DNA from: Bradyrhizobium sp. B124
GTDB taxonomy: Bacteria; Pseudomonadota; Alphaproteobacteria; Rhizobiales; Xanthobacteraceae
DNA: 64,000 nt
Reading direction: 5' to 3'
Assembly (NCBI RefSeq): GCF_038967635.1
Contig: NZ_CP152413.1
Location: 8,436,001-8,500,000, forward strand
Positions 1 through 64,000 of this stretch are shown piece by piece. The stretch's first letter is position 1. Each line of letters opens with the position of its first letter. The notes beneath the pieces were generated by a model that searched no databases, had not been told where the DNA came from, and was given only the letters and a program-made list of their open reading frames with translations. The translations under genes were made by a program, and so were the position numbers.

Positions 1-784
1 CGAACGGCTCGGGCCAGTCGATTGGAACCAGCAGCCCGATCGCGCCGCTGAGAAAATGCGACTTCTCGCGGTCGCTGATCTCGCCGATGAACTCGATCAG
101 CGGATTGTTGGTGATCAGCGGCTTGATCAACTCGTCGTAATATTCCTGGTCGGCGCGATCGACCTTGGCTGCGATCTTCAGCGGAATGCCGCAGCGGGTC
201 GCGATCTTGATCGCGCGATCGACGCCTTTCTCCGGCGCGATGCGCCCGAGCACGGCGAGATAGGATTGCTTGGCCGGTTGCGGCGTCAGCAAATTCTCCG
301 GCAGGCCGTGATGGATGGTGCGCACCCAGTGCGCCTGCGGTACCGGCCGCCGCTGGGCATTGGAGATCGAGATCACCGGGATCTTGGAGAAGGTGTTGAA
401 GACGGGCTGGTGCTCCGGCAGGTCGAGCCGTCCGTGCAGCGTGGTCACGAACGGCGTCGGCTGCCGCGAGAACGCCGACCACGGATAGTAGTCGAGATGG
501 AAATGCAGGAAGTCGAACTCGTCGTCGTCGGCTTTCTGCCGGACGCGCTCCAGCATCACCATGTGCAGCGCATTGGGGTCGCGGACGGAACCGTCGAGCC
601 GCAGTGCCTTCGGCCAGGTCGCATCGAGCTTCGCGGAGGTCTGTGAGTCGCCGCTGGCGAACAACGTCACGTCATGTCCAAGTGTTACAAGTTCTTCGGT
701 CAGCCAGTGCACGACCCGTTCGGTGCCGCCGTAGAGCTTGGGGGGAACAGCCTCCGTCAGCGGGGCAACCTGCGCGATGCGCAT
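1..784 (-). CDS. Glycosyltransferase family 4 (partial, C-terminus outside window)
   Basis: The first 261 residues are visible, starting at ATG 784-782 (MRIAQVAPLTEAVPPKLYGG); the rest lies beyond the left edge. The N-terminal half shows the GT4 donor-independent domain with the GGTERVVHWL segment. A GRIAPEKGVDRAI motif near residue 190 marks the start of the GT-B C-terminal nucleotide-sugar binding half, and the visible end (LLVPIDWPEPF) is the conserved region just before the catalytic E-x7-E. Such enzymes transfer a sugar from an activated nucleotide sugar. The acceptor cannot be told from sequence, but nearby glycogen enzymes make a storage or stress carbohydrate plausible. It is divergent from the ABC exporter gene, and a symmetric EcfG-like site lies about 70 bases upstream of its start. 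Confidence 0.9.
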   Translation of the reverse strand, partial: MRIAQVAPLTEAVPPKLYGGTERVVHWLTEELVTLGHDVTLFASGDSQTSAKLDATWPKALRLDGSVRDPNALHMVMLERVRQKADDDEFDFLHFHLDYYPWSAFSRQPTPFVTTLHGRLDLPEHQPVFNTFSKIPVISISNAQRRPVPQAHWVRTIHHGLPENLLTPQPAKQSYLAVLGRIAPEKGVDRAIKIATRCGIPLKIAAKVDRADQEYYDELIKPLITNNPLIEFIGEISDREKSHFLSGAIGLLVPIDWPEPF

Positions 785-1094
785 TTCTCCGTCTCCTGTT
801 TTGTGGTGTGGATGGCCCTCAGCCCTCTGATGGCAGCGACATGCCAATGACGGGAACGTTCTCGCACGTGCGAGGTTCCTTAGGTGTGGGAGATCTGCCG
901 CTTCTTTCTTCCATCACACTGTGGTCTTGCTGATGCCATCTCGCTCCAACACGTTTTTGCCGACGCCAGCGTTGCAAAAATGCCGTGCAGTGATGGCTGC
1001 ATCAAGGAATCCCAACGCCGCCCTTCACGTCATCGTGCACGAGAGCTTCGACTAAAATTTTCTCGTTCACCTTCAACAGCTTTTGCAGGACGTC
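785..1094. other. Divergent intergenic region between glycosyltransferase and ABC exporter
   Basis: This stretch of 310 bases has no convincing gene. It holds the palindromic EcfG-like promoter candidate at 853-879. Short reading frames in it lack a ribosome binding site and overlap known genes in other frames. Confidence 0.6.
853..879. promoter_or_regulatory. Symmetric EcfG-type general stress promoter candidate / 14-bp palindrome
   Basis: On the minus strand the site reads GGAAC-N16-CGTT, an exact match to the EcfG (sigma-EcfG, PhyR-controlled) consensus of alphaproteobacteria. Its -10 element ends about 70 bases before the glycosyltransferase start codon. The central CTCGCACGTGCGAG (861-874) is a perfect palindrome, so the plus strand also reads GGAAC-N16-GGTT toward the ABC exporter. 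It could alternatively be an operator for an unknown regulator. The match is seen; the function is inferred. Confidence 0.45.
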
Positions 1095-2858
1095 ATGGAC
1101 CATCTGTCAGGATACGCGCATCGCCCGTTCCCCTTTGTGCTGCGCTATCTGCGCCGGCGGCTTCCGTCGCATGTTGTGATTTTGTCGGCCGTCGTCGCGG
1201 CGGTTGCCTGCTCGGTAGGCACGCAATACGGCGTGAAGAATCTGGTCGATGCGTTGTCGGCAGGGCCGTCGGCCGCGAATGGCGTATGGCTGGCATTCGC
1301 TCTGCTCATGTCGCTGATCGCAGCCGACAATTTTTTGTGGCGGATCGCGAGCTGGACCGCGAGCTATACCTTCGTCAGCGTCAGCGGCGACCTTCGCCGC
1401 GACATGTTCCGACATCTCACCGGCCACGCGCCGAGCTACTTCACGGACCGGCTGCCGGGCATGCTGACCAGCCGGATCACGGCGACGTCGAACGCGGTCT
1501 ACACCGTCCAGAACATGTTCGTATGGAACGTGTTGCCGCCTTGCATCGCGACCGTGGCGGCGATCACCCTGGTTGGAACCGTCAGCGTGACAATGTCAGC
1601 AGTGCTGATCCTGATTGCGGGAACCATGGTGGTAGCCATGTTCCGCATGGCGGCCGCCGGCAGACCGCTGCATGACGATTTCGCCAACAGGGCGGCGGCG
1701 GTGGACGGCGAAATGGTCGACGTCATCAACAACCTGCCGCTGGTGCGCGCGTTCTGTGGCCTCGGCTATGAGCACGACCGCTTCGATGCGACCGTCAATC
1801 GGGAACTTGTGGCGCGCGGCCGTTCCCTGCGCTATCTCGAAAAGCTTCGCCTCGTTCACGCTGCCGTGACCGTCATTCTGACGATCGCGATGCTGGCCTG
1901 GGCTCTCAATCTCTGGCAGCAGGGCGCAGCGACCACCGGCGACGTCGTGCTGGTCTGCACGCTCGGCATCTCGATCCTCAGCGCCACCCGCGATCTCGCC
2001 GTTGCGCTGGTCGACGTCACCCAGCATGTCGCCCGGCTTACCGAGGCGCTGGCGACGCTGTTGCAGCCGCATGAGCTGAAGGACCATCCCGAAGCCGAGG
2101 TGCTGGTGAAGAGCGGCGCGGCGATCGCCTTCAACAATGTCTCGTTCCGCTATCCCGGCGGTTTGCAGGTGTTCGAGCGTTTCAGCCTGCGCATCCAACC
2201 CGGACAGCGGGTCGGCCTGGTTGGCCAATCCGGCGGCGGCAAGTCAACACTGTTTACCCTTCTGCAGCGCTTCTACGACGTCGAGCAGGGCAACATCACG
2301 GTCGACGGCCAGGACATCTCGCGCGTCACCCAGCTGAGCCTGCGCGCGGCGATCTCGGTCGTGCCGCAGGACATCTCGCTGTTCCACCGGTCGATCCTGG
2401 AGAACATCCGTTACGGCCGGCCGGATGCCACCGACGACGAGGTGCGGCGGGCGGCGATCGCCGCGCGCTGCGACTTCATCGAGAGCTTGCCGGAGGGCAT
2501 GAACACCATCGTCGGCGACCGCGGCGTCAAGGTCTCCGGCGGCCAGCGCCAGCGGATCGCGATCGCGCGCGCCTTCCTGAAGGACGCGCCGATCCTGCTG
2601 CTCGACGAGGCCACCGCGGCGCTCGACGCCGACTCCGAGGAGGCGATCCGCGAGGCGTTGTCGCGGCTGATGCGCGGGCGTACGGTGGTGGCGATCGCGC
2701 ACCGCCTCGCGACGCTGCGTAGCTTCGACCGCGTGCTCGTGCTGCAGGGCGGCCGGATCGTCGAGGACGGTCCGCCCGACATCCTCGTGAAGGGACGGGG
2801 TCCGTACCGCGACCTGGTCGCGCGCGAGATGGGCCGCCTCTCCACCAGCGCGGCCTGA
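1095..2858 (+). CDS. ABC transporter, fused permease and ATPase (exporter type)
   Basis: A 587-residue half-transporter of the ABCB/MsbA-like architecture. About six membrane segments lie in residues 20-310 (for example the VVILSAVVAAVACSV and VTVILTIAMLAWALNL stretches), followed by a nucleotide-binding domain. The ATPase motifs are Walker A GQSGGGKST (about 376), signature VSGGQRQR (about 480), Walker B ILLLDEATAAL (about 500) and the H-loop IAHRLATL. It should dimerise and export a lipid, glycan or drug; the substrate is not readable. ATG 1095 follows an AGGA; an in-frame TTG at 1083 is the alternative start. It is divergent from the glycosyltransferase, so glycan or glycolipid export is a reasonable guess only. 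Confidence 0.93.
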   Translation: MDHLSGYAHRPFPFVLRYLRRRLPSHVVILSAVVAAVACSVGTQYGVKNLVDALSAGPSAANGVWLAFALLMSLIAADNFLWRIASWTASYTFVSVSGDLRRDMFRHLTGHAPSYFTDRLPGMLTSRITATSNAVYTVQNMFVWNVLPPCIATVAAITLVGTVSVTMSAVLILIAGTMVVAMFRMAAAGRPLHDDFANRAAAVDGEMVDVINNLPLVRAFCGLGYEHDRFDATVNRELVARGRSLRYLEKLRLVHAAVTVILTIAMLAWALNLWQQGAATTGDVVLVCTLGISILSATRDLAVALVDVTQHVARLTEALATLLQPHELKDHPEAEVLVKSGAAIAFNNVSFRYPGGLQVFERFSLRIQPGQRVGLVGQSGGGKSTLFTLLQRFYDVEQGNITVDGQDISRVTQLSLRAAISVVPQDISLFHRSILENIRYGRPDATDDEVRRAAIAARCDFIESLPEGMNTIVGDRGVKVSGGQRQRIAIARAFLKDAPILLLDEATAALDADSEEAIREALSRLMRGRTVVAIAHRLATLRSFDRVLVLQGGRIVEDGPPDILVKGRGPYRDLVAREMGRLSTSAA

Positions 2859-2966
2859 CCCCGCGTCATCAAGCGCGGTCTTGCGTTCCGGTGGGTTCGT
2901 TCGAGCCAGGATACGAGCCAAGAGTCAGGTCAAGAGTCGGGCCAAGCAAAGTCGCCAGAGGTTCAG

Positions 2967-5168
2967 ATGGCAGCTGACGTCGTTACGCAGATCATCACTG
3001 CTCGCATCACTGAGCACGTCGCCGAATCGCCGTTCTACATTCCGATGACCGGGCCCGCGGCGCGGCCGCGGCGCTCGCTCAAGCATGACGACACCTTCAT
3101 CGTGCTCGACAGCCATGGCGATATCGGCGCCTCGGCCGGCGGGCCCGATGGCCTGTTCAACGCCGATACGCGCTACCTCGCGCGGCTGGAAATGGTGCTT
3201 GAGGACGTGCAGCCGCTCCTGCTCGGCTCCAACATGCGCGACGACAATTCGGCGCTGACGGTCGATCTCACCAATTCCGACGTCTATCGCGACGGCCGTC
3301 TGACCCTGCAGAAGGATACGCTGCACATCGTGCGCTCGATCTTCCTGTGGCGCGGCACCGCCTATCAGCGGATCGGTCTGCAGAACCACGGCGAACACAT
3401 CGCGAGCTTCGATCTGACGCTGCTGTTCGACAATGATTTTGCCGACCTGTTCGAGGTGCGCGGCGAGCGGCGGCCGCGGCGTGGCATCGGCTCGAGCAAG
3501 CTGCTCGGCCCGACCGACGTTGTGCTGGAATATTGCGGCCTCGACGAGCAGACGCGGATCACCGCGCTGCATTTCGATCCGCGGCCGACCCGGCTGTCGG
3601 TCAACACTGCGACCTATCATTTCGACCTCGAGCCGGGGCATGTGACGTCGCTGTTCGTCGCGGTGTCCTGCAACAAGCCGATCATGCACAAGCCGGTGCC
3701 GTTCTTCCGCGGGCTCCTGGCGCATCGTCGGGAGATGCGGAGCTCGACGGCCGGTGCGGCCAGCATCGAGACCTCGAACAACATCTTCAATGAGGTGCTG
3801 TGCCAGGCGATGGCCGACCTCAACATGCTGATGACGGAGACGCCGCAGGGACGCTATCCGTATGCCGGCATTCCCTGGTATTCGACGACGTTCGGCCGGG
3901 ACGGGCTGATCACCGCGCTGCAGATGCTGTGGGTCGATCCGCGGATCGCCAAGGGCGTGTTGAAGCGGCTCGCGCTGTTCCAGGCCAAAGTGGTCGATCC
4001 CTTGTCCGATGCCGCGCCGGGCAAGATCCTGCACGAGATGCGCGGTGGCGAGATGGCCGCGCTGCGCGAGGTGCCGTTCGCGCATTACTACGGCAGCGTC
4101 GATTCGACTCCGCTGTTCGTGCTGCTCGCCGGGCTCTATCTGGAGCGCACCGGCGATTTGGAGACGTTGCGCGAGCTGTGGCCGGCGGTCGAGGCCGGCT
4201 TGCAATGGATCGACGGTCCGGGCGATCCCGACCGCGATGGATTCGTCGAGTATCAGCGCGCCACCGAGGAGGGGCTGCGGAACCAGGGCTGGAAGGATTC
4301 CTTCGACGCCATCTTCCACGCCGACGGCTCGCTTGCCGAGGGCAATATCGCGCTGGCGGAAGTGCAGGGCTACGTGTTCGCGGGCAAGCAGCTTGCCGCG
4401 CGGGCGGCGCGTAAGCTCGGCTTCGCGGACCAGGCCGCTAGGCTTGATGCCGAGGCCGAGCGGCTGCGCGAGCGGTTCGAGGCGGCGTTCTGGTGCGAGG
4501 AGCTCGGCACCTATGCGCTCGCGCTCGACGGCGCCAAGCGGCCGTGCAAGGTGCGCACGTCGAATGCCGGACAGACCTTGTTTTCCGGCATGGTGCGCGA
4601 AGACCGCGCGCGGCGGGTCGCCGCCGACCTGATGAGCCAGAGATTCTTCTCGGGCTGGGGCATCCGCACCGTCGCCGTGGGCGAGGCGCGCTACAACCCG
4701 ATGTCCTATCATGACGGCTCGATCTGGCCGCATGACAATGCGCTGATCGCACTCGGATTTGCCCGCTACGGCCTGAAGCATTCGGTCGCCCATCTGTTCA
4801 AGGGCCTGTTCGACGCCGCGAGCTATATGGAGCTGCGGCGGCTGCCCGAGCTGTTCTGCGGCTTCCGCCGCGAGCGCCGCCGCGGCCCGGTGCTTTATCC
4901 GGTGGCCTGCGTACCGCAGGCCTGGGCGAGCGCGACGCCGTTCACGCTGCTGGAGGCCGCACTCGGGCTGGAGTTCGACACCACGCGCGGCGAGATACGC
5001 TTGCGCGATCCGCGGCTGCCGGAATTCCTCAACGACGTGGTGCTGCGCGACCTCAGGCTCGGCGCGTCCAGCGTCGATTTGCGGCTGCGCCGACACGACG
5101 GCGAGGTGTCACTCGAAGTGTTGCGCACGCGCGGCCAGATCCAGGTGTCGATCGTGCTGACGCATTGA
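2967..5168 (+). CDS. Amylo-alpha-1,6-glucosidase (glycogen debranching enzyme family)
   Basis: A 733-residue protein of the GDE family. An N-terminal beta-rich domain (about 40-230, FIVLDSHGDIGASAGG) is followed by an (alpha/alpha)6 barrel (about 270-720). Conserved catalytic-barrel stretches are PWYSTTFGRDGLITALQ, NQGWKDSFDAIFHADG and SYHDGSIWPHDNALIA. Family members hydrolyse alpha-1,6 branch points of glycogen-like glucans, although some bacterial members act on other alpha-glucosides. The gene lies 108 bases after the ABC exporter on the same strand and upstream of a small exported protein. Glycogen synthase sits 5 kb away, which supports a storage polysaccharide role. An antisense reading frame of 723 codons across it is a shadow. 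Confidence 0.92.
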   Translation: MAADVVTQIITARITEHVAESPFYIPMTGPAARPRRSLKHDDTFIVLDSHGDIGASAGGPDGLFNADTRYLARLEMVLEDVQPLLLGSNMRDDNSALTVDLTNSDVYRDGRLTLQKDTLHIVRSIFLWRGTAYQRIGLQNHGEHIASFDLTLLFDNDFADLFEVRGERRPRRGIGSSKLLGPTDVVLEYCGLDEQTRITALHFDPRPTRLSVNTATYHFDLEPGHVTSLFVAVSCNKPIMHKPVPFFRGLLAHRREMRSSTAGAASIETSNNIFNEVLCQAMADLNMLMTETPQGRYPYAGIPWYSTTFGRDGLITALQMLWVDPRIAKGVLKRLALFQAKVVDPLSDAAPGKILHEMRGGEMAALREVPFAHYYGSVDSTPLFVLLAGLYLERTGDLETLRELWPAVEAGLQWIDGPGDPDRDGFVEYQRATEEGLRNQGWKDSFDAIFHADGSLAEGNIALAEVQGYVFAGKQLAARAARKLGFADQAARLDAEAERLRERFEAAFWCEELGTYALALDGAKRPCKVRTSNAGQTLFSGMVREDRARRVAADLMSQRFFSGWGIRTVAVGEARYNPMSYHDGSIWPHDNALIALGFARYGLKHSVAHLFKGLFDAASYMELRRLPELFCGFRRERRRGPVLYPVACVPQAWASATPFTLLEAALGLEFDTTRGEIRLRDPRLPEFLNDVVLRDLRLGASSVDLRLRRHDGEVSLEVLRTRGQIQVSIVLTH

Positions 5169-5213
5169 GCGTCGTCGCACGGCACGAGCGCGCGAAATCG
5201 TGGGGAGAGGTAT

Positions 5214-5729
5214 ATGCGTCCGAGGATCATGGTGATGCTGGTTGGAGCGGTGCTGCTGACATGCGCGGGTGTCCGCGCCGCCGACGACGAAGGCAAGACG
5301 CCGCCGGCAACACCGGCGCCGCCAGCAGCCGCTGCACCGAAGGAGCAGGCCAAGGAACCCTCCAAGGAGCCGTCGCCGCCGCCTTCGGTGACCGTGATCG
5401 GTGCGCGCGATGCGCACGGCATTCTCGGGCGCGACGTGCGCAGTTCCGCCAATGAGGATATGGGCCGCATTGTCGACGTCATCGTCGACCGCGACGGCAA
5501 GGTCCGCGCCGCCGTGATCGATTTCGGCGGCTTTCTCGGCGTCGGCAGCCGCAAGATCGTGGTCGATTGGAACGCACTGCGCTTCGCCGGCGTTTCCAGC
5601 AAGAGCGACAGCATCACGCTGGACCTCAACAAGCAGCAGGTGAGCGCTGCGCCCGAATACAAGGAAGATACGCCGCTGATCGTGCTTGGCGCGGCCGGCA
5701 GTCTTCATCCATGGGATTACGAACATTAG
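5214..5729 (+). CDS. Exported PRC-barrel domain protein
   Basis: This 171-residue protein begins with a signal peptide (MRPRIMVMLVGAVLLTCAGV, cleaved near VRA-AD). A low-complexity Pro/Ala/Lys linker (about 25-60) leads into a PRC-barrel domain (about 65-150) with the typical 'LGRDVRSSANEDMGRIVDVI' pattern and the 'KIVVDWNALRF' strand. PRC-barrels occur in photosynthetic reaction centre H subunits, RimM and many periplasmic alphaproteobacterial proteins of unknown function. A GGGGAGAGG-like ribosome site lies just upstream of ATG 5214. It may be cotranscribed with the debranching enzyme (45-base gap). No specific function is claimed. Confidence 0.88.
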   Translation: MRPRIMVMLVGAVLLTCAGVRAADDEGKTPPATPAPPAAAAPKEQAKEPSKEPSPPPSVTVIGARDAHGILGRDVRSSANEDMGRIVDVIVDRDGKVRAAVIDFGGFLGVGSRKIVVDWNALRFAGVSSKSDSITLDLNKQQVSAAPEYKEDTPLIVLGAAGSLHPWDYEH

Positions 5730-5859
5730 GGGGCTAAAGCTGGTCGCGCGCCCGGACTCTGCTTTCGAGACGGTTGGCGACGATCGTGGCGGGCGATCAG
5801 CCGGCGACACCAATATTGTGCCGCTTGTTCCCGGTCAGCCCAGTCCCGAGGAACCGCGC

Positions 5860-7056
5860 ATGCCGTCGCGCGAAAGCCAGCGCGGGCTCGACTGGTTCAT
5901 CTTCTTCCTGGCCGACGTGCAAACCGGCTTCGGCCCGTTCATCGCGGTCTACCTGACGACGCAGAAATGGACCCAGGTCGAGATCGGCTTCGTGCTCTCG
6001 ATCGGCGGCATTATCGGCCTGCTGGGCCAGGTGCCCGGCGGCGCGATCGTCGATGCGGCACGCTCGGAGCGGGTCGTCGCGGGCTGGGCGGTGGCCGCCA
6101 TCGGCGCCGCCGCGCTGGCCTACGCGCTCTGGCCGATCTTTCCGGTGGTGACGCTCGCCGCGACACTGCACGCGCTCGCAAGCTGTGTGCTGGGTCCGGC
6201 GATCGCCGCGATCAGCCTCGGCCTGGTCGGGCCGTTGGCGATCGGCGAGCGGCTCGGCCGCAATGCGCGCTTCGCGTCGCTCGGCAGCGGCTCGGCCGCG
6301 GCGCTGATGGGCGCCTGCGGCTATTTCTTGTCGAGCCGCTCGGTGTTCCTCGTGACCTTCATCCTTGCGATCCCGACGTTGCTGTCGCTGGCACGGATCC
6401 GCGAGCGCGAGATCGATATCGCGCAGGCCCATGGCGAGGTGAAGCGTGAGGTTCCCGACAAACGAGCGACCAGTATCGTCGGTCTGGTGCGACGGCGGTC
6501 GCTCTTGATCTTTGCCGGCGCGATGATGCTGTTCCAGCTGGCCAATGCTGCGATGCTGCCGCTGATGGCGGGCGTCGTCACGACACGGTCGAGCCAGTGG
6601 GCGCCGGTCCTGATCGCCGCCTGCATCATCGTGCCGCAGGCGATCGTCGCGCTGTGCTCGCCGTCGGTCGGCCGCAAGGCCCAGGCTTGGGGGCGGCGGC
6701 CCCTGCTGCTGCTTGCATTCGCCTCGCTGGCGATCCGCGGCCTGTTGTTCGCAACGGTGCGGGATCCCTATCTGCTGGTCATGGTGCAGGTCTTCGACGG
6801 CATCACCGCGGCAATCTTCAGCGTCATGGTGCCGCTGATCGTGGCCGACGTGGCGTTCGGCAGCGGCCATTTCAACCTGGCGCAGGGCATTGTCGGAACC
6901 GCGGTCGGCATCGGCGCGTCGCTCAGCACGGTGCTCGCCGGCTATGTCAGCGACAAGCTCGGCAGCAGCACCGCCTTCATGGGCCTGGCCGCCGTCGCCG
7001 CGTTGGGGCTGTTCATGATCTGGCTGGTGATGCCCGAGACGCGGCGGACGGCATGA
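5860..7056 (+). CDS. Major facilitator superfamily transporter
   Basis: A 398-residue integral membrane protein with about 12 hydrophobic segments, two six-helix halves and a central charged loop near residues 185-205 (REREIDIAQAHGEVKREVP). I chose ATG 5860 because GAGGAA precedes it by six bases and the protein then opens with the first membrane helix (DWFIFFLADVQTGFGPFIAVY). The longer frame from 5686 would overlap the PRC-barrel gene. The sequence resembles the MFS group often annotated as arabinose-efflux or multidrug permeases in rhizobia. The substrate is unknown. Confidence 0.9.
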   Translation: MPSRESQRGLDWFIFFLADVQTGFGPFIAVYLTTQKWTQVEIGFVLSIGGIIGLLGQVPGGAIVDAARSERVVAGWAVAAIGAAALAYALWPIFPVVTLAATLHALASCVLGPAIAAISLGLVGPLAIGERLGRNARFASLGSGSAAALMGACGYFLSSRSVFLVTFILAIPTLLSLARIREREIDIAQAHGEVKREVPDKRATSIVGLVRRRSLLIFAGAMMLFQLANAAMLPLMAGVVTTRSSQWAPVLIAACIIVPQAIVALCSPSVGRKAQAWGRRPLLLLAFASLAIRGLLFATVRDPYLLVMVQVFDGITAAIFSVMVPLIVADVAFGSGHFNLAQGIVGTAVGIGASLSTVLAGYVSDKLGSSTAFMGLAAVAALGLFMIWLVMPETRRTA

Positions 7057-7144
7057 TGCAGGCAGGTTTGGCGCCCCGGCACCCTCCTCATGCATGCGCC
7101 GTCATATATGAGTGATTTGCTGGCGGAACGAGCCGATAGTCCCG

Positions 7145-7160
7145 TGGATTAATCAATCCA
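7145..7160. repeat. Small inverted repeat upstream of L,D-transpeptidase
   Basis: TGGATT-AATC-AATCCA is a 6-bp perfect inverted repeat about 60 bases before the start at 7220. It could be an operator or part of the promoter region. Nothing further supports a function. Confidence 0.3.
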
Positions 7161-7219
7161 AAATCGTGATCTGGTAGGGATCGACGCAGCGCGGGCAGGC
7201 ATTTCGACCGAGGAATGGC

Positions 7220-8845
7220 ATGGAAAATCGAACGACGACGGCGCAAATCACCCGAGCAATGCGGCGTTGGGGGCCTCCCGCCTTTGTGACTTTCGCGGCG
7301 ATGGTCACAGTTGCGTCATTGACCGGCGGCGTCGCGGCGAAGCAGCAGCGCCCTGCGGCAACGGTCGAGGCGACCGCGCCGCGCGCCGCGGGCGAGCCGA
7401 TCATGGCGATCGTGTCGATCAAGGCCCAGAAGGTGACTTTCTACGACGCCGACGGCTGGATCTACCGCGCGCCGGTGTCGAGCGGCGTCAAGGGACGCGA
7501 GACGCCGGCCGGGGTCTTTGCGCTGATCGAGAAGGACAAGGACCACCACTCGACGCTTTATGACGATGCCTGGATGCCGAACATGCAGCGCATCACCTGG
7601 AACGGCATCGCGCTGCATGGCGGCCCGCTGCCCGGCTATGCGGCCTCGCACGGCTGCGTGCGGATGCCCTATGACTTTGCCGAGAAGCTGTTCGACAGGA
7701 CGCGAATCGGGATGCGGGTGATCATCGCGCCGAACGATCCGGCGCCGGAGAATTTCACCCATCCGGCGCTGTTCGTGCCGAATGCCCAGGCCATCGCGGC
7801 TGCTCCGGCGCGTGCCGAGACGCTGTCCCGCGAAGCTGCGGATGCCGCCAAGCTGGCCGACGAGGCCAAGAAGGCTTCCGTGGCCGCGACCAAGGAAGCT
7901 GCACTGTTCACGCCGGCATCATTGCGCAAGCTGGAAAAGGCCAAGACCCGTGCCGACGCCGAGCTCGCGTTCGCCGACAAAACGCTCGCCAATGCCAAGA
8001 CCGACCAGGCCAAGGCGCGCGCCGAGGATCTGAAGCAGAAGGCCGCCGCCAGGGCCGCCGAAGCGACGACGCAGTTCGAGGCGGCCCAGGGCGACGCCAA
8101 GCCGAAGCTCGACGCCGCTGCCGCGGCGAAGGAGGCGGCCAAGGCGGCCGAGACCAAGAAGGCCGACACCCAGAAGGCGGCGACCGAAGCGAAGCTCGCG
8201 CTCGAGCCGGTCTCTGTCTACATCAGCCGCGCGACGCAGAAACTTTACGTCCGGCGCAACACCCATAAGCCATGGGCTGACGGTGGCGAGGTGTTCGATT
8301 CAAGCATCGAGGTTCCCGTTACCATTCGCGATCCGGATCAGCCGATCGGCACGCATATCTTCACGGCGATGGCGCGCAACGACACCGGCCTGCGCTGGAC
8401 CGAGGTGACGATCGACGACGGCGACAACGCCAAGGACGCGCTCGACCGCGTCACCATCCCGCAGGATGTGCTGGATCGCATCGCGCCGACCGCCGTGCCG
8501 CGCTCGTCGATCATCATCTCGGACGAGCCGCTGAGCGCCGAGACCAACTACCGCACCGAGTTCGTTGCCGTGCTGAGCAACCAGCCTCAGGGCGGTTTCA
8601 TCACACGCAAGCCGACCCGGCCGATGGAAACCGACGACATGGTTGCAAGCGGGGATGGGGACGGTTTCGGCTTCTTCTCTCAGCGCAGCTGGAATCCCCA
8701 GTCCGGCACCCAATACGGCTATCCCCAATACGGCAATCCCCAGGCGCCGACCCAGTACGGCTCCCCGTATTATGGCAATCCTCAACCCGCCAATCCGCGT
8801 CGGCGCGGCGGCCAGTACTACTGGCAATCGCAACAGGACTGGTAG
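7220..8845 (+). CDS. L,D-transpeptidase (YkuD) with coiled-coil linker and second degenerate YkuD-like domain
   Basis: This 541-residue envelope protein has an N-terminal membrane anchor or signal (about 20-40). A YkuD catalytic domain (about 58-180) carries LHGGPLPGYAASHGCVRM, with nucleophile Cys146. These enzymes form 3-3 peptidoglycan crosslinks or attach proteins to peptidoglycan. Residues about 195-330 are Ala/Lys/Glu-rich and helical, predicted to be coiled coil. Residues about 330-470 look like a second YkuD fold (VSVYISRATQKLYVRR, QPIGTHIFTAM) in which the SHGC motif is replaced by IISDEPLS, so it is likely non-catalytic. The tail is rich in PQYG/YGNPQ repeats. Start ATG 7220 follows GAGGA. 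It is convergent with the methyltransferase gene. Confidence 0.9.
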   Translation: MENRTTTAQITRAMRRWGPPAFVTFAAMVTVASLTGGVAAKQQRPAATVEATAPRAAGEPIMAIVSIKAQKVTFYDADGWIYRAPVSSGVKGRETPAGVFALIEKDKDHHSTLYDDAWMPNMQRITWNGIALHGGPLPGYAASHGCVRMPYDFAEKLFDRTRIGMRVIIAPNDPAPENFTHPALFVPNAQAIAAAPARAETLSREAADAAKLADEAKKASVAATKEAALFTPASLRKLEKAKTRADAELAFADKTLANAKTDQAKARAEDLKQKAAARAAEATTQFEAAQGDAKPKLDAAAAAKEAAKAAETKKADTQKAATEAKLALEPVSVYISRATQKLYVRRNTHKPWADGGEVFDSSIEVPVTIRDPDQPIGTHIFTAMARNDTGLRWTEVTIDDGDNAKDALDRVTIPQDVLDRIAPTAVPRSSIIISDEPLSAETNYRTEFVAVLSNQPQGGFITRKPTRPMETDDMVASGDGDGFGFFSQRSWNPQSGTQYGYPQYGNPQAPTQYGSPYYGNPQPANPRRRGGQYYWQSQQDW

Positions 8846-8882
8846 CACGGCGCTGCCGCGGAATCAGTCAGCACTCTCAGCG

Positions 8883-8911
8883 TTGGACGGCGGTGCGATA
8901 CCGCCGTCCAA
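8883..8911. terminator. Hairpin between convergent genes (bidirectional terminator candidate)
   Basis: TTGGACGGCGGT and ACCGCCGTCCAA form a 12-bp perfect stem with a 5-base loop, placed between the stops of the L,D-transpeptidase and the methyltransferase. There is no strong T-run on either side, so termination efficiency is uncertain. Confidence 0.6.
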
Positions 8912-8924
8912 TCGCGTATCGCTG

Positions 8925-9983
8925 TTAGGGCCGGGCTTCCAGGATCAGGTTGAACGGTGTTTCCGCCGCGCGGCGGAAACGCGAGAAGCCACCCTGACGC
9001 GCCACCTCGCGCAGCCGGGTCTCGCCGGCCTGCGCGCCGAGCGCAAGTCCGACCTCCTGGTCCAGCGACGCCGGCGTGCAGATCATCGTCGACGCCGCAT
9101 AGTAGACCCGCCCGATCGGATTGAGGTTGTCCTCCAGCCGATCATTGGCGAACGGCTCGATCAACAGGCAGGTGCCGTCGTCGGCGAGGGTGGAGCGGGT
9201 GTGCTTGAGCGCGCCGACCGGGTCGCCCATGTCGTGCAGGCAATCGAAGAAGCAAACCAGGTCATACTTGTTGGCTGGGAAGTCCTTGGCGGAGTGCGTC
9301 TGGAAATGGACGCGGTCCGACAATCCCGCCTCCTTCGCGGACATCCGTGCCGTCTGGATCGAGCCATCATGATAGTCGAAGCCGTAGAAGGTTGACTTCG
9401 GAAACGCTTCCGCCATCAACCGGGTCGAGACGCCGTGGCCGCAGCCGACGTCAGCGACGACAGCACCCTTCTTCAGCTTGTCGACGACGCCCTCGAGTGC
9501 CGGCAGCCATTCCTGCACCAGATAGTGCTTGTAGCTGGTGCGGAAGAACCGGGCCGTGCCGCAGAACAGGCACTCGCTGCGCTTGTTCCAGCCGACGCCC
9601 TTGCCGGTCTTGAACGCGTCGGTAATTTTCGGCTCGTCGAGAAATGTCGCGCCGACAAGGCTTCCGACGGCACCAAGGAAGACCGGGCTGTCCTCGTCGG
9701 CAAGCGCGAGCGCCTGCTCGGGCAGCATCGAGAACTTTCCGGTTGCGCTGTCGTACTCGACGTAACCGGAAGCGGCCTGCGCGGAGAGCCACTCCTGAAC
9801 GTAACGTCCGGCCGTTCCTGTTGCCTTGGCCAGCGCCGCCGCATTCATCGGTCCTTGCTGCGCGAGGGCCTTGTAGAGCCCGAGCTTATCGCCCAGCAGC
9901 ATCAGCGAGGCGTTCATCGCCGCGCCGACATCGCCAATCATCTTTCCCATGAATGAATTTAGACGCTCCTCGTTGACGTCCAT
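8925..9983 (-). CDS. Class I SAM-dependent methyltransferase with N-terminal winged helix
   Basis: A 352-residue enzyme. An N-terminal winged-helix/dimerisation domain (about 20-95, LGLYKALAQQGPMNAAALAK) is followed by a Rossmann methyltransferase domain with glycine-rich motif I VADVGCGHG (about 175) and acidic motif II (FYGFDYHD). The arrangement resembles Rv2258c-type and O-methyltransferase-like proteins. The start ATG 9983 has GGAGG six bases upstream; an ATG six codons earlier lacks one. The substrate is not evident. It lies downstream of glycogen synthase on the same strand, with a 190-base gap, so it may be transcribed separately. Confidence 0.88.
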   Translation of the reverse strand: MDVNEERLNSFMGKMIGDVGAAMNASLMLLGDKLGLYKALAQQGPMNAAALAKATGTAGRYVQEWLSAQAASGYVEYDSATGKFSMLPEQALALADEDSPVFLGAVGSLVGATFLDEPKITDAFKTGKGVGWNKRSECLFCGTARFFRTSYKHYLVQEWLPALEGVVDKLKKGAVVADVGCGHGVSTRLMAEAFPKSTFYGFDYHDGSIQTARMSAKEAGLSDRVHFQTHSAKDFPANKYDLVCFFDCLHDMGDPVGALKHTRSTLADDGTCLLIEPFANDRLEDNLNPIGRVYYAASTMICTPASLDQEVGLALGAQAGETRLREVARQGGFSRFRRAAETPFNLILEARP

Positions 9984-10175
9984 GATGTTCCTCCATCGCA
10001 ATTGGGTTTTGCAAAAAGTCCAACATTGCCAATTTCATGTGTGCGCGATCGTCCAGGCAGAAGGCCATGGGCGCGGACATGATCGCACGAAATGGGCTTG
10101 GCGGCGCAGGCTGAATGTCACGAAGCGGCTGGGATGCCAGCACGACCGACTTCACAAGCCGGCGAGGCGGGCGCC

Positions 10176-11606
10176 TTACGCCGCTGCCCGCGGCATGATG
10201 AGCCTCCTGTACAGCGCGCCGTAGCAGGCGGCCGACAGGTCCCAGCTGTAGGACTTGGCCATCGCGCTGGCGCGCATGGCGTTGAGGCGATCCTTGGCGC
10301 GGTAGGCGTCGAACGCGCGCCTGACGCCGCCGAGGAAGGATTCCGCCGATGGCTGCGCGAACAGGAAGCCGGTCTCGCCGTCGGCGATGGTCTCCGCAAG
10401 CCCGCCGGTCTGGTGGCCGATCGGCAACGAGCCGAAGCGCTGCGCATACATCTGGCTGAGGCCGCAGGGCTCGAAGCGCGACGGCATCAGGGTGAAATCG
10501 CTGCCGGCGAAGATCCGGCGCGCCTGCGCGTCGTTGAAGCCGATGATCACGCCGATCGCGTCGGGACGGCGCCGATGCGCGGCCACCAGTGCGTCCTCGA
10601 TCGCCGGCTCGCCGCTGCCGGTGACGACGATCTGTCCGCCGTCCCTGATGATCTCGTCGGCGGCCGACAGCACGAGATCGACGCCCTTCTGATGCACGAG
10701 CCGCGCAACCAGGCCGAAGATCGGCCCGCGCGAGACCGCAAGGCCGAACTGCCGGCGGACATAGTCGGCGTTGGCCTGCTTGCCCTTCCAGTCGCCGGCG
10801 CCGAACGGCTGCGCGAGCTGTGCGCAGTGGCGCGGGTCCCAGCTCTCGTCGATGCCGTTCAGGATGCCGGTCAGCTGGTCGGCGTCGGAGCGCACGCGCA
10901 GCAGGCCCTCCAGCCCGCAGCCGAGCTCGGCGGTGGTGATCTCCCTCGCATAGGTCGCGCTGACCGTGGTCAGATGCGAGGCGTAGACGAGGCCGCCCTT
11001 GAGGAAGGACAGCTTGTCGTAGAACTCCAGCCCGTCGATGTGGAATGAGCTTTCCGGTGCGCCGATCCGCCGCAGCGAGTCCCGCGGAAACAGGCCCTGA
11101 TAGGCGAGATTGTGGATGGTCAGGATCGATGGAATCCGCGCCTCGCGCCATGCGAGGTAGGCGGGTGTGAGCGCGGCCTGCCAGTCGTTGGCGTGAACGA
11201 GGTCCGCTGCCCAATTCTTGTCCAGCGTTCCGGCTGCAAGTTCGGCAGCGGCGGAGGCAAAGCGGCCGAAGCGGATGTCGTTGTCGGGCCAGTCGCGGCC
11301 GGACTCGTCGCCATAGGGATTGCCCGGCCGGTCGTAGAGCTGCGGACACAACAGCACGTAGACCGGCAGCCCGTCTTTGGTCGATGCGCGCCCGAGCGTG
11401 CAGGCCGGCATCTCGGCGAGGGCCTCGCATTGTCCAACGATTTCAATATGAGTGAACTGTTCGACGACATCCCGATAGCCGGGAAGCATGATCCTGACGT
11501 CGCTCCAGGAGCGGAGCGCCCGGGGAAGTGCAGCGGAAACGGCGCCGAGGCCGCCCACGCGGACGAAATCGTCCATCTCGGTCGTGACGAATAAGACCTT
11601 CAACAA
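10176..11606 (-). CDS. glgA: Glycogen synthase (ADP-glucose type)
   Basis: A 476-residue GT5 enzyme that elongates alpha-1,4-glucan from ADP-glucose in the cytosol. The N-terminus KVLFVTTEMDDFVRVGGLGA carries the nucleotide-binding K/V-x-G-G-L signature. The C-terminal half has EPCGLSQMYAQRFGSLPI and the terminal TGGL region, as in GlgA. Length matches the family. The open frame runs upstream to 12242, but family alignment places the start at two consecutive TTG codons (11606-11601) preceded by GAGGGCGC, so a TTG start is likely. It is divergent from the CoA-transferase gene. With the debranching enzyme it indicates glycogen metabolism at this locus. Confidence 0.92.
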   Translation of the reverse strand: MLKVLFVTTEMDDFVRVGGLGAVSAALPRALRSWSDVRIMLPGYRDVVEQFTHIEIVGQCEALAEMPACTLGRASTKDGLPVYVLLCPQLYDRPGNPYGDESGRDWPDNDIRFGRFASAAAELAAGTLDKNWAADLVHANDWQAALTPAYLAWREARIPSILTIHNLAYQGLFPRDSLRRIGAPESSFHIDGLEFYDKLSFLKGGLVYASHLTTVSATYAREITTAELGCGLEGLLRVRSDADQLTGILNGIDESWDPRHCAQLAQPFGAGDWKGKQANADYVRRQFGLAVSRGPIFGLVARLVHQKGVDLVLSAADEIIRDGGQIVVTGSGEPAIEDALVAAHRRRPDAIGVIIGFNDAQARRIFAGSDFTLMPSRFEPCGLSQMYAQRFGSLPIGHQTGGLAETIADGETGFLFAQPSAESFLGGVRRAFDAYRAKDRLNAMRASAMAKSYSWDLSAACYGALYRRLIMPRAAA

Positions 11607-11780
11607 GCGCCCTCGTTCCAGCCCGTGACAGGGCTCATGCAAGATCGGGTCCAATCTGCCTTTGAGTAAAATGCACGACGGCCCGCGGTCCCGGTCTGGA
11701 CGAGACGCTTTCCTGTCAGGGCGGCTCACTTTAGGGTCGCGCGACGCCGAACAACGGAAACGACGAAGCTGGAGGAAGCC

Positions 11781-12992
11781 TTGGCCACGACAATAGCCGC
11801 TGACGATGAGGGGAATTTGACACGGAGCTTTGACGGCCTTCGCGTGCTCGATTTTTCGACCACGATCGCCGGACCTCATTGCACGCGGATGCTCGCCGAC
11901 ATGGGCGCGGAGGTGATCAAGATCGAGCCCGTCGAAGGCGAGACGATGCGGACGCGGCCGCCGGTGCGCAACCATTGCTCGACGGCGTTCGGCCAGCTCA
12001 ATATCGGCAAGAACAGCCTCGTGCTCGACCTGAAGTCGCCGGCCGGCGTCGAAGCCGTGCGCCGGCTGATCGCGACCGCCGACGTGCTGGTGGAGAATTT
12101 CCGCCCCGGCGTGATGCGCCGGCTCAAGCTCGACTATGCCTCGATCCGCGACATCAATCCGAAGCTGATCTTCTGCTCGATCTCCGGCTACGGCCAGACC
12201 GGCCCGTCGGCGGAATTGCCGGCCTATGCGCCGGTGATCCATGCCGCCTCAGGTTACGAGATGGCGCATCTCGCCTACCAGCCGGGCCGCAGCCGGCCCG
12301 ATTATTGCGGCATCTATCACGCCGACGTGCTGACCGGGGTCTATGCCTTCGGCGCGATCTCGGCGGCGCTCTATCAGCGCGGTGCCAGCGGCAAGGGCCA
12401 GCATATCGACGTCTCGATGCTGGAATCGATGCTGAGCCTGACCCTGAACGAGTTGCAGTGGTCGCAATTCGAGGTGAAGCAAACCCAGCGGCCGATGTTC
12501 GGCCCGATCGAAACCAGCGACGGTTACGTGATGGTGGCGATCGCCAGCGAGAAAACCTTCCAGAACCTGATGCAGGTGATCGGCCGGCCCGAATGGGTGT
12601 CCGATTCGCGCTTCGCCAAATATTCCGATCGGCGGGAGAATTGGGCGGGCCTGATGGAGGGCGTCGAGGCGTGGTCGCGGGCGGTCAGCACGCAGGCCTG
12701 TCTCGCCGCGCTCAATGAATATGGCGTGCCGTCGTCGGCCTATCGCACCGTGCGCGAGGCGCTCGCCGATCCGCAAATCGCCCATCGCGGTGCGCTGGCC
12801 GAGGTTGAGGACGGCGGTGGCAGCTTCAAGGTGCTCAATCTGCCGTTCCGGATGTCCGGCGCTGCGGTCGGTGCGGCCAAGCGGATGTCGACGCTCGGCG
12901 AGCACACACTGTCCTATCTGAAGGAGATCGGGCTCTCCGACGATCAGATTGCCGGCTTCGCATCGCAACCGGCAAAAACCGTGCGCAGCTAG
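11781..12992 (+). CDS. CaiB/BaiF family (type III) CoA-transferase
   Basis: A 403-residue class III CoA-transferase. It begins at TTG 11781 with GGAGGA five bases upstream. Conserved features are GLRVLDFSTTIAGPHCTRML, DMGAEVIKIEP and LVENFRPGVM; the catalytic aspartate is Asp182 in IYHADVLTGVYAFG. Members move CoA between carboxylic acids such as formate/oxalate, carnitine, succinate or aromatic acids via aspartyl-CoA intermediates. The actual acyl pair cannot be read. It stands alone before the peptide-type ABC operon, and its TAG stop overlaps the start of a palindromic repeat. Confidence 0.9.
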   Translation: MATTIAADDEGNLTRSFDGLRVLDFSTTIAGPHCTRMLADMGAEVIKIEPVEGETMRTRPPVRNHCSTAFGQLNIGKNSLVLDLKSPAGVEAVRRLIATADVLVENFRPGVMRRLKLDYASIRDINPKLIFCSISGYGQTGPSAELPAYAPVIHAASGYEMAHLAYQPGRSRPDYCGIYHADVLTGVYAFGAISAALYQRGASGKGQHIDVSMLESMLSLTLNELQWSQFEVKQTQRPMFGPIETSDGYVMVAIASEKTFQNLMQVIGRPEWVSDSRFAKYSDRRENWAGLMEGVEAWSRAVSTQACLAALNEYGVPSSAYRTVREALADPQIAHRGALAEVEDGGGSFKVLNLPFRMSGAAVGAAKRMSTLGEHTLSYLKEIGLSDDQIAGFASQPAKTVRS

Positions 12993-13060
12993 AGCATGAT
13001 CCGGACCCGGAGGGCCGCATTGGCGCAACGGGGATGCCGGTTTCCCGAAGGATCGTGCTC
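12992..13060. repeat. Palindromic intergenic repeat (GAGCATGATCC family), copy 1
   Basis: The ends GAGCATGATCC and GGATCGTGCTC are inverted with one mismatch. A second copy with perfect ends lies at 34005-34080. This family is widespread between genes in Bradyrhizobium and relatives. The left end overlaps the CoA-transferase stop codon, so it may act as a 3' hairpin. Confidence 0.75.
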
Positions 13061-13228
13061 AAAGAGCTAGACGAGATCATGATGCAGGTCCACGTGATCG
13101 CATCGTGATCTGCCTGCGGCTTTTCATCCGTTTTACGGTCTTGTCGCGCGCGGCGATTCCGGACAAGCTGCCTCCCAACGTACGACGATCCGGAACACCG
13201 GACGTCGCCCATTCGGGAGGGAGCATCG

Positions 13229-14770
13229 ATGAAGCTGGCCGGGCGCGCGCACGCAGTTGCGCGCATATTTCTTGTGGCGGGATTAGGTGCAGCGGCGTTC
13301 GCTGCACCGGCCCATGCGCAGAAGCAGGGCGGCACGCTTACCGTCGGCCAGGAGCTGGACATACCGGGCTTCGACCCGCTCAAGGTCGGCGTTTACGATA
13401 CATCGGCCAACACCGCGGCAGCCTCGATCTTCGACACGCTGATGACGCTCGACGAGAAGGGCGAGCCGAAGCCGAAGCTCGCGCTGTCCTGGGAGCATTC
13501 CGAGGACTTCAAGACCTGGACCATCAAGCTGCGGCCCGGCGTCAAATTCCACGACGGCACGCCGTTCAATGCGCAGGCGGTGAAGGAGAATTTCGACCGC
13601 CAGAAGGATCCGGCCAACAAGTGCCGCTGCGCGTTCTACATTACCAGCATCAAGAGCGTGGACGTCGTCGATGACCTCACGGTGCGCTACAATTTCAGCG
13701 ACCCGGCGGTGAACTTCCCGGCGACGCAATCGATCCAGAGTTCCAACAATGTGATGCAGTCGCCGACCGCGTGGAAGACCAAGGGCGACGATTACAATCG
13801 CAACCCGGTTGGCACCGGTCCCTACATCCTGAAATCCTGGAACGCTGGCGATCGCATGGTGCTGGAGAAGAACCCGGACTATTGGGACAAGGGCAAGCCC
13901 TATCTCGATCGCATCATCCTGAAGCCGCTGCCGGACGCGCAATCGCGCTTCGCCTCGCTGCAATCGGGCGAGGCCGACATCGTCTGGGACGACGAGGCCG
14001 ACGCCGACAACATTATCAAGGCGCGCAAGGACACCAGTCTAACCGTGCATACGTATGAAGGCTCGGGGGCTGCAGTCGCTGCCTTCAACACCAAGGTCCC
14101 GCCGTTCGACGATGTGCGCGTGCGCCAGGCGCTGGTGATGGCGCTCGACCGCAACAAGATGTCGCAAGCGATTACCAATGGCCTGGCGCGACCGGCCAGC
14201 AATCCCTACGGCGACGGTTCCTGGGTGAAGTGCAAGGATGATGGCGCGTTGCCCTACGATGTCGAAAAGGCCAAGGCGCTGCTCAAGGATTACGGCAAGC
14301 CGGTCGAGTTCAAGATGCTGGTCACGGCGACGCCGCGCGGCCGCACCGGCGGTCAGGTCCTGCAGCAATTCTGGAAGCGCATCGGCGCCAATATGGAGAT
14401 CGAGCAGGTCGATCAGGCGACCATTCCGCCGCGCGCCTTCATGCGCCAGTTCCAGCTCACACCGTGGCGCATCGTCGATCTCGCCGATCCCGATCCGCAG
14501 ATGTACGCCAATTTCCACACCGGCAGCCCGGTCGCGCTGGCGAATTACTCCAATCCGGAACTCGACCGGCTGCTTGAGCATGCGCGAACCACCGCCGATG
14601 TCGCCCAGCGTACCGAGGACTATTGCGCGATCAGCCGCCTGATCAACAAGGAGGCGATCTGGTTCTGGACCTTCCAGAACACCTACTACGCGATCTCGAG
14701 CGTGAAGGTGAAGGGCGTGCCGAAAATGTTCAACGGAGTGCTCGACGTCTCCTACGCCTGGAAGGAATAG
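13229..14770 (+). CDS. ABC transporter substrate-binding protein, family 5 (peptide/nickel type)
   Basis: A 513-residue periplasmic binding protein. The signal peptide (about 1-30, ending PAHA-QKQGG) is followed by the family 5 (DppA/OppA) fold. Typical segments are GGTLTVGQELDIPGFDPLKV near the mature N-terminus, KLRPGVKFHDGTPFNAQAV and NPVGTGPYILKSWNAGD. It should capture an oligopeptide, opine, glycoside or metal chelate and deliver it to the permeases encoded just downstream (gap of 6 bases). The start follows GGGAGGGAG. It is the first gene of a five-gene operon to 18531. Ligand identity cannot be read from sequence. Confidence 0.93.
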   Translation: MKLAGRAHAVARIFLVAGLGAAAFAAPAHAQKQGGTLTVGQELDIPGFDPLKVGVYDTSANTAAASIFDTLMTLDEKGEPKPKLALSWEHSEDFKTWTIKLRPGVKFHDGTPFNAQAVKENFDRQKDPANKCRCAFYITSIKSVDVVDDLTVRYNFSDPAVNFPATQSIQSSNNVMQSPTAWKTKGDDYNRNPVGTGPYILKSWNAGDRMVLEKNPDYWDKGKPYLDRIILKPLPDAQSRFASLQSGEADIVWDDEADADNIIKARKDTSLTVHTYEGSGAAVAAFNTKVPPFDDVRVRQALVMALDRNKMSQAITNGLARPASNPYGDGSWVKCKDDGALPYDVEKAKALLKDYGKPVEFKMLVTATPRGRTGGQVLQQFWKRIGANMEIEQVDQATIPPRAFMRQFQLTPWRIVDLADPDPQMYANFHTGSPVALANYSNPELDRLLEHARTTADVAQRTEDYCAISRLINKEAIWFWTFQNTYYAISSVKVKGVPKMFNGVLDVSYAWKE

Positions 14771-14776
14771 CCTTTT

Positions 14777-15727
14777 ATGCTGTTCTTTGTCGCGCGCAGG
14801 CTCCTGTACCTGGTGCCGGTGCTGATCGCGGTCTCGGTCCTGACCTTCGTGATCGCGTCGCTGCTGCCCGGCGATCTGGCCTACGTGATCCTCGGCGACC
14901 AGGCGACGCCTGAGAATGTCGCGGCCCTGCGTCACGACTTGGGGCTCGATCAGCCGATCTGGCTGCGCTATCTCAGCTGGCTGTGGCACATCCTGCAGGG
15001 TGATTTCGGACGATCGTTCCGCACCGGGCAGACCGTGTGGCAGGCGGTCAGCGAGCGCGTCCCGGTGTCGTTCGAACTGATGATCCTCGCCGAGCTGATC
15101 GGGCTTGCGATCGGCGTGCCGCTGGCAATCGCCTGTGCCGCCAAGGCGGGCTCCGCGTTCGACCGTTTCATGACCGGCTCGGCCTTCGGCATGCTGTCGG
15201 TGCCGACCTTCCTGTCCGCGATCCTTCTGATCTATTTGTTTGCGGTCGAGCTGCGGCTGTTGCCGGCGACCGGCTACGTGCCGTTCACCGAGGACCCCGT
15301 CGCCAATCTGCGCTTCATGGTGCTGCCGGCGCTGACGCTCGGGCTTGCGGAATGGCCGGGCATCATGCGCGTGCTGCGCTCCGACATGATCGCAGCGCTG
15401 CAGGAGGATTATATCGCGCTCGCCAAGGCGAAGGGCCTGAAGCCGTCGCGCATTCTGTTCGTGCATGCACTGAAGCCGTCGTCGCTGACGCTCGTCACCA
15501 TCACCGGCATCAATATCGGCCGTCTGATCGGCGGCGCCGTGATCGTCGAATCGATCTTCGCATTGCCGGGGATCGGCCGTCTCCTGGTCGGCGCGATCTA
15601 TACCCGCGACCTCATCATCCTGCAGGGCGTGGTGCTGCTGGTCGCCGCGGGCTTCGTGATCATGAACTTCATCGTCGACTTGCTTTACGCCGTGCTCGAC
15701 CCGAGGATCCGCCATGGCCACGCTTGA
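14777..15727 (+). CDS. ABC transporter permease (DppB-like)
   Basis: A 316-residue inner-membrane permease with about six helices. The N-terminus (FVARRLLYLVPVLIAVSVLT) is the hallmark of DppB/OppB proteins. The EAA cytoplasmic loop (DYIALAKAKGLKPSRILFVH) is at about 210-235. It starts six bases after the binding protein gene and overlaps the next permease by 14 bases, which indicates translational coupling. It pairs with the DppC-like permease to form the import channel. Confidence 0.94.
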   Translation: MLFFVARRLLYLVPVLIAVSVLTFVIASLLPGDLAYVILGDQATPENVAALRHDLGLDQPIWLRYLSWLWHILQGDFGRSFRTGQTVWQAVSERVPVSFELMILAELIGLAIGVPLAIACAAKAGSAFDRFMTGSAFGMLSVPTFLSAILLIYLFAVELRLLPATGYVPFTEDPVANLRFMVLPALTLGLAEWPGIMRVLRSDMIAALQEDYIALAKAKGLKPSRILFVHALKPSSLTLVTITGINIGRLIGGAVIVESIFALPGIGRLLVGAIYTRDLIILQGVVLLVAAGFVIMNFIVDLLYAVLDPRIRHGHA

Positions 15728-16579
15728 GCTCAGCCTCGACGAGGCCGGTGCGACGACGGCGCGGCGCCGTCGCCGGCTCGGCATGCTGTTCTGGTTGGCG
15801 ATCGGCTGGATGGTGCTGGTGTTCGCGGTCGCGATCTTCGCCGACCTGCTGCCGCTGTCGAGCCCGACCGACATGGACATGCTGGATCGGCGGGCGCCGG
15901 TTTCGGCCGAGCATTGGCTCGGCACCGACGGCCTCGGCCGGGATGAATTGTCGCGGCTGATCTATGGCGCGCGCATTTCGCTGATCGTCGGCCTCTGCGC
16001 ACCCATGATCGGTGTCACCATCGGCGGCGCGCTCGGCATCCTCGCCGGCTATTTCCGCGGCCGATTCGAATCCGTCGTGGTCGGCGGCATGGATGTGCTG
16101 CTGGCATTCCCGCCGCTGATCCTGGCGCTTGCGGTCACCGCCTATCTCGGCCAGTCGATCTTCAACCTGACCTGCATCCTCGGCGTGCTCGGCATTCCGG
16201 CCTTCATGCGGGTGGCGCGGGCGGCGACGCTGACGCTGGCACGGCGTGAATTCGTCATCGCGGCGCAGGCGCTCGGCGCCACCCATGCGCGCATCCTGCT
16301 GCGCGAGCTGCTGCCCAACGTACTGTTGCCGCTCATCGCCTTCTTCCTGCTCGGCGTCGCCGTCACCATCGTGGTCGAGGGCTCGCTGTCCTTCCTCGGC
16401 CTCGGCGTGCCGCCGCCGATATCGAGCTGGGGCAGCATGATCGGGGAGGGGCGTGAAAGCCTCGAGGTGGCGCCGCAGCTCGCCTTCATCCCGGCGATCG
16501 CGATGTTCCTGACGGTGCTCTCGTTCAACCTGATCGGCGACACCATGCGCGCGCTGACCGACCCCCGGCAGGGTGCGCT

Positions 16580-16583
<4 letters not shown>
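15714..16583 (+). CDS. ABC transporter permease (DppC-like)
   Basis: A 289-residue permease. It has the short N-terminal cytoplasmic segment and first helix typical of DppC/OppC, then the GTDGLGRDELSRLIYGARIS motif (about 67-86). The EAA loop EFVIAAQALGATHARILLRE is at about 178-198, and FLGLGVPPPISSWGSMIGEG lies near the C-terminus. It overlaps both its upstream neighbour (14 bases) and the ATPase gene downstream (ATGA, 4 bases). It is the second half of the transmembrane channel. Confidence 0.94.
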
Positions 16584-17562
<979 letters not shown>

Positions 17563-17566
<4 letters not shown>

Positions 17567-18531
17567 TGTTGCAGGCCGCATCCAATCCGCTGATGAAAGT
17601 GGAAAACCTCGTCGTCGAATATTCGGTGGGGGGCAAGACCATCCATGCCGTCTCCGATGTCAGCCTCGAGATCGCGCGTGGCGAGACGCTGGGGCTGGTC
17701 GGCGAATCCGGGTGCGGCAAGTCCACGCTCGGCCGCGCCGTGCTGCAATTGCGCCAGGCGGTCTCCGGCAAGGTGCTGTTCGACGGCCACGATCTCACCA
17801 TCCTGAAGGGCGAGGCGCTGCGCAAGATGCGCCGGCGCGTGCAGCTGATCTTCCAGGACCCGATTGCCTCGCTCAATCCGCGGCGGCGGATCGGCGACAT
17901 CGTCGCCGAGCCGCTGGTGATCGCGGGCGTCAAGGATCCCGAGGAACGCCGGCGGCGCGTCAGCGAGGCGCTGTCGGCGGTCGGGCTCGACCCCGCGCTG
18001 GTGAGCGGGCGCCTGCCGCACGAATTCTCCGGCGGACAATGCCAGCGCATCTGCATCGCCCGCTCGCTGGTGCTCAATCCGGAATTCGTGATCTGCGACG
18101 AGCCGGTGTCCGCGCTCGACGTCTCGATCCGTGCGCAGATCCTCAATCTGCTGGAGGAGATGAAGGCACGTTACGGCCTGACCCTGCTGTTCATCGCCCA
18201 CGACCTCGCGGTGGTGAAGGCGGTCTCGGATCGCGTCGCAGTGATGTATCTCGGCCGGCTCTGCGAGGTCGGTCCGTCGGAGCAGCTGTTTGCACGGCCG
18301 GCGCATCCTTATACCGCGCTGCTCATCGAAGCGATTCCGGTGCCCGATCCGGATGTCCGGCCGACCCAGAGCGTGCCGGTCGGCGAGCCGCCGTCGCCGA
18401 TCGCGCCGCCGTCGGGCTGTCGCTTCCGCACCCGCTGCCCGCGGGCCGATGCACGCTGTGCCAGCGAGGTGCCGGAACTGCGCGTGGTTGCGCCCGGCCA
18501 GTTCGCGGCTTGCCATCATCCGCTGATCTGA
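17563..18531 (+). CDS. ABC transporter ATP-binding protein (DppF-like)
   Basis: A 322-residue ATPase completing the five-gene importer. Motifs are Walker A GESGCGKST (about 46), Q-loop LIFQDPIASLNP, signature FSGGQCQRI, Walker B FVICDEPVSALD and H-loop IAHDLAVV. The C-terminal extension again has a cysteine group (GCRFRTRCPRADARC). The start codon ATG 17563 overlaps the DppD-like stop. It is the last gene of the operon; a hairpin follows at 18566-18594. Confidence 0.94.
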
Positions 18532-18565
18532 ATAGTCACGCCTCTGAATAGTGGCGCGTTGGCAT

Positions 18566-18594
18566 TCGAGCGAGCTGCATGGCGGCTTGCTCGA
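18566..18594. terminator. Hairpin downstream of the peptide ABC operon
   Basis: TCGAGCGAGC pairs with GCTTGCTCGA (10 bp, one G-T wobble) around a 9-base loop, 35 bases after the last ABC gene. There is no T-run after the stem, so it may act as an mRNA 3' stabiliser rather than an intrinsic terminator. Confidence 0.45.
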
Positions 18595-18673
18595 AAATGG
18601 GGTCTTGAGCGTTTGTCCCGGGCGGGCAGGCGTGGCAAGGTCCGCCTCAAGAACAAGTTTCGGGAGAACAGCG

Positions 18674-19744
18674 ATGAAGAGTTTCCAGGTCGTCGATTTC
18701 AACGCCCCCTTGAAAGAGGTCGATCAGCCGACGCCGCAGCCGTCGGGCACGCAGGTGCTGATCAAGGTCAAGGCCGCCGGCGTCTGCCACAGCGACCTGC
18801 ATATCTGGGAGGGCGGTTATGATCTCGGCCATGGCCGCAAGCCGCTGTCGCTGAAGGACCGCGGCGTCTCGCTGCCGCGCACGATGGGCCATGAGACGGT
18901 CGGCGAGATCATAGCCTTCGGGCCGGATGTGAAGGACGCCGACAAGGGCGGCCTCAAGGTCGGCGATGTCACGCTGGCCTATCCGTGGCTCGGCTGCGGC
19001 AAATGCCCGACCTGCCTCGGCGGCGACGAGAACATGTGCGCGATCAAGCCGAATGCGCTCGGCGTCTATTGCGACGGCGGCTATGCCGATCACATGACGG
19101 TGCCGCATCCGAAATACCTGCTCAACCTCGACGGGCTCGATCCGGTCACGGCCGCGCCTTATGCCTGCTCTGGAGTCACGACCTACAGCGCGCTGAAGAA
19201 GGTCGAGAAGGATCTCGACACGCCGATCGTGATCTTCGGCGCCGGCGGTCTCGGCCTGATGGCGCTCTCGCTGTTGAAGGCGATGGGCGGCAAGGGCGCG
19301 ATCGTGGTCGACATCGACGTCAGGAAGCGCGAGGCGGCCGAGGCCGCCGGTGCGCTCGCGACCGTCGACGGCAAGGCGCCCGACGCGCTGGAGCAGCTCA
19401 TCAAGAAGGCCGGTCAGCCGATCCGCGCAGCGATCGACCTGGTCGGCAATGCCCAGACCTCGCAGCTCGGCTTCGACTGCCTGACCAAGGGCGGCAAGCT
19501 CGTGATCGTCGGCCTGTTCGGCGGCGGTGCGACCTGGGCGCTGCCGCTGATCCCGATCAAGGCGGTCACCATCCAGGGTAGCTATGTCGGCAATCTGCGC
19601 GAGACGCAGGAGCTGCTCGACCTCGTCCGGACCAAGAAGATCCCGGCGATCCCGGTCACGCCGATGCCGCTGGCAAAGGCGAACGAGGCGCTGACCAATC
19701 TGCAGAAGGGCCAGCTGGTCGGCCGCGCCGTGCTGACGCCGTAG
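18674..19744 (+). CDS. Zinc-dependent alcohol dehydrogenase (MDR superfamily)
   Basis: A 356-residue medium-chain dehydrogenase that oxidises an alcohol or reduces an aldehyde with NAD(P). Catalytic zinc ligands are Cys38 (GVCHSDLH) and His73-Glu74 (MGHETVGE). The structural zinc lobe has Cys108, Cys111, Cys114 and Cys122 (CGKCPTC and DENMC). The Rossmann motif is IFGAGGLGLMAL (about 190). The start is placed at ATG 18674, which follows GGGAGA; an open frame extends 41 codons upstream without support. It probably has its own promoter after the peptide ABC operon. The substrate is unknown. Confidence 0.9.
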   Translation: MKSFQVVDFNAPLKEVDQPTPQPSGTQVLIKVKAAGVCHSDLHIWEGGYDLGHGRKPLSLKDRGVSLPRTMGHETVGEIIAFGPDVKDADKGGLKVGDVTLAYPWLGCGKCPTCLGGDENMCAIKPNALGVYCDGGYADHMTVPHPKYLLNLDGLDPVTAAPYACSGVTTYSALKKVEKDLDTPIVIFGAGGLGLMALSLLKAMGGKGAIVVDIDVRKREAAEAAGALATVDGKAPDALEQLIKKAGQPIRAAIDLVGNAQTSQLGFDCLTKGGKLVIVGLFGGGATWALPLIPIKAVTIQGSYVGNLRETQELLDLVRTKKIPAIPVTPMPLAKANEALTNLQKGQLVGRAVLTP

Positions 19745-19753
19745 ACCAGTCAC

Positions 19754-19836
19754 CGTCATTCCGGGATGGTGCGCCAGCACCAGACCCGGAATCTCGAGAT
19801 TCCGGGTTCGACGCTGCGCATCGCCCCGGAATGACG
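19754..19836. repeat. Palindromic intergenic repeat (CGTCATTCCGG family)
   Basis: An 83-base element with inverted ends CGTCATTCCGGG and CCCCGGAATGACG, and an inner GGAATCTCGAGATTCC palindrome. I recognise this repeat from Bradyrhizobium and Rhodopseudomonas intergenic regions. It fills most of the gap between the alcohol dehydrogenase and the next gene. Confidence 0.85.
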
Positions 19837-19856
19837 ATCATCTTTCGGGAGTCCCC

Positions 19857-20939
19857 ATGTCCGCCAACGACGCACTCCATATCGCAGTTCTCGGTGGCGA
19901 TGGCATCGGTCCCGAGGTAATGGCGCCGGCGCTTGAAGTGCTGCGCAGGATCGAGGCGTCGTCCGGCCTCAAATTCCGCTTCACCGAGGCGCCGGCCGGC
20001 GCTGGCCATTACAAGGAGACCGGCAAGTCGATGCCGGAGAGCACGGTCCGGCTGTGCGAGGAGGCCGACGCGATCCTGCTCGGGGCCTGCGGTCTGCCGT
20101 CGGTGCGCTACCCCGATAACACCGAGATCGCGCCGCAGATCGAGTTGCGGATGATCTTCGATCTCTATGCCGGCGTGCGGCCCGCGCGGTTGATCCCTGG
20201 CGTGCCGAGCACGATCGTCGGTGCCGATCAGAAGGGCATCGACCTCGTCGTGATCAGGGAATCGACTGAGGGCCTGTTCGCCTCGATGGGCAAGGGCGTC
20301 GTCACCGACAGCGAGGCGCGCGAGACCATGGTGATCACGCGCCGAACATCGGAGCGGCTGTTCGAGTTCTCGTTCCGGCTTGCCGAACGCCGCAAGGCGC
20401 GCGGCCGCGTCGGCGGCGGGATGACCTGCGTCGACAAGGCAAACGTGTTCAAGGCGTTCGCGTTCTTCCGCAGCATCTTCGACGAGGCCGCACAGCGTCA
20501 TACCGACGTCAGGGCTGACCATCTCTACATCGACGCGGCGGCGGCTGCGCTGGTGAAGCGCCCCTGGGACTTCGACGTCATGGTGACCGAGAACATGTTC
20601 GGCGACATCCTGTCCGACCTCACCGCAGGCTTGATCGGCGGCATGGGCATGGCGCCGTCGGCTGACATCGGCGACCGCTACGCGGTGTTTCAGCCGTGTC
20701 ACGGCACGGCGCCCGACATCATGGGGCAGGGCAAGGCCAACCCGACTGCGATGATCCTGTCGGCTGCGATGATGCTGGACTGGCTCGCCGACAAGCACTC
20801 TCTCGAGAGCGCTGCGGAAGCTGCTGAAAGCATCGAGCGGGCCGTCGACAAGGTCTATGCCGGCGGCATCAAGCCGTTCGAATTTGGCGGCAGCAACGGT
20901 ACCGCTGATGTCGCGAAGGCCGTGCTGGCGGCGCTTTGA
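19857..20939 (+). CDS. Isocitrate/isopropylmalate dehydrogenase family protein
   Basis: A 360-residue beta-decarboxylating dehydrogenase. It has the N-terminal IAVLGGDGIGPEVMAPALEVL and the metal-binding TENMFGDILSDLTAGLIGGMG motif (about 243-263). The dinucleotide site is FQPCHGTAPDIMGQGKANP (about 280-298). The family includes 3-isopropylmalate, isocitrate, tartrate and homoisocitrate dehydrogenases. Because leuC/leuD are not adjacent and the cofactor site reads CHGTAPDI rather than EPVHGSAPD, I leave the substrate open and consider a D-malate/tartrate-type paralogue as likely as LeuB. It stands alone after a palindromic repeat and is convergent with the biosynthetic operon. Confidence 0.9.
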   Translation: MSANDALHIAVLGGDGIGPEVMAPALEVLRRIEASSGLKFRFTEAPAGAGHYKETGKSMPESTVRLCEEADAILLGACGLPSVRYPDNTEIAPQIELRMIFDLYAGVRPARLIPGVPSTIVGADQKGIDLVVIRESTEGLFASMGKGVVTDSEARETMVITRRTSERLFEFSFRLAERRKARGRVGGGMTCVDKANVFKAFAFFRSIFDEAAQRHTDVRADHLYIDAAAAALVKRPWDFDVMVTENMFGDILSDLTAGLIGGMGMAPSADIGDRYAVFQPCHGTAPDIMGQGKANPTAMILSAAMMLDWLADKHSLESAAEAAESIERAVDKVYAGGIKPFEFGGSNGTADVAKAVLAAL

Positions 20940-20991
20940 CGGCGACGAGACCGAGCCCGCCTCGTTCCGCCGCGCTGGCTGACCGGAGCCG

Positions 20992-22239
20992 TTACGGCAG
21001 CAGCGTTGCGTCGCCGTCGAACGGGCCGGCGTACCAGGCGCTCTCGTCTTCGAGGGCGCGAGCCAGGCCCTCGTCCGTCGTCTTGTAGACGAGCGGATCG
21101 GTCGGGTAAGTCCTGACGTAGGGATTCCATCTCATCAAGATCTGCCGGATATGTCCGGGCACGCCGACCAGCTCGAAGAGATGACCGCCCGAAGCGACCG
21201 CGTTCGCATAGGCCGCCTCGAGCAGCGCCTCGGTCACGTCTGTGTCATCCTGCTCAACCAGGATGTCGGCGAGCATCGACCGTCGCAAACCTGTCTGGCG
21301 GTCGACCGCATGCAGAACGACGGCATACCCCGCCAAGCGCTGGAATCGATGGCAGCAAAGCACGGCAACCGTCGAAGAGCTCCCAGGGAGCGTGAAGTGC
21401 CACCTGAGAGAGGCGGGACTTCGGTCGGCCAGCAACCGAGGGGCCTCGCCCAATTTGCGTCGCCACAGCGCTTCGAATTCGTCCCCGATGTCCTTCACAT
21501 CGATTTCCGTTACTTTGCTGGTCAGACGGCCCCGTGGCCCGCGGCGGAGCGAATCCAAACGCATGGCCGACGAGGCAAGGAAAGCTCCGACAGACTCCAT
21601 TCCGCTCCCGACGTCGAACTTCGCTGCGAGCACCCGCGCGAACTGACGGACATCCAGGATCCAGAACAAGATCTTGTCGTAGTCGGGGTCAGGCAACGAC
21701 CTGGCATGAAGGGCTTTTGATTGATTGACCACCGATGCTGTCGAGTGCGTGATGACAAGGAGATCGATATCTCGCTGCCGAAAGAACGAAGCCAGCAGGC
21801 CGATGCAGCGCGTGCGGTACGCCGGCTCGATCACGAGGCCAGCTGCTGTCGCGGCGAATATCGTTCGGCTTTCGAGCTGGTAGAGCACGGGAATGTTTCC
21901 CTGGTACCCGACAATTCCCTGCGCGGTCTCCAGCACCCACCCCATGCTGGGCCGCGATTTGGCGGCGGCCATCGCGGGATTTTTTCGCCAGAGCCGATCC
22001 CAGTTCTCCGGGCTGTCTTTCGCAAGTCCCCCGCGTTCCTTTAGCCTCGCGACGCTTTCGAAATCCGCGAACCGGACCTCCCGCTGCTTCGCCGGCGCCA
22101 ACGCGATTCCGGAGAGCGGCGCCGCTTCGGCTGGAGCGGACGCAGGACGGCGCCGGCGTTTCAGGAGTCGGAGCAGGATATCGGCGGCGTGATATTTGGA
22201 GCGTGCCTGATTTTGCGCCGGCGCACGGGTCCCCGCCAT
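20992..22239 (-). CDS. GNAT-like acyltransferase domain protein, last gene of carrier-protein operon
   Basis: A 415-residue protein, not confidently assigned to a named family. Two regions look like acyl-CoA N-acyltransferase folds: residues about 85-190 (GWVLETAQGIVGYQGNIPV, a strand-turn-strand of the GNAT core) and about 300-390 (RFQRLAGYAVVLHAVDRQTG, then ALLEAAYANAVASGG). A basic N-terminus (KRRRRP) precedes them. ATG 22239 has GGGAGGG just upstream and starts 10 bases after the carrier protein stop, so it is probably cotranscribed. In this context it might transfer an acyl or aminoacyl group from the carrier, but that is inference. Confidence 0.75.
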   Translation of the reverse strand: MAGTRAPAQNQARSKYHAADILLRLLKRRRRPASAPAEAAPLSGIALAPAKQREVRFADFESVARLKERGGLAKDSPENWDRLWRKNPAMAAAKSRPSMGWVLETAQGIVGYQGNIPVLYQLESRTIFAATAAGLVIEPAYRTRCIGLLASFFRQRDIDLLVITHSTASVVNQSKALHARSLPDPDYDKILFWILDVRQFARVLAAKFDVGSGMESVGAFLASSAMRLDSLRRGPRGRLTSKVTEIDVKDIGDEFEALWRRKLGEAPRLLADRSPASLRWHFTLPGSSSTVAVLCCHRFQRLAGYAVVLHAVDRQTGLRRSMLADILVEQDDTDVTEALLEAAYANAVASGGHLFELVGVPGHIRQILMRWNPYVRTYPTDPLVYKTTDEGLARALEDESAWYAGPFDGDATLLP

Positions 22240-22249
22240 CAATCCCTCC

Positions 22250-22567
22250 CTAGCCGAATGGCGGCGACGACCCGGTGGCGCCATTTCGCCACCGAGGCTG
22301 CGTCAATTGCTCGGACACGAACAGGCACAGGGGGCCGATCAGCGTCATCTGTTCTGGATCGAGGTTCTCGAAATCGATCTCCCCGTCGAAGTACTCGCCC
22401 GCCGCCATCATCATCTCGACGAAGGCGAGCGAGTCGAGCGCCCCCGACAGCAGCAGGTCGTAGTCGTCGGGGAGATCGCGTAAAGGACGTCGTCCGCGGT
22501 CCTCCAGCTTCCGGTTGAGGAAGGCTCCGAAGAACGCGCGGACGTCATCCGTGGTCGGACCGCTCAT
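22250..22567 (-). CDS. Acyl/peptidyl carrier protein
   Basis: A 105-residue carrier protein. The phosphopantetheine site is LLLSGALDSLAFVEMMMA, with Ser46 as the attachment residue. The acidic helix content (DLPDDYDLLL, DGEIDFENLDPEQM) and length fit ACP/PCP folds. The ATG overlaps the TGA of the adenylating enzyme gene (ATGA at 22567-22564), a strong sign of coupled synthesis and partnership. It should be activated by a phosphopantetheinyl transferase encoded elsewhere, since none is visible here. The C-terminal tail (about 85-105) is longer than the minimal domain. Confidence 0.85.
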   Translation of the reverse strand: MSGPTTDDVRAFFGAFLNRKLEDRGRRPLRDLPDDYDLLLSGALDSLAFVEMMMAAGEYFDGEIDFENLDPEQMTLIGPLCLFVSEQLTQPRWRNGATGSSPPFG

Positions 22568-24171
22568 TGGCTGTCTCCCAAAACCGCCGGCATGGCCTTG
22601 CGGTCGTATTTTCCGTTGACGTTGCGTGGCAACCGGTTGCGGACGTGCCATCGTCTCGGGACCATGTAGTCTGGCAGCCGGGCGGCGACCGCCGCGCGAA
22701 GCCGGTTGAGATCAACCGGCCCGCCTTCGATGAGCACTTCGATGCCGCCATAGCCGCTCGACGTGACGGGCCAGCCGATCGCCACGACGCCGTCGACGCC
22801 CGAGGCCTCGCGCACCACGGCTTCGACCTCGCCGAGCTCCACCCTGTGGCCGAGGATCTTCACCTGCGAGTCCATGCGGCCGAGATGGGTCAGGGGGCCA
22901 TCACCAGCGGGCCGGCGCACGCGGTCGCCGGTGCGGTAGAACATCTCCTGCCGTCCGGGCGGGACGACGAAGACTGCGGCGGTCTTCTCGGGATCCTTCC
23001 AGTAGCCGAGCGACATCTGCGGACCGCTCATCAGCAGTTCGCCGTCCGCGCCCGGCCCGACCTCGTTCAGATGCTCGTCGACGACGAGCACGTTCATTCC
23101 CGGGAATGGCGCGCCGATCGGCACGATGCCCATCTCCGCTTCGAGTGGCGCGCGCTTCGGATCCCACCGGTAGCCGGTGCACGCGATGGTCAGCTCCGTC
23201 GGCCCGTAGAGGTTCTCTACGACGCTGTTCGGCGCGGCCATCGCCCAGGCCGCGACGCTAGCCACGGGCAGCGGCTCGCCGCAGAACAGGCTCAGCCTGA
23301 CCGAGGGAAACCCTCCCGGCTTCAGCAGGCCGGACTGCTTCATCAGCGCGACCATCGAGGGCACGGAGAACCAGACCGTCAGCCCCTGGTCGCGGATGAA
23401 CCGCCCAGGATTGATCAGCGTCTTCTGCGAGGGGCAGCACACGCAGGCGCCGCGTTCCCACGCCACGAACATGTCGGATGCCGACAGGTCGAACGTCATG
23501 TCGAACGTCTGCGAGACAATGTCCAGCTCCGTGACGGCGAAGCGCTCCGCAGCATGGTCGACATAGGCTGCGACGTTGCGGTGCGCGACCATTACTCCCT
23601 TCGGCACGCCGGTGCTGCCGGAGGTGAACAGCAGATAGGCGATCGCGTCCTCGCGCGCGTCCGGCTCGCGCCAGTCGGCGCACTCTTCGAGATCGGCAGC
23701 TCCGACGATGATGTGCAAGGGCCATCGTTCGCGATAGGGGCGGGGATTCTCGAGACCGGGCGCGATCACGAGCAGCGGTTCGTTCACGCCCGCCATGAGC
23801 GCGTCCATTTGCGGCAAGGATTCCGCATCGACGATGATTGATCGGCACTCCGAGCGGACGAGCATCGACCTGGTCCGCTCGACCGGGAAGGTGCGGTTCA
23901 GCGGCACGTAGCCGTTTCCGGCCAGAAGCGATCCGAGCACGCCGGCGAACGCCGTCGCGCTGCGATGCGCGAATACGGCGGTGAGAGGCGTCGATGACCC
24001 TTCGCGATGCGCCTGGATGCAGGCTGCGATGCGGACGGCGACCTCGCGCAGCTGCCGATACGACAGCGACGTGCCCTGCGCGACGACGGCAGGACGGTCG
24101 GGAAACAGTTTCGCCGAGCGCAGGAAGCCCGTCCACAATCCCGGCCGTGATCCGTCCGCGCGCAACTCCAT
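22564..24171 (-). CDS. Stand-alone amino acid adenylating enzyme (DltA-like)
   Basis: A 535-residue ANL-superfamily enzyme that activates a carboxylic acid as acyl-AMP and loads it on the carrier protein. Core motifs are LLFTSGSTGVPKGVMV (A3, about 183), FDMTFDLSASDMF (A4), NLYGPTE (A5), YRTGDRV (A7), GRMDSQVKILGHRVELGE (A8) and NVNGKYDRK with the catalytic Lys (A10). The segments FDLSASDMF, VWFSVPS and LSLFCGEPLP match the pattern of D-alanine ligase DltA, including the Cys of LFCGE lining the DltA pocket. The aspartate of FDLS argues for an alpha-amino acid. No DltB or DltD is nearby, so lipoteichoic acid modification is excluded. The start ATG lacks a clear ribosome site. Confidence 0.88.
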   Translation of the reverse strand: MELRADGSRPGLWTGFLRSAKLFPDRPAVVAQGTSLSYRQLREVAVRIAACIQAHREGSSTPLTAVFAHRSATAFAGVLGSLLAGNGYVPLNRTFPVERTRSMLVRSECRSIIVDAESLPQMDALMAGVNEPLLVIAPGLENPRPYRERWPLHIIVGAADLEECADWREPDAREDAIAYLLFTSGSTGVPKGVMVAHRNVAAYVDHAAERFAVTELDIVSQTFDMTFDLSASDMFVAWERGACVCCPSQKTLINPGRFIRDQGLTVWFSVPSMVALMKQSGLLKPGGFPSVRLSLFCGEPLPVASVAAWAMAAPNSVVENLYGPTELTIACTGYRWDPKRAPLEAEMGIVPIGAPFPGMNVLVVDEHLNEVGPGADGELLMSGPQMSLGYWKDPEKTAAVFVVPPGRQEMFYRTGDRVRRPAGDGPLTHLGRMDSQVKILGHRVELGEVEAVVREASGVDGVVAIGWPVTSSGYGGIEVLIEGGPVDLNRLRAAVAARLPDYMVPRRWHVRNRLPRNVNGKYDRKAMPAVLGDSQ

Positions 24172-24187
24172 CGAACGATTGCCTAGC

Positions 24188-25258
24188 CTAGCCTGGGAGG
24201 CCCTGACGCGTCGGATCGCGAAGCGCTGACGACTTCAGACGCCGGGCCTTCGTCAGCGCCTGTCCGAAGACCTCGCCCGTATGGACCAGTTCCTCGCGGG
24301 TGGGTGGAATGTCCAGGATGAACGTCCCGTAGCCGGCCCCGGCGTAGCGCGCGAGTTCGTCGGAGACGACCCCGTAGTCGCCGACCAAATACGGGCAGAA
24401 GGTCTTGTAGTTTTCGAACGGCACCAGCCAATAGGGCGTGTCCTGGGCGGCCGTTTCGGCTGCGAGATCGGACATCTGCTTGTGCCACGCCGAATCCGAG
24501 ACCTTCATGGCCAGCTTGTGCGCCAGTTGCCCCTTCTTGTCGGTCGGGAAGCGTTCGTGCGCGACGCGCCAGGCCTCTTCGGCGTTCGCGCGGGCGATGA
24601 TGCCGACGCGCACGCCCGAGCCGACGCAGTCATCGTCGGCCTGCCCGTACTCTGCGGCCGGCTTGGGATACTTCACCGGCGTCGCGCCCAGGGCCTTGGC
24701 GGCCGCGAGCCCCGCTTCCGAGGAGCCCGACACGAATATGCCGGGCAGCAATTCCCGCGGCAGCGGTGGGGTCATCCGCAGATTGCGGACGGCATGGAAT
24801 TGCCCTTCGAGGGTCACCGGTTCGGCGTTCTCCAGTAGCAGCTTGATGATGCCGGTGTATTCGACGAGCCTCGCGTACCGCTTGTCGTGCGCCGTCGCAT
24901 CGCCGAGCGCTGCAAGCTCGGTCGTGTAGCCGCCCGCGACCATGTTCAGATAGAGCCGGCGTCCGTACATATGCGCGAACGAACTCACCATCTTGGCGAC
25001 GCTGTATGGGTGCATGTAGACCGGCTGCACCGCCACCAGCGGACAGAGCTCCCGGGTGCTCTGCAAGATGATTTGCGAGACGAGCCAGGGATCGACTAGG
25101 GAATTCTCCGTGTAGACCAGGATGCCCTTGCATCCCGCCTCTTCGCTCCAGCGGGCGACGGCCTGCACCCGTTCGACATAGTCGGCCGCCTGCACCGCGC
25201 CGGATTGCGGGCACGTGCTGAAGACGTCGAACCGAATGTCGGAAAACGTATCCATCAT
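24188..25258 (-). CDS. LLM-class flavin-dependent monooxygenase (SsuD-like)
   Basis: A 356-residue bacterial-luciferase-like protein with a TIM-barrel fold and a reduced-FMN-dependent mechanism. Typical segments are DYVERVQAVARWSEEAGCKG and FAHMYGRRLYLNMVAGGY; the flavin/phosphate site follows at LLPGIFVSGSSEAGLAAAKA (about 190). Related enzymes oxygenate sulfonates, alkanes or carrier-bound intermediates. Two ATGs (25258, 25255) follow GGAGGTGG. It is the first gene of a four-gene operon; the adenylating enzyme starts 16 bases after its stop. No flavin reductase is visible nearby. It is divergent from the carbamoyltransferase gene. Confidence 0.9.
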   Translation of the reverse strand: MMDTFSDIRFDVFSTCPQSGAVQAADYVERVQAVARWSEEAGCKGILVYTENSLVDPWLVSQIILQSTRELCPLVAVQPVYMHPYSVAKMVSSFAHMYGRRLYLNMVAGGYTTELAALGDATAHDKRYARLVEYTGIIKLLLENAEPVTLEGQFHAVRNLRMTPPLPRELLPGIFVSGSSEAGLAAAKALGATPVKYPKPAAEYGQADDDCVGSGVRVGIIARANAEEAWRVAHERFPTDKKGQLAHKLAMKVSDSAWHKQMSDLAAETAAQDTPYWLVPFENYKTFCPYLVGDYGVVSDELARYAGAGYGTFILDIPPTREELVHTGEVFGQALTKARRLKSSALRDPTRQGLPG

Positions 25259-25508
25259 CCACCTCCGTCCAAACGGCGTCGAAACGCCTTGGCTGGTGGA
25301 GAACGGGGGCATGGTAGCAGATGCGTTCGTGAGCTCCCCCGACGCAAAGGTGGTACTCCGTCAAGCGATGGGAACGGATGCCCGGTCGACTATTCGGGGG
25401 CGGCGCACTGCACTTTTGCGGACCTTGATTTCCGCGGCCTCTCTGCAACGATGCTGCGGCACCTGCTCGATTTTCCCTTGAGCGTGATCCGTCCAGGGGG
25501 TGTTGAAT

Positions 25509-27275
25509 ATGACGAAAGTCATCGGCATCAGTGGATTCGAGAGCTCGATCCCCTTCAAGCGGAAGCACTGGCCGGGCCTGGAGGAGCGCGAATATCGGAT
25601 CTCACAGGGCCACGATTCCGCCGCAGTGCTGGTGGTCGACGGCAGGATCGTCGCCGGTGCCGCCGAAGAGCGCTTCAACCGCAAGAAACACACCGGTGAT
25701 TTCCCGATCGGCGCTGTCAGCTACTGCCTGGAGACCGCTGGCCTGAAGCCGCCCGACATCGACGTGATCTCTCACGGCTTCGACTATGCGCCCTACAAGG
25801 CCGCGTTCATGCTGGATCCGACCTCCGCCCGGCAATACAGGGAGGTCTTCTCGCGCGAAAAACTGCTCTCGCAAGTGGATGAGCACCTGCCCGGATTTCC
25901 GGCCCGCAAGGTCCACCACGTCAACCATCATCTGTCCCACGCCGCCAGCGCCTACTACACCTCCGGCTGGAACGAATGCCTGGTGGTGATCCTCGACGGC
26001 ATGGGCGAGGTCCACGCCGTCACCGTCTATCACGCGCACGACAACGCGATCGACAAGCTCGCGGAAATCACCGCCCAGGATTCGATCGGCATCCTCTATT
26101 CCACGCTGACGCTGCATCTCGGCTTCGATTTCAACTCCGACGAATACAAGATCATGGGCCTCGCTCCCTACGGCGATCCCGCCCGCCACCGCGCTTTTTT
26201 CGAGCGGACCGTGGAGCTGCGCGACGACGGCCTGATCAGGATTCCGCTGCTCCGCCTCAATACCGAGCGCCATGATCGCGAAACCTACGGCGCGACGCGA
26301 CGTCATCTCGGTGAGTATCTGATCCCGGCACGCGCGCCCGACGGCGACGTCACCGACGACCATCGCGACGTCGCCGCAGCGCTGCAGGAATGCCTCGACA
26401 GCGTCATGCTCCACATCTGCGGTCATTTCGGCCGCAGCACCGGCCTGCGCAGGCTCGCGATGGCGGGCGGCGTCGCGCTCAACTGCACCGCCAACGGCCG
26501 CCTGCTGCAGTCCGGCCTGTTCGACGAGATCTACGTCCAGCCGGCCGCCGGCGACGATGGCTCCGCGCTCGGCGCGGCGCTCTGGTCGGCATCGCGCGAC
26601 GCTGGCGTGAAGAACGTCCGGATGCCGGTCCCCTTCCTCGGCCCCGCACCCACGCAAACCGAGATCTACAGGGCGCTGGCCGACACCGTCGGCCGCATCG
26701 AGGTTACGCGCTTTCCTGATCTCGACGAGACCTGCGCAGCGGCGGCCAGGCTGATCGCCGCCGGACGCGTGCTCGGCTGGTACCGCGGACGCATGGAGTT
26801 CGGCCCCCGCGCCCTCGGACACCGCAGCATCCTGGCCGATCCCGGTCATCCTGACATGCGTGACCGCATCAACGCGATGGTCAAGATGCGCGAAGCCTTC
26901 CGCCCGTTCGCGCCGGCGGTCAGCCTCGAGCAGGTGCATGACTGGTTCGAGGTGCCGAAGGGGCTCGAGCTTCCCTACATGATCATGACCGCCGACGTGC
27001 GTCCCGAGCACCGCGCCGCGCTGCCGGCGATCACGCATGTCAACGGCTCGGCCCGGGTGCAGACGGTTGGCGTCAGGGACAATCCGGAATTCCACGCGTT
27101 GCTGCGAGCGGTCGGCCGGGCGACCGGCCGCGAAATGGTGCTGAACACGAGCTTCAACGTGAAGGGGCAGCCGATCGTCAACACGCCGCGCGAGGCCATC
27201 GACACCTTCCTCGGCACCGGCATCGAGTATCTCTTCCTCGAGAACATGCTCGTCCGCCGCGCGGGACAGACGTAG
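25509..27275 (+). CDS. Carbamoyltransferase (NodU/CmcH family)
   Basis: A 588-residue two-domain O-carbamoyltransferase. The N-terminal Kae1/ASKHA-like domain (about 1-350) has SQGHDSAAVLVVDGRIVAGA and the metal-binding HHLSHAASAYYTSGW. It forms carbamoyl-adenylate from carbamoyl phosphate and ATP and transfers it. The C-terminal domain (about 375-585) has YRGRMEFGPRALGHRSI and the terminal NTSFNVKGQPIVNTPREA. Relatives decorate Nod factors, cephamycin, tobramycin and saxitoxin. I choose ATG 25509, with AGGGGG about nine bases upstream; GTG 25500 is the alternative. No nod box precedes it, and the divergent carrier-protein operon suggests a small metabolite as acceptor (inference). Confidence 0.93.
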   Translation: MTKVIGISGFESSIPFKRKHWPGLEEREYRISQGHDSAAVLVVDGRIVAGAAEERFNRKKHTGDFPIGAVSYCLETAGLKPPDIDVISHGFDYAPYKAAFMLDPTSARQYREVFSREKLLSQVDEHLPGFPARKVHHVNHHLSHAASAYYTSGWNECLVVILDGMGEVHAVTVYHAHDNAIDKLAEITAQDSIGILYSTLTLHLGFDFNSDEYKIMGLAPYGDPARHRAFFERTVELRDDGLIRIPLLRLNTERHDRETYGATRRHLGEYLIPARAPDGDVTDDHRDVAAALQECLDSVMLHICGHFGRSTGLRRLAMAGGVALNCTANGRLLQSGLFDEIYVQPAAGDDGSALGAALWSASRDAGVKNVRMPVPFLGPAPTQTEIYRALADTVGRIEVTRFPDLDETCAAAARLIAAGRVLGWYRGRMEFGPRALGHRSILADPGHPDMRDRINAMVKMREAFRPFAPAVSLEQVHDWFEVPKGLELPYMIMTADVRPEHRAALPAITHVNGSARVQTVGVRDNPEFHALLRAVGRATGREMVLNTSFNVKGQPIVNTPREAIDTFLGTGIEYLFLENMLVRRAGQT

Positions 27276-27296
27276 CCGGCACTGGCGCGAAAAGGT

Positions 27297-27316
27297 GAGG
27301 GGGCCGAAGCCCCCTC
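27297..27316. terminator. Hairpin between convergent genes
   Basis: GAGGGGGC-CGAA-GCCCCCTC is an 8-bp perfect GC-rich stem with a stable CGAA tetraloop, about 20 bases after the carbamoyltransferase stop and just before the stop of the opposing gene. It is likely a bidirectional terminator despite lacking a T-run. Confidence 0.6.
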
Positions 27317-27324
27317 GCTGACGA

Positions 27325-27651
27325 CTAGCGCCGGTGTCCGCCGTGATGTCCGCCGCCGTGATGTCCGCCGCCATGGTGGCCGCCGTGATGACGGTGCCCG
27401 TGATGATGATGACGGGGGTAGAAGTGCGGACGATGATGCCATCCGTGATGGCGCGGTCCGTAGCCGTAGCCCGGTTGCCAATAGCAGCGGCCCCAGCGAT
27501 CGCAGACCTGGCGCACCTTGTCGACATTGGACGTTTCGCCTGCGATGTGGCTGGCCTGCGGAAGCCCGTTCGGCATCGCCGATGCCGCACCGGACATCAA
27601 CGCTGCGCTTCCGAGCGCGGCCAGTCCAATAATTGCAAGCTTGATATTCAT
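27325..27651 (-). CDS. Small exported His/Gly-rich protein
   Basis: A 108-residue protein. A signal peptide (MNIKLAIIGLAALGSAALMS, cleaved near ASA-MP) leads to a short middle region with two cysteines (QVCDRWGRCYW). The C-terminal third is dominated by His and Gly (HHHHGHRHHGG and GGGHHGG repeats). Such tails can bind metal ions. AGGAG lies five to six bases before the ATG. It is monocistronic, and a near-consensus EcfG-like site lies about 30 bases upstream. No function is established; metal buffering in the periplasm is a guess. Confidence 0.8.
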   Translation of the reverse strand: MNIKLAIIGLAALGSAALMSGAASAMPNGLPQASHIAGETSNVDKVRQVCDRWGRCYWQPGYGYGPRHHGWHHRPHFYPRHHHHGHRHHGGHHGGGHHGGGHHGGHRR

Positions 27652-27677
27652 TGAGATCTCCTTGGTTGAAGCCTGAA

Positions 27678-27702
27678 AACGTCCATGCGGCCGCTTCGTT
27701 GC
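27678..27702 (-). promoter_or_regulatory. EcfG-like promoter candidate for the His-rich protein gene
   Basis: Minus strand GCAAC-N16-CGTT has one mismatch to the GGAAC-N16-CGTT general stress consensus. The predicted transcript start is about 20 bases before the start codon at 27651. Confidence 0.3.
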
Positions 27703-27873
27703 TGCGACAAAAAAGCCAGGCAGGTGCACTCGGTTCTGGCGATGCCGGTTCAACGCAGCAAATGCGGGAGTTGTGAGGTCGCTCCGTGCGCGGGCGACAA
27801 TTGGCCGCGCGACAGAATGGCGAGGCGCAAACAATACGTGATGACCTTTGGTGGCGCTTCGCGGAAAAGTGCT

Positions 27874-29202
27874 CTACTGCGCGGTCGGCGGATGTTCGGC
27901 GGCCTTGTTGAAGAAAGCAGCTTCCTCGGCGGTGGCTTCGAGGAGTTGTTGGTCCTGGTCGTAGACGTCGTTGCGGAACTGGACGGTCCGGTCCTTCGTC
28001 ATCCACGCCGTGAGGTAGATCCAAGCCACCGGCACCTTCTTCAGCATGCGGACATCCTGGCGCTGTCCGGTGGCGATCGCGGCATCGATGGCAGCGCGGG
28101 TCCACTGCGGCTGGTCTTTCAGCAGCCATGCCGCGAGATCGCGGACATTGTCGACGCGCGAGCAGCCATGCGAATCGAAGCGATAGTCGTCGTTGAACAG
28201 GCTGTGCTGATTGGTGTCGTGCATGTAGACCGAATAGGAATTCGGCATGTCGATCTTGACCGCGCCGAGCGCATTCCATGCGCCGCTCTGCTGACGCACC
28301 GTGATATTCGGCGTGTGATCGCCCGACCAGTCGACCGAACGCGGATCGATCGGGTTGTCGTGGGCGTCGAGCACGTCCATGTGCATGCGCGACAGGTAGG
28401 CCGGATCCTTGCGCATATGCGCCGCGATCTCCGTCCTCGTGATCGATGACGGCACCGTCCAGGTCGGATTGAGAATGACGTCGGTGATCTCGGACGTCAG
28501 CGTCGGCGAGGGTTTCTCGGTCTTGCCGACGATCACGCGGTAGCGCCGCACGACCTTGTCGTCCTCGACGGCCTCGGCGAAGGTGGCGGGAATGTTGACG
28601 ACGACATAGCGCTGCCCGAACTGGAAATCCATCTGGTCAAGCCGCTCTAGCGAGGCCTCGAGCTGCTTGATCCGCTTCTGCACGGGAACGTTGAGTGCAG
28701 CCAGCGTCCGCGGCGTCACCGAGCCGGTCGCCGCGAGCCCGTGGCGTGTCTGGAAGCGCTTCACCGCGCCGGCCACGACTTCATCATAGGAGCCGGTGGC
28801 CTTGTCGGCGGCAAGGTCGCCGGTGATGATCAGACGGTTGCGCAGCAGATCGTCATGGGCGCCCTGGACGCCCAACGCAAATCTCGCGTCCGTGGGGATC
28901 GTGGGCCAACCGCCGCGGGCGGCGAGATCGGAATAGCTCTTCACCACGTCGCGAATGCGCTGTGCGCTGCCCTGGTCGTAGGTCGGCTCGCGCGACAGCG
29001 CGAGCGCGGCAGCCGATCGCGTTTCCGCGACCGAGGTCGACGCGGCCGGCTTGGCCTGGCCTGGCTGGGTGGCCGCCGGTGCCGCAGCCGGCAAGGCATG
29101 ATGAGGCGGGACTGCCGCAGTCGGGCCGGGCGCGCCGGTGGTTTGGGCGAATGCCGGTAGAGCCGCAAGCATCGTGGCTACGACGAGTGTCACTCTCTGC
29201 AT
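27874..29202 (-). CDS. L,D-transpeptidase with peptidoglycan-binding domain (YcbB/LdtD-like)
   Basis: This 442-residue secreted protein has a signal peptide (about 1-20, ALPAFA-QT) and a Pro/Ala-rich linker to about 70. Next comes a peptidoglycan-binding helical region (about 130-180, EVVAGAVKRFQTRHGLAATG). The YkuD catalytic domain (about 200-380) carries DDYRFDSHGCSRVDN, with nucleophile Cys347. Members make 3-3 crosslinks in peptidoglycan. The second L,D-transpeptidase of this window (7220) has a different layout. The start is ATG 29202 after GGAGAA; an in-frame ATG 16 codons earlier has less support. It appears monocistronic. Confidence 0.9.
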   Translation of the reverse strand: MQRVTLVVATMLAALPAFAQTTGAPGPTAAVPPHHALPAAAPAATQPGQAKPAASTSVAETRSAAALALSREPTYDQGSAQRIRDVVKSYSDLAARGGWPTIPTDARFALGVQGAHDDLLRNRLIITGDLAADKATGSYDEVVAGAVKRFQTRHGLAATGSVTPRTLAALNVPVQKRIKQLEASLERLDQMDFQFGQRYVVVNIPATFAEAVEDDKVVRRYRVIVGKTEKPSPTLTSEITDVILNPTWTVPSSITRTEIAAHMRKDPAYLSRMHMDVLDAHDNPIDPRSVDWSGDHTPNITVRQQSGAWNALGAVKIDMPNSYSVYMHDTNQHSLFNDDYRFDSHGCSRVDNVRDLAAWLLKDQPQWTRAAIDAAIATGQRQDVRMLKKVPVAWIYLTAWMTKDRTVQFRNDVYDQDQQLLEATAEEAAFFNKAAEHPPTAQ

Positions 29203-29643
29203 ATCTCGATTCTCCGGACTGCGTCGCTTGCGCGAAAAATCGGAAGGCACGGCCCCGGCCGCATGAATGGAGGGGGGGCGGCGCGTTCGTACGAAGGTGA
29301 TGATCTATCCCGAGACCGTTGCGTCTTGATTAAGTTTTGGTTGCGATCGGAACATTACCGTGACCGTCGTGCCGGCCCAGGGCGGGCGCCATCGTCCGCA
29401 TCGCGGCCGCTCGACCTTGTGGCGTACATTAACGCGGAGATCGCTCGCTCGCTGTGCCGAAGCCGAGGGCACGGACCTAGCGGCGCCGAACGGCAAAAGA
29501 AAAAGCGCTGCCATCGCCGATGGCAGCGCTTTGATATCTTCCCGGTCCGACCGGCGCGTGGCGATCCCAATGACCGGTCGCGGCCGATCCGCTCGCCCTG
29601 GTCGATCGCGTTCGCGGTGTCGCGATCGTACCTGTGCTGCCGT
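29203..29643. other. Intergenic region between L,D-transpeptidase and XRE regulator
   Basis: This stretch of 441 bases holds the strong minus-strand terminator at 29491-29532. No protein gene with a ribosome site was seen. The part nearest 29203 should hold the L,D-transpeptidase promoter, but I could not point to one. Confidence 0.5.
29491..29532 (-). terminator. Rho-independent terminator of the XRE regulator
   Basis: On the minus strand AAAGCGCTGCCATCG pairs with CGATGGCAGCGCTTT (15 bp, minimal loop) and is followed by TTTTTCTTTT. It lies about 110 bases downstream of the regulator stop codon. This is the clearest intrinsic terminator in the window. Confidence 0.88.
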
Positions 29644-30039
29644 TCAGTCTTCGTTGGCGGCGATCGATTCCATCAGCGACACCAGTTGGCGCTGCACGGT
29701 CTGATCCTTGATCTTGCTGTAGGCGCGCAGCAACCGGAGGCTGAACGCGCTGTCGAGGAACAGCAGGCTCTCGACTTCGCGGGCCTTGTTGTCGCCGTCG
29801 TAGAAGAAGGTCACCGGCACGTCCAGCGCGGTCGCGATCTGCTGAAGGCGGGCGGCGCCAACGCGGTTCACGCCCTTCTCGTACTTCTGAACCTGCTGGA
29901 AGCTGACGCCCAGCTTGTCGCCGAGTTCCGCCTGCGAGATCTTCTGCTCGACACGGCGCAGACGAATCCGCTTGCCCAACTCAATGTCCGGCTTGCCGGC
30001 GCTGCGCTGCTTCATCTTCTTTGCTGCTGATCTGTTCAT
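29644..30039 (-). CDS. XRE-family helix-turn-helix transcriptional regulator
   Basis: A 131-residue DNA-binding protein. The Cro/C1-type helix-turn-helix spans about residues 20-75 (LGKRIRLRRVEQKISQAELG, then VSFQQVQKYEKGVNRVGAAR). A basic N-terminus precedes it, and a helical C-terminal region (about 85-131) is probably used for dimerisation. The C-terminal segment lacks a recognisable ligand or peptidase domain. It is transcribed away from a 569-base upstream region with several inverted repeats, which may include its own operator. Related small XRE proteins are common in Bradyrhizobium and mostly uncharacterised. Confidence 0.9.
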   Translation of the reverse strand: MNRSAAKKMKQRSAGKPDIELGKRIRLRRVEQKISQAELGDKLGVSFQQVQKYEKGVNRVGAARLQQIATALDVPVTFFYDGDNKAREVESLLFLDSAFSLRLLRAYSKIKDQTVQRQLVSLMESIAANED

Positions 30040-30217
30040 TCTTGTGACCCGTCCTTCAAATCGAGAATCCCTGGCCCGGTCGGGTCAGGGACACGTTCAT
30101 GATGTACCGCGTTAAGCTCGAGTGGATCGTCAGTTCGTCCGAACGACGAAATCCAAGAAGATCGCGGGATGGTATCCAAACGCACTCGCGCATTGGAAGC
30201 ACCCAAGTACCGAATCG

Positions 30218-30239
30218 GTCGACTACCTGTAGTCGACCG
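30218..30239. repeat. 10-bp perfect inverted repeat (operator or hairpin)
   Basis: GGTCGACTAC-CT-GTAGTCGACC is a perfect 10-bp inverted repeat with a 2-base centre, about 180 bases upstream of the XRE start. This spacing suits a dimeric helix-turn-helix protein. Confidence 0.55.
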
Positions 30240-30245
30240 CACCAA

Positions 30246-30261
30246 GGTGTCTGTCGACACC
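30246..30261. repeat. Inverted repeat GGTGTC/GACACC
   Basis: GGTGTC-TGTC-GACACC contains an inner TGTCGACA palindrome. It lies 6 bases after the 10-bp repeat and shares the GTCGAC core with it. Confidence 0.4.
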
Positions 30262-30361
30262 CCGCCCTCTACATTTGGCAAAATATTGACCAAACCACAA
30301 CTAGCGCGAGTTTGATCGACACAGATTTTGCGCGCATGCTTACTGGGCGGCAATGCACTGC

Positions 30362-30379
30362 GCCCGTAGTTCTACGGGC
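30362..30379. repeat. 8-bp inverted repeat with 2-base centre
   Basis: GCCCGTAG-TT-CTACGGGC is a perfect stem with a very tight centre. It is either an operator half-site pair or part of an RNA hairpin. Confidence 0.45.
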
Positions 30380-30407
30380 AGCCAATATTGTACGAGCGTC
30401 CTAGTAT

Positions 30408-30432
30408 GGATGCAACCCCAGCTAGTGCATCC
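30408..30432. repeat. 7-bp inverted repeat with 11-base loop
   Basis: GGATGCA-N11-TGCATCC could form an RNA stem-loop. It is 29 bases from the previous inverted repeat. Confidence 0.35.
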
Positions 30433-30608
30433 TGAGGTCGCGGCGACGGTCCGCGGTTGCTTGACTGAATCGCCGCCGATGCGAAAAGTTTGACGTAAGT
30501 CCAAGTCAGGCTTTCGGAATGTTGCTGGACAATTGCCCAAAAGTTCTGAATCATCGGGAACAATTGTGCGCCTACGGAAAGCCGGCGAACTCTGGCAGGA
30601 GAGGCCAA

Positions 30609-30920
30609 ATGAAGCGGAAGAGGGGAACACCTCGACTCTACCTCGCAGCTTCGGGAGTGGAAGATATGCCGGTCGCAAATACGGAAGAACGGTTGCTGGC
30701 GCTGCTGGCAACCCTGGAAGAATGTCAGGCATTTCTGACTGACCGGGCGAACACGGAGACGGCGCGGCTGTTGTCCCTTGCCATCCTCGAGCTTCGGATG
30801 GAGCTGCACAAGGTGACGGATTCCGAGTTGAAGGCGCTGTGTGACATGATCGCGTCGGACGAGCCGGTGCAGGAACCGGCGTCCAGGCAGTTGCCGCCGT
30901 ATCTGCGGCTGATCAAGTAA
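30609..30920 (+). CDS. Small hypothetical protein
   Basis: A 103-residue soluble protein that I do not recognise. The best start is ATG 30609 with AGGAGAGG upstream; an internal ATG at 30666 would give 84 residues. The middle (about 25-75) is predicted mainly helical, with regular Leu spacing (ERLLALLATLEECQAFLTD, then RLLSLAILELRMELHKV), and suits a small helical bundle or coiled coil. No signal or membrane segment is seen. It is divergent from the XRE regulator and convergent with dctA, so it may be regulated from the structured region upstream. Confidence 0.7.
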   Translation: MKRKRGTPRLYLAASGVEDMPVANTEERLLALLATLEECQAFLTDRANTETARLLSLAILELRMELHKVTDSELKALCDMIASDEPVQEPASRQLPPYLRLIK

Positions 30921-30971
30921 GCCCGCGCCCCGCGCCATGCGCGGGACGCTGCCGGCCCTGTGTCGCGTGGC

Positions 30972-32291
30972 TCAGCCCGCGGTCACGTCGACCGCCTCTG
31001 TGCCTTCGAGCACGCGCCGGGCCTTGTACCGGTCCAGGTCACCTTCCCAAGCCGCGACCACGACGGTGGCGACGCAGTTGCCGATCAGATTGCCGACGGC
31101 GCGCGCCATGCCGATGAACCAGTCAACCGAGAGCACCAGCACGAGGCCGATCGCCGGGATGCTTGGCACCGCATTGAGCGTCGCCGCCAGGATAACGATC
31201 GCCGAGCCCGGCACGCCGTGCGCGCCCTTCGATGTGATCAGCGACACGCCGAGCACCAGCAGCAGGTCGCCGAACGACAGCGGTGTGTTGGTTGCCTGCG
31301 CGATGAAGACGACCGCCAGCGTCAGATAGATCGAGAACGCATCGAGGTTGAACGAATAGCCGGTCGGAATCACGAGGCCGACCACCGAATCCTTGACGCC
31401 GAAATGCTCCAGCTTGCGCATCACCTGCGGCAGCACCGCGTCGGAGGATGCCGTGGCGACCACGATCATCAGCTCCTCGCGCAGGTAGCCGAGGAACTTG
31501 AGGATATTGATGCCGGCCAGCGCCATCACCCCGCCGAGCACGCCGAGCACGAAGATCGCGACCGACACGTAGAACAGCGCCACCAGCGACAGCAGCTGCT
31601 TCAGCGAGCCGACACCGTATTTGCCGACCGTGTAGGCGACGGCGCCGAGCACGCCGATCGGCGCGAAGCGCACGATCAGGCCCATGGCGCGGAACAGCAC
31701 AGTCGAGACCGCGTCGATGAACGAGGTGATCTTCTCGCCCTTCTCGCCGCCGACCAGCGCCAGGCTGACGCCGAAGATGATGGCGAAGAACAGCACCTGC
31801 AGCACGTCGTTGCGCGACAGCGCGTCGAACGAGGTGGTCGGGATGATGTTGAGAAGGAAGCTGCCGATGCCTTCGCCCTTCAGCTTCTGCGCGTTGCTGG
31901 CATAGTTGCCGAGCGCCTTGGCATCCAGCGTCGAGGTATCGATGTTCATGCCGTGACCGGGCCCGAACAGGTAGGCCAGGATCAAGCCGACCACGAGTGC
32001 GACCGTCGTCATCGCCTCGAAATACACCAGCGCCTTGACGCCGACGCGGCCGACCTTCTTGAGGTCGCCGGCGCCCGCGATGCCGTGCACCACCACGCAG
32101 AACACGATCGGCGCCACGATCATCGAGATCAGCTTCAGGAAGGCATCGCTGAAGATCTTCAACCCGATCGCGAAATCGGGTGCGGCCATGCCGATGATGA
32201 TGCCGAGCAGCAGCGCAACGAGCACCTGCACGAACAGCGATGTGTAGAGCGGCTTGCGTGCAACCGTGGCTTCCGCTGCGATGGTCGACAT
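30972..32291 (-). CDS. dctA: C4-dicarboxylate:cation symporter DctA
   Basis: A 439-residue DAACS-family importer of succinate, malate and fumarate, the main carbon sources of rhizobia in symbiosis. It has eight or more membrane segments. Family signatures are SMIVAPIVFCVVVHGIAG, the re-entrant loops (VVATASSDAVLPQVMRKLE) and IPTGYSFNLDAFSIYLTLA, followed by GVPGSAIVILAATL. The start is ATG 32291, after GGGGGAG. A near-perfect sigma-54 promoter lies about 55 bases upstream, as expected for DctB/DctD control in rhizobia. An HWE kinase gene lies directly upstream on the same strand; no dctB/dctD is in the window. Confidence 0.93.
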   Translation of the reverse strand: MSTIAAEATVARKPLYTSLFVQVLVALLLGIIIGMAAPDFAIGLKIFSDAFLKLISMIVAPIVFCVVVHGIAGAGDLKKVGRVGVKALVYFEAMTTVALVVGLILAYLFGPGHGMNIDTSTLDAKALGNYASNAQKLKGEGIGSFLLNIIPTTSFDALSRNDVLQVLFFAIIFGVSLALVGGEKGEKITSFIDAVSTVLFRAMGLIVRFAPIGVLGAVAYTVGKYGVGSLKQLLSLVALFYVSVAIFVLGVLGGVMALAGINILKFLGYLREELMIVVATASSDAVLPQVMRKLEHFGVKDSVVGLVIPTGYSFNLDAFSIYLTLAVVFIAQATNTPLSFGDLLLVLGVSLITSKGAHGVPGSAIVILAATLNAVPSIPAIGLVLVLSVDWFIGMARAVGNLIGNCVATVVVAAWEGDLDRYKARRVLEGTEAVDVTAG

Positions 32292-32344
32292 GAACTCCCC
32301 CTGTTTTTGGCCGGTGTTCTTGCCGGCCGATCCCACCCCATCTT

Positions 32345-32360
32345 AGCAACTTGCGTGCCA
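32345..32360 (-). promoter_or_regulatory. Sigma-54 (RpoN) promoter of dctA
   Basis: Minus strand TGGCACGCAAGTTGCT matches the TGGCACG-N4-TTGCW consensus exactly, with the GG and GC elements 10 bases apart. It lies between the HWE kinase stop and dctA, so transcription would start near 32333. DctD-type activator sites would then lie inside the 3' end of the kinase gene. Confidence 0.85.
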
Positions 32361-32392
32361 AGATGTCGCAGGATTGGGAGCCATTTACCCAG

Positions 32393-33904
32393 TCATTCGC
32401 CGGTTTCGAGGGTGCTGGTCACCGTGTAGACGACGCCGTGGGGCAGGAAATCCACCGTGGCCTCGCCGCCGAGCTGGTCGCGGGCGCTGCGCTCGATCAG
32501 CCGGGAGCCGAAGCCGCGCTGCACCGGCGCCGCGACCGGTGGTCCGCCGGCCTCTGTCCAGATCATCCGGAGCTTCGGCCCGGGACTCTCGTCAAGGATC
32601 TCCCAGTCCAGCGTCACCGTGCCGGTGTCATTGGACAACGCGCCGTATTTAGCGGCGTTGGTCGCCATCTCGTGCAGGAGCATCGACAGCACCAGAGCAA
32701 GCCGGGGCGACAGCGGCACGCGCGGCCCGAACATCTTGACCCGCTCGGCGGTGTTGTTCAGCAGATAGGGCCGCAGCACGCGGCTGACTACGTCCTGCAG
32801 GTCGGAGCCCTGCCATTTGTCGGTCGAGAGCAAATTGTGCGCCTCGGCCAGCGCGCCGAGCCGTCCCTCGAATTTCTCGCGCTCGGCGCGGCTCGCGCTG
32901 CGGAAGGTCTGCGTGGCGATCGATTGCAGGATCGCCAGCGTGTTCTTGACGCGGTGGTTGAGCTCCTCGATCAGGAGGTCGTGCAGCATCTCGCCGCGCG
33001 CGATCGTGGTCGCCATCCGCACCGCAAAGCCAAGGCCGACCAAGAGCAGGACGCCGCCGATCACGCTGGTGATCGCGAGCGAGCGCCACAACGGCGCCAC
33101 CAGCGAGTTCTCGGCGATGCCAGCCGCGACGGTCCAGCCGGTGACGCGCGATCGGGTGAAGCCCGTGATCAGCGCGACGCCTTCGAGCGAGACGGTCGGC
33201 AGTGTCGCCTCGCTGCGGCGGAACATCTCGGCAAACAACGTTGGCGAGGCGCGCTGCCCGATGGTCGCCTGCGGATTCGGCACGCGGGCGAGGTTGACGC
33301 CGTCGCCGTCGAAGATCGAGATGGTCCAGTCCTGGTTCAGGCGCTGCCGCTCGATCATGGCCTGGAACACCTCGATCGGCGGGCTGAAGGAGATGTCGTA
33401 GAGCACTTCGCGGTCGCGTATCACCGGCACCTCGACGGTGATGATCAGCTGCTGCTTCACCTCGCCGAAGAACAGGTTGGAGTATTGCGGCTGCCGCGTC
33501 GCAAACACCTTCTCGACGATCTCGAGATTGTTGCGCGGCGGCAGGCTCGCGGTGTCCGGCGTCAGCGAGGAGAACGCCTGGCGTCCCCTGCGGTCGGCCA
33601 CCAGCACCACGCCGTCCTTGCCGTATTGGTCGAGAAAGCCGGCCGCGACGCGGCGAAAGTTGTCGAAGTCGCTGTTGCGCAGCGAGTTGGTCAGCGCCAG
33701 CACCTGCAGTCCGCCGGTCATGCGCTGCATTTCCGCATCGAGCAGCAGGCGGATGCTGCGCGCCGTCTCCAGCACGCGCTGCGTGGCGGCCTGACGATCC
33801 CGTTGGTAATTGTGGAAGACGATCCCGACCGCGAAAACGATCAGCGGCAACATCGTCCCCGCGACCAGAAGCGCGAGACGCACTGGCAATGTCAGTTTCG
33901 GCAC
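32393..33904 (-). CDS. HWE-family sensor histidine kinase
   Basis: A 503-residue membrane kinase. The first membrane helix is at about 8-30 (VRLALLVAGTMLPLIVFAVG). A periplasmic Cache-like sensor region (about 30-275) is closed by a second helix at about 283-305 (SVIGGVLLLVGLGFAV). The cytoplasmic kinase domain has the phospho-acceptor His317 in EELNHRVKNTLAILQSI, the N-box HEMATNAAKYGALS, the WxE pair (LDWEI) and GFGSRLIERS. It autophosphorylates and signals to an unidentified response regulator. The GTG start at 33904 has GGGGA upstream. In alphaproteobacteria this family often feeds the PhyR general stress pathway; that link is inference. Confidence 0.88.
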   Translation of the reverse strand: MPKLTLPVRLALLVAGTMLPLIVFAVGIVFHNYQRDRQAATQRVLETARSIRLLLDAEMQRMTGGLQVLALTNSLRNSDFDNFRRVAAGFLDQYGKDGVVLVADRRGRQAFSSLTPDTASLPPRNNLEIVEKVFATRQPQYSNLFFGEVKQQLIITVEVPVIRDREVLYDISFSPPIEVFQAMIERQRLNQDWTISIFDGDGVNLARVPNPQATIGQRASPTLFAEMFRRSEATLPTVSLEGVALITGFTRSRVTGWTVAAGIAENSLVAPLWRSLAITSVIGGVLLLVGLGFAVRMATTIARGEMLHDLLIEELNHRVKNTLAILQSIATQTFRSASRAEREKFEGRLGALAEAHNLLSTDKWQGSDLQDVVSRVLRPYLLNNTAERVKMFGPRVPLSPRLALVLSMLLHEMATNAAKYGALSNDTGTVTLDWEILDESPGPKLRMIWTEAGGPPVAAPVQRGFGSRLIERSARDQLGGEATVDFLPHGVVYTVTSTLETGE

Positions 33905-34004
33905 GATGTCCCCGGGTCGATGCCCGTTTGCGGTGAGCTTAGGGGAAGCGGGAAAAGTCCGCCAAAGGAAATGACTGGCAATCGGAAGAATTTCGCGGCG
34001 CACA

Positions 34005-34080
34005 GAGCATGATCCGGAAAAGTGTGAAGCGGTTTTCCCTGGCGACAAACGCGGAACGCGTTTGCGCCGAGATCATGCTC
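34005..34080. repeat. Palindromic intergenic repeat (GAGCATGATCC family), copy 2
   Basis: The ends GAGCATGATC and GATCATGCTC are a perfect inverted pair around a GC-rich core with an inner CAAACGCG/CGCGTTTG stem. It is the same family as 12992-13060 and lies between the kinase and the serine hydrolase genes. Confidence 0.8.
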
Positions 34081-34112
34081 AGACGAATTGTGCGCCGCGG
34101 AAAGGTGTCGGG

Positions 34113-35387
34113 TCAGAGATTGCTCTCGGTGATCGCGGCGTAGACCATGGTGCGCAGTTCGCGCCGCAGCGGATAGGCGCTCGACGGCAGCACCTGGGTC
34201 ATGAAGATCGTGATCAGCTCCTCGGCCGGATCGATGAAGAACGATGTCGTCGCGGCGCCGCCCCAGTTGAATTCACCTGGGCTGCCCGCGATCAGGGTCT
34301 GCGCCGGGTGCATGGTGACCGCGAAGCCGAGGCCGAAGCCGATGCCGTTATAGGCAGCCTCGGCGAACATCGAGCGCGACATCGCCGGCAGATCGACGCC
34401 GCCGGGCAGATGGTTGGTGGCCATCAGCTTCAGCGTCTTCGGGCCGAGCAGCCGGACGCCGCCGAGCTCGCCGCCGTTGAGCAGCGCCCGGCAGAAGGTC
34501 AGATAGTCGGCCGCGGTCGAGCACAGCCCGCCGCCGCCGGAGACCAGCGAGGGCGGCGACAGGAACGAGCTGGTGGCCGGATCGTCCTGCAGCGTCAATG
34601 TGCCCTTGCGCTCGGCGGCGAGCGGGTTGAAGCCGCCCTGCGGGTCGGCGGAATAGCAGGCGGCAAACCGGTGCGCCTTGTCGGCCGGCACGAAGAAGTC
34701 GGTGTCGTTCATGCCGAGCGGCTTGAAGATTCGCTCCTTCAGGAACTGCTCGAACGGCATCCCTGAAATCTTGCCGACGAGATAGCCGAGCACGTCGGTG
34801 GAGACCGAGTAATTCCAGGCTTCACCCGGCGAGAACTCCAGCGGGATCTTCGCCAGGTCCTCGATCATGCTGTCGAGCGTGCCGGCCTTAATGACCTCGC
34901 CGATCTTCTTTTCGCGATAGGCGGCGTCGACATTGGAGCGCTGCTGGAAGCCGTAGGTGAGACCCGAGGTGTGGCGGAGCAGATCGACGATGAGCATCGG
35001 CCGGCTCGGTGGGCGGGTCAGGAAGGCGGGCGCGGTGCCGGCGACGAACACGCCGAGGTTCTTCCATTCCGGAATGTATTTGGCGACCGGCTCGTCGAGC
35101 GCGACCTTGCCTTCCTCGACCAGCATCATGAAGGCGACCGAGGTGATCGGCTTGGTCATCGAATAGATGCGGAAGATGGTGTCGCCCTTCACCGGCACCT
35201 TGCGCTCGAGATCGGCAAAGCCCTGGACGGTGGAATGCACGATCTTGCCGCGGCGATAGATCAGGAGCTGGGTGCCGGGAAAGCGGCCGGAATCGATGTA
35301 GCGGCTCCTCAGATGCGCTTCGAGGCGGTTGAGGGCGGTGGTCGACATTCCCGCGGATTCGGGCGAGGCAGGCGTGGGAGCTAACAT
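34113..35387 (-). CDS. Serine hydrolase, beta-lactamase/esterase class C family
   Basis: A 424-residue penicillin-binding-protein-like hydrolase. The nucleophile motif is Ser76-x-x-Lys79 (IYSMTK), the second motif is the Tyr of EAWNYSVSTDV, and a GG-rich C-terminal strand (GEFNWGGAATTSFFIDP) replaces the KTG triad. Members act as esterases, D-aminopeptidases or lactonases, and only a minority are true beta-lactamases. No signal peptide is apparent, suggesting a cytosolic esterase. ATG 35387 is the chosen start; ATG at residue 14 is possible. It is divergent from the intradiol dioxygenase, so hydrolysis of an aromatic ester is a possible but unproven role. Confidence 0.88.
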   Translation of the reverse strand: MLAPTPASPESAGMSTTALNRLEAHLRSRYIDSGRFPGTQLLIYRRGKIVHSTVQGFADLERKVPVKGDTIFRIYSMTKPITSVAFMMLVEEGKVALDEPVAKYIPEWKNLGVFVAGTAPAFLTRPPSRPMLIVDLLRHTSGLTYGFQQRSNVDAAYREKKIGEVIKAGTLDSMIEDLAKIPLEFSPGEAWNYSVSTDVLGYLVGKISGMPFEQFLKERIFKPLGMNDTDFFVPADKAHRFAACYSADPQGGFNPLAAERKGTLTLQDDPATSSFLSPPSLVSGGGGLCSTAADYLTFCRALLNGGELGGVRLLGPKTLKLMATNHLPGGVDLPAMSRSMFAEAAYNGIGFGLGFAVTMHPAQTLIAGSPGEFNWGGAATTSFFIDPAEELITIFMTQVLPSSAYPLRRELRTMVYAAITESNL

Positions 35388-35535
35388 CGGGCATTTTCTC
35401 CGGCTGACGAGGCAGCCTTGATAGCCGAAAAGTGTCCGTTGCAGCAATCGGCCACTGCTTACCGGCACCGGGCCGGTCGTGTACGGTCGGGGCCGCAATC
35501 GTGCCCTCAAGGGATACGTCAAGGGAAACGCCGAG

Positions 35536-36450
35536 ATGACCCAGTTCAACGAAACCGAGCTCACCACAGCCGTCATCCGCAGCTTCGACCAGACGCCCGA
35601 TCCGCGGGCCAAGTTCCTGCTGCAGGAACTGGTGAAGTCGCTGCACGACTATGTGCGCAAGACCGATCTCACCTTCGAGGAGTGGGACCACGCCATCGGC
35701 TTCCTGACCCGCACCGGGCAGAAGTGCACCGACATCCGCCAGGAATTCATCCTGCTGTCCGACGTGCTCGGCGTGTCGATGCTGGTCGATGCGGTCAACC
35801 ACAGGGATCGCGACGGCGCGACCGAGACCACGGTGCTCGGCCCGTTCTATGTCGGCGAGCACAAGGTGACGCCGCACGGCACCGACATCTCGGCAAGCCT
35901 GCCCGGCGAGCGCATGTTCGTGCAAAGCCGCGTCACCGACCTCGACGGCAAGCCGCTGGCCAATGTGCCGGTCGATGTCTGGCACGCGGATGACGACGGG
36001 TTCTATGACTCGCAGAAGCCGAGCTATGCCACCGAAGGCCCGTCCTCGCGGGCGCGCTTCATCACCGATGCCGACGGCCGCTTCTTCTTCCGCACCATCG
36101 TGCCGTGCAGCTATCCGATCCCGACCGACGGTCCGGTCGGGCAGATGATCACGCAGACCAACCGTCATCCGATGCGGCCGGCGCATATCCACTTCCTGGT
36201 CAACGCCAAGGGCTATGAGCCGCTGATCACGCACGTGTTTATGGAAGGCGACAAATACATCGATTCAGATGTCGTGTTCGGCGTGAAGGACGAACTGATC
36301 GCCAAGGTCGAGCAGCGCACCGATCCCGTGATGCCCGACGGCCAGCGGTCGGATGGCCCGTGGAGCCTGATGACCTACGAATTTCGCGTGAAGCCCGGCG
36401 GCGGAATGGCGCCCGCGCCGCTCGGCACCAAGGTCGCCGAAGACGCCTGA
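35536..36450 (+). CDS. Intradiol ring-cleavage dioxygenase (hydroxyquinol/catechol 1,2-dioxygenase family)
   Basis: A 304-residue non-haem Fe(III) enzyme that opens aromatic diols between the hydroxyls. It has the N-terminal helical dimerisation domain (about 1-100, DYVRKTDLTFEEWDHAIGFL). The catalytic beta-sandwich follows, with iron ligands Tyr in VLGPFYVGE, Tyr in PCSYPIPTDGP, and the two His of RPAHIHFLV. Length and linker fit hydroxyquinol 1,2-dioxygenases slightly better than catechol enzymes, but this cannot be fixed by eye. No maleylacetate reductase is adjacent. The start is ATG 35536; the ribosome site is weak. Confidence 0.88.
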   Translation: MTQFNETELTTAVIRSFDQTPDPRAKFLLQELVKSLHDYVRKTDLTFEEWDHAIGFLTRTGQKCTDIRQEFILLSDVLGVSMLVDAVNHRDRDGATETTVLGPFYVGEHKVTPHGTDISASLPGERMFVQSRVTDLDGKPLANVPVDVWHADDDGFYDSQKPSYATEGPSSRARFITDADGRFFFRTIVPCSYPIPTDGPVGQMITQTNRHPMRPAHIHFLVNAKGYEPLITHVFMEGDKYIDSDVVFGVKDELIAKVEQRTDPVMPDGQRSDGPWSLMTYEFRVKPGGGMAPAPLGTKVAEDA

Positions 36451-36600
36451 TCACTGCCGTCCACGCGCTCTGCTCAATTCATGTGCGGCGCACAAGAATT
36501 GGGCGAATCGCATTTTTTGGCAGCGTGCGGAGACTCCGCGCGCGCTGCGACAAGTCGCGCAAAACATTGCAATAAAATCAATTTTTGCACTGCGGTAGCT

Positions 36601-36616
36601 TGGCACAAGGCTTGAA
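36601..36616 (+). promoter_or_regulatory. Sigma-54-like promoter candidate of nitrate-type ABC operon
   Basis: TGGCAC-N5-TTGAA keeps the required 10-base spacing between GG and the -12 dinucleotide, but has GA in place of GC. The AT-rich tract just upstream could serve as an activator site. A sigma-54 promoter suits nitrogen control of nitrate uptake, but the -12 mismatch lowers confidence. Confidence 0.4.
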
Positions 36617-36686
36617 TAGTCAGCTGCCGACGCCATTGAAGTCGTCCCTCGAGGCCACCCCATCGGATTTCTGACGCCGCCAGACC

Positions 36687-36711
36687 GGGCATCCCCGGTG
36701 CATGCCCTTTT
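36687..36711 (+). terminator. Possible leader attenuator hairpin
   Basis: GGGCAT pairs with ATGCCC around a 9-base loop and is followed by TTTT, 84 bases upstream of the binding-protein start. Leader terminators controlled by NasT-type antiterminators are known upstream of nitrate genes in Bradyrhizobium. I did not find a clear two-hexaloop ANTAR target, so this stays a candidate. Confidence 0.35.
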
Positions 36712-36748
36712 GCGCCCTGCGCGCGTCGCCACCCGATGAACGGTGCTC

Positions 36749-36784
36749 GACGCAAAGACGCAACACCGTGACGCAACGACGCAA
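36749..36784 (+). repeat. Four GACGCAA direct repeats before start codon
   Basis: GACGCAA occurs at 36749, 36757, 36770 and 36778, with spacings of 8, 13 and 8 bases. The array ends ten bases before the ATG at 36795. It could be a protein-binding array or simply a local duplication. Confidence 0.5.
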
Positions 36785-36794
36785 AGGACGACCG

Positions 36795-38111
36795 ATGACC
36801 AAGCCCAGCAACACGCCCCGAGGCCGCGCGATCAGCCGTCGCCAGCTCCTGAAGACAACCGGCGGCGCCGCCGCGCTGCTCGCCGCAGCCAAGCTGAACT
36901 TTCCCGCTGGTGCATTCGCGCAGGGCGCGGGTCCGGAAGTGAAGGGCGCCAAGCTCGGCTTCATCGCGCTCACCGATGCCTCGCCGCTGTTCGTCGCCAA
37001 GGAGAAGGGCATCTTCGCCAAATACGGCATGACAGATGTCGAGGTGCAGAAGCAGGCCTCGTGGGGCACCACGCGCGACAACCTCGTGCTCGGCTCCGAA
37101 GGCAACGGCATCGACGGCGCGCATATCCTGACTCCGATGCCGTATCTGATCTCGGCCGGCAAGGTGACGCAGAACAATCAGCCGACGCCGATGTACATTA
37201 TGGCGCGGCTCAATCTGAACGGTCAGTGCATCTCGGTCGCCAAGGAATATGCCGACCTCAAGGTCGGCATCGACACCACGCCCTTCAAGGCGGCGCTGGA
37301 GAAGAAGAAGGCCTCCGGCAAGGCGGTGAAGGCCGCGATGACCTTCCCGGGCGGCACGCATGATCTGTGGATTCGTTACTGGCTCGCTGCGGGCGGCATC
37401 GATCCCGACAAGGACATCGAGACCATCGTGGTGCCGCCGCCGCAGATGGTGGCCAACATGAAGGTCGGCACCATGGATTGCTTCTGCGTCTGCGAGCCAT
37501 GGAATCTGCAGCTCATCCATCAGGACATCGGCTACACCGCGATCACGACAGGCGAGCTCTGGGACAAGCATCCGGAGAAATCGTTCGGCCTGCGCGCCGC
37601 CTGGGTCGACAAGAACCCGAAGGCTGCGAAGGCACTGCTGATGGCCGTGATGGAAGCCCAGCAGTGGTGCGAAAAGGCGGAGAACCGCGAGGAGACCGCG
37701 GCGATCTGCGCCAAGCGGCAATGGATCAACTGCCCGGTCGAGGACATCACCGATCGCATGAAAGGCAAGTTCGACTACGGCACCGGTCGGGTGGTCGAGA
37801 ACTCGCCGCAGCAGATGCGGTTCTGGAAGGACAACGCATCCTATCCCTATCAGAGCCACGACCTCTGGTTCCTCACCGAGGATATCCGCTGGGGCAAGTA
37901 TGAGGTGGGTTTCGACACCAAGGCGCTGATCGCCAAGGTCAATCGCGAGGATCTCTGGAAGGAGGCCGCCAAGGAGCTCGGCGTGCCGGCATCGGAAATT
38001 CCAACTTCGACCTCGCGCGGCAAGGAGACCTTCTTCGACGGCAAGGTGTTCGATCCCGCCGATCCCGCCGCTTACCTAAAGTCGCTGTCCATCAAGCGTG
38101 TCGACGTCTGA
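36795..38111 (+). CDS. Nitrate-type ABC transporter substrate-binding protein (NrtA/CmpA family)
   Basis: A 438-residue periplasmic binding protein with a twin-arginine signal (ISRRQLLKTTGGAAALLAAA), suggesting export by Tat. The mature part has KLGFIALTDASPLFVAKEKG and SWGTTRDNLVLGSEGNGIDG, the NrtA/CmpA/SsuA-like ligand-binding pattern for nitrate, nitrite, cyanate or bicarbonate. The C-terminal half contains several conserved Trp residues (HDLWFLTEDIRWGKY). ATG 36795 follows AAAGGA. It heads an operon with a TauC/NrtB-like permease and an NrtD-like ATPase. Nitrate is the most likely ligand, given the globin gene that follows. Confidence 0.88.
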   Translation: MTKPSNTPRGRAISRRQLLKTTGGAAALLAAAKLNFPAGAFAQGAGPEVKGAKLGFIALTDASPLFVAKEKGIFAKYGMTDVEVQKQASWGTTRDNLVLGSEGNGIDGAHILTPMPYLISAGKVTQNNQPTPMYIMARLNLNGQCISVAKEYADLKVGIDTTPFKAALEKKKASGKAVKAAMTFPGGTHDLWIRYWLAAGGIDPDKDIETIVVPPPQMVANMKVGTMDCFCVCEPWNLQLIHQDIGYTAITTGELWDKHPEKSFGLRAAWVDKNPKAAKALLMAVMEAQQWCEKAENREETAAICAKRQWINCPVEDITDRMKGKFDYGTGRVVENSPQQMRFWKDNASYPYQSHDLWFLTEDIRWGKYEVGFDTKALIAKVNREDLWKEAAKELGVPASEIPTSTSRGKETFFDGKVFDPADPAAYLKSLSIKRVDV

Positions 38112-38170
38112 TGTGAGTGGAGGCGCGCGCATCGCGCGGCTCTCCCTTTGACCACGGAGATTGTCTGTCA

Positions 38171-39073
38171 ATGTCGATGCCTGCCATGAAGACCGAAGTG
38201 TCAGCGGTGGCGATCCCGCAGGCCGCTGCCGCGGCGCCGGTCGTGACCATGACGCCGAAGCGCGCGTCGCGCGCCGAAGCCTACGCCAAGATGGCGAAGG
38301 AGACCGCGGCGCGCGTCGTGCCGCCGTTGATCGTGGTCGCGCTGCTGCTGGTGGTGTGGGAGCTGATCTGCCGGCGCGCCGGCTCCAGCCTGCCGCCGCC
38401 TTCAAAAGTGTTCAAGGACACCAGGGAGCTGATCCTTGATCCGTTCTTCGACAATGGCGGCATCGACAAGGGCCTGTTCTGGCATCTTTCCGCCAGCCTT
38501 CAGCGCGTTGCCTACGGCTATTCGCTGGCGGCGATCGCGGGCATCGCACTCGGCACGCTGGTCGGCCAGTCGGTCTGGGCGATGCGCGGGCTCGATCCGC
38601 TGTTCCAGGTGCTGCGCACCATCCCGCCGCTCGCCTGGCTGCCGCTGTCGCTCGCGGCATTCCGCGACGGCCAGCCCTCGGCGATCTTCGTGATCTTCAT
38701 CACCTCGGTATGGCCGATCATCATCAACACCGCGGTCGGCATCCGCAACATCCCGCAGGATTACCGCAACGTCGCCGCCGTGGTGCAGCTCAATCCGCTG
38801 GAGTTCTTCACCAAGATCATGATCCCGGCGGCCGCGCCCTACATATTCACCGGCCTGCGCATCGGCATCGGACTGTCCTGGCTCGCGATCGTCGCCGCGG
38901 AAATGCTGATCGGCGGCGTCGGCATCGGCTTCTTCATCTGGGATGCGTGGAATTCCTCGCACATCAGCGAAATCATCCTGGCGCTGTTCTATGTCGGCAT
39001 CATCGGCTTCGTGCTCGACCGGCTCATTGCGGGCCTCGGCAAAGTCGTGACCCGCGGCACGGCTGCGAACTGA
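38171..39073 (+). CDS. ABC transporter permease (NrtB-like)
   Basis: A 300-residue inner-membrane permease. After a 45-residue cytoplasmic N-terminus come about six helices. The EAA loop (DYRNVAAVVQLNPLEFFTKI) is at about 197-217. The sequence PPSKVFKDTRELI after the first helix is typical of NrtB/TauC permeases. It starts 59 bases after the binding protein gene and precedes the ATPase gene by 12 bases. It should form a homodimeric channel. Confidence 0.9.
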   Translation: MSMPAMKTEVSAVAIPQAAAAAPVVTMTPKRASRAEAYAKMAKETAARVVPPLIVVALLLVVWELICRRAGSSLPPPSKVFKDTRELILDPFFDNGGIDKGLFWHLSASLQRVAYGYSLAAIAGIALGTLVGQSVWAMRGLDPLFQVLRTIPPLAWLPLSLAAFRDGQPSAIFVIFITSVWPIIINTAVGIRNIPQDYRNVAAVVQLNPLEFFTKIMIPAAAPYIFTGLRIGIGLSWLAIVAAEMLIGGVGIGFFIWDAWNSSHISEIILALFYVGIIGFVLDRLIAGLGKVVTRGTAAN

Positions 39074-39085
39074 GGAGGACCAGTC

Positions 39086-39880
39086 ATGCAGGCCTATCTG
39101 AAGCTCGATCACATCGACAAGATTTTCACCCGCGGCAGCGCTACCACCGAGGTGTTGAAGGACATCAACCTGACCATCGAGAAGGGCGAATATGTCTCGA
39201 TCATCGGCCATTCCGGCTGCGGCAAGTCGACCCTGCTCAATATCGTGGCCGGCCTCACCGGCGCCACCAATGGCGGCGTGCTGCTGGAGAACCGTGAGGT
39301 CAACGCGCCGGGGCCGGATCGCGCCGTGGTGTTCCAGAACCACAGCCTGTTGCCGTGGCTGACCGTCTACGAGAACGTCAAGCTCGGCGTCGACAAGGTG
39401 TTTGCCAGGACCAAGAGCAGGGCCGAGCGCGACGCCTGGGTGATGCACAATCTCAGCCTGGTGCAGATGGCGCATGCCAAGGACAAGCGGCCGAGCGAGA
39501 TCTCGGGTGGCATGAAGCAGCGCGTCGGCATCGCGCGCGCACTCGCGATGGAGCCGAAGGTGCTGCTGCTCGACGAGCCGTTCGGCGCGCTCGACGCGCT
39601 GACCCGTGCGCATCTGCAGGATTCGGTGATGGCGCTGCATCAGAAGCTCGGCAACACCATCCTGATGATCACCCACGACGTCGACGAGGCCGTGCTGCTG
39701 TCGGACCGCATCGTCATGATGACCAACGGCCCGAGCGCACGGATCGGCGAGGTGCTCGAGGTGCCCTTGGCGCGCCCGCGCAAGCGGCTCGAGCTCGCGA
39801 CCAACCCCGGCTACCTGAAATGCCGGCAGCGCGTGCTCGAATTCCTCTATGAGCGCCACAGCTTCGTCGAGGCTGCATGA
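39086..39880 (+). CDS. ABC transporter ATP-binding protein (NrtD-like)
   Basis: A 264-residue ATPase. Motifs are Walker A GHSGCGKST (about 43), Q-loop VFQNHSLLPWLTV, signature ISGGMKQRV (about 143), Walker B VLLLDEPFGALD and H-loop ITHDVDEA. VFQNHSLLPWLTVYENV is characteristic of nitrate/sulfonate/taurine-type ATPases. It lacks the extra binding-protein domain of cyanobacterial NrtC. It ends the three-gene importer; a hairpin and the globin gene follow. Confidence 0.92.
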   Translation: MQAYLKLDHIDKIFTRGSATTEVLKDINLTIEKGEYVSIIGHSGCGKSTLLNIVAGLTGATNGGVLLENREVNAPGPDRAVVFQNHSLLPWLTVYENVKLGVDKVFARTKSRAERDAWVMHNLSLVQMAHAKDKRPSEISGGMKQRVGIARALAMEPKVLLLDEPFGALDALTRAHLQDSVMALHQKLGNTILMITHDVDEAVLLSDRIVMMTNGPSARIGEVLEVPLARPRKRLELATNPGYLKCRQRVLEFLYERHSFVEAA

Positions 39881-39890
39881 GCAGCGCCTC

Positions 39891-39937
39891 GCTCACGTGA
39901 GAGCTTTTTTCGGCCTCGCCGCAATGGCGCGGCGAGG
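39891..39937 (+). terminator. Hairpins between nitrate importer and globin
   Basis: A weak GCTC-ACGTGA-GAGC stem is followed by TTTTTT (39891-39910). A stronger 9-bp stem CCTCGCCGC/GCGGCGAGG with a 6-base loop follows at 39914-39937. Together they may attenuate read-through from the importer into the globin gene. Confidence 0.4.
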
Positions 39938-39960
39938 AAGCAGCATGCACGGAGGCACAC

Positions 39961-40386
39961 ATGACGGAAGACCAGGTCAAGCTCGTCCAGGAGACCTTCG
40001 CCAAGGTCGCACCGATCTCAGAGCAGGCGGCAGTCATCTTCTATGACCGCCTGTTCGAGGTCGCGCCCGGCGTGAAGGCGATGTTTCCCTCTGATATGAC
40101 CGAGCAGCGCAAGAAGCTAATGGGAACGCTTGCCGTCGTCGTCAACGGATTGAGCAATCTATCGTCAGTGCTTCCCGCCGCGAGTGCGCTCGCCAAGCGC
40201 CATGTCGGCTATGGCGCCAGGCCCGAGCACTATCCGGTGGTCGGCGGCGCATTGCTGTGGACCTTGGAAAAGGGCCTCGGCGAAGCCTGGACGCCTGACG
40301 TCGCCGCCGCATGGAGCGCGGCCTACGGCACGCTGTCCGGCTACATGATTTCGGAAGCCTATGGCAGCGCGCAGGCGGCGGAGTAG
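39961..40386 (+). CDS. Single-domain bacterial globin
   Basis: A 141-residue haemoglobin of the myoglobin-like (flavohaemoglobin-domain) lineage. The proximal haem ligand is the His of LAKRHVGYGARPEHYPVVGG. The E-helix region around FPSDMTEQRKKLMGTLAVVV supplies the distal residues. There is no reductase domain, so it needs a separate electron donor. Bradyrhizobium carries a related globin (Bjgb) in its nitrate assimilation cluster, where it protects against nitric oxide. The position here, 80 bases after a nitrate-type importer, supports a similar role. The ATG follows ACGGAGG. Confidence 0.9.
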   Translation: MTEDQVKLVQETFAKVAPISEQAAVIFYDRLFEVAPGVKAMFPSDMTEQRKKLMGTLAVVVNGLSNLSSVLPAASALAKRHVGYGARPEHYPVVGGALLWTLEKGLGEAWTPDVAAAWSAAYGTLSGYMISEAYGSAQAAE

Positions 40387-40448
40387 GGCGACGATCATCG
40401 GCCCACGCCGCGCGAAATCAGTTCCGCTAGGAACTGAACGTCCATCCG

Positions 40449-40533
40449 CGTCATTGCGAGCGGAGCGAAGCAATCGATACCTCCGCTTGCCGAGAGATGG
40501 ATTGCTTCGTCGCTATCGCTCCTCGCAATGACG
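40449..40533. repeat. Palindromic intergenic repeat (CGTCATTGCGAGC family)
   Basis: The ends CGTCATTGCGAGCGGAGCGA and its inverted counterpart ending CTCGCAATGACG enclose ATTGCTTCG-type inner arms, 85 bases in all. It is a common Rhizobiales intergenic element. It follows a small AGTTCC/GGAACT stem at 40420-40435 after the globin gene. Confidence 0.85.
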
Positions 40534-40583
40534 AAAGGATCGATCTAAGGTCCACCCGCTCCGCCAACGGGTGAACCAATAAA

Positions 40584-41486
40584 ATGATGTTCCTGGAAAC
40601 GCCGCCGAAACTGATCCCGACCGAGGTCTTCTCCGCGGTGCCGGCCGAATTCCGCCGCAAGGTGGCGAGCGAATGGGCCGATGCCAACCGGCCGGGCGCG
40701 GTGACCGACTGCTTCATCGAGGGGCCGTCGTTCGATGCCGACGGCAACCTCTACATCGTCGACATTCCGTTCGGCCGCATCTTCAGGATTGCGCCGGACA
40801 AATCATGGACGCAGGTCGCCGAATATGACGGCTGGCCGAATGGGCTGAAGATCGACGCCAAAGGCCGCATCCTGATCGCCGACTACCGGCGCGGGCTGAT
40901 GGAGCTCGACGCCAAATCGGGCGAGGTCACGCCGCTGCTGCGCTCGCGCAATTCGGAATCGTTCCGCGGCTGCAACGATCTGCACATCGCCACGAACGGC
41001 GACATCTACTTCACCGACCAGGGCCAGACCGGGCTGCACGATCCGACCGGCAGGGTCTATCGCTTGAAAACCAGCGGGCAGCTCGACTGCCTGATCGACA
41101 CCGGCGTCAGCCCGAATGGCTTGGTGCTCGATCCGCACGAGGCGGTGCTGTTCGTCGCCATGACACGCGACAATGCGGTGTGGCGCGCGCCGTTCATGAA
41201 GGACGGCAGCGTGTCCAAGGTCGGCCGGTTCTGCTCGCTGTTCGGTCCGAGTGGACCCGACGGCATGACAATGGACAGGGCGGGGCGGTTGTTCGTCGCG
41301 CACGCCTCGCTCGGCCACGTCTTCGTGTTCGCTCCGAACGGCGAGTGCATCGCGCGGATCAAGTCCTGCGCCGGCCAGAGCTGCACCAATGTCGCGATCG
41401 GCGGCGCCAACCGCGACCGGCTCTACATCACGGAATCGGTGACGGGCACGGTGCTGGTCGCCGATATCAGCGGGCTCGACGGATAG
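40584..41486 (+). CDS. SMP-30/gluconolactonase/LRE family protein
   Basis: A 300-residue six-bladed beta-propeller. Calcium and substrate ligands typical of the family are visible: Glu in CFIEGPSFDADGNLYIVD, Asn in GWPNGLKIDAKGRI, the NDLHIATNGDIYFTD segment and the Asp in GPSGPDGMTMD. Members hydrolyse aldonolactones, other lactones or phosphoesters. Two consecutive ATGs (40584, 40587) begin the frame; no strong ribosome site is seen. Its stop codon abuts the stop of the opposing amidotransferase gene with no base between. The substrate is unknown. Confidence 0.88.
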   Translation: MMFLETPPKLIPTEVFSAVPAEFRRKVASEWADANRPGAVTDCFIEGPSFDADGNLYIVDIPFGRIFRIAPDKSWTQVAEYDGWPNGLKIDAKGRILIADYRRGLMELDAKSGEVTPLLRSRNSESFRGCNDLHIATNGDIYFTDQGQTGLHDPTGRVYRLKTSGQLDCLIDTGVSPNGLVLDPHEAVLFVAMTRDNAVWRAPFMKDGSVSKVGRFCSLFGPSGPDGMTMDRAGRLFVAHASLGHVFVFAPNGECIARIKSCAGQSCTNVAIGGANRDRLYITESVTGTVLVADISGLDG

Positions 41487-42224
41487 TCACGCACCTGCGC
41501 TGGAACGAAGCACGCTGTCGCTTGGTGCGATGGACAACAGCCAGTCGCCGAACACCTGCTCGGCTTGCGCGGCGACCGGCCTCGCGAGCGCCTGCGTCGT
41601 CGCGCGCAGTTCGGGGATTGAGACTTTCGCGGCCGACAGTTCGACGGCGTGGCCGACATGCCATTCCTCGAGCTGCCGCGGATCGGCCTCGAGGTGGAAT
41701 TGCAGCGCGAGTGCGTTGCGGCCGTAAGCGAAGGCCTGGTTCTCGTAATTGGCATTCGAGGCCAGCCGCACGGCATCCTTGGGCAGGTCGAACGTGTCGC
41801 CGTGCCAGTGCAGCACTTTGCTGTGCAGATTGCGCAGGCAGGATGATTTGCCGTCAGCCGTCAGTTCGACCGGGCCCCAGCCGATTTCCTTGACCTTGCC
41901 CGGGAACACGCGGCCGCCCAGCGCCTGCGCCATCAGTTGTGCGCCGAGGCAGATGCCGAGCGTCGGCAGTCCGCGGCGGAGCCGGTGTTCCAAGAGCGCA
42001 AGCTCGGTCGAGAGGAACGGATAGGTGTCGGTCTCGTAGACCCCGATCGGGCCGCCCAGCACGATCAGGAGGTCCGCGTCGCTGACCGCGCGATCGGAGA
42101 GGTCGTCGACCGGCGCATCGCAGAACGACACGCTCCAGCCCGCACGCTCCATGATCGGGGCCAGCAGCCCGAGGTCCTCGAACGCAACATGGCGGATGGC
42201 AATGGCGGAGCGGGGTGGTCGCAT
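41487..42224 (-). CDS. Class I glutamine amidotransferase-like protein
   Basis: A 245-residue GATase1-fold enzyme. The nucleophile is Cys92 in GICLGAQLMAQALGG, the oxyanion strand is LIVLGGPIGVYE, and the His-x-Glu pair sits in LQFHLEADP. Stand-alone members hydrolyse glutamine or gamma-glutamyl compounds; some act in polyamine breakdown or as GMP synthase-like paralogues. The ATG at 42224 is preferred over TTG 42230. It is convergent with the SMP-30 gene, sharing no intergenic space. A 24-base AT-rich inverted repeat lies just upstream. Confidence 0.88.
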   Translation of the reverse strand: MRPPRSAIAIRHVAFEDLGLLAPIMERAGWSVSFCDAPVDDLSDRAVSDADLLIVLGGPIGVYETDTYPFLSTELALLEHRLRRGLPTLGICLGAQLMAQALGGRVFPGKVKEIGWGPVELTADGKSSCLRNLHSKVLHWHGDTFDLPKDAVRLASNANYENQAFAYGRNALALQFHLEADPRQLEEWHVGHAVELSAAKVSIPELRATTQALARPVAAQAEQVFGDWLLSIAPSDSVLRSSAGA

Positions 42225-42242
42225 CGGCAACGTCCAGTGTTA

Positions 42243-42266
42243 CGCTATATAATATCAAATATAGCG
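42243..42266. promoter_or_regulatory. AT-rich inverted repeat upstream of amidotransferase
   Basis: CGCTATAT-N8-ATATAGCG is a perfect 8-bp inverted repeat with an AT-rich centre, 19 bases before the amidotransferase start. In such GC-rich DNA it stands out as an operator or promoter-overlapping site. It could also serve as a 3' hairpin of the regulator gene upstream. Confidence 0.5.
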
Positions 42267-42308
42267 CAGCGGATCGCGGCGAGTCCAGCCGCCACGGCAC
42301 AGGGCTGA

Positions 42309-43394
42309 TCAGCGGTCGGAATGCATCTTCTCGAGAAAATCCTTCACGCCGCTGACGGCGCCGGTATTCGAGGCGACATAGCCGGGGAGCGCGCCCACGG
42401 CCTTGTGAAACTCGCTGCTCTTCATGATGTCGAGCACGCGCTGCATCGGCTCGGTCTCGAGGAACGCGCGCTTGCAGACGAAGAAGTAGTCCTCCGTGAG
42501 CAGCCGGATGAAATCGAGGCCGAACTGCCGTGCGGCGGCCTCGACGCCAAAACTCGCATCCGCCATGCCGCTTGCAACATAGGCGGCGACCGCGGCATGG
42601 GTGAACTCCATGTGCTGGGCGCCATTGATCCGGCTTTGCGGGATCTTGTGCAGCGTCAGCAATTGATCGAACAGCAGCCGCGTGCCGGAATCATGGTCGC
42701 GGTTGACGAAGCGGGCCTTGCGCTCGACCAGATCCTTCAGCGAGGTGATCTTCAGCGGGTTGCCGCGCTTGACCATCAGGCCCATCTCGCGCGTGACGAA
42801 GTTGATCACACGGTCCTCGCGCGGGTCGAGCCATTCCCGGCAGGCCTTGATGCCCCGCGCGCGCAGTTCGCCGTGCGGCAGATGCACGCCGGAGAGATCG
42901 CAGGCGCCCTGCGCCAGCGAGACCAGCGAGTTCTGGTTGCTGACGTAACGGAGATCGACGCCCACGCCGCCTTCGCGATCGAGGAACTCGCGCAGCTTGG
43001 ACACGGCAAAGCCGTGGCTGGCATGGACACGGATGACCTGCGGCCGCTGCGCGAGGAACGGCTTGATCTCGGTCACCAGTTCCTGCGCGAGGTTCTCGAG
43101 CTGCAATCCGAGCCGCGCCTGCATGCGCTCGCCGGCCCACACCAGCTTCTCGCCGAACGGCGTCAGCTTCGAACCCTTGCCGCGCTGGGTCTCCACCAGC
43201 GGCACGCCGAAGAAGCCGGACCATTGCTCGATCAGATTCCAGACATGGCGATAGGACAGCTGCGCATCGGTGGCGGCGCTGGTGATCTTCCCGGTCTTCC
43301 TGATCTCGTTGAGGATGCCGAGCATCACGACCGCGGTCTGCGGGCTGTTCTCTTTCCGAAAGCGCCAGACGGTCTCGATCTCGATCTGCAGCAT
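42309..43394 (-). CDS. ModE-like transcriptional regulator with periplasmic-binding-protein-like domain
   Basis: A 361-residue regulator. The N-terminal winged helix-turn-helix of ModE/LysR type (about 1-105) reads VVMLGILNEIRKTGKITSAA, YRHVWNLIEQWSGFFGVPLV and QRGKGSKLTPFGEKLV. The C-terminal PBP-like ligand domain (about 120-355) has VIRVHASHGFAVSKLREFLD and LVERKARFVNRDHDSGTRLL. It should bind a small ligand, perhaps an oxyanion or organic acid, and control nearby genes. ATG 43394 has AGGTGG upstream; two GTGs precede it. It is divergent from the aldehyde dehydrogenase, with a perfect inverted repeat between them. Confidence 0.88.
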   Translation of the reverse strand: MLQIEIETVWRFRKENSPQTAVVMLGILNEIRKTGKITSAATDAQLSYRHVWNLIEQWSGFFGVPLVETQRGKGSKLTPFGEKLVWAGERMQARLGLQLENLAQELVTEIKPFLAQRPQVIRVHASHGFAVSKLREFLDREGGVGVDLRYVSNQNSLVSLAQGACDLSGVHLPHGELRARGIKACREWLDPREDRVINFVTREMGLMVKRGNPLKITSLKDLVERKARFVNRDHDSGTRLLFDQLLTLHKIPQSRINGAQHMEFTHAAVAAYVASGMADASFGVEAAARQFGLDFIRLLTEDYFFVCKRAFLETEPMQRVLDIMKSSEFHKAVGALPGYVASNTGAVSGVKDFLEKMHSDR

Positions 43395-43407
43395 CGTGGT
43401 CACCACC

Positions 43408-43425
43408 TATGAAGTTGACTTCATA
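43408..43425. promoter_or_regulatory. Operator candidate between ModE-like regulator and aldehyde dehydrogenase
   Basis: TATGAAGT-TG-ACTTCATA is a perfect 8-bp inverted repeat with a 2-base centre, 14 bases before the regulator start and 84 bases before the aldehyde dehydrogenase start. Its position fits autoregulation plus control of the divergent gene. Confidence 0.6.
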
Positions 43426-43508
43426 TCCTGGTATACCAATAGGCACAAGATATCATATTTACTGCGATCAAAAGCTTCCTACGTTGAGTCACAATACCAG
43501 GAGGAAAT

Positions 43509-44996
43509 ATGATGTTGGTTGCATATGACTATGAGCGCGACGCCCACCACGCTCCGACCGTCCGGGACGAGCTGTTGGTGATCGACGGCGCCCGTGTCCG
43601 CTCGCTGTCCGGAAAGACCTTCAAGTCCCTCAATCCCGCCACCGAGCAGGTGATCGCGACCATTGCCGAAGGCAATGAGCTCGACGTCGACCGCGCGGTC
43701 GCCGCCGCCCGCCGCGCCTTCGAAGGCCCGTGGCGCACCATGCGCGCCGCCGAGCGCGGCCATATCCTCTTGAAATGGGCCGAGCTGCTGAAGCAGCACG
43801 CCGACGAGATCGCAGCCCTGGAAAGCCTCGATGCCGGCAAGCCGATATCGGCGGTGCTGCGCCAGGATTTTCCTGCCGCGATCGATACGTTGACCTATTA
43901 CGCCGGCTGGGCCGACAAGATCAGCGGCGACGTGGTCTCGACGCGCGACGATGCGCTGACCTACACGGTGCGCGAGCCGGTCGGCGTGGTCGCCGCGATC
44001 GTGCCGTGGAATTTCCCGCTGATGATCGGCATGTGGAAGCTCGCACCGGCACTGGCCTGCGGCTGCACGGTGGTGATGAAGCCGGCCGAGTTGACCTCGC
44101 TGTCGGCGCTGCGGATCGGCGAGCTCGCGCTCGAGGCCGGACTGCCGAAGGGCGTGCTCAACATCGTGACCGGACCCGGCCGCGTCGTCGGCGACGCGCT
44201 GGTCAATCATCCCGATGTCGACAAGGTGACGTTCACCGGCTCGCCTGGCGTCGGCCGCGGCATCATGAAGGGCGCCGCCGGCAACTTCAAACGGGTCTCG
44301 CTCGAATTGGGCGGCAAGTCCGCCAATGTGATCTTCGACGACGCCAATCTCGAGGCCGCCGCAAAGGCGGCCGCGGCCGGCATCTTCTTTAACGCCGGTC
44401 AAGTTTGCTCGGCCGGCTCACGCGTGCTGGTGCAGGAAAACGCCTATGACGAAGTGGTCGAGCGCCTGGTCGCCCGCGCAGAAGCCTTGCGCATCGGCGA
44501 TCCCGCGGATCGCGCTACTGTGCTCGGACCTGTCATCTCCGAGAAGCAGATGCGCTCGATCCTCGACTATGTCGAGATCGGCAAGAACGAGGGCGCGCAT
44601 CTCGCCACCGGCGGCGAACGCGTCGGCGACCGCGGCTATTTCATCAGCCCCGCGGTGTTCGCCAATGTCGCACACGAGATGCGCATCTCGCAGGAGGAGA
44701 TCTTCGGTCCCGTCGTCAGCGTGATCAAGTTCAAGGACGAGGCCGATGCGCTGCGCATCGCCAACGGCACCGCCTACAGCCTCGCCGCCGGCGTCTGGAG
44801 CGCCGATATGGGCCGCGTGCAGCGCTTCGCCAAGAAGGCCCGCGCCGGCACGGTGTGGATCAACACCTATGGCTATACCGACGTGCGGTTGCCATGGGGC
44901 GGCGAACGCGACTCCGGCCTCGGCCGCGAGCACGGCACCGCCGCGCTCGACAATTTCACGGAGCCGAAGGCGGTGTGGATGAATCTCAACGTGTGA
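43509..44996 (+). CDS. Aldehyde dehydrogenase (NAD(P)-dependent)
   Basis: A 495-residue ALDH-superfamily enzyme oxidising an aldehyde to the acid. General base Glu266 is in SLELGGKSANVIFDD and nucleophile Cys300 in FNAGQVCSAGSRV; the cofactor region reads IVPWNFPLMIGMWKLAPALA and TFTGSPGVGRGIM. Length is standard. A strong AGGAGGAA lies just before ATG 43509. It is divergent from the ModE-like regulator and upstream of an aldo/keto reductase, separated by a palindromic repeat. The aldehyde is unknown; similarity is to the broad betaine/phenylacetaldehyde-type group. Confidence 0.92.
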   Translation: MMLVAYDYERDAHHAPTVRDELLVIDGARVRSLSGKTFKSLNPATEQVIATIAEGNELDVDRAVAAARRAFEGPWRTMRAAERGHILLKWAELLKQHADEIAALESLDAGKPISAVLRQDFPAAIDTLTYYAGWADKISGDVVSTRDDALTYTVREPVGVVAAIVPWNFPLMIGMWKLAPALACGCTVVMKPAELTSLSALRIGELALEAGLPKGVLNIVTGPGRVVGDALVNHPDVDKVTFTGSPGVGRGIMKGAAGNFKRVSLELGGKSANVIFDDANLEAAAKAAAAGIFFNAGQVCSAGSRVLVQENAYDEVVERLVARAEALRIGDPADRATVLGPVISEKQMRSILDYVEIGKNEGAHLATGGERVGDRGYFISPAVFANVAHEMRISQEEIFGPVVSVIKFKDEADALRIANGTAYSLAAGVWSADMGRVQRFAKKARAGTVWINTYGYTDVRLPWGGERDSGLGREHGTAALDNFTEPKAVWMNLNV

Positions 44997-45068
44997 CCGC
45001 GCGTAACGCGAGCGCGGATCGGAGGATCCGCGCTGTTGGGATTGGTGAGAGCGCGCAACATATTCGCC

Positions 45069-45189
45069 GTCGTCCCGGCGAAGGCCGGGACCCATAACCC
45101 CAAATCTACGTTGTTGGACCACGCTGGGGCCGCAGCAACCTTCACAACTGACTTTTGTGGTAATGGGTCCCGGCCTTCGCCGGGACGAC
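45069..45189. repeat. Palindromic intergenic repeat (GTCGTCCCGGCGAAGGCCGGGAC family), copy 1
   Basis: The outer arms GTCGTCCCGGCGAAGGCC and their inverted partner enclose about 80 bases with ACCCATAA and TGGGTCCC parts. A diverged second copy lies at 62048-62167 with the same inner layout (CGCTGGGGCC, TTCACAAC). It is a family found scattered through Bradyrhizobium genomes. Confidence 0.88.
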
Positions 45190-45255
45190 GATGAAGAGAC
45201 AGTGTCACTCGTTTGCACTATCGTTCGGCGTGGGGCGAGCTAGAACGAGGCGGTC

Positions 45256-46095
45256 GTGCAGACAAGAAAATTCAGCAACAACGGCCCGCGGGTCTCGGTG
45301 ATCGGGCAGGGCACCTGGTATCTCGATCGCGGTGACCGCAAGGCGGCGATCGCTGCGCTGAAGCGCGGCATCGACGCCGGCATGACGCATATCGACACGG
45401 CCGAGATGTATGGCGACGCCGAGCTCGTGATTGCGGACGCGATCACCGGCCGCCGCGACGAACTGTTCCTGGTCTCGAAGGTGCTGCCGAGCAACGCCTC
45501 GCGCCGTGGGACCATTACCGCCTGCGAGCGCTCGCTGAAGCGGCTGAAGACCGATCGCCTCGATTGCTATCTGCTGCATTGGCGCGGAACCTATCCGCTC
45601 GCCGAGACGGTCGCGGCGTTCGACGAATTGATCGCGGCCGGCAAGATCCGCTCCTGGGGCGTCAGCAATTTCGACGCAGACGATCTCGATGAACTGCTCG
45701 ATGTGGCGGGCGAGGGCAAGATCGCCTGCAACCAGGTGCTCTACCATCTGCGCGAGCGCGCCATCGAGCACGCCGTGATCCCGTGGTGCGAGCGGCATGG
45801 CGTGGCCGTGGTCGCCTACTCGCCGTTTGGCCACAATGATTTTCCCGCGCTATCGAGCAAATCAGGCGCGGTGCTGCAATCGATCGCGCAGGCGCACCAG
45901 GCGACGCCGCGCCAGGTCGCGCTGAGCTTCCTCACGCGGCTGCCGTCGGTGCTCGCGATCCCGAAAGCGTCGAACGCGGACCACGCGGCGGAGAATGCCG
46001 CGGCGGGAACGCTCAAGCTCGGCGGCGACGAGATCGCCGCGCTCGACGCGGCGTTCCCGCGCGGGCCGAAGCCGCGCTCGCTGCCGATGCTGTAA
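45256..46095 (+). CDS. Aldo/keto reductase
   Basis: A 279-residue (alpha/beta)8 oxidoreductase using NAD(P)H. The catalytic tetrad is visible: Asp and Tyr in HIDTAEMYGDAE, Lys in LVSKVLPSN and His in YLLHWRGTYP. The cofactor phosphate region is LAIPKASNADHAAENA. Members reduce aldehydes, ketosteroids or keto acids. The GTG start at 45256 has GAGG five bases upstream. It may functionally accompany the upstream aldehyde dehydrogenase, but the repeat in the 260-base gap suggests separate transcription. Confidence 0.9.
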   Translation: MQTRKFSNNGPRVSVIGQGTWYLDRGDRKAAIAALKRGIDAGMTHIDTAEMYGDAELVIADAITGRRDELFLVSKVLPSNASRRGTITACERSLKRLKTDRLDCYLLHWRGTYPLAETVAAFDELIAAGKIRSWGVSNFDADDLDELLDVAGEGKIACNQVLYHLRERAIEHAVIPWCERHGVAVVAYSPFGHNDFPALSSKSGAVLQSIAQAHQATPRQVALSFLTRLPSVLAIPKASNADHAAENAAAGTLKLGGDEIAALDAAFPRGPKPRSLPML

Positions 46096-46288
46096 TTCGC
46101 GGGATTCACTGGAAGCCGGCTCCACACAGTTCTTAACAAACTGTTGCAGTTGCGGCCGCGCGCAGGCTGCGGCGGGCGGTCGCGCACGCTGGTGCATATC
46201 GGAGTCCCGTTTTCGGGCATTGTTCTTGCGGCGGAATTGGCGTTCTGTACGAACAGCAGATTCCCCTTATTTCGCGTTCGAGATTGCC

Positions 46289-47278
46289 GTGACACCGCCC
46301 CCCGCCGTAGCCGCCAGGCTGGACAGCGTTCCTCTTGCATTGCCCGCGAAGACATCTGTTGCACGCAAGGCGCCGGCCCGCACCGACCGGCCGTTCAAAG
46401 GCATTGCGCTGATCCTGCTGTCGACGGTGTTCTTGGGCACCTCCGACGTCACCGCGAAATATCTGTCGTCCTCGCTGCCTTCGATTGAGATCGCCTGGAT
46501 CCGCTTCCTGGTGTTCGCGCTGATCATGACGCCGGCGATGCTGCCGGGCACGCCGCTGTTTGCGCTGCGCAGCAGCCGTCCCGGCCTGCATGTGCTGCGC
46601 GGCGCCGCGCTGCTCGGCTCCTCCCTGATCTTCATCACGGGGCTGGGCTTCCTGCCGATCGCTGAGGCCTCGGCCACCAGTTTCGTCTCGCCGCTGTTCG
46701 TCACCGCGCTGTCGATCGCTTTCCTAGGCGAGAAGGTCGGCATGCGACGCTGGATTGCAACCGCGGTCGGCCTCGCCGGTGTGTTCATCATCCTGCGACC
46801 GGGCACCAGCGCCTTCCATCCAGCGGCTGTCTTCCCGCTCGTCTCGGCGCTGGCCTGGGCCGCCACGCTGATCCTGACGCGCATGATGAGCGGCAGCGAA
46901 CGTCCGATCACGGTGATGACCTATTCGTCGATCGTCGGCGTCGCCATCGTCAGCGCGCTGGTGCCGTTCGTCTGGGTCACGCCGACCTGGCACGACATCA
47001 TGTTCGGCATCCTGATTGGCGTCGCGTCCACCGTCGGACAGTGGATCGTCGTGCTGGCGTTCCGCTATGGCGATGCCTCGGTGCTGGCGCCGTTCTCCTA
47101 CACGCAGCTGCTGTGGGTCAGCATCCTCGGCTTCCTGATCTTCGGTGAGGTGCCGGATTACTGGACCATCCTCGGCGCCGGCTTCATCGTCGCCTCCGGC
47201 CTCTACACCGCGCATCGCGAGCGCATGCGCCGCTCGCAAGTGTTGGCGGTGGCCAGCGAGCCGTCGCCGAACGCCTGA
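46289..47278 (+). CDS. EamA/DMT-family transporter
   Basis: A 329-residue membrane protein with ten predicted helices in two EamA repeats (about 30-165 and 175-310). Typical signatures are FKGIALILLSTVFLGTSDVT, FVSPLFVTALSIAFLGEKVG and ILGAGFIVASGLYTAHRER. The family exports amino acids, nucleosides or other metabolites, and imports riboflavin or S-adenosylmethionine in some species. The GTG at 46289 is a plausible start with a 30-residue cytoplasmic tail; the frame is open further upstream without support. The substrate is unknown. Confidence 0.87.
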   Translation: MTPPPAVAARLDSVPLALPAKTSVARKAPARTDRPFKGIALILLSTVFLGTSDVTAKYLSSSLPSIEIAWIRFLVFALIMTPAMLPGTPLFALRSSRPGLHVLRGAALLGSSLIFITGLGFLPIAEASATSFVSPLFVTALSIAFLGEKVGMRRWIATAVGLAGVFIILRPGTSAFHPAAVFPLVSALAWAATLILTRMMSGSERPITVMTYSSIVGVAIVSALVPFVWVTPTWHDIMFGILIGVASTVGQWIVVLAFRYGDASVLAPFSYTQLLWVSILGFLIFGEVPDYWTILGAGFIVASGLYTAHRERMRRSQVLAVASEPSPNA

Positions 47279-47429
47279 CCACGCGTATCCATTTTACAAC
47301 AGATGCCCTGAATCCGACCTGATGCGCTGACCGTGCACGGCTTGAGAAGACGCGCCTCCCGCGAGTTGCAAGATAGCCCATTCGGGTCAAGCCGCGTCCG
47401 CGCGGCGCTATCGATTTGGGGCTGGGGCA

Positions 47430-50400
47430 ATGCGGGAGTGGGGCTGCGCGCGAATCCGTCTGCGAGGCTGGTTGATGGTCGCGATCATCCTTTCAACCGC
47501 TCTGCTCGCCGGGCCGGTTGTCGCACAAAACGGCGGCGTCGGCGGCGAGGGTAATTATCAGTCGACAGGACAACATGGCGGCGCCGGCGGCACTCCCGGT
47601 GTGAGCGGTGGTGTCGGCGGCGACGGCGGCGCTCCGAATCGCTCGTGCCAATGCACCGGTGGTGGTGGTGGCGGCGGCGCTGAAGGCGCCGCCGGAGGTG
47701 CCGGCGGCCCCGGCGGGATTAACGCCTCTCCCGGCGGCGGTGCCGGTGGCGTGGCCGGACAGGATGGCGTTGCTGGAACGATCGGTTCAGTTACCGCGAG
47801 TGGTGGTGGCGGTGGCGGCGGCGGTCTCAGCGGAACGTCCAGCGCGACGCTGAACAACACCGGGATATTGATGGGCGGCAATGGCGGCAGGGGCGGCGAC
47901 GGTGGCGTCAACGCCTCGAACCCTTCAGCCCAAGTCGCTGGCGGCGGCGGTGGTGGTGGTGCGGGCGGCAGTGCATTCACCATCACCGGCGCAGGAATCC
48001 ACTCAAACAGCGGCAGCATCACAGGCGGCAATGGCGGTGCGGGCGGCGCCGGTGATGTCGGTGGCGGCGGCGGTGACGGCGGCACCGGCATCGTCGTCAG
48101 TGCGCCAGGCGCAACGATCAGGAATTCCGGCTCGATCTCGGGTGGCGCGGGCGGTGGTGGCGGCGCGCAGGTGTCCGATATCGACGCGAATCAAGGCGAG
48201 CCGTCCACCGGCGGCACGCGGGGGAAGCCCGGTGCAGCAGGCACGGGCGGTTCCGGAATCGTCGGTAGCGGCTTGACCATCATCAACAGCGGGACGATCA
48301 CCGGCGGCGGCGGCCCGGGTGCGCAGGGCAACGCGATCGGCTTCACCGGCGGAACCAATACGCTGACGTCGATCGGTGGAATGCTCAGTGGCAATCTTGC
48401 GATTGCAAATGGCGTCGGTGCCAGCCTGACGTTCCTGCAAACCAGCGCGGCCGGCGCGTCGGGCGATGTCACCATCTCCGGCATCACGGGCCTCAATGGC
48501 TTGGCCACCGACGCCTCGGTTGCCGTCAAGCTGGATGGTGGGCGCTCGCTGATCGTCACCGGCGCCAGCACCTACACCGGCGGCACCTCGGTGAGCGACG
48601 GATCGACGCTCGTCATCCGCAACAGCAATGCACTCGGCAGCGGCACGCTGAAGATGGGCGAGACGCTTGCCGGTCTCACCAGGCTGGTGCTGGACGGCAA
48701 CGGCGTCAACATCGCCAACACCATCGTCATCAACAGCGATCCCATCATCACCGTCGCCGCCGGTACCACAAACGCGATGTCGGGGCCTATCAGCGGTGCC
48801 GGCGATATCGTGCTCAACGGGGGCGGCAGGCTGGTGCTGTCCGGAGCGAATACATATACCGGCGGCACCACGATCTGCGGCACTGCGTGCGGCGTTGCCG
48901 GCGGCAGCAGCGTGCTGCTAGTCGGCGTCGACACCGTGGGTACGCCGGGCGCGATCGTCTCGTCGGCGATCGGGACCGGCCTACTGACCTTCGACGGCGG
49001 GACGCTGCAGGCCGGCGGCAATTACACGATCGCGAACAACGCACAGGTCAACGCTACCGGCGGCAGCATCGACGGCAACGGATCCACCTTCACTTACTCG
49101 GGCAACATTGGCGGCGCCGGTGGACTGTCAGTGCTGGGCGCTTCGGCCTTCGTCGGCCGCGTGGTGTTGACAGGCTCCAACACCTATGCCGGCGGCACCA
49201 CGATCTGCAATTGCGCAACGCTGCAACTCGGCGACGCCAGCCACACCGCCTCGATCGTCGGCGAAGTCACTGTCAACGGCAGGTTCGAGATCGTCAACGC
49301 CAACACGGCGGGCATCACCAAGATCGTCAACGACGGCTTCAACGGGTTCGCCAGCACGACGTTCCACAATTCCACCACGGCGTCGACGGCCGTGATCGTC
49401 AACCGGAATTTCGGCGCCACGGTGTTTGGCGACAGCAGCACCGCGGGCAATTCCACCATTACCAATGGTGACAACACCAATGGTAACAACGTCGGCTCGA
49501 CGTATTTCCTCGGATTTTCGTCGGCGGCGTCGGCGAAGATGACGACGTCCGCCACCGGCTATATCAGTTTCTTCCAGAGCAGCACCGCGGCGAACGCGAC
49601 CATCGACAACAGCGGCTTGACCTATTTCGGCCCGATCGGCGACGCGACCGAGGCGCCGACCGCAGGCAACGCGACGATCACCAACCGGTCCGGCGGCGCG
49701 CTGGTCTTTGCCGCGTATGCGACGGCCGGAAACGCCGTGATCACGACCGAGAGCGGCGCGAGCGTCAAGTTCGTCGACAACGCGACCGGCGGTGCCGCGC
49801 AGTTCATCACCCAGGGAACCGGCTATGTCGACTTCGGCGGCAGCCTTGGGCCGAACGGTGATGGTCGCATCACGGCAGGTTCGATCGCGGGCTCGGGCAC
49901 CTACTACATCGGTAGCGGCAATACGCTCGCGGTCGGTGGCAACAATCTCTCGACAGTCGTCAGCGGCGTGATCGCGGATTCCAATCCCTGCGGTTGCGGC
50001 CCGGCCGGGCCTGGCAATCTGGAAAAGACCGGCAGCGGCACGCTGAATCTCTCGGGTGTCAACACCTATACCGGAGCTACCGTTGTCAATGGCGGCGTCC
50101 TGCAAGTCGATGGTTCGATCGTGTCGTCGAGTTCAGTCACGGTGAATTCAGGCGGCGCGCTCTCCGGTATCGGCACCGTCGGCAATACGACGATTGCGAG
50201 CGGTGGCATTTTGCTGCCAGGCAATGCGACACCGGGCACATTCCTCAACGTGGCGGGCAATCTCGCTTTCCAGTCTGGCGCGCTGTATCTGGTCGGGCTC
50301 AATGCGACCGCCGCCACATCAGCCAAGGTGACCGGCACCGCGGCGCTTGCCGGATCGGTGGGTGTAAGCATCGCTGCCGGCAGCACGATCGCCAGGCAAT

Positions 50401-51740
50401 ACACCATCCTGTCGGCGGCCGGCGGTCGCAACGGCGTGTTCGCCGGTGTCGCTTCAACCGGGCTGCCGTCGGGTCTGGTTGCAACGCTCGGCTACGACGC
50501 AAACAATGCCTATCTCAATTTCGCGCTCGATTACGCCGTGAAATCGAAGCTCAACGTCAACCAGATCAATGTTGCCGCGACGCTGCAGAACTTCTTTAAT
50601 GCCAATGGCGGCATCAACGTGGCTTATGCGGGACTCTCGCCGAACGGCCTGACCCAGGCCTCGGGCGAGAGCGCGACCGGCTCGCAGCAGGCGACGTTCA
50701 ACGCGATGAACCAGTTCCTCGGTCTGCTGACCGATCCGTTCGTCGCCGGGCGCGATGGCGGTTTTGGTGGCGGCGCGAGCGCTACGCCGTTTGCCGAGGA
50801 GAGCGCGTCGCTGGCGTATGCGGCGCGCACGACCGAGCCACGCGATGCGCTGGCCGCGATTTACTCCAAGGCACCGCCGCCGCAGCAGCCCGACTTCGAG
50901 CAGCGCTGGAGCATCTGGACAGCGGGCTATGGCGGTTCGCAGACCACCAGCGGCAATGCGGTGCTGGGCTCGAACAACACCAGCAGCAGCGTCTACGGCA
51001 CCGCAGTCGGCGCCGACTACCGTTTCTCGCCGAACACCATTGCAGGCTTTGCGCTCGCCGGCGGCGCCACCAGCTTCAGCACCAACGGTCTCGGCTGGGG
51101 CCGCTCCGACCTGTTCCAGGCCGGCGCGTTCGTTCGCCACACCGTCGGCGCGGCGTATCTGAGCGCCGGGCTCGCCTATGGTTGGCAGGACATCACCACC
51201 GACCGCATCGTCACCGCGGCGGGCGTCGACCATCTGCGGGCGAACTTCAACGCCAATGCGTGGTCGGGCCGGCTCGAAGGCGGCTATCGCGCCGCCACGC
51301 CCTGGATCGGGCTGACACCTTACGCGGCGGCGCAATTCACCAGCTTCGAGCTGCCAGGCTATGCGGAAAGCGTGGTTTCCGGTGGCGGTGCCTTCGCGCT
51401 GAACTATGCGGCGAAGAGCGTCACCGACACGCGCAGCGAGCTCGGCCTGCGCTCGGACAAATCCTTCGCGGTCGATGGCGGCATCGTGACGTTGCGCGGC
51501 CGCGTCGCCTGGGCGCACGACTTCAACCCGAACCGCAGCGCCGCGGCCGTGTTCCAGGCGCTGCCGGGGGCGGCCTTCGTGGTCAACGGTGCGGCGCAGG
51601 CCAGCGAGTCCGCGCTGGCCACCGCCTCGGCGGAGATCAAGTGGCGCAACGGCTGGTCGGCGGCTGCGACTTTCGAGGGTGAATTCTCCAACGTCACCCA
51701 GTCCTACGCCGGCAAGGGCGTTATGCGCTATACGTGGTGA
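47430..51740 (+). CDS. Autotransporter adhesin-like protein (type Va secretion)
   Basis: A 1436-residue outer-membrane autotransporter. An N-terminal signal with an extended basic region (cleaved near PVVAQ-NGG) is followed by a Gly-rich passenger start (about 35-300, GG repeats). Several autotransporter-associated beta-helix repeats follow (GANTYTGGTTI, GSNTYAGGTTI, GVNTYTGATVV). The C-terminal beta-barrel (about 1155-1436) begins WSIWTAGYGGSQTTSG and ends MRYTW with the terminal aromatic. The passenger carries four tight cysteine pairs: 73/75, 483/487, 593/595 and 854/856. No catalytic serine-protease motif is seen, so adhesion or biofilm is the likely role. It is monocistronic. Confidence 0.92.
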   Translation: MREWGCARIRLRGWLMVAIILSTALLAGPVVAQNGGVGGEGNYQSTGQHGGAGGTPGVSGGVGGDGGAPNRSCQCTGGGGGGGAEGAAGGAGGPGGINASPGGGAGGVAGQDGVAGTIGSVTASGGGGGGGGLSGTSSATLNNTGILMGGNGGRGGDGGVNASNPSAQVAGGGGGGGAGGSAFTITGAGIHSNSGSITGGNGGAGGAGDVGGGGGDGGTGIVVSAPGATIRNSGSISGGAGGGGGAQVSDIDANQGEPSTGGTRGKPGAAGTGGSGIVGSGLTIINSGTITGGGGPGAQGNAIGFTGGTNTLTSIGGMLSGNLAIANGVGASLTFLQTSAAGASGDVTISGITGLNGLATDASVAVKLDGGRSLIVTGASTYTGGTSVSDGSTLVIRNSNALGSGTLKMGETLAGLTRLVLDGNGVNIANTIVINSDPIITVAAGTTNAMSGPISGAGDIVLNGGGRLVLSGANTYTGGTTICGTACGVAGGSSVLLVGVDTVGTPGAIVSSAIGTGLLTFDGGTLQAGGNYTIANNAQVNATGGSIDGNGSTFTYSGNIGGAGGLSVLGASAFVGRVVLTGSNTYAGGTTICNCATLQLGDASHTASIVGEVTVNGRFEIVNANTAGITKIVNDGFNGFASTTFHNSTTASTAVIVNRNFGATVFGDSSTAGNSTITNGDNTNGNNVGSTYFLGFSSAASAKMTTSATGYISFFQSSTAANATIDNSGLTYFGPIGDATEAPTAGNATITNRSGGALVFAAYATAGNAVITTESGASVKFVDNATGGAAQFITQGTGYVDFGGSLGPNGDGRITAGSIAGSGTYYIGSGNTLAVGGNNLSTVVSGVIADSNPCGCGPAGPGNLEKTGSGTLNLSGVNTYTGATVVNGGVLQVDGSIVSSSSVTVNSGGALSGIGTVGNTTIASGGILLPGNATPGTFLNVAGNLAFQSGALYLVGLNATAATSAKVTGTAALAGSVGVSIAAGSTIARQYTILSAAGGRNGVFAGVASTGLPSGLVATLGYDANNAYLNFALDYAVKSKLNVNQINVAATLQNFFNANGGINVAYAGLSPNGLTQASGESATGSQQATFNAMNQFLGLLTDPFVAGRDGGFGGGASATPFAEESASLAYAARTTEPRDALAAIYSKAPPPQQPDFEQRWSIWTAGYGGSQTTSGNAVLGSNNTSSSVYGTAVGADYRFSPNTIAGFALAGGATSFSTNGLGWGRSDLFQAGAFVRHTVGAAYLSAGLAYGWQDITTDRIVTAAGVDHLRANFNANAWSGRLEGGYRAATPWIGLTPYAAAQFTSFELPGYAESVVSGGGAFALNYAAKSVTDTRSELGLRSDKSFAVDGGIVTLRGRVAWAHDFNPNRSAAAVFQALPGAAFVVNGAAQASESALATASAEIKWRNGWSAAATFEGEFSNVTQSYAGKGVMRYTW

Positions 51741-51775
51741 CCCTCCGTGCTATAGCCTCCCGCAGCGAACGCCTG

Positions 51776-51794
51776 TCGCGGACTTGATCCGCGA
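51776..51794. repeat. Inverted repeat after autotransporter
   Basis: TCGCGGA-CTTGA-TCCGCGA is a 7-bp perfect inverted repeat 36 bases after the autotransporter stop. It may form part of a terminator or a regulatory site for the next gene. Confidence 0.4.
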
Positions 51795-51798
51795 TAGT

Positions 51799-51819
51799 GT
51801 ATTTCGCGGGGCGAAATAC
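51799..51819. promoter_or_regulatory. Operator candidate upstream of zinc dehydrogenase
   Basis: GTATTTCGC-GGG-GCGAAATAC is a perfect 9-bp inverted repeat 41 bases before the dehydrogenase start. It looks like the operator of a dimeric repressor or activator. No regulator gene is adjacent. Confidence 0.6.
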
Positions 51820-51859
51820 GCATCAAAATGAGTGGGACAAAACCCACGCGGGAGGAAAC

Positions 51860-52942
51860 ATGCGCGCAGCGATCTTCAGAAACGGCGAGATTGTCGTCGA
51901 CCAGATGCCGGAGCCGAAGCCGGGGGCCGGCCAGGTGCTGGTCAAATCGCTCGCCTGCGGCATCTGCGGTTCCGATCTGCATGCACGCAAGCACGCCCAC
52001 CGCATGGTGGAGCTGAGCAAGTTCCTGCCGGGCCGTACGCCGATGGACCTGTCGCGCGACGTCGTGTTCGGCCACGAGTTCTGCTGCGAGATCCTCGATT
52101 ACGGCCCGGGCACCACGCGCAAGCTGAAGCCCGGCACGCGCGTCTGCTCGCTGCCGGCGCTGCTGACGCCGGAGGGGCCCAAGGGCATCGGCTATTCCAA
52201 CGATTATCTCGGCGCCTATGCCGAGCAGATGCTGCTCAGCGAGCCGCTGCTGCTCGAAGTGCCGAACGGGCTTGCCGCCGAGCACGCCGCGCTCACCGAG
52301 CCGCTTGCGGTCGGCGTCCATGCGGTGGCGATGGCCAACATCAAAGGCGGCGAGGTGCCGCTGGTGATCGGCTGCGGGCCGGTCGGCCTTGCGGTGATCG
52401 CGGCGCTGAAGATCAAGGGACTCGGCCCGATCGTTGCCGCAGACTATTCGCCGGCGCGGCGCGCGCTCGCCGAGAAGATGGGCGCCGATGTCGTGGTCGA
52501 TCCCGCCAGGACGCAGCCCTATGCGAGCTGGGCCGAGCACGCCCAGATGACCGAAGCGGAGAAGGCAGCGCGGCCGCCGATGCAGGCACTGTTGCCGCCG
52601 CTGAAGCCGGCGCTGATCTTCGAATGCGTCGGTGTGCCCGGCGTGTTGCAGCAGGTGTTCGAGGGCGCCCCGCGCAGCGCCCGCGTCGTGGTGGTCGGGG
52701 TCTGCATGGAGACCGACAAGTCCGAGCCGATGCTCGGCATCATCAAGGAGCTCAACGTCCAGTACGTGCTCGGCTACACGCCGGAGGAGTTCGCCTATTC
52801 GCTGCGCCTGATCGCGGAAGGCCAGGTCGATGCGGCATCGCTGGTCACCGGCCGCGTCGGCATCGACGGCGTCGCGCAGGCCTTTGCCGATCTCGCCAAT
52901 CCCGAGGCGCACACCAAGATCCTGGTCGAGCCGTGGCGTTGA
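51860..52942 (+). CDS. Zinc-binding dehydrogenase without structural zinc lobe
   Basis: A 360-residue MDR dehydrogenase. Catalytic zinc ligands are Cys36 (CGICGSDLH) and His72-Glu73 (FGHEFCCEI). The loop that normally carries four structural-zinc cysteines is replaced by RVCSLPALLTPEGPKGIGYS with a single Cys. The cofactor motif is VIGCGPVGLAVIAAL (about 175) and the acidic residue of VAADYSPAR suggests NAD preference. GGAGGAA precedes ATG 51860. A perfect inverted repeat lies 41 bases upstream, suggesting regulated expression. The substrate is unknown. Confidence 0.9.
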   Translation: MRAAIFRNGEIVVDQMPEPKPGAGQVLVKSLACGICGSDLHARKHAHRMVELSKFLPGRTPMDLSRDVVFGHEFCCEILDYGPGTTRKLKPGTRVCSLPALLTPEGPKGIGYSNDYLGAYAEQMLLSEPLLLEVPNGLAAEHAALTEPLAVGVHAVAMANIKGGEVPLVIGCGPVGLAVIAALKIKGLGPIVAADYSPARRALAEKMGADVVVDPARTQPYASWAEHAQMTEAEKAARPPMQALLPPLKPALIFECVGVPGVLQQVFEGAPRSARVVVVGVCMETDKSEPMLGIIKELNVQYVLGYTPEEFAYSLRLIAEGQVDAASLVTGRVGIDGVAQAFADLANPEAHTKILVEPWR

Positions 52943-52952
52943 GCACGGTTTT

Positions 52953-53035
52953 GTAGGGTGGGTTGGCCGAAGGCGTAACCCACCATCTTTTTCAAGACAC
53001 GAAGTCGGTGGGTTACGCTGCGCTAACCCACCCCA
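52953..53035. repeat. Palindromic repeat (GTAGGGTGGGTT family), copy 1
   Basis: GTAGGGTGGGTT and AACCCACCCCA ends enclose GGCGTAACCCACC and GGTGGGTTACGC inner arms. A related, longer copy is at 59566-59678. It separates the dehydrogenase from the SDR gene. Confidence 0.85.
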
Positions 53036-53107
53036 CAGATCGGCCGCGCGGTTTGCATTTCGTGACACCGAATCTATAGTTCGCTGTCGTCTGGAAGCAT
53101 CTACCTC

Positions 53108-53866
53108 ATGCGCGTTTCAATCATCACGGGAGGCGGCTCCGGCATCGGCGCCGCCGTTGCACGCCGGCTTGCCGGCCCTGATCAGGGGCTGATGCTGCAT
53201 GGCCAGGGCGCCGAAGCCAGCGGGCTCGCGCGCCTGAATTCGGTTGCGGAGGAATGCCGTAGCAAGGGCGCGAAGGTTGCGGTCTCTACCGGCGATCTCG
53301 CCGGGATCGGTGCGGGTACGTCGCTGGTCGCGGCTGCGCGCGCCGCGTTCGGGCCGATCGACAGCATCGTGCATGCCGCGGGCTTTGCCGACCGCCGCGA
53401 ATTCGCCAGCCTGCCGCGCGAGGCGCTGGAGCGTGCCTTTGCCGTAATGGCGGCTGCATTTCATGAAATCGCGGCGGCTGGGCTGCCAGATCTCGCGCGC
53501 AGCGCGCAAGGCCGCGTCGTCGCGGTATCGAGCTTCGGGCCGCATCGTTTTGTGCCCGGCGCAACCTATCCGGGATCGGCCGCCGCCAAGGCTGCGCTCG
53601 AAGTGCTGGTGAAGTCGCTCGCAATCGAGCTCGCAGCATCGGGCGCCACCTCAAATGCCGTGATGCCCGGCTACACGCGCAAGGATCCCGGCCTGTTCGG
53701 CGCGCTGGATTCCTCGACCTGGGAGCGGGTGGCGAAAGCCAATCCGATGCAGCGGCTGGCCGAGCCCGACGAGGTTGCCGCGGTCGTGGCTTTCCTGCTG
53801 TCGCCGGAAGCGGGCCACATCACCGGCGCCACGCTGCCGGTCGATGGTGGCCTGACCTTGATGTGA
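53108..53866 (+). CDS. Short-chain dehydrogenase/reductase with altered active site
   Basis: A 252-residue Rossmann-fold oxidoreductase. The cofactor motif GGGSGIGAAVARRLA is at about 7-21, and the active-site serine region is VVAVSSFGPHRF. The usual Tyr-x-x-x-Lys is changed: Lys161 is present, but the residue four before it is Ser157, and the nearest Tyr is Tyr154 (TYPGSAAAKAAL). The C-terminus HITGATLPVDGGLTLM is typical of classical SDRs. It may have shifted chemistry or be a non-enzymatic paralogue. It forms an operon with the FAD oxidase 4 bases downstream. Confidence 0.88.
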   Translation: MRVSIITGGGSGIGAAVARRLAGPDQGLMLHGQGAEASGLARLNSVAEECRSKGAKVAVSTGDLAGIGAGTSLVAAARAAFGPIDSIVHAAGFADRREFASLPREALERAFAVMAAAFHEIAAAGLPDLARSAQGRVVAVSSFGPHRFVPGATYPGSAAAKAALEVLVKSLAIELAASGATSNAVMPGYTRKDPGLFGALDSSTWERVAKANPMQRLAEPDEVAAVVAFLLSPEAGHITGATLPVDGGLTLM

Positions 53867-53870
53867 CGGC

Positions 53871-55130
53871 ATGAGCGAGGGTGCGATAGCGCAGCAGGCT
53901 GACGTCGTCGTGCTTGGCGCAGGCATGGTCGGCGTCTCGGCCGGCCTTGCCGCACGGCAGCGCGGTCTCTCCGTCGTCATCGTCGACCGCCGCGAGCCCG
54001 GCAGCGAGACCTCCTACGGCAATGCCGGCATCATCTCTTCCGGCTCGATCCTGCCGCTCAACACGCCACAGCTTTTGAAGAACCTGCCGAAATATCTCAC
54101 CAACACGCATCCGGCGCTGCGCTGGAATCTTCCGTGGGCGCTCGCCAATGCCGGCTGGGTGATCCGCTTCCTCGCCGCGGCGACACCGTCGCAGACCAGG
54201 CCGCGCGCCGCCGCGTTGCACGGCCTGATCGGGACATCGCTGGCGCTGCATCGCGACTGGATCGTGCAGGCGGGCGCCGGCCATCGCATCAGAGAGACCG
54301 GCTGGCTCAAGGCCTGGCGCGGCGACGGGCTTGCATCCGCCAAAGCCGAGCAGGCGGCACTCGCCGAATTCGGCATCAAAAGCGAGGTGCTCGATCGCCA
54401 GGCGATCTCCGCGCTCGAGCCGAACATCATCCCCGCCTACAGCACGGGCCTGCTGCACACCCAGACGGCATCGGTCGATTCACCGGGCGCGGTGGTCAAG
54501 GCCTATGCGCAGATGCTCGCCGCCGGCGGCGGCACCGTGCGGCGATCCGAGATCCGACGGATCGAACAACAAGACGACGGCTGGCGCGTGCAGCTGGCCG
54601 ACGGCGCGATCGCCGCGCGCCACGTCGTGGTCGCGCTCGGGCCGTGGTCGGCCGAATTGTTGCGGCCGCTCGGCTATCGCGTGCCGCTGGCGTTCGAGCG
54701 CGGCTATCACCAACATTTCGTGCCGAACCCGGCACGCAAATTGCTGCGGCCGATCCATGATGCGGAGGGGGCATTTCTGATGACGCCGATGGAGCAGGGC
54801 GTTCGCGTCACCAGCGGCGTCGAGCTGACCGCGCGCGATGCGCCGTCGAACTATGCGCAGCTCGAGGCGGTGGTGCCGATGGCGCGCAGCGTGGTCGAAT
54901 TCGGCGAAGCGGTCGGCGAGCGCTGGCGCGGCGCGCGGCCGACGCTGCCGGACAGCCTGCCGATGATCGGCGAAACGCCGCGGCATCACGGTCTCTGGCT
55001 CGCCTTCGGCAACCAGCATATCGGCTTCACCACCGGTCCGGGAACGGGCGCCGCGGTCGCGGCAATGATCGCAGGCGCCGCGCCGCCATTCGACGTGAAG
55101 GCCTTTTCGCCGGGCCGGTATATCGCGTGA
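53871..55130 (+). CDS. FAD-dependent amino acid dehydrogenase/oxidase (DadA/DAAO family)
   Basis: A 419-residue flavoprotein. The N-terminal dinucleotide fold VVVLGAGMVGVSAGLAARQR (about 10-30) and the acidic end VIVDRREPGSETSYGNAG bind FAD. The C-terminal flavin contact is WLAFGNQHIGFTTGPGTGAA (about 380-400). The family oxidises D-amino acids or N-methylated and hydroxylated amino acids such as hydroxyproline and sarcosine. The start lies 4 bases after the SDR stop. An amino acid ABC permease follows, so import and oxidation of an amino-acid-like substrate is a sensible model. Confidence 0.9.
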   Translation: MSEGAIAQQADVVVLGAGMVGVSAGLAARQRGLSVVIVDRREPGSETSYGNAGIISSGSILPLNTPQLLKNLPKYLTNTHPALRWNLPWALANAGWVIRFLAAATPSQTRPRAAALHGLIGTSLALHRDWIVQAGAGHRIRETGWLKAWRGDGLASAKAEQAALAEFGIKSEVLDRQAISALEPNIIPAYSTGLLHTQTASVDSPGAVVKAYAQMLAAGGGTVRRSEIRRIEQQDDGWRVQLADGAIAARHVVVALGPWSAELLRPLGYRVPLAFERGYHQHFVPNPARKLLRPIHDAEGAFLMTPMEQGVRVTSGVELTARDAPSNYAQLEAVVPMARSVVEFGEAVGERWRGARPTLPDSLPMIGETPRHHGLWLAFGNQHIGFTTGPGTGAAVAAMIAGAAPPFDVKAFSPGRYIA

Positions 55131-55200
55131 CTCGCGCGAGGCCGCCTGCGATGCTGGGAACGCAAGGCGAGCGCAAGACGCGCGGCAACCGAGGGGCAGG

Positions 55201-55869
55201 ATGAACTACGTCTGGGATTTCGGGATCCTCGCCAAGTACAGCCATCTGTTCTGGCTCGGGCTCGGCTGGACCATGGCCTACACAATCGGCACCATCATTC
55301 TGGGGACTCTGATCGGCCTGATCGTCGGCATGCTGCGGCTGCGGCGCATTCCGGTGATCGACTGGCTCCTGATCGCCTATATCGAGCTGTTCCGCTGCAC
55401 GCCGCTGCTGGTGCAGATCATCTGGTTCTACTACGCGTTTCCGGTCGTGATCGGCGTCAACATCCCGGCGCATGTCGCAGCGGTCAGTGTGCTGTCGCTC
55501 TATGGCGGCGCGTTCTATGCCGAGATCGTACGCGGCTCGATCGAGAGCGTGCCGGTCGGGCAGTGGGACGCGGCGAAGGCGCTCGGCTTCCGCGGCTGGC
55601 GCCTGATGCGGCTCGTGATCCTGCCGCAGGCGCTGAAGCCGATGATGGCGCCCTATGTCAACCAGTCGGTGACGCAGCTGAAGAACACCTCGCTGGTCTC
55701 GATCATCGCGGTGCCCGATCTCGTCTACAACGCCACCCTGATCAACGCCGACACCTATCGGCCGCTCGAGGTCTACACCATCGTGGCGCTGATCTATTTC
55801 GCGATCCTGTTTCCCTCGACGCTGGTGGCAAGGCGGCTGGAGCGCGGGCTGACCTACGACAAGGTGTGA
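55201..55869 (+). CDS. Amino acid ABC transporter permease (HisM/GlnP family)
   Basis: A 222-residue permease with about five helices. The family signature after helix 2 is YIELFRCTPLLVQIIWFYYA (about 60-79). The EAA loop (VGQWDAAKALGFRGWRLMRL, then VILPQALKPMMAPY) is at about 119-150. Such permeases form homodimers or pair with a paralogue. ATG 55201 follows GAGGGGCAGG. It follows the FAD oxidase by 70 bases. The binding protein gene lies next door but on the opposite strand, and no ATPase gene is visible. Confidence 0.92.
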   Translation: MNYVWDFGILAKYSHLFWLGLGWTMAYTIGTIILGTLIGLIVGMLRLRRIPVIDWLLIAYIELFRCTPLLVQIIWFYYAFPVVIGVNIPAHVAAVSVLSLYGGAFYAEIVRGSIESVPVGQWDAAKALGFRGWRLMRLVILPQALKPMMAPYVNQSVTQLKNTSLVSIIAVPDLVYNATLINADTYRPLEVYTIVALIYFAILFPSTLVARRLERGLTYDKV

Positions 55870-55879
55870 TCGTTCTTCT

Positions 55880-56073
55880 CCCTCTCCCCGTTCTTACGGG
55901 GAGAGGGTCGGGATGAGGGGTTGCTTCCACGAGTCTGGATCGCGGTGAGACCTGTACCCCCCACCCGGATCGCATCTGGCGATGCGACATAGCCGAAGCT
56001 CCGCTTCGGCGTTCTTGAGAGACGGCCGCCAAAGGCGGTCTTCGCCTCTCCCCGCAAGCGGGGCGAGGTGAAG
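55880..56073 (+). repeat. Long inverted repeat, left copy (pairs with 57064-57262)
   Basis: About 195 bases from CCCTCTCCCCGTTCTTACGG to GGGGCGAGGTGAAG. Its reverse complement matches 57064-57262, including an uninterrupted identical block of about 50 bases around GCGACATAGCCGAAGCTCCG; the middle is more diverged. Both copies carry internal hairpins. The pair encloses exactly one gene, the amino acid binding protein. Confidence 0.88.
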
Positions 56074-56085
56074 ACGAGCGCGCGG

Positions 56086-56964
56086 CTAGATACTCAGCTC
56101 CACCGGCACGTCCTCCGGCTTGACGCCGGCGAGGCCGAGGCCCTTGACGAACCATTCGCGCATCTGGCCGATGCCGCGGTTATAGTCGACCCACACGGAC
56201 AGGAAATCGCGCCAGCGCTTGTCTTGCTCGCGCCGCACCGCCATGCCGCTCGCGATCGTCACCGAGGGCGAGGCCAGGATCTTGTAGGTGCCGAGGTTCG
56301 GGTTCTTGGCGATCGCGGTCAGCCCGAGCACCAGCGCGTTGACCACGCAATCGACGCGGCCCGACGACATTTCCAGCATCACCTCGTCGCGCGACTTCAG
56401 TGACTTGATGGTGGCGTTCGGCGCAAAGCGCCGCGCCACCGCCTCATTGGCCGATCCGACGTCAACCGCGATCTTGACCTCGGGCTTGTTGATGTCGGCC
56501 CAGGTCTTGGCCTCCAGGCCCTTCTTCAGCATCGCGCCGAACGGATGCGGAAACACCAGGTTGGTGAAATCCACCACCAGCGCCCGCTGCGGGGTCGGGT
56601 TGAGCGCAAAGCCGAGGTCGATCTTGTTGGCCTGCAGATCAAGAATCGAATTGCCGTAGGTCGACTCGACATACTCGAGCTTGACGTCGAGCAGCTTGGC
56701 GAGGTCGTTCGCCATCTCGATCGAGAAACCGGACCAGGTGCCGGTGGCGAGATCCTTGTTGAAATAGGGCAGCTCGCCCGGCAGCACCGCGATCCGCAAC
56801 ACCTTGTTGGCCCTGATGCGATCCAGGGTGTTGTCGGCTTGGGTCTGCGCCGAGGCCGGGGTTGCCATGGCGGCCGCCAGCGCCGCGCCGCTGCCGATCC
56901 CGAGCGCATAGCGCAGCGCGTCGCGGCGATCTTCGGAAATTGTGATGTCGTCGGATTGAGTCAA
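56086..56964 (-). CDS. Amino acid ABC transporter substrate-binding protein
   Basis: A 292-residue family 3 periplasmic binding protein. The signal includes a twin-arginine-like DRRDALRYALGIGSGAALAA segment, ending ASAQ. The mature protein has NKVLRIAVLPGELPYFNKDL, GFSIEMANDLAKLLDVKLEY and ILDLQANKIDLGFALNPTP, typical of polar amino acid binders. A TTG start at 56964 preceded by GGGAGG is preferred to the upstream ATG at 57021. Although it should serve the permease at 55201, it is transcribed in the opposite direction and sits between long inverted repeats. Confidence 0.87.
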   Translation of the reverse strand: MTQSDDITISEDRRDALRYALGIGSGAALAAAMATPASAQTQADNTLDRIRANKVLRIAVLPGELPYFNKDLATGTWSGFSIEMANDLAKLLDVKLEYVESTYGNSILDLQANKIDLGFALNPTPQRALVVDFTNLVFPHPFGAMLKKGLEAKTWADINKPEVKIAVDVGSANEAVARRFAPNATIKSLKSRDEVMLEMSSGRVDCVVNALVLGLTAIAKNPNLGTYKILASPSVTIASGMAVRREQDKRWRDFLSVWVDYNRGIGQMREWFVKGLGLAGVKPEDVPVELSI

Positions 56965-57284
56965 GCGGGCCTCCCTGCACCAGATCGGAGGAAGCCTAGC
57001 GTCGGTATCCGGTGCCAGCAAGTGCGCGCGCCTGCGCCATTGGTAGGCGAGGGGTGGCTATTTCTTCACCTCGCCCCGCGTGCGGGGAGAGGCGAAGGCC
57101 GCCTTTTGCGGCCGTCTCTCAAGAACGCCGAAGCGGAGCTTCGGCTATGTCGCATCGCAGATGCAATCCGGGTGAGGGGGAGTCTCCGCGGGCTCGTCTG
57201 TCGTCGTACTTGCGGAGGCAGCCCCTCACCCCAACCCTCTCCCCGTAAGAACGAGGCGAGGGAGCGCAGTCTCGCCCGGTCCGA
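56965..57284. other. Intergenic region with right copy of inverted repeat
   Basis: A gap of 320 bases, mostly filled by the repeat at 57064-57262. The first 100 bases should hold the promoter of the binding protein gene on the minus strand; no clear promoter box was found. Confidence 0.5.
57064..57262 (-). repeat. Long inverted repeat, right copy (pairs with 55880-56073)
   Basis: Reverse-complement partner of the left copy, starting CTTCACCTCGCCCC and ending CCGTAAGAACGAGGCGAGG. The two copies are about 990 bases apart. The family also acts as a general Bradyrhizobium intergenic element. Confidence 0.88.
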
Positions 57285-58232
57285 TCAATACGTTCCCGGC
57301 ACGTACATCTCCGGCGGGATCGGGCCGCGGTGGTAGTCGGGGTTGCGGACCCGCGGCGGCAGCACCACCGGTTGGTGCGTGACCTGCTGATACGGGATCT
57401 GGGTCAACAGGTGCGAGATGCAGTTCAGCCGGGCGCGCTTCTTGTCGACGGCATCGACGATCCACCACGGCGAGTCCTGCAGGTGCGTGCGCTCCAGCAT
57501 CGTTTCCTTGGCCTTGGTGTAGAGCTCCCAGCGGGTCCGCGCCTCGACATCCATCGGGCTCAGCTTCCACTGCTTCAGCGGATCGTGAATCCGCATCGAG
57601 AAGCGGAACGCCTGTTCCTCGTCGGTGATCGAGAACCAGTATTTCAGCAGGATGATGCCGGAGCGGATCAGCATGCGCTCGAATTCCGGCACCGACCTGA
57701 AGAACTCCTCATACTGGTCGTCGTTGCAGAACCCCATCACCTTCTCGACGCCGGCGCGGTTGTACCAGCTGCGGTCGAACAGCACGATCTCGCCGCCGGC
57801 CGGCAGATGCGAGACGTAGCGCTGGAAATACCATTGCGTGCGTTCGCGCTCGTTCGGCGCCGGCAGCGCCGCGACACGGCAGATGCGCGGGTTGAGCCGC
57901 TGGGTGATGCGCTTGATGACACCGCCCTTGCCGGCGGAATCGCGGCCCTCGAACAGCACGACGACCTTCTTCTTCTCGTGCTGCACCCAGTCCTGCAACT
58001 TGACCAGCTCGCCCTGCAACCGCAGCAATTCGCGGAAGTAGACCTTGCGATCGATCGACGGGCTTCCGGCGGCCCCGTCGTGGTCGAACTCGTCGAGCCT
58101 CACGTCGTCGAGCTCCAGCTCGAGTTCCTCGTCGAGGCTGTCGGCCATCTCCTGGTGGATGCGGGCGCGCAAGGCTTCGTCGCGCAAGGCTTCATCTCGG
58201 GTGGCTTCGTCGGTGAGGTCGGAGGCGGTCAT
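57285..58232 (-). CDS. ppk2: Polyphosphate kinase 2
   Basis: A 315-residue PPK2-family enzyme that transfers phosphate between polyphosphate and nucleotides, usually making GTP or ATP from NDP. The Walker A-like motif is FEGRDSAGKGGVIKRI (about 93-108), the Walker B/lid is LFDRSWYNRAGVEKVMGF and the lid arginines lie in LPAPNERERTQWYFQRY. The acidic N-terminus (about 30-60, DEELELELDDVRLDEFDHD) precedes the kinase core. It is the class I, single-domain type by length. It is divergent from the FAH-family gene. With glycogen genes elsewhere in the window it adds to a storage theme. Confidence 0.94.
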   Translation of the reverse strand: MTASDLTDEATRDEALRDEALRARIHQEMADSLDEELELELDDVRLDEFDHDGAAGSPSIDRKVYFRELLRLQGELVKLQDWVQHEKKKVVVLFEGRDSAGKGGVIKRITQRLNPRICRVAALPAPNERERTQWYFQRYVSHLPAGGEIVLFDRSWYNRAGVEKVMGFCNDDQYEEFFRSVPEFERMLIRSGIILLKYWFSITDEEQAFRFSMRIHDPLKQWKLSPMDVEARTRWELYTKAKETMLERTHLQDSPWWIVDAVDKKRARLNCISHLLTQIPYQQVTHQPVVLPPRVRNPDYHRGPIPPEMYVPGTY

Positions 58233-58274
58233 GAAGGTCCGTCTTTCAGTATGTTAGATGGATCGACGGAAGCA

Positions 58275-58302
58275 TTGACGGGCGATGTTACCCCTCTATG
58301 AC
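58275..58302 (+). promoter_or_regulatory. Possible housekeeping promoter of FAH-family gene
   Basis: TTGACG, a 16-base spacer and TATGAC resemble -35/-10 elements and lie 78 bases before the start at 58380. The -10 match is only moderate. Confidence 0.3.
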
Positions 58303-58379
58303 ATTGGCATGACCTCTGTTTCACGCAGCGGGCGGGACTGTGCTAACAAGCGATGACAAGATCAAAAAAGGAGACGCCG

Positions 58380-59552
58380 ATGATTTTGCTCACGCCAAAA
58401 GACGTCCTGCCCGAGGACGGCACCGCCGGCACGCTGGTCGGACGGGTCTGGCTGCCGCAGGCGGGCGGACCCGCCGTGGTCGCGGTGCGGGGTGACGGCG
58501 TGTTCGACGTCACCGCGCGCTTCCCCACCGTGAGCGCGCTGTGCGAGGAAGCCGATCCTGCGGCCGCGTTGCATGCCACGCGCGGCGAGCGCATCGGCGA
58601 TTTTGACGCCATCCTCGCCAACACGCCGCCCGATGGTCGCGACGCGACAAGACCGCATCTGCTCGCGCCGGTCGACCTGCAGGTGCTGAAGGCCGCCGGC
58701 GTCACCTTCGCGATCTCGATGCTGGAGCGCGTGATCGAGGAGCGGGCGCGCGGCAACCCGTCGTCGGCGGAGGCTATCCGCAAGGAGGTGGTGCGCCTGG
58801 TCGGCGACGATCTCTCCAAGCTGAAGCCGGGCTCCGAGCAGGCGATGCGGTTGAAGCAGGTGCTGATCGACCAGAACGCCTGGAGCCAGTATCTCGAGGT
58901 CGGCATCGGTCCCGACGCCGAAGTGTTCACCAAGGCGCCGACGCTGTCCTCGGTCGGGTCAGGCATGGATGCCGGCCTGCATCCGAAATCGACCTGGAAC
59001 AATCCGGAGCCGGAGGTCGTGCTTGTCGTCTCCGGCGCCGGCAAGATCGTCGGCGCTGCGCTCGGTAACGACGTCAACCTGCGCGATTTCGAGGGCCGCT
59101 CGGCGCTCCTGCTGTCGAAGGCCAAGGACAACAACGCCTCCTGCGCGATCGGCCCGCTGCTGCGGCTGTTCGACGCGACCTTCTCGCTCGACGACGTCAG
59201 GAAGATGGATGTCGGCCTCACCGTGAAGGGCGCCGACGGCTTCGTGCTCGAGGGCCATTCTTCGATCTCCAAAATCAGCCGCGACCCGACCGATCTGGTT
59301 GCCCAGACCATCGGGCCCGTGCATCAATATCCCGACGGCTTTGCGCTGTTCCTCGGCACGATGTTCGCACCGGTCAAGGACCGCGACGCCAAGGGCGAAG
59401 GCTTCACCCACAAGCGCGACGACATCGTCACCATCGAAGCGCCCCAGCTCGGCAAGCTCGTCAACCGCATGCGGGGCAGCGACGAATGCGAGCCCTGGAC
59501 CTTCGGCGTTGGCGCGCTGATGAAGAATCTCGCGCAGCGCAAGGTGCTGTGA
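58380..59552 (+). CDS. Fumarylacetoacetate hydrolase family protein (AraD1-like)
   Basis: A 390-residue member of the FAH superfamily. The C-terminal FAH fold (about 180-385) has NNPEPEVVLVVSGAGKIVGA and LGNDVNLRDFEGRSALLLSK, with metal-binding acidic residues, followed by KDNNASCAIGPLLRLFD. Length and this last motif fit the AraD1 group, some of which dehydrate 2-keto-3-deoxy sugar acids. AGGAG lies seven bases before ATG 58380. It stands alone; a pentose-acid pathway partner is not visible, so the substrate is open. Confidence 0.88.
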   Translation: MILLTPKDVLPEDGTAGTLVGRVWLPQAGGPAVVAVRGDGVFDVTARFPTVSALCEEADPAAALHATRGERIGDFDAILANTPPDGRDATRPHLLAPVDLQVLKAAGVTFAISMLERVIEERARGNPSSAEAIRKEVVRLVGDDLSKLKPGSEQAMRLKQVLIDQNAWSQYLEVGIGPDAEVFTKAPTLSSVGSGMDAGLHPKSTWNNPEPEVVLVVSGAGKIVGAALGNDVNLRDFEGRSALLLSKAKDNNASCAIGPLLRLFDATFSLDDVRKMDVGLTVKGADGFVLEGHSSISKISRDPTDLVAQTIGPVHQYPDGFALFLGTMFAPVKDRDAKGEGFTHKRDDIVTIEAPQLGKLVNRMRGSDECEPWTFGVGALMKNLAQRKVL

Positions 59553-59565
59553 GGATGAGCGCTAC

Positions 59566-59678
59566 GCGTAGGGTGGACGGGTCCGCCCCAAGGGCGGCCC
59601 GATGATAAACTCCCTGTAACCCACCGTGTCGCCTGCAGCAGAGATGGTGGGTTACGCCTTCGGCTAACCCACCCTACG
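59566..59678. repeat. Palindromic repeat (GTAGGGTGGGTT family), copy 2
   Basis: The ends GCGTAGGGTGG and CCACCCTACGC are a perfect inverted pair; the inner GTAACCCACC and GGTGGGTTACGCC parts match the copy at 52953-53035. An extra GGGTCCGCCCCAAGGGCGG block lies near the left end. Confidence 0.85.
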
Positions 59679-59868
59679 CGCTGCGCGCTGACGTGCTATC
59701 TTGCTTGCTGTCGCCGCCGGCGTTGTCGAACATGTTCAGAAACCTGCGCGGCAGATCAATCGCGTGCTGCAACTTGAGGGCGCGCGGATGCATGATATTC
59801 GGAGCGACCGCTTGTCGCGCCCATGTGTGATCCAGTTCATCCTCGTTCACGCTGTTTCGCTTCAGCAT
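59674..59868 (-). CDS. Possible small hypothetical protein (doubtful)
   Basis: A 64-codon frame opening MLKRNSVNEDELDHTW. Its composition is more protein-like than the opposite strand, but no ribosome site precedes it and its 3' end runs into a palindromic repeat. I list it only so it can be checked; it may well not be a gene. Confidence 0.2.
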   Translation of the reverse strand: MLKRNSVNEDELDHTWARQAVAPNIMHPRALKLQHAIDLPRRFLNMFDNAGGDSKQDSTSARSA

Positions 59869-59901
59869 ACGGGCTCGACGCGAACAGAAGGAGTCGCGGA
59901 C

Positions 59902-60009
59902 ATGAGCGAGCAGCCATCGAATGGAATGCCTGATTGGCTCACGACCGACATGCTCGTGATTGCCGTCGCACTGGCCATCATCGTGGTTGGCATGTGGATC
60001 GCGCCGTAG
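59902..60009 (+). CDS. 35-residue single-pass membrane peptide
   Basis: A very short gene (MSEQPSNGMPDWL, then a hydrophobic helix TDMLVIAVALAIIVVGMWIAP). AAGGAG sits eight bases before ATG 59902, a better ribosome site than many long genes here. The polar N-terminus plus one 18-20-residue helix ending at the C-terminus suggests a small inner-membrane protein. The open frame extends upstream to 59701, but that part lacks a start signal. No function can be assigned. It is convergent with the LTXXQ protein gene. Confidence 0.6.
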   Translation: MSEQPSNGMPDWLTTDMLVIAVALAIIVVGMWIAP

Positions 60010-60088
60010 CCTGGTGGCTCCGGCAGGTTGCCCCGCTGAGACATCGCGGGATGATGTCACCACCCTAGGCGCGAGGCGATGGCGAGCC

Positions 60089-61717
60089 TTACAAGCCGAT
60101 CATCCGGAAGATCATGCCGCCGACATTTGGGCCATGATGGTGATGGCGGCGATGACGGCTTCGCGGCGGTTCGTCACCGCCTGCGGCGGCCATCGCGCTC
60201 CTGCCGCCGTCCCGCTCGGGGCCAACGGCGTCGAACGCGGCCTTCTGCTCGTCGCTGAGCGCGCTGTAGAAAGTGTCCACGGCCGGACGTACCGTTCCGA
60301 TCGCCTGAAGCATGGAATCTAATCTGGCTCCGACCGCCGCAAGGCGTGCCGGTGGCGTGCGCGCATCGGTGGGCGGACAGGACGATTTCAGGGTGTCCTC
60401 GGCCTTTGTCGCAGCGTCCCGCAAGGCATCGAGGCTCGCCCGCTGTGCATCGGTTGGCTTGACGTTGCGTTCGATGATGTCGCCGGGCCATGCGATGGCG
60501 GCGGGCTGCGCCGTATTGCAGTTGCCGTTGTCCCCCGTCGCCTCATGCTGGCCGCGGTGCTGATCTGCCACCAGCGCGGTCACCTTCGCTTTCTGATCGT
60601 CGCTGAGCAGCCCATAGAACCTCTCCAGCGCCGGCTGAAGAATCCCGACTGCGTCGCGCATGGCCTGGAGGCGCTGCTGCATCGCGGCGAGGCGGCTCGG
60701 CGCGGTCAACGGCACGTCCTTGGGACATGAATTGAGAATGGTCGCGGACGCCTTCTGCGATGCGTTGGTGAGGTCGTCGAGCGCGGTGCTCTGCTCCGCA
60801 TTGGGCTGGATGGCGCTGCGGAATTGCTCGATCGGGAAGCCCGCGATATCGCTTCTGTCGCTGCCGCACATGTCGGCAAGGGTTGTGGTCTGAGCGGTGG
60901 CGCGCGATCGACCCGTGGCCGGCGGCCGGGGACCGGCGTAGCCGGGCAGGTAATAGGCATAGCCGCTCAAGGCATCGTAGTCATAGGGACCGAACAGGCC
61001 GGCATAGAGATCACCATAGCCGTAATCCCAGAAGTACGGGTCATAGCCCCCGCCCCACCAGGCGTAGTCATAAAGATCGTAATAGGCATAGGGCCAGAAG
61101 ATCGGGCCGACCCAGCCATAGCCGCCATTCGGATGGCGCCACCATCCAACGCCACCCATGGCAGCTCCGGCGGCGGCCGTCGTGATCGCGGCGCGCGTCA
61201 TCGGATTGCGCAAGCCGCCCGGTCTCTGCATCGCCGCGCGGACCTGGTGCGAGGCCAACGCGTGCCCCACGGCGCTCGCATTGTGCCGCATCGCGGCGGG
61301 CGAGGCGGCATGGCGGCCGGCGGCTACGCTCGGCGCGACGCGCGCGGCATGAGCGGCAGGCCGGAATTGGTTATGACGCGCGCCGGAGCCGCTACCGAGC
61401 CGCGTGCCGGCTCGTGCAGCGGGATGAATGGTGTGAAAGCCGCCGCCACGCGCTCCGCTGGCGTGGAATCCGCCGCCGTGGAAACCACCACCGTGGAAGC
61501 CGCCTCCGCCTCCATGAAAGCCACCGCCGCCACCATGAAATCCGCCCCCGCCGCCATGAAAGCCGCCACCGCCATGACCTCCACCGCCGTGGCCGCCACC
61601 GCCACCGCCACCGCGAGCAGCATCGGCGCTGCCTGCGAGCAGCGCAGCCGATGCCGCGACCGCGAGGATCGTGGCGAGTGCCAGCACGGTGTGTCTGCAG
61701 CGGGCAGCCCTCAGCAT
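60089..61717 (-). CDS. Exported LTXXQ-type protein with Gly/His repeats and duplicated helical module
   Basis: A 542-residue secreted protein. The signal peptide (about 1-33, ending GSADA-AR) is followed by a Gly/His tract (about 35-90) made of FHGGGGG repeats, an Ala-rich region and an aromatic Tyr/Trp/Gly block (about 195-265, for example WPYAYYDLYDYAWWGGGYDP). Two related helical modules follow (about 290-380 and 400-490). Each has a SCP motif, a SRLAAMQ/ARLAAVG helix and an LS-D-[DE]-QKA end, like the LTXXQ family related to Spy/CpxP chaperones. The C-terminus is His-rich (RHHHHG). The start follows GAGGAA. Role unknown; metal or envelope stress handling is inferred. Confidence 0.85.
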   Translation of the reverse strand: MLRAARCRHTVLALATILAVAASAALLAGSADAARGGGGGGGHGGGGHGGGGFHGGGGGFHGGGGGFHGGGGGFHGGGFHGGGFHASGARGGGFHTIHPAARAGTRLGSGSGARHNQFRPAAHAARVAPSVAAGRHAASPAAMRHNASAVGHALASHQVRAAMQRPGGLRNPMTRAAITTAAAGAAMGGVGWWRHPNGGYGWVGPIFWPYAYYDLYDYAWWGGGYDPYFWDYGYGDLYAGLFGPYDYDALSGYAYYLPGYAGPRPPATGRSRATAQTTTLADMCGSDRSDIAGFPIEQFRSAIQPNAEQSTALDDLTNASQKASATILNSCPKDVPLTAPSRLAAMQQRLQAMRDAVGILQPALERFYGLLSDDQKAKVTALVADQHRGQHEATGDNGNCNTAQPAAIAWPGDIIERNVKPTDAQRASLDALRDAATKAEDTLKSSCPPTDARTPPARLAAVGARLDSMLQAIGTVRPAVDTFYSALSDEQKAAFDAVGPERDGGRSAMAAAGGDEPPRSRHRRHHHHGPNVGGMIFRMIGL

Positions 61718-61756
61718 CTTTCCTCACCCTTCGGATACTCAGTGATGCCTGACATC

Positions 61757-61782
61757 AACATCGAAGGCCGCCGCCGGGTTCC
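61757..61782 (-). promoter_or_regulatory. EcfG-like promoter candidate for LTXXQ protein gene
   Basis: Minus strand GGAAC-N17-TGTT fits the general stress pattern with the allowed longer spacer and one base off in the -10 element. It would start transcription about 33 bases before the start codon at 61717. Confidence 0.35.
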
Positions 61783-61922
61783 CGCGACGATCTGGTCGCG
61801 GCGATCTAATTTGCCGGATGGAACCTGGGCGAGGGCAACATCCGGCTTGGCTCACCGCGGCTGAGGTGCCAATCACTGCGTTTCCCGGCGTACGGATGCG
61901 CAACTGCGTCCCCATCCACATC

Positions 61923-62009
61923 TGTCATCGCCCGGCTGATCCAGTACGCCGCGGCTTCTCGGCTCAAGCACGGACGTCTCTGGATCACCCGCATGCGCGG
62001 GTGATGACA
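61923..62009. repeat. Palindromic repeat (TGTCATCGCCCGG family)
   Basis: An 87-base element with ends TGTCATCGCCC and GGGTGATGACA, and a perfect 9-bp stem ATCACCCGC/GCGGGTGAT with an ATGC loop near its right end. I recognise this as one of the most frequent Bradyrhizobium intergenic repeats. Confidence 0.82.
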
Positions 62010-62047
62010 CCGCGTGGTGTGACAACTTGAATTGCGACTTACTCATC

Positions 62048-62167
62048 GTCGTCCTGACGAAAGCCAGGACCCATTACCCCAATTGTTCGTCGTTGCATGA
62101 CGCTGGGGCCAGATTCCCTTCACAACCAAATGCGGTGGTTATGGGTCCTGGCTTTCGCCAGGACGAC
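62048..62167. repeat. Palindromic intergenic repeat (GTCGTCC family), copy 2
   Basis: Diverged copy of 45069-45189. The arms read GTCGTCCTGACGAAAGCC and the inverse; base changes in one arm are matched in the other (CCTGGCTTTCGCCAGG), which shows that the stem is kept. Confidence 0.85.
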
Positions 62168-62208
62168 ACTGTGGTGTTGGCACGGCTGGAGTTATTAACC
62201 CAGCGCCC

Positions 62209-62670
62209 TCACACCGGCAACGCGGTCGAATACTTCACCTGGCTCAGCGCAAAGCTCGACTCGATCGAGGCGATGCCGTCGAGCCGGGTCAGCTTGTTCT
62301 TGAGGAACGCTTCATAGGAGGAGAGGTCGGCGGCGACGACGCGCAGTAGGTAGTCGCGGTTGCCGGTCATCAGATAGCACTCGAGCACCTCGTCCCATTT
62401 CGAGATCGCGCGCGCGAAGCGGTTGAGGTCTTCTTCCTTCTGGCGCGCCAGCTTGATCGAGATGAAGACCGAGACATGCAGCCCGAGCGATTTCTGATCG
62501 ACGGTCGCGATGTAGCGAGAGATCACGCCGCGCTCCTCGAGCAGCTTGACCCGGCGGTGGCAGGGCGACACCGACAGCCCGACCTTGTCGGCGAGCTCCT
62601 GCATGGTCATGCGGCTGTCGGTCTGGAGCAGACTCAGGATCTTGCGGTCGATGGCGTCGAGGGCAGGCAT
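62209..62670 (-). CDS. Lrp/AsnC-family transcriptional regulator
   Basis: A 153-residue feast/famine regulator. The N-terminal helix-turn-helix (about 1-60) reads MPALDAIDRKILSLLQTDSR, ELADKVGLSVSPCHRRVKLL and ERGVISRYIA. The C-terminal RAM domain (about 70-145) has SVFISIKLARQKEEDLNRFA and the ligand-site VLECYLMTGNRDYLLRVVAA. It probably senses an amino acid. It is divergent from the transketolase-like gene, with a TGGGA/TCCCA palindrome in the 142-base gap, so control of that gene is likely. The start at 62670 gives the standard family length. Confidence 0.92.
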   Translation of the reverse strand: MPALDAIDRKILSLLQTDSRMTMQELADKVGLSVSPCHRRVKLLEERGVISRYIATVDQKSLGLHVSVFISIKLARQKEEDLNRFARAISKWDEVLECYLMTGNRDYLLRVVAADLSSYEAFLKNKLTRLDGIASIESSFALSQVKYSTALPV

Positions 62671-62701
62671 TGGGATGAACTCGCAGGTGAGGGCCGGATT
62701 G

Positions 62702-62716
62702 TGGGAATTTATCCCA
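62702..62716. promoter_or_regulatory. Lrp-type operator candidate
   Basis: TGGGA-ATTTA-TCCCA is a 15-base palindrome with an AT-rich centre, the form expected for Lrp/AsnC binding. It lies 32 bases upstream of the regulator and about 97 bases upstream of the divergent transketolase-like gene. Confidence 0.55.
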
Positions 62717-62812
62717 ATTTTTCCTGTGCTGTCGCGTGGAATTGAGATTTTCGGCGGCCGCGGCGGCAGTAACATCCGAGATATCGCCCGGAGCATCGCC
62801 AGGAACACTGAC

Positions 62813-64000
62813 ATGGGAATCGCGCCTGAACGCCTCGACATGCTGTCCGCTTTGGCCCGAAAGGTGCTGTGGTTGTCGTCGTGGACCATCCACCACGCCA
62901 ACCATGTGCGGCCATCTGCCGACGGGCTGAAAGTCGGCGGCCATCAGGCCTCGTCGGCCTCGCTCGCCAACATCATGTCGGCGCTGTATTTCTCGGTGCT
63001 ACGGCCCCAGGACCGCGTCGCGGTGAAGCCGCATGCGAGCCCGGTGTTCCACGCGATCCAGTATCTGTTCGGCCACCAGACCCGCGACAAGCTGGAGAAC
63101 TTCCGCGGCTACAAGGGCGCGCAGTCCTATCCCTCGCGCACCAAGGACACCGACGACGTCGATTTCTCCACCGGCTCGGTCGGGCTCGGCGTGGCGCAGA
63201 CGCTGTTCGCCTCGCTGGTGCAGGACTACGTCAAGGCGCATGGCTGGATGCAGGACCGCCCCGAGGGCCGCATGATCGCGCTGGTCGGCGACGCCGAGAT
63301 GGACGAGGGCAACATCTTCGAGGCGCTGCTGGAGGGCTGGAAGCACGGCCTGCGCAACACTTGGTGGGTGGTCGACTATAACAGGCAGTCGCTCGACGCC
63401 GTGGTGCGCGAGGGGCTGTGGGCCAAGTTCGAAACCATGTTCCGCAATTTCGGCTGGGACGTGGTGATCGTGAAATACGGCAAGCTGATGCTCGAGGCGT
63501 TTGCCGAGCCGGGCGGCGAGGCCTTGCGGCGCTGGATCGACAATTGCCCGAACCAGATGTACGCGGCGCTCTGCTTCCAGGGCGGCGCGGCGTTCCGCAA
63601 GCATCTGCGCGACGATATCGGCGACCAGGGTGACGTGTCGGCGCTGATCGATCGCCGCAGCGACGACGAGCTGCTGGCGCTGATGTCGAACCTCGGCGGC
63701 CACGACATGGCGAGCATGATCGAGGCCTTCGAGGCGATCGACCATGATCGTCCGGTCTGCTTCATCGCCTACACCATCAAGGGCGTCGGCCTGCCGATGC
63801 AGGGCCACAAGGACAACCACGCGGGCCTGATGACGGTGGCGCAGATGGAGAAGTGGCGCGCCGCGCAGAACATCCGCACCGGCCACGAGTGGGACAAGTT
63901 CGAGGGCCTGTCGCAGGAGCCCGCGAAGCTCGAGGCGTTCCTGGCCGAGGCGCCATTCAACCGCGAGGGACGCCGTCGTCTCTCGGCGCCGGAAATCGAG
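62813..64000 (+). CDS. Transketolase / pyruvate dehydrogenase E1 (AceE)-like protein (partial, C-terminus outside window)
   Basis: The first 396 residues of a thiamine-diphosphate enzyme; the gene continues past the window. The ThDP motif is LVGDAEMDEGNIFEALLEGW, with the closing Asn in VVDYNRQSLD. Other conserved parts are KVGGHQASSASLANIMSALY, VAVKPHASPVFHAIQYLFGH and YTIKGVGLPMQGHKDNHAG. GDAEMDEG and the overall layout resemble homodimeric AceE-type E1 more than classical transketolase. Substrates could be a 2-oxo acid or ketose phosphate. Divergent from an Lrp regulator, which suggests amino-acid-linked control. ATG 62813 follows AGGAAC. Confidence 0.9.
   Translation, partial: MGIAPERLDMLSALARKVLWLSSWTIHHANHVRPSADGLKVGGHQASSASLANIMSALYFSVLRPQDRVAVKPHASPVFHAIQYLFGHQTRDKLENFRGYKGAQSYPSRTKDTDDVDFSTGSVGLGVAQTLFASLVQDYVKAHGWMQDRPEGRMIALVGDAEMDEGNIFEALLEGWKHGLRNTWWVVDYNRQSLDAVVREGLWAKFETMFRNFGWDVVIVKYGKLMLEAFAEPGGEALRRWIDNCPNQMYAALCFQGGAAFRKHLRDDIGDQGDVSALIDRRSDDELLALMSNLGGHDMASMIEAFEAIDHDRPVCFIAYTIKGVGLPMQGHKDNHAGLMTVAQMEKWRAAQNIRTGHEWDKFEGLSQEPAKLEAFLAEAPFNREGRRRLSAPEIE

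Follow-up and report, generated by a model that had tools for sequence, protein, structure and literature searches.

The Dlt system carries out D-alanylation of teichoic acids, and in the AlmEFG system, which to our knowledge includes neither a luciferase-like monooxygenase (LLM) nor a carbamoyltransferase, the transferase AlmG has a fold other than that of GNAT enzymes. AlmEFG of Vibrio cholerae consists of a stand-alone glycyl ligase, a separate carrier and a separate transferase acting on an envelope acceptor, with AlmE loading glycine on the carrier for modification of lipid A (PMC12930378). The locus analysed here lies in a window of 64,000 nucleotides from Bradyrhizobium sp. B124 (the whole stretch of DNA that was analysed) and comprises five genes arranged about a control region:

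20992..22239, minus strand: tandem-GNAT-like acyltransferase, last operon gene, assigned from a predicted fold with two GNAT-like units
22250..22567, minus strand: stand-alone acyl/peptidyl carrier protein (weak AmcB match; phosphopantetheine motif)
22564..24171, minus strand: stand-alone amino-acid adenylation ligase (PF00501; TIGR01733)
24188..25258, minus strand: LLM-class flavin monooxygenase, first operon gene (PF00296)
25259..25508, no strand: shared divergent control region of 250 bases, conserved among 13 aligned loci, the window's included
25340..25365, no strand: 26-base block, candidate promoter or regulator site, near-identical across the aligned intergenic regions
25509..27275, plus strand: O-carbamoyltransferase of the CmcH/NodU superfamily, divergent from the operon (PF02543, PF16861)

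The layout given in the initial annotation, a four-gene minus-strand operon with gaps of 16, -4 and 10 bases (in the order LLM, ligase, carrier, GNAT) and a carbamoyltransferase diverging from it across 250 bases, was confirmed. Its further statement, that it knew of no described pathway with this set, is compatible with the open-licence literature matches listed, among which there was no recognisable description of the five-gene set. Like AlmEFG, the cassette has separate genes for ligase, carrier and transferase; it resembles DltABCD in its ligase–carrier pair and differs from it in having no MBOAT transferase (DltB) among the five genes. We suggest that it may follow AlmEFG/Dlt-like logic, as a variant of it. 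A further likeness, drawn by description and not by alignment of the oxygenase with the LLM, is to the necroxime assembly line, where the oxygenase, dehydratase and methyltransferase domains of a multimodular PKS/NRPS, a different architecture from that of the cassette, turn a carrier-bound glycine primer into an oxime (PMC7318616).

Enzyme families of the cassette

The ligase matches PF00501 and passes the model of NRPS-type amino acid adenylation domains (TIGR01733; 334.4 bits, cut-off 317.4). The solved structures nearest to it are A domains of linear gramicidin synthase, together with 8k4r, 6akd, 8xjz and 4oxi; the last of these, presumably the AlmE structure, matches at E 4e-80 among PDB sequences, and we counted this AlmE-like ligase logic for surface-glycan decoration. 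All 12 aligned ligases keep both Asp-235 and Lys-517 (GrsA positions), which we take as the criterion for alpha-amino acid substrates, and all 12 also share with DltABCD a Cys at the GrsA-301 position, presumably a DltA trait. The window's ligase differs in missing the DltA equivalog cut-off (TIGR01734; 240.2 bits against 559.85), so that DltA membership was rejected and the earlier label 'DltA-like' is too specific. By eye, and with positions assigned by GrsA numbering, its binding pocket reads D-L-S-F-L-C-L-I-A-K, with I-A at positions 330-331 in the alignment; this favours a small amino acid, probably, without naming one. The carrier weakly matches the profile of the cispentacin carrier AmcB (22.4 bits of an 80-bit cut-off), and the D-S phosphopantetheine motif is present in 10 of 10 aligned relatives.

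The monooxygenase belongs to the bacterial-luciferase-like superfamily (PF00296; 105.6 bits, gathering score 27.9). SsuD is the closest solved LLM enzyme (E 2e-19), but Cys54, His228, Arg297 and Tyr331 of SsuD, which we take to be its substrate site, are not kept in the alignment with the window's enzyme. Membership of the SsuD family was rejected, the score against the alkanesulfonate monooxygenase equivalog TIGR03565 (105.1 bits) lying below the cut-off of 518.2. A loop, NYxTFCPYLVGxY, is kept in all 10 relatives of the alignment, half of which belong to the genus, and the enzyme looks like a distinct subfamily.

The carbamoyltransferase falls in the CmcH/NodU superfamily by both of its domains (PF02543, 192.4 bits, cut-off 24; PF16861, 225 bits, cut-off 27), and its nearest solved relatives are decarbamoylnovobiocin carbamoyltransferase 9s2t (E 2.6e-119) and GdmN. 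No other member of the superfamily in this genome exceeds 43% identity to it. At 146 bits against a cut-off of 1000 for the NodU equivalog NF041651, it was rejected as a NodU, and 'NodU-type' had said too much. In the control region that it shares with the operon, the 26-base block is identical in 11 of 13 intergenic regions and has a single mismatch in each of L021 and L034; it is absent from the fetched stretches of genomes G023 and G066 when up to 6 mismatches are allowed. The control region contains no sigma-70-like promoter match.

For the GNAT-like protein we found no sequence match in Pfam, NCBIfam or the PDB, and its orthologues stand at 60-98% identity in 14 other loci. A first structural model was poor (pLDDT 48.9); a 12-row alignment that included four divergent sequences raised the value to 58.7, and the predicted fold, of low to middling confidence, suggests two GNAT-like units. 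We propose that the protein may take the acyl group off the carrier and pass it to an acceptor.

Polysaccharide settings and the proposed role

In genome G066, homologues of the cassette sit together with a Wzx/Wzy-type exopolysaccharide cluster: the LLM, GNAT, a methyltransferase, carrier, ligase and carbamoyltransferase lie inside 57 kb with genes for a Wzc-like protein, Wzy_C, flippase, Poly_export and glycosyltransferase, and with UDP-GlcNAc epimerase/dehydrogenase, Gfo/Idh, DegT and polysaccharide lyase genes. A cluster related to it, but lacking the cassette, is present in the window's genome near 98-137 kb, 0.83 Mb away, whose genes match those of G023 (Acetyltransf_6 84%, HlyD 86%, C39-ABC 80%) and of G066 (Gfo/Idh 79%, DegT 82-85%, glycosyltransferase 77%, deacetylase 62%). 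The Acetyltransf_6 gene (E<=1e-120) occurs in 13 of 14 carriers of the cassette against 12 of 251 other genomes. At 82% identity or more the counts are 8/14 and 9/251, and the link between cassette and exopolysaccharide locus appears weaker at that level; the copies of the other five carriers (66-70%) have no exporter genes inside the 20 kb fetched. Also counting against the link, exporter and Acetyltransf_6 genes are present without the cassette in two non-carriers read, G151 and G070, and G266 has the cassette and lacks the Acetyltransf_6 gene. The DegT marker failed to tie all carriers to a G066-type cluster, being found in no more than 7 of the 14 (and in 19 of 251 others).

Ten loci from beyond the genus were compared, and in six of them (L040, L041, L043, L044, L045 and L047) the ligase has glycosyltransferase, flippase, Wzy or exosortase genes nearby. 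A carrier was called in seven of the ten, and in five of these seven the next gene is of an acyltransferase type, which fits transfer from the carrier: hexapeptide acyltransferase (L038, L041), MBOAT (L043) or GNAT-like (L046, L047), the last two with PF13527 slightly under its gathering score. When the window's GNAT was compared by profile with the L046 and L047 proteins, the probability was 2.3, so their homology is not demonstrated by sequence. L047 links the module to exosortase-A exopolysaccharide loci, since its LLM, ligase, carrier and GNAT genes lie near a Wzy_C gene and a TIGR03098-like ligase (545.7 bits of a 592.35 cut-off); the window's own ligase differs, reaching only 210.7 bits on that model. 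Against a glycan setting, L046 has a P450 gene as neighbour, and no glycan gene was recognised in the two neighbours scanned at L054.

Relatives of the module tend to occur in surface-polysaccharide or exosortase loci, which points to glycan decoration. On a slight balance of probability, we read the cassette as an acyl-donor module, supplying an oxidised small-aminoacyl carrier for the decoration of a surface polysaccharide. The observations comprise the genes present and their order, their joint inheritance and the placing of relatives among exopolysaccharide genes; the enzyme chemistry is predicted. The ligase would adenylate a small alpha-amino acid, with glycine or alanine the likeliest, and load it on the carrier; the LLM, with reduced flavin and O2, would oxidise the carrier-bound aminoacyl group; the tandem GNAT would move the acyl group from the carrier to a sugar, at an amino or hydroxyl position, in a nucleotide sugar, a lipid-linked repeat or a polymer; and the carbamoyltransferase would O-carbamoylate the same glycan, or a hydroxyl arising from the oxidation. 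The steps given for the ligase and the GNAT follow what is known of their families; what the oxidation starts from and yields, and which acceptor serves in the window's genome, we infer from operon position only. If this reading is right, a bacterial surface sugar is decorated with the help of a flavin oxygenase whose substrate is an amino acid bound to a carrier, a step that we did not meet in the literature searched. A more specific version, distinctly doubtful at present, has the LLM N-oxygenating a glycyl- or alanyl-carrier to an N-hydroxy or oxime group, which would be tailored by O-carbamoylation (in sister versions by a methyltransferase or formyltransferase) and fixed on an amino sugar by the tandem GNAT; if true, polysaccharide substituents of an N-oxidised, so far undescribed class would come from a module found in more than one phylum. 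The surface polysaccharides that nodulating bacteria carry are important for plant recognition, so that the cassette, if the main reading is right, would offer a small, deletable test case.

The settings of the relatives weaken the proposal of a small signal or toxin made in the initial annotation. A diffusible amino acid derivative, both oxidised and carbamoylated, that serves as signal, toxin or metallophore and is freed by the GNAT or by hydrolysis would suit the window itself, where none of the 18 other genes scanned belongs to a glycan-biosynthesis family or, beside the cassette, encodes a flippase, polymerase, export protein or glycosyltransferase, and where the flanks are common to 11 other carriers of the same arrangement and to L034. 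It would also suit the resemblance of the ligase to 8k4r and 6akd, which we take to be stand-alone ligases from small-molecule pathways, the antibiotic tailoring enzymes nearest to the carbamoyltransferase in the PDB, and a more distant LLM (49%, L108) within an NRPS-like cluster. However, the GNAT as last operon gene suggests transfer to an acceptor, Pfam identified no exporter or thioesterase family in any of the five genes, and relatives are found in polysaccharide clusters; we consider a diffusible product unlikely, if still worth keeping in view.

The same donor chemistry might instead serve an envelope lipid, hopanoid, Nod factor or protein, given that Dlt acts on teichoic acid and that the genome has a presumed nod cluster with two other carbamoyltransferases. 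AlmEFG likewise acts on an envelope component, lipid A (PMC12930378). Against this, the two enzymes of the nod cluster, read by position as NodU-like and NolO-like, would already serve Nod factors, and the neighbours in G066 are polysaccharide assembly and export genes, which leaves an acceptor other than exopolysaccharide quite improbable.

Co-inheritance and insertion of the cassette

Among 265 genomes from the genus, the ligase is present in 14 and the carbamoyltransferase in exactly these 14 (thresholds 1e-100 and 1e-190), with neither in the other 251; a Fisher test that ignores phylogeny gives 1.5e-23. With the ligase as operon marker, independent occurrence of operon and carbamoyltransferase was thus seen in none of the 265 genomes, which upholds the single functional unit of the initial annotation. 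The two genes are 48 kb apart in G066 and on different contigs in G023, and joint presence in all 14 carriers, even at the distance seen in G066, supports the view that the five genes behave as one unit; coincidental neighbours as the sole reading were rejected on the same count.

The cassette is an insertion, because two relatives, G002 and G014, have the empty site. That the operon and carbamoyltransferase are functionally unrelated neighbours on a mobile segment, as such a clear insertion would allow, is very improbable in view of this co-occurrence and of a carbamoyltransferase no more than 10 kb from the ligase in three of the 19 loci listed outside the genus (L041, L046 and L054). A neighbour of 1074 residues in G023 and G066 has matches of at least 36% in 14 of 14 carriers and two of four non-carriers, mostly to its ligase part, and is therefore uninformative as evidence of a partner. 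Sister versions of the cassette differ by one tailoring gene, a methyltransferase in G004, G041, G066 and L034 and a formyltransferase in G023 and L038.

Inheritance of a five-gene module

The five genes and the order proposed in the initial annotation (window 20992-27275) were borne out by reading of the sequence and by ORF calls: the gaps within the minus-strand operon are 16, -4 and 10 bases, and the region shared with the divergent fifth gene is 250 bases long. The ligase passes the TIGR01733 cut-off, defining an amino-acid adenylation domain (Pfam, NCBIfam), the LLM-class flavin monooxygenase is assigned to PF00296 (Pfam) and the fifth gene to the carbamoyltransferase superfamily (Pfam, NCBIfam); a Pfam search gave no match for the carrier protein or the tandem-GNAT-like acyltransferase. 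Within the 250-base region, a block of 26 bases (window 25340-25365) is a candidate operator or promoter; its sequence is identical in 11 of the 13 intergenic regions aligned. A scan of 18 other window genes turned up no member of a glycan-biosynthesis family, and a tRNA search of the window found none. Window 47430-51740 encodes an autotransporter of 1436 residues whose passenger contains repeats (PF03797, PF12951).

The module is real, co-inherited and inserted as a block. Separate searches of the same 265 Bradyrhizobium genomes found the ligase (E≤1e-100) in 14 and the carbamoyltransferase (E≤1e-190) in exactly those 14 and no others (Fisher's exact p = 1.5e-23, shared ancestry ignored); at these thresholds the operon's ligase and the carbamoyltransferase, which the initial annotation placed in a single pathway, never occurred independently. 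All five genes are together in 12 of the 14 carrier genomes, between an isocitrate/isopropylmalate-dehydrogenase-family gene and, on the other side, an L,D-transpeptidase (ErfK/YkuD) or HTH gene, and a further locus from a contig scan (L034) has the same arrangement. In two differently arranged carriers, the ligase and carbamoyltransferase are 48 kb apart (G066) or on different contigs (G023). Two-frame splits in both genes of G269, and one internal TGA in the G196 carbamoyltransferase as listed, may reflect decay or sequencing error.

In two genomes without the cassette, G002 and G014, the dehydrogenase gene lies ~136 and ~153 bases from the counterpart of window ~27470-27665, after which comes an ErfK-like gene; in a third, G007, 2.3 kb separate the dehydrogenase and ErfK-like genes, and in G015 the dehydrogenase gene was not within the stretch compared. 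Cassette G+C (65.3%) is intermediate between that of the flanks (66.5 and 63.9%), and among the named organisms in the contig scan, Bradyrhizobium altum has the closest ligase (97%).

Variant cassettes and exopolysaccharide genes

A 57-kb stretch of G066 contains the monooxygenase, GNAT, a methyltransferase, carrier protein and ligase, with the carbamoyltransferase at its far end. It also encodes assembly and export proteins (Wzc-like, Wzy_C, flippase, glycosyltransferase, Poly_export), sugar enzymes (UDP-GlcNAc epimerase fused to a sugar dehydrogenase, Gfo/Idh, DegT, polysaccharide lyases) and, as located by tblastn with G023 genes as queries, a C39-ABC/HlyD exporter, an Acetyltransf_6 protein and an acetoacetate-CoA-ligase-like/carrier/GNAT fusion. 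The G023 ligase, carrier protein, an ArnA/Fmt-kind formyltransferase, GNAT and monooxygenase adjoin the fusion, Acetyltransf_6 and exporter genes. The fusion is apparently a second self-contained acyl-donor module.

Features of variant loci (L027 lies in G066)
L026 8849-12073 and L027 13132-16350: fusion of acetoacetate-CoA-ligase-family domain, carrier domain and GNAT, 1074 residues
L017 12383-13357, L023, L034 and L027 8061-9035: methyltransferase added to the cassette
L027 6548-6779: formyltransferase gene remnant
L027 6780-7400: second ligase copy, truncated

The GNAT is divergent (~60% identical) in three of the four methyltransferase loci (L017, L023, L034).

The window's genome, a single contig of 9.17 Mb, has a related exopolysaccharide/exporter locus without the cassette at ~98-137 kb, at a distance of 0.83 Mb across the origin. 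Its Acetyltransf_6 gene is found in 13 of 14 carriers versus 12 of 251 other genomes (E≤1e-120; Fisher 1.8e-14). Other observations speak against a link with this locus: at 82% identity or more the gene is in 8 of 14 carriers versus 9 of 251 others (Fisher 1.1e-7); exporter, DegT and Gfo/Idh genes are absent within the 20 kb compared around the copies of five carriers (66-70%); two of three non-carriers read (G151, G070) have the exporter and Acetyltransf_6 without the cassette; and the DegT marker occurs in just 7 of 14 carriers and also in 19 of 251 others. In G004, the one among these five carriers on which the scan of neighbouring genes centred, the Acetyltransf_6 copy is flanked by glycosyltransferases and Poly_export.

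Relatives beyond the genus

The contig scan gave 77 loci, and outside-genus counts cover the 19 listed. The monooxygenase adjoins the ligase in four (Acidobacteria L038, Deltaproteobacteria L041 and L047, Methyloversatilis L046); three have a carbamoyltransferase within 10 kb (L041, 65%; L046, 37%; L054, 45%). Detailed comparison covered 10 outside-genus loci, with ligase identity of at least 43% except in L046 and L047 (34%). Neighbours were scanned in all but L039; six of the ten (L040, L041, L043, L044, L045, L047) have polysaccharide or exosortase genes nearby, and L038 has a FemAB/Acetyltransf_6 gene only. A carrier protein was called in seven, followed by a hexapeptide acyltransferase (L038, L041), a GNAT-like protein (L046, L047; PF13527, 23.6 versus 25 bits), an MBOAT (L043) or none of these (L040, L045), with a hexapeptide protein 3 kb beyond in L040. 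L047 also has a TIGR03098-like ligase scoring slightly under the cut-off.

We lean slightly towards a cassette that supplies an oxidised aminoacyl donor for surface-polysaccharide decoration, plus carbamoylation. A diffusible product, such as the signal or toxin first suggested, seems rather unlikely; the monooxygenase relative in G611 (L108, 49%) does sit in an NRPS-like cluster, with three AMP-forming ligases, a P450, an acyl-CoA dehydrogenase and an Sfp-type activating enzyme, and was the only one at E≤1e-70 in two overlapping samples of further genomes, 384 from the class and 348 from the phylum. No description of the five-gene set was recognised among the matches listed from open-licence full texts; subscription literature may contain one.

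Enzyme features

The monooxygenase aligns with SsuD over residues 30-331 of 355. The sulfonate-site residues of SsuD have no counterpart; the cassette enzyme has a conserved NYxTFCPYLVGxY loop in their place. The ligase would, at a guess, use glycine or alanine, because its pocket is filled, with Phe, Leu and Cys at positions 278, 322 and 301 (GrsA numbering), and its neighbours include AlmE and the second LgrA domain, which are glycine users. A predicted model of low-to-middling confidence suggests two GNAT-like units in the acyltransferase. Two further carbamoyltransferases lie in a putative nod cluster (L152, G000:C1:8066000-8085900), read as such from NodD-, NodB-, NodC- and NodI/J-like genes recognised by eye; by position, we read the two as NodU-like and NolO-like.
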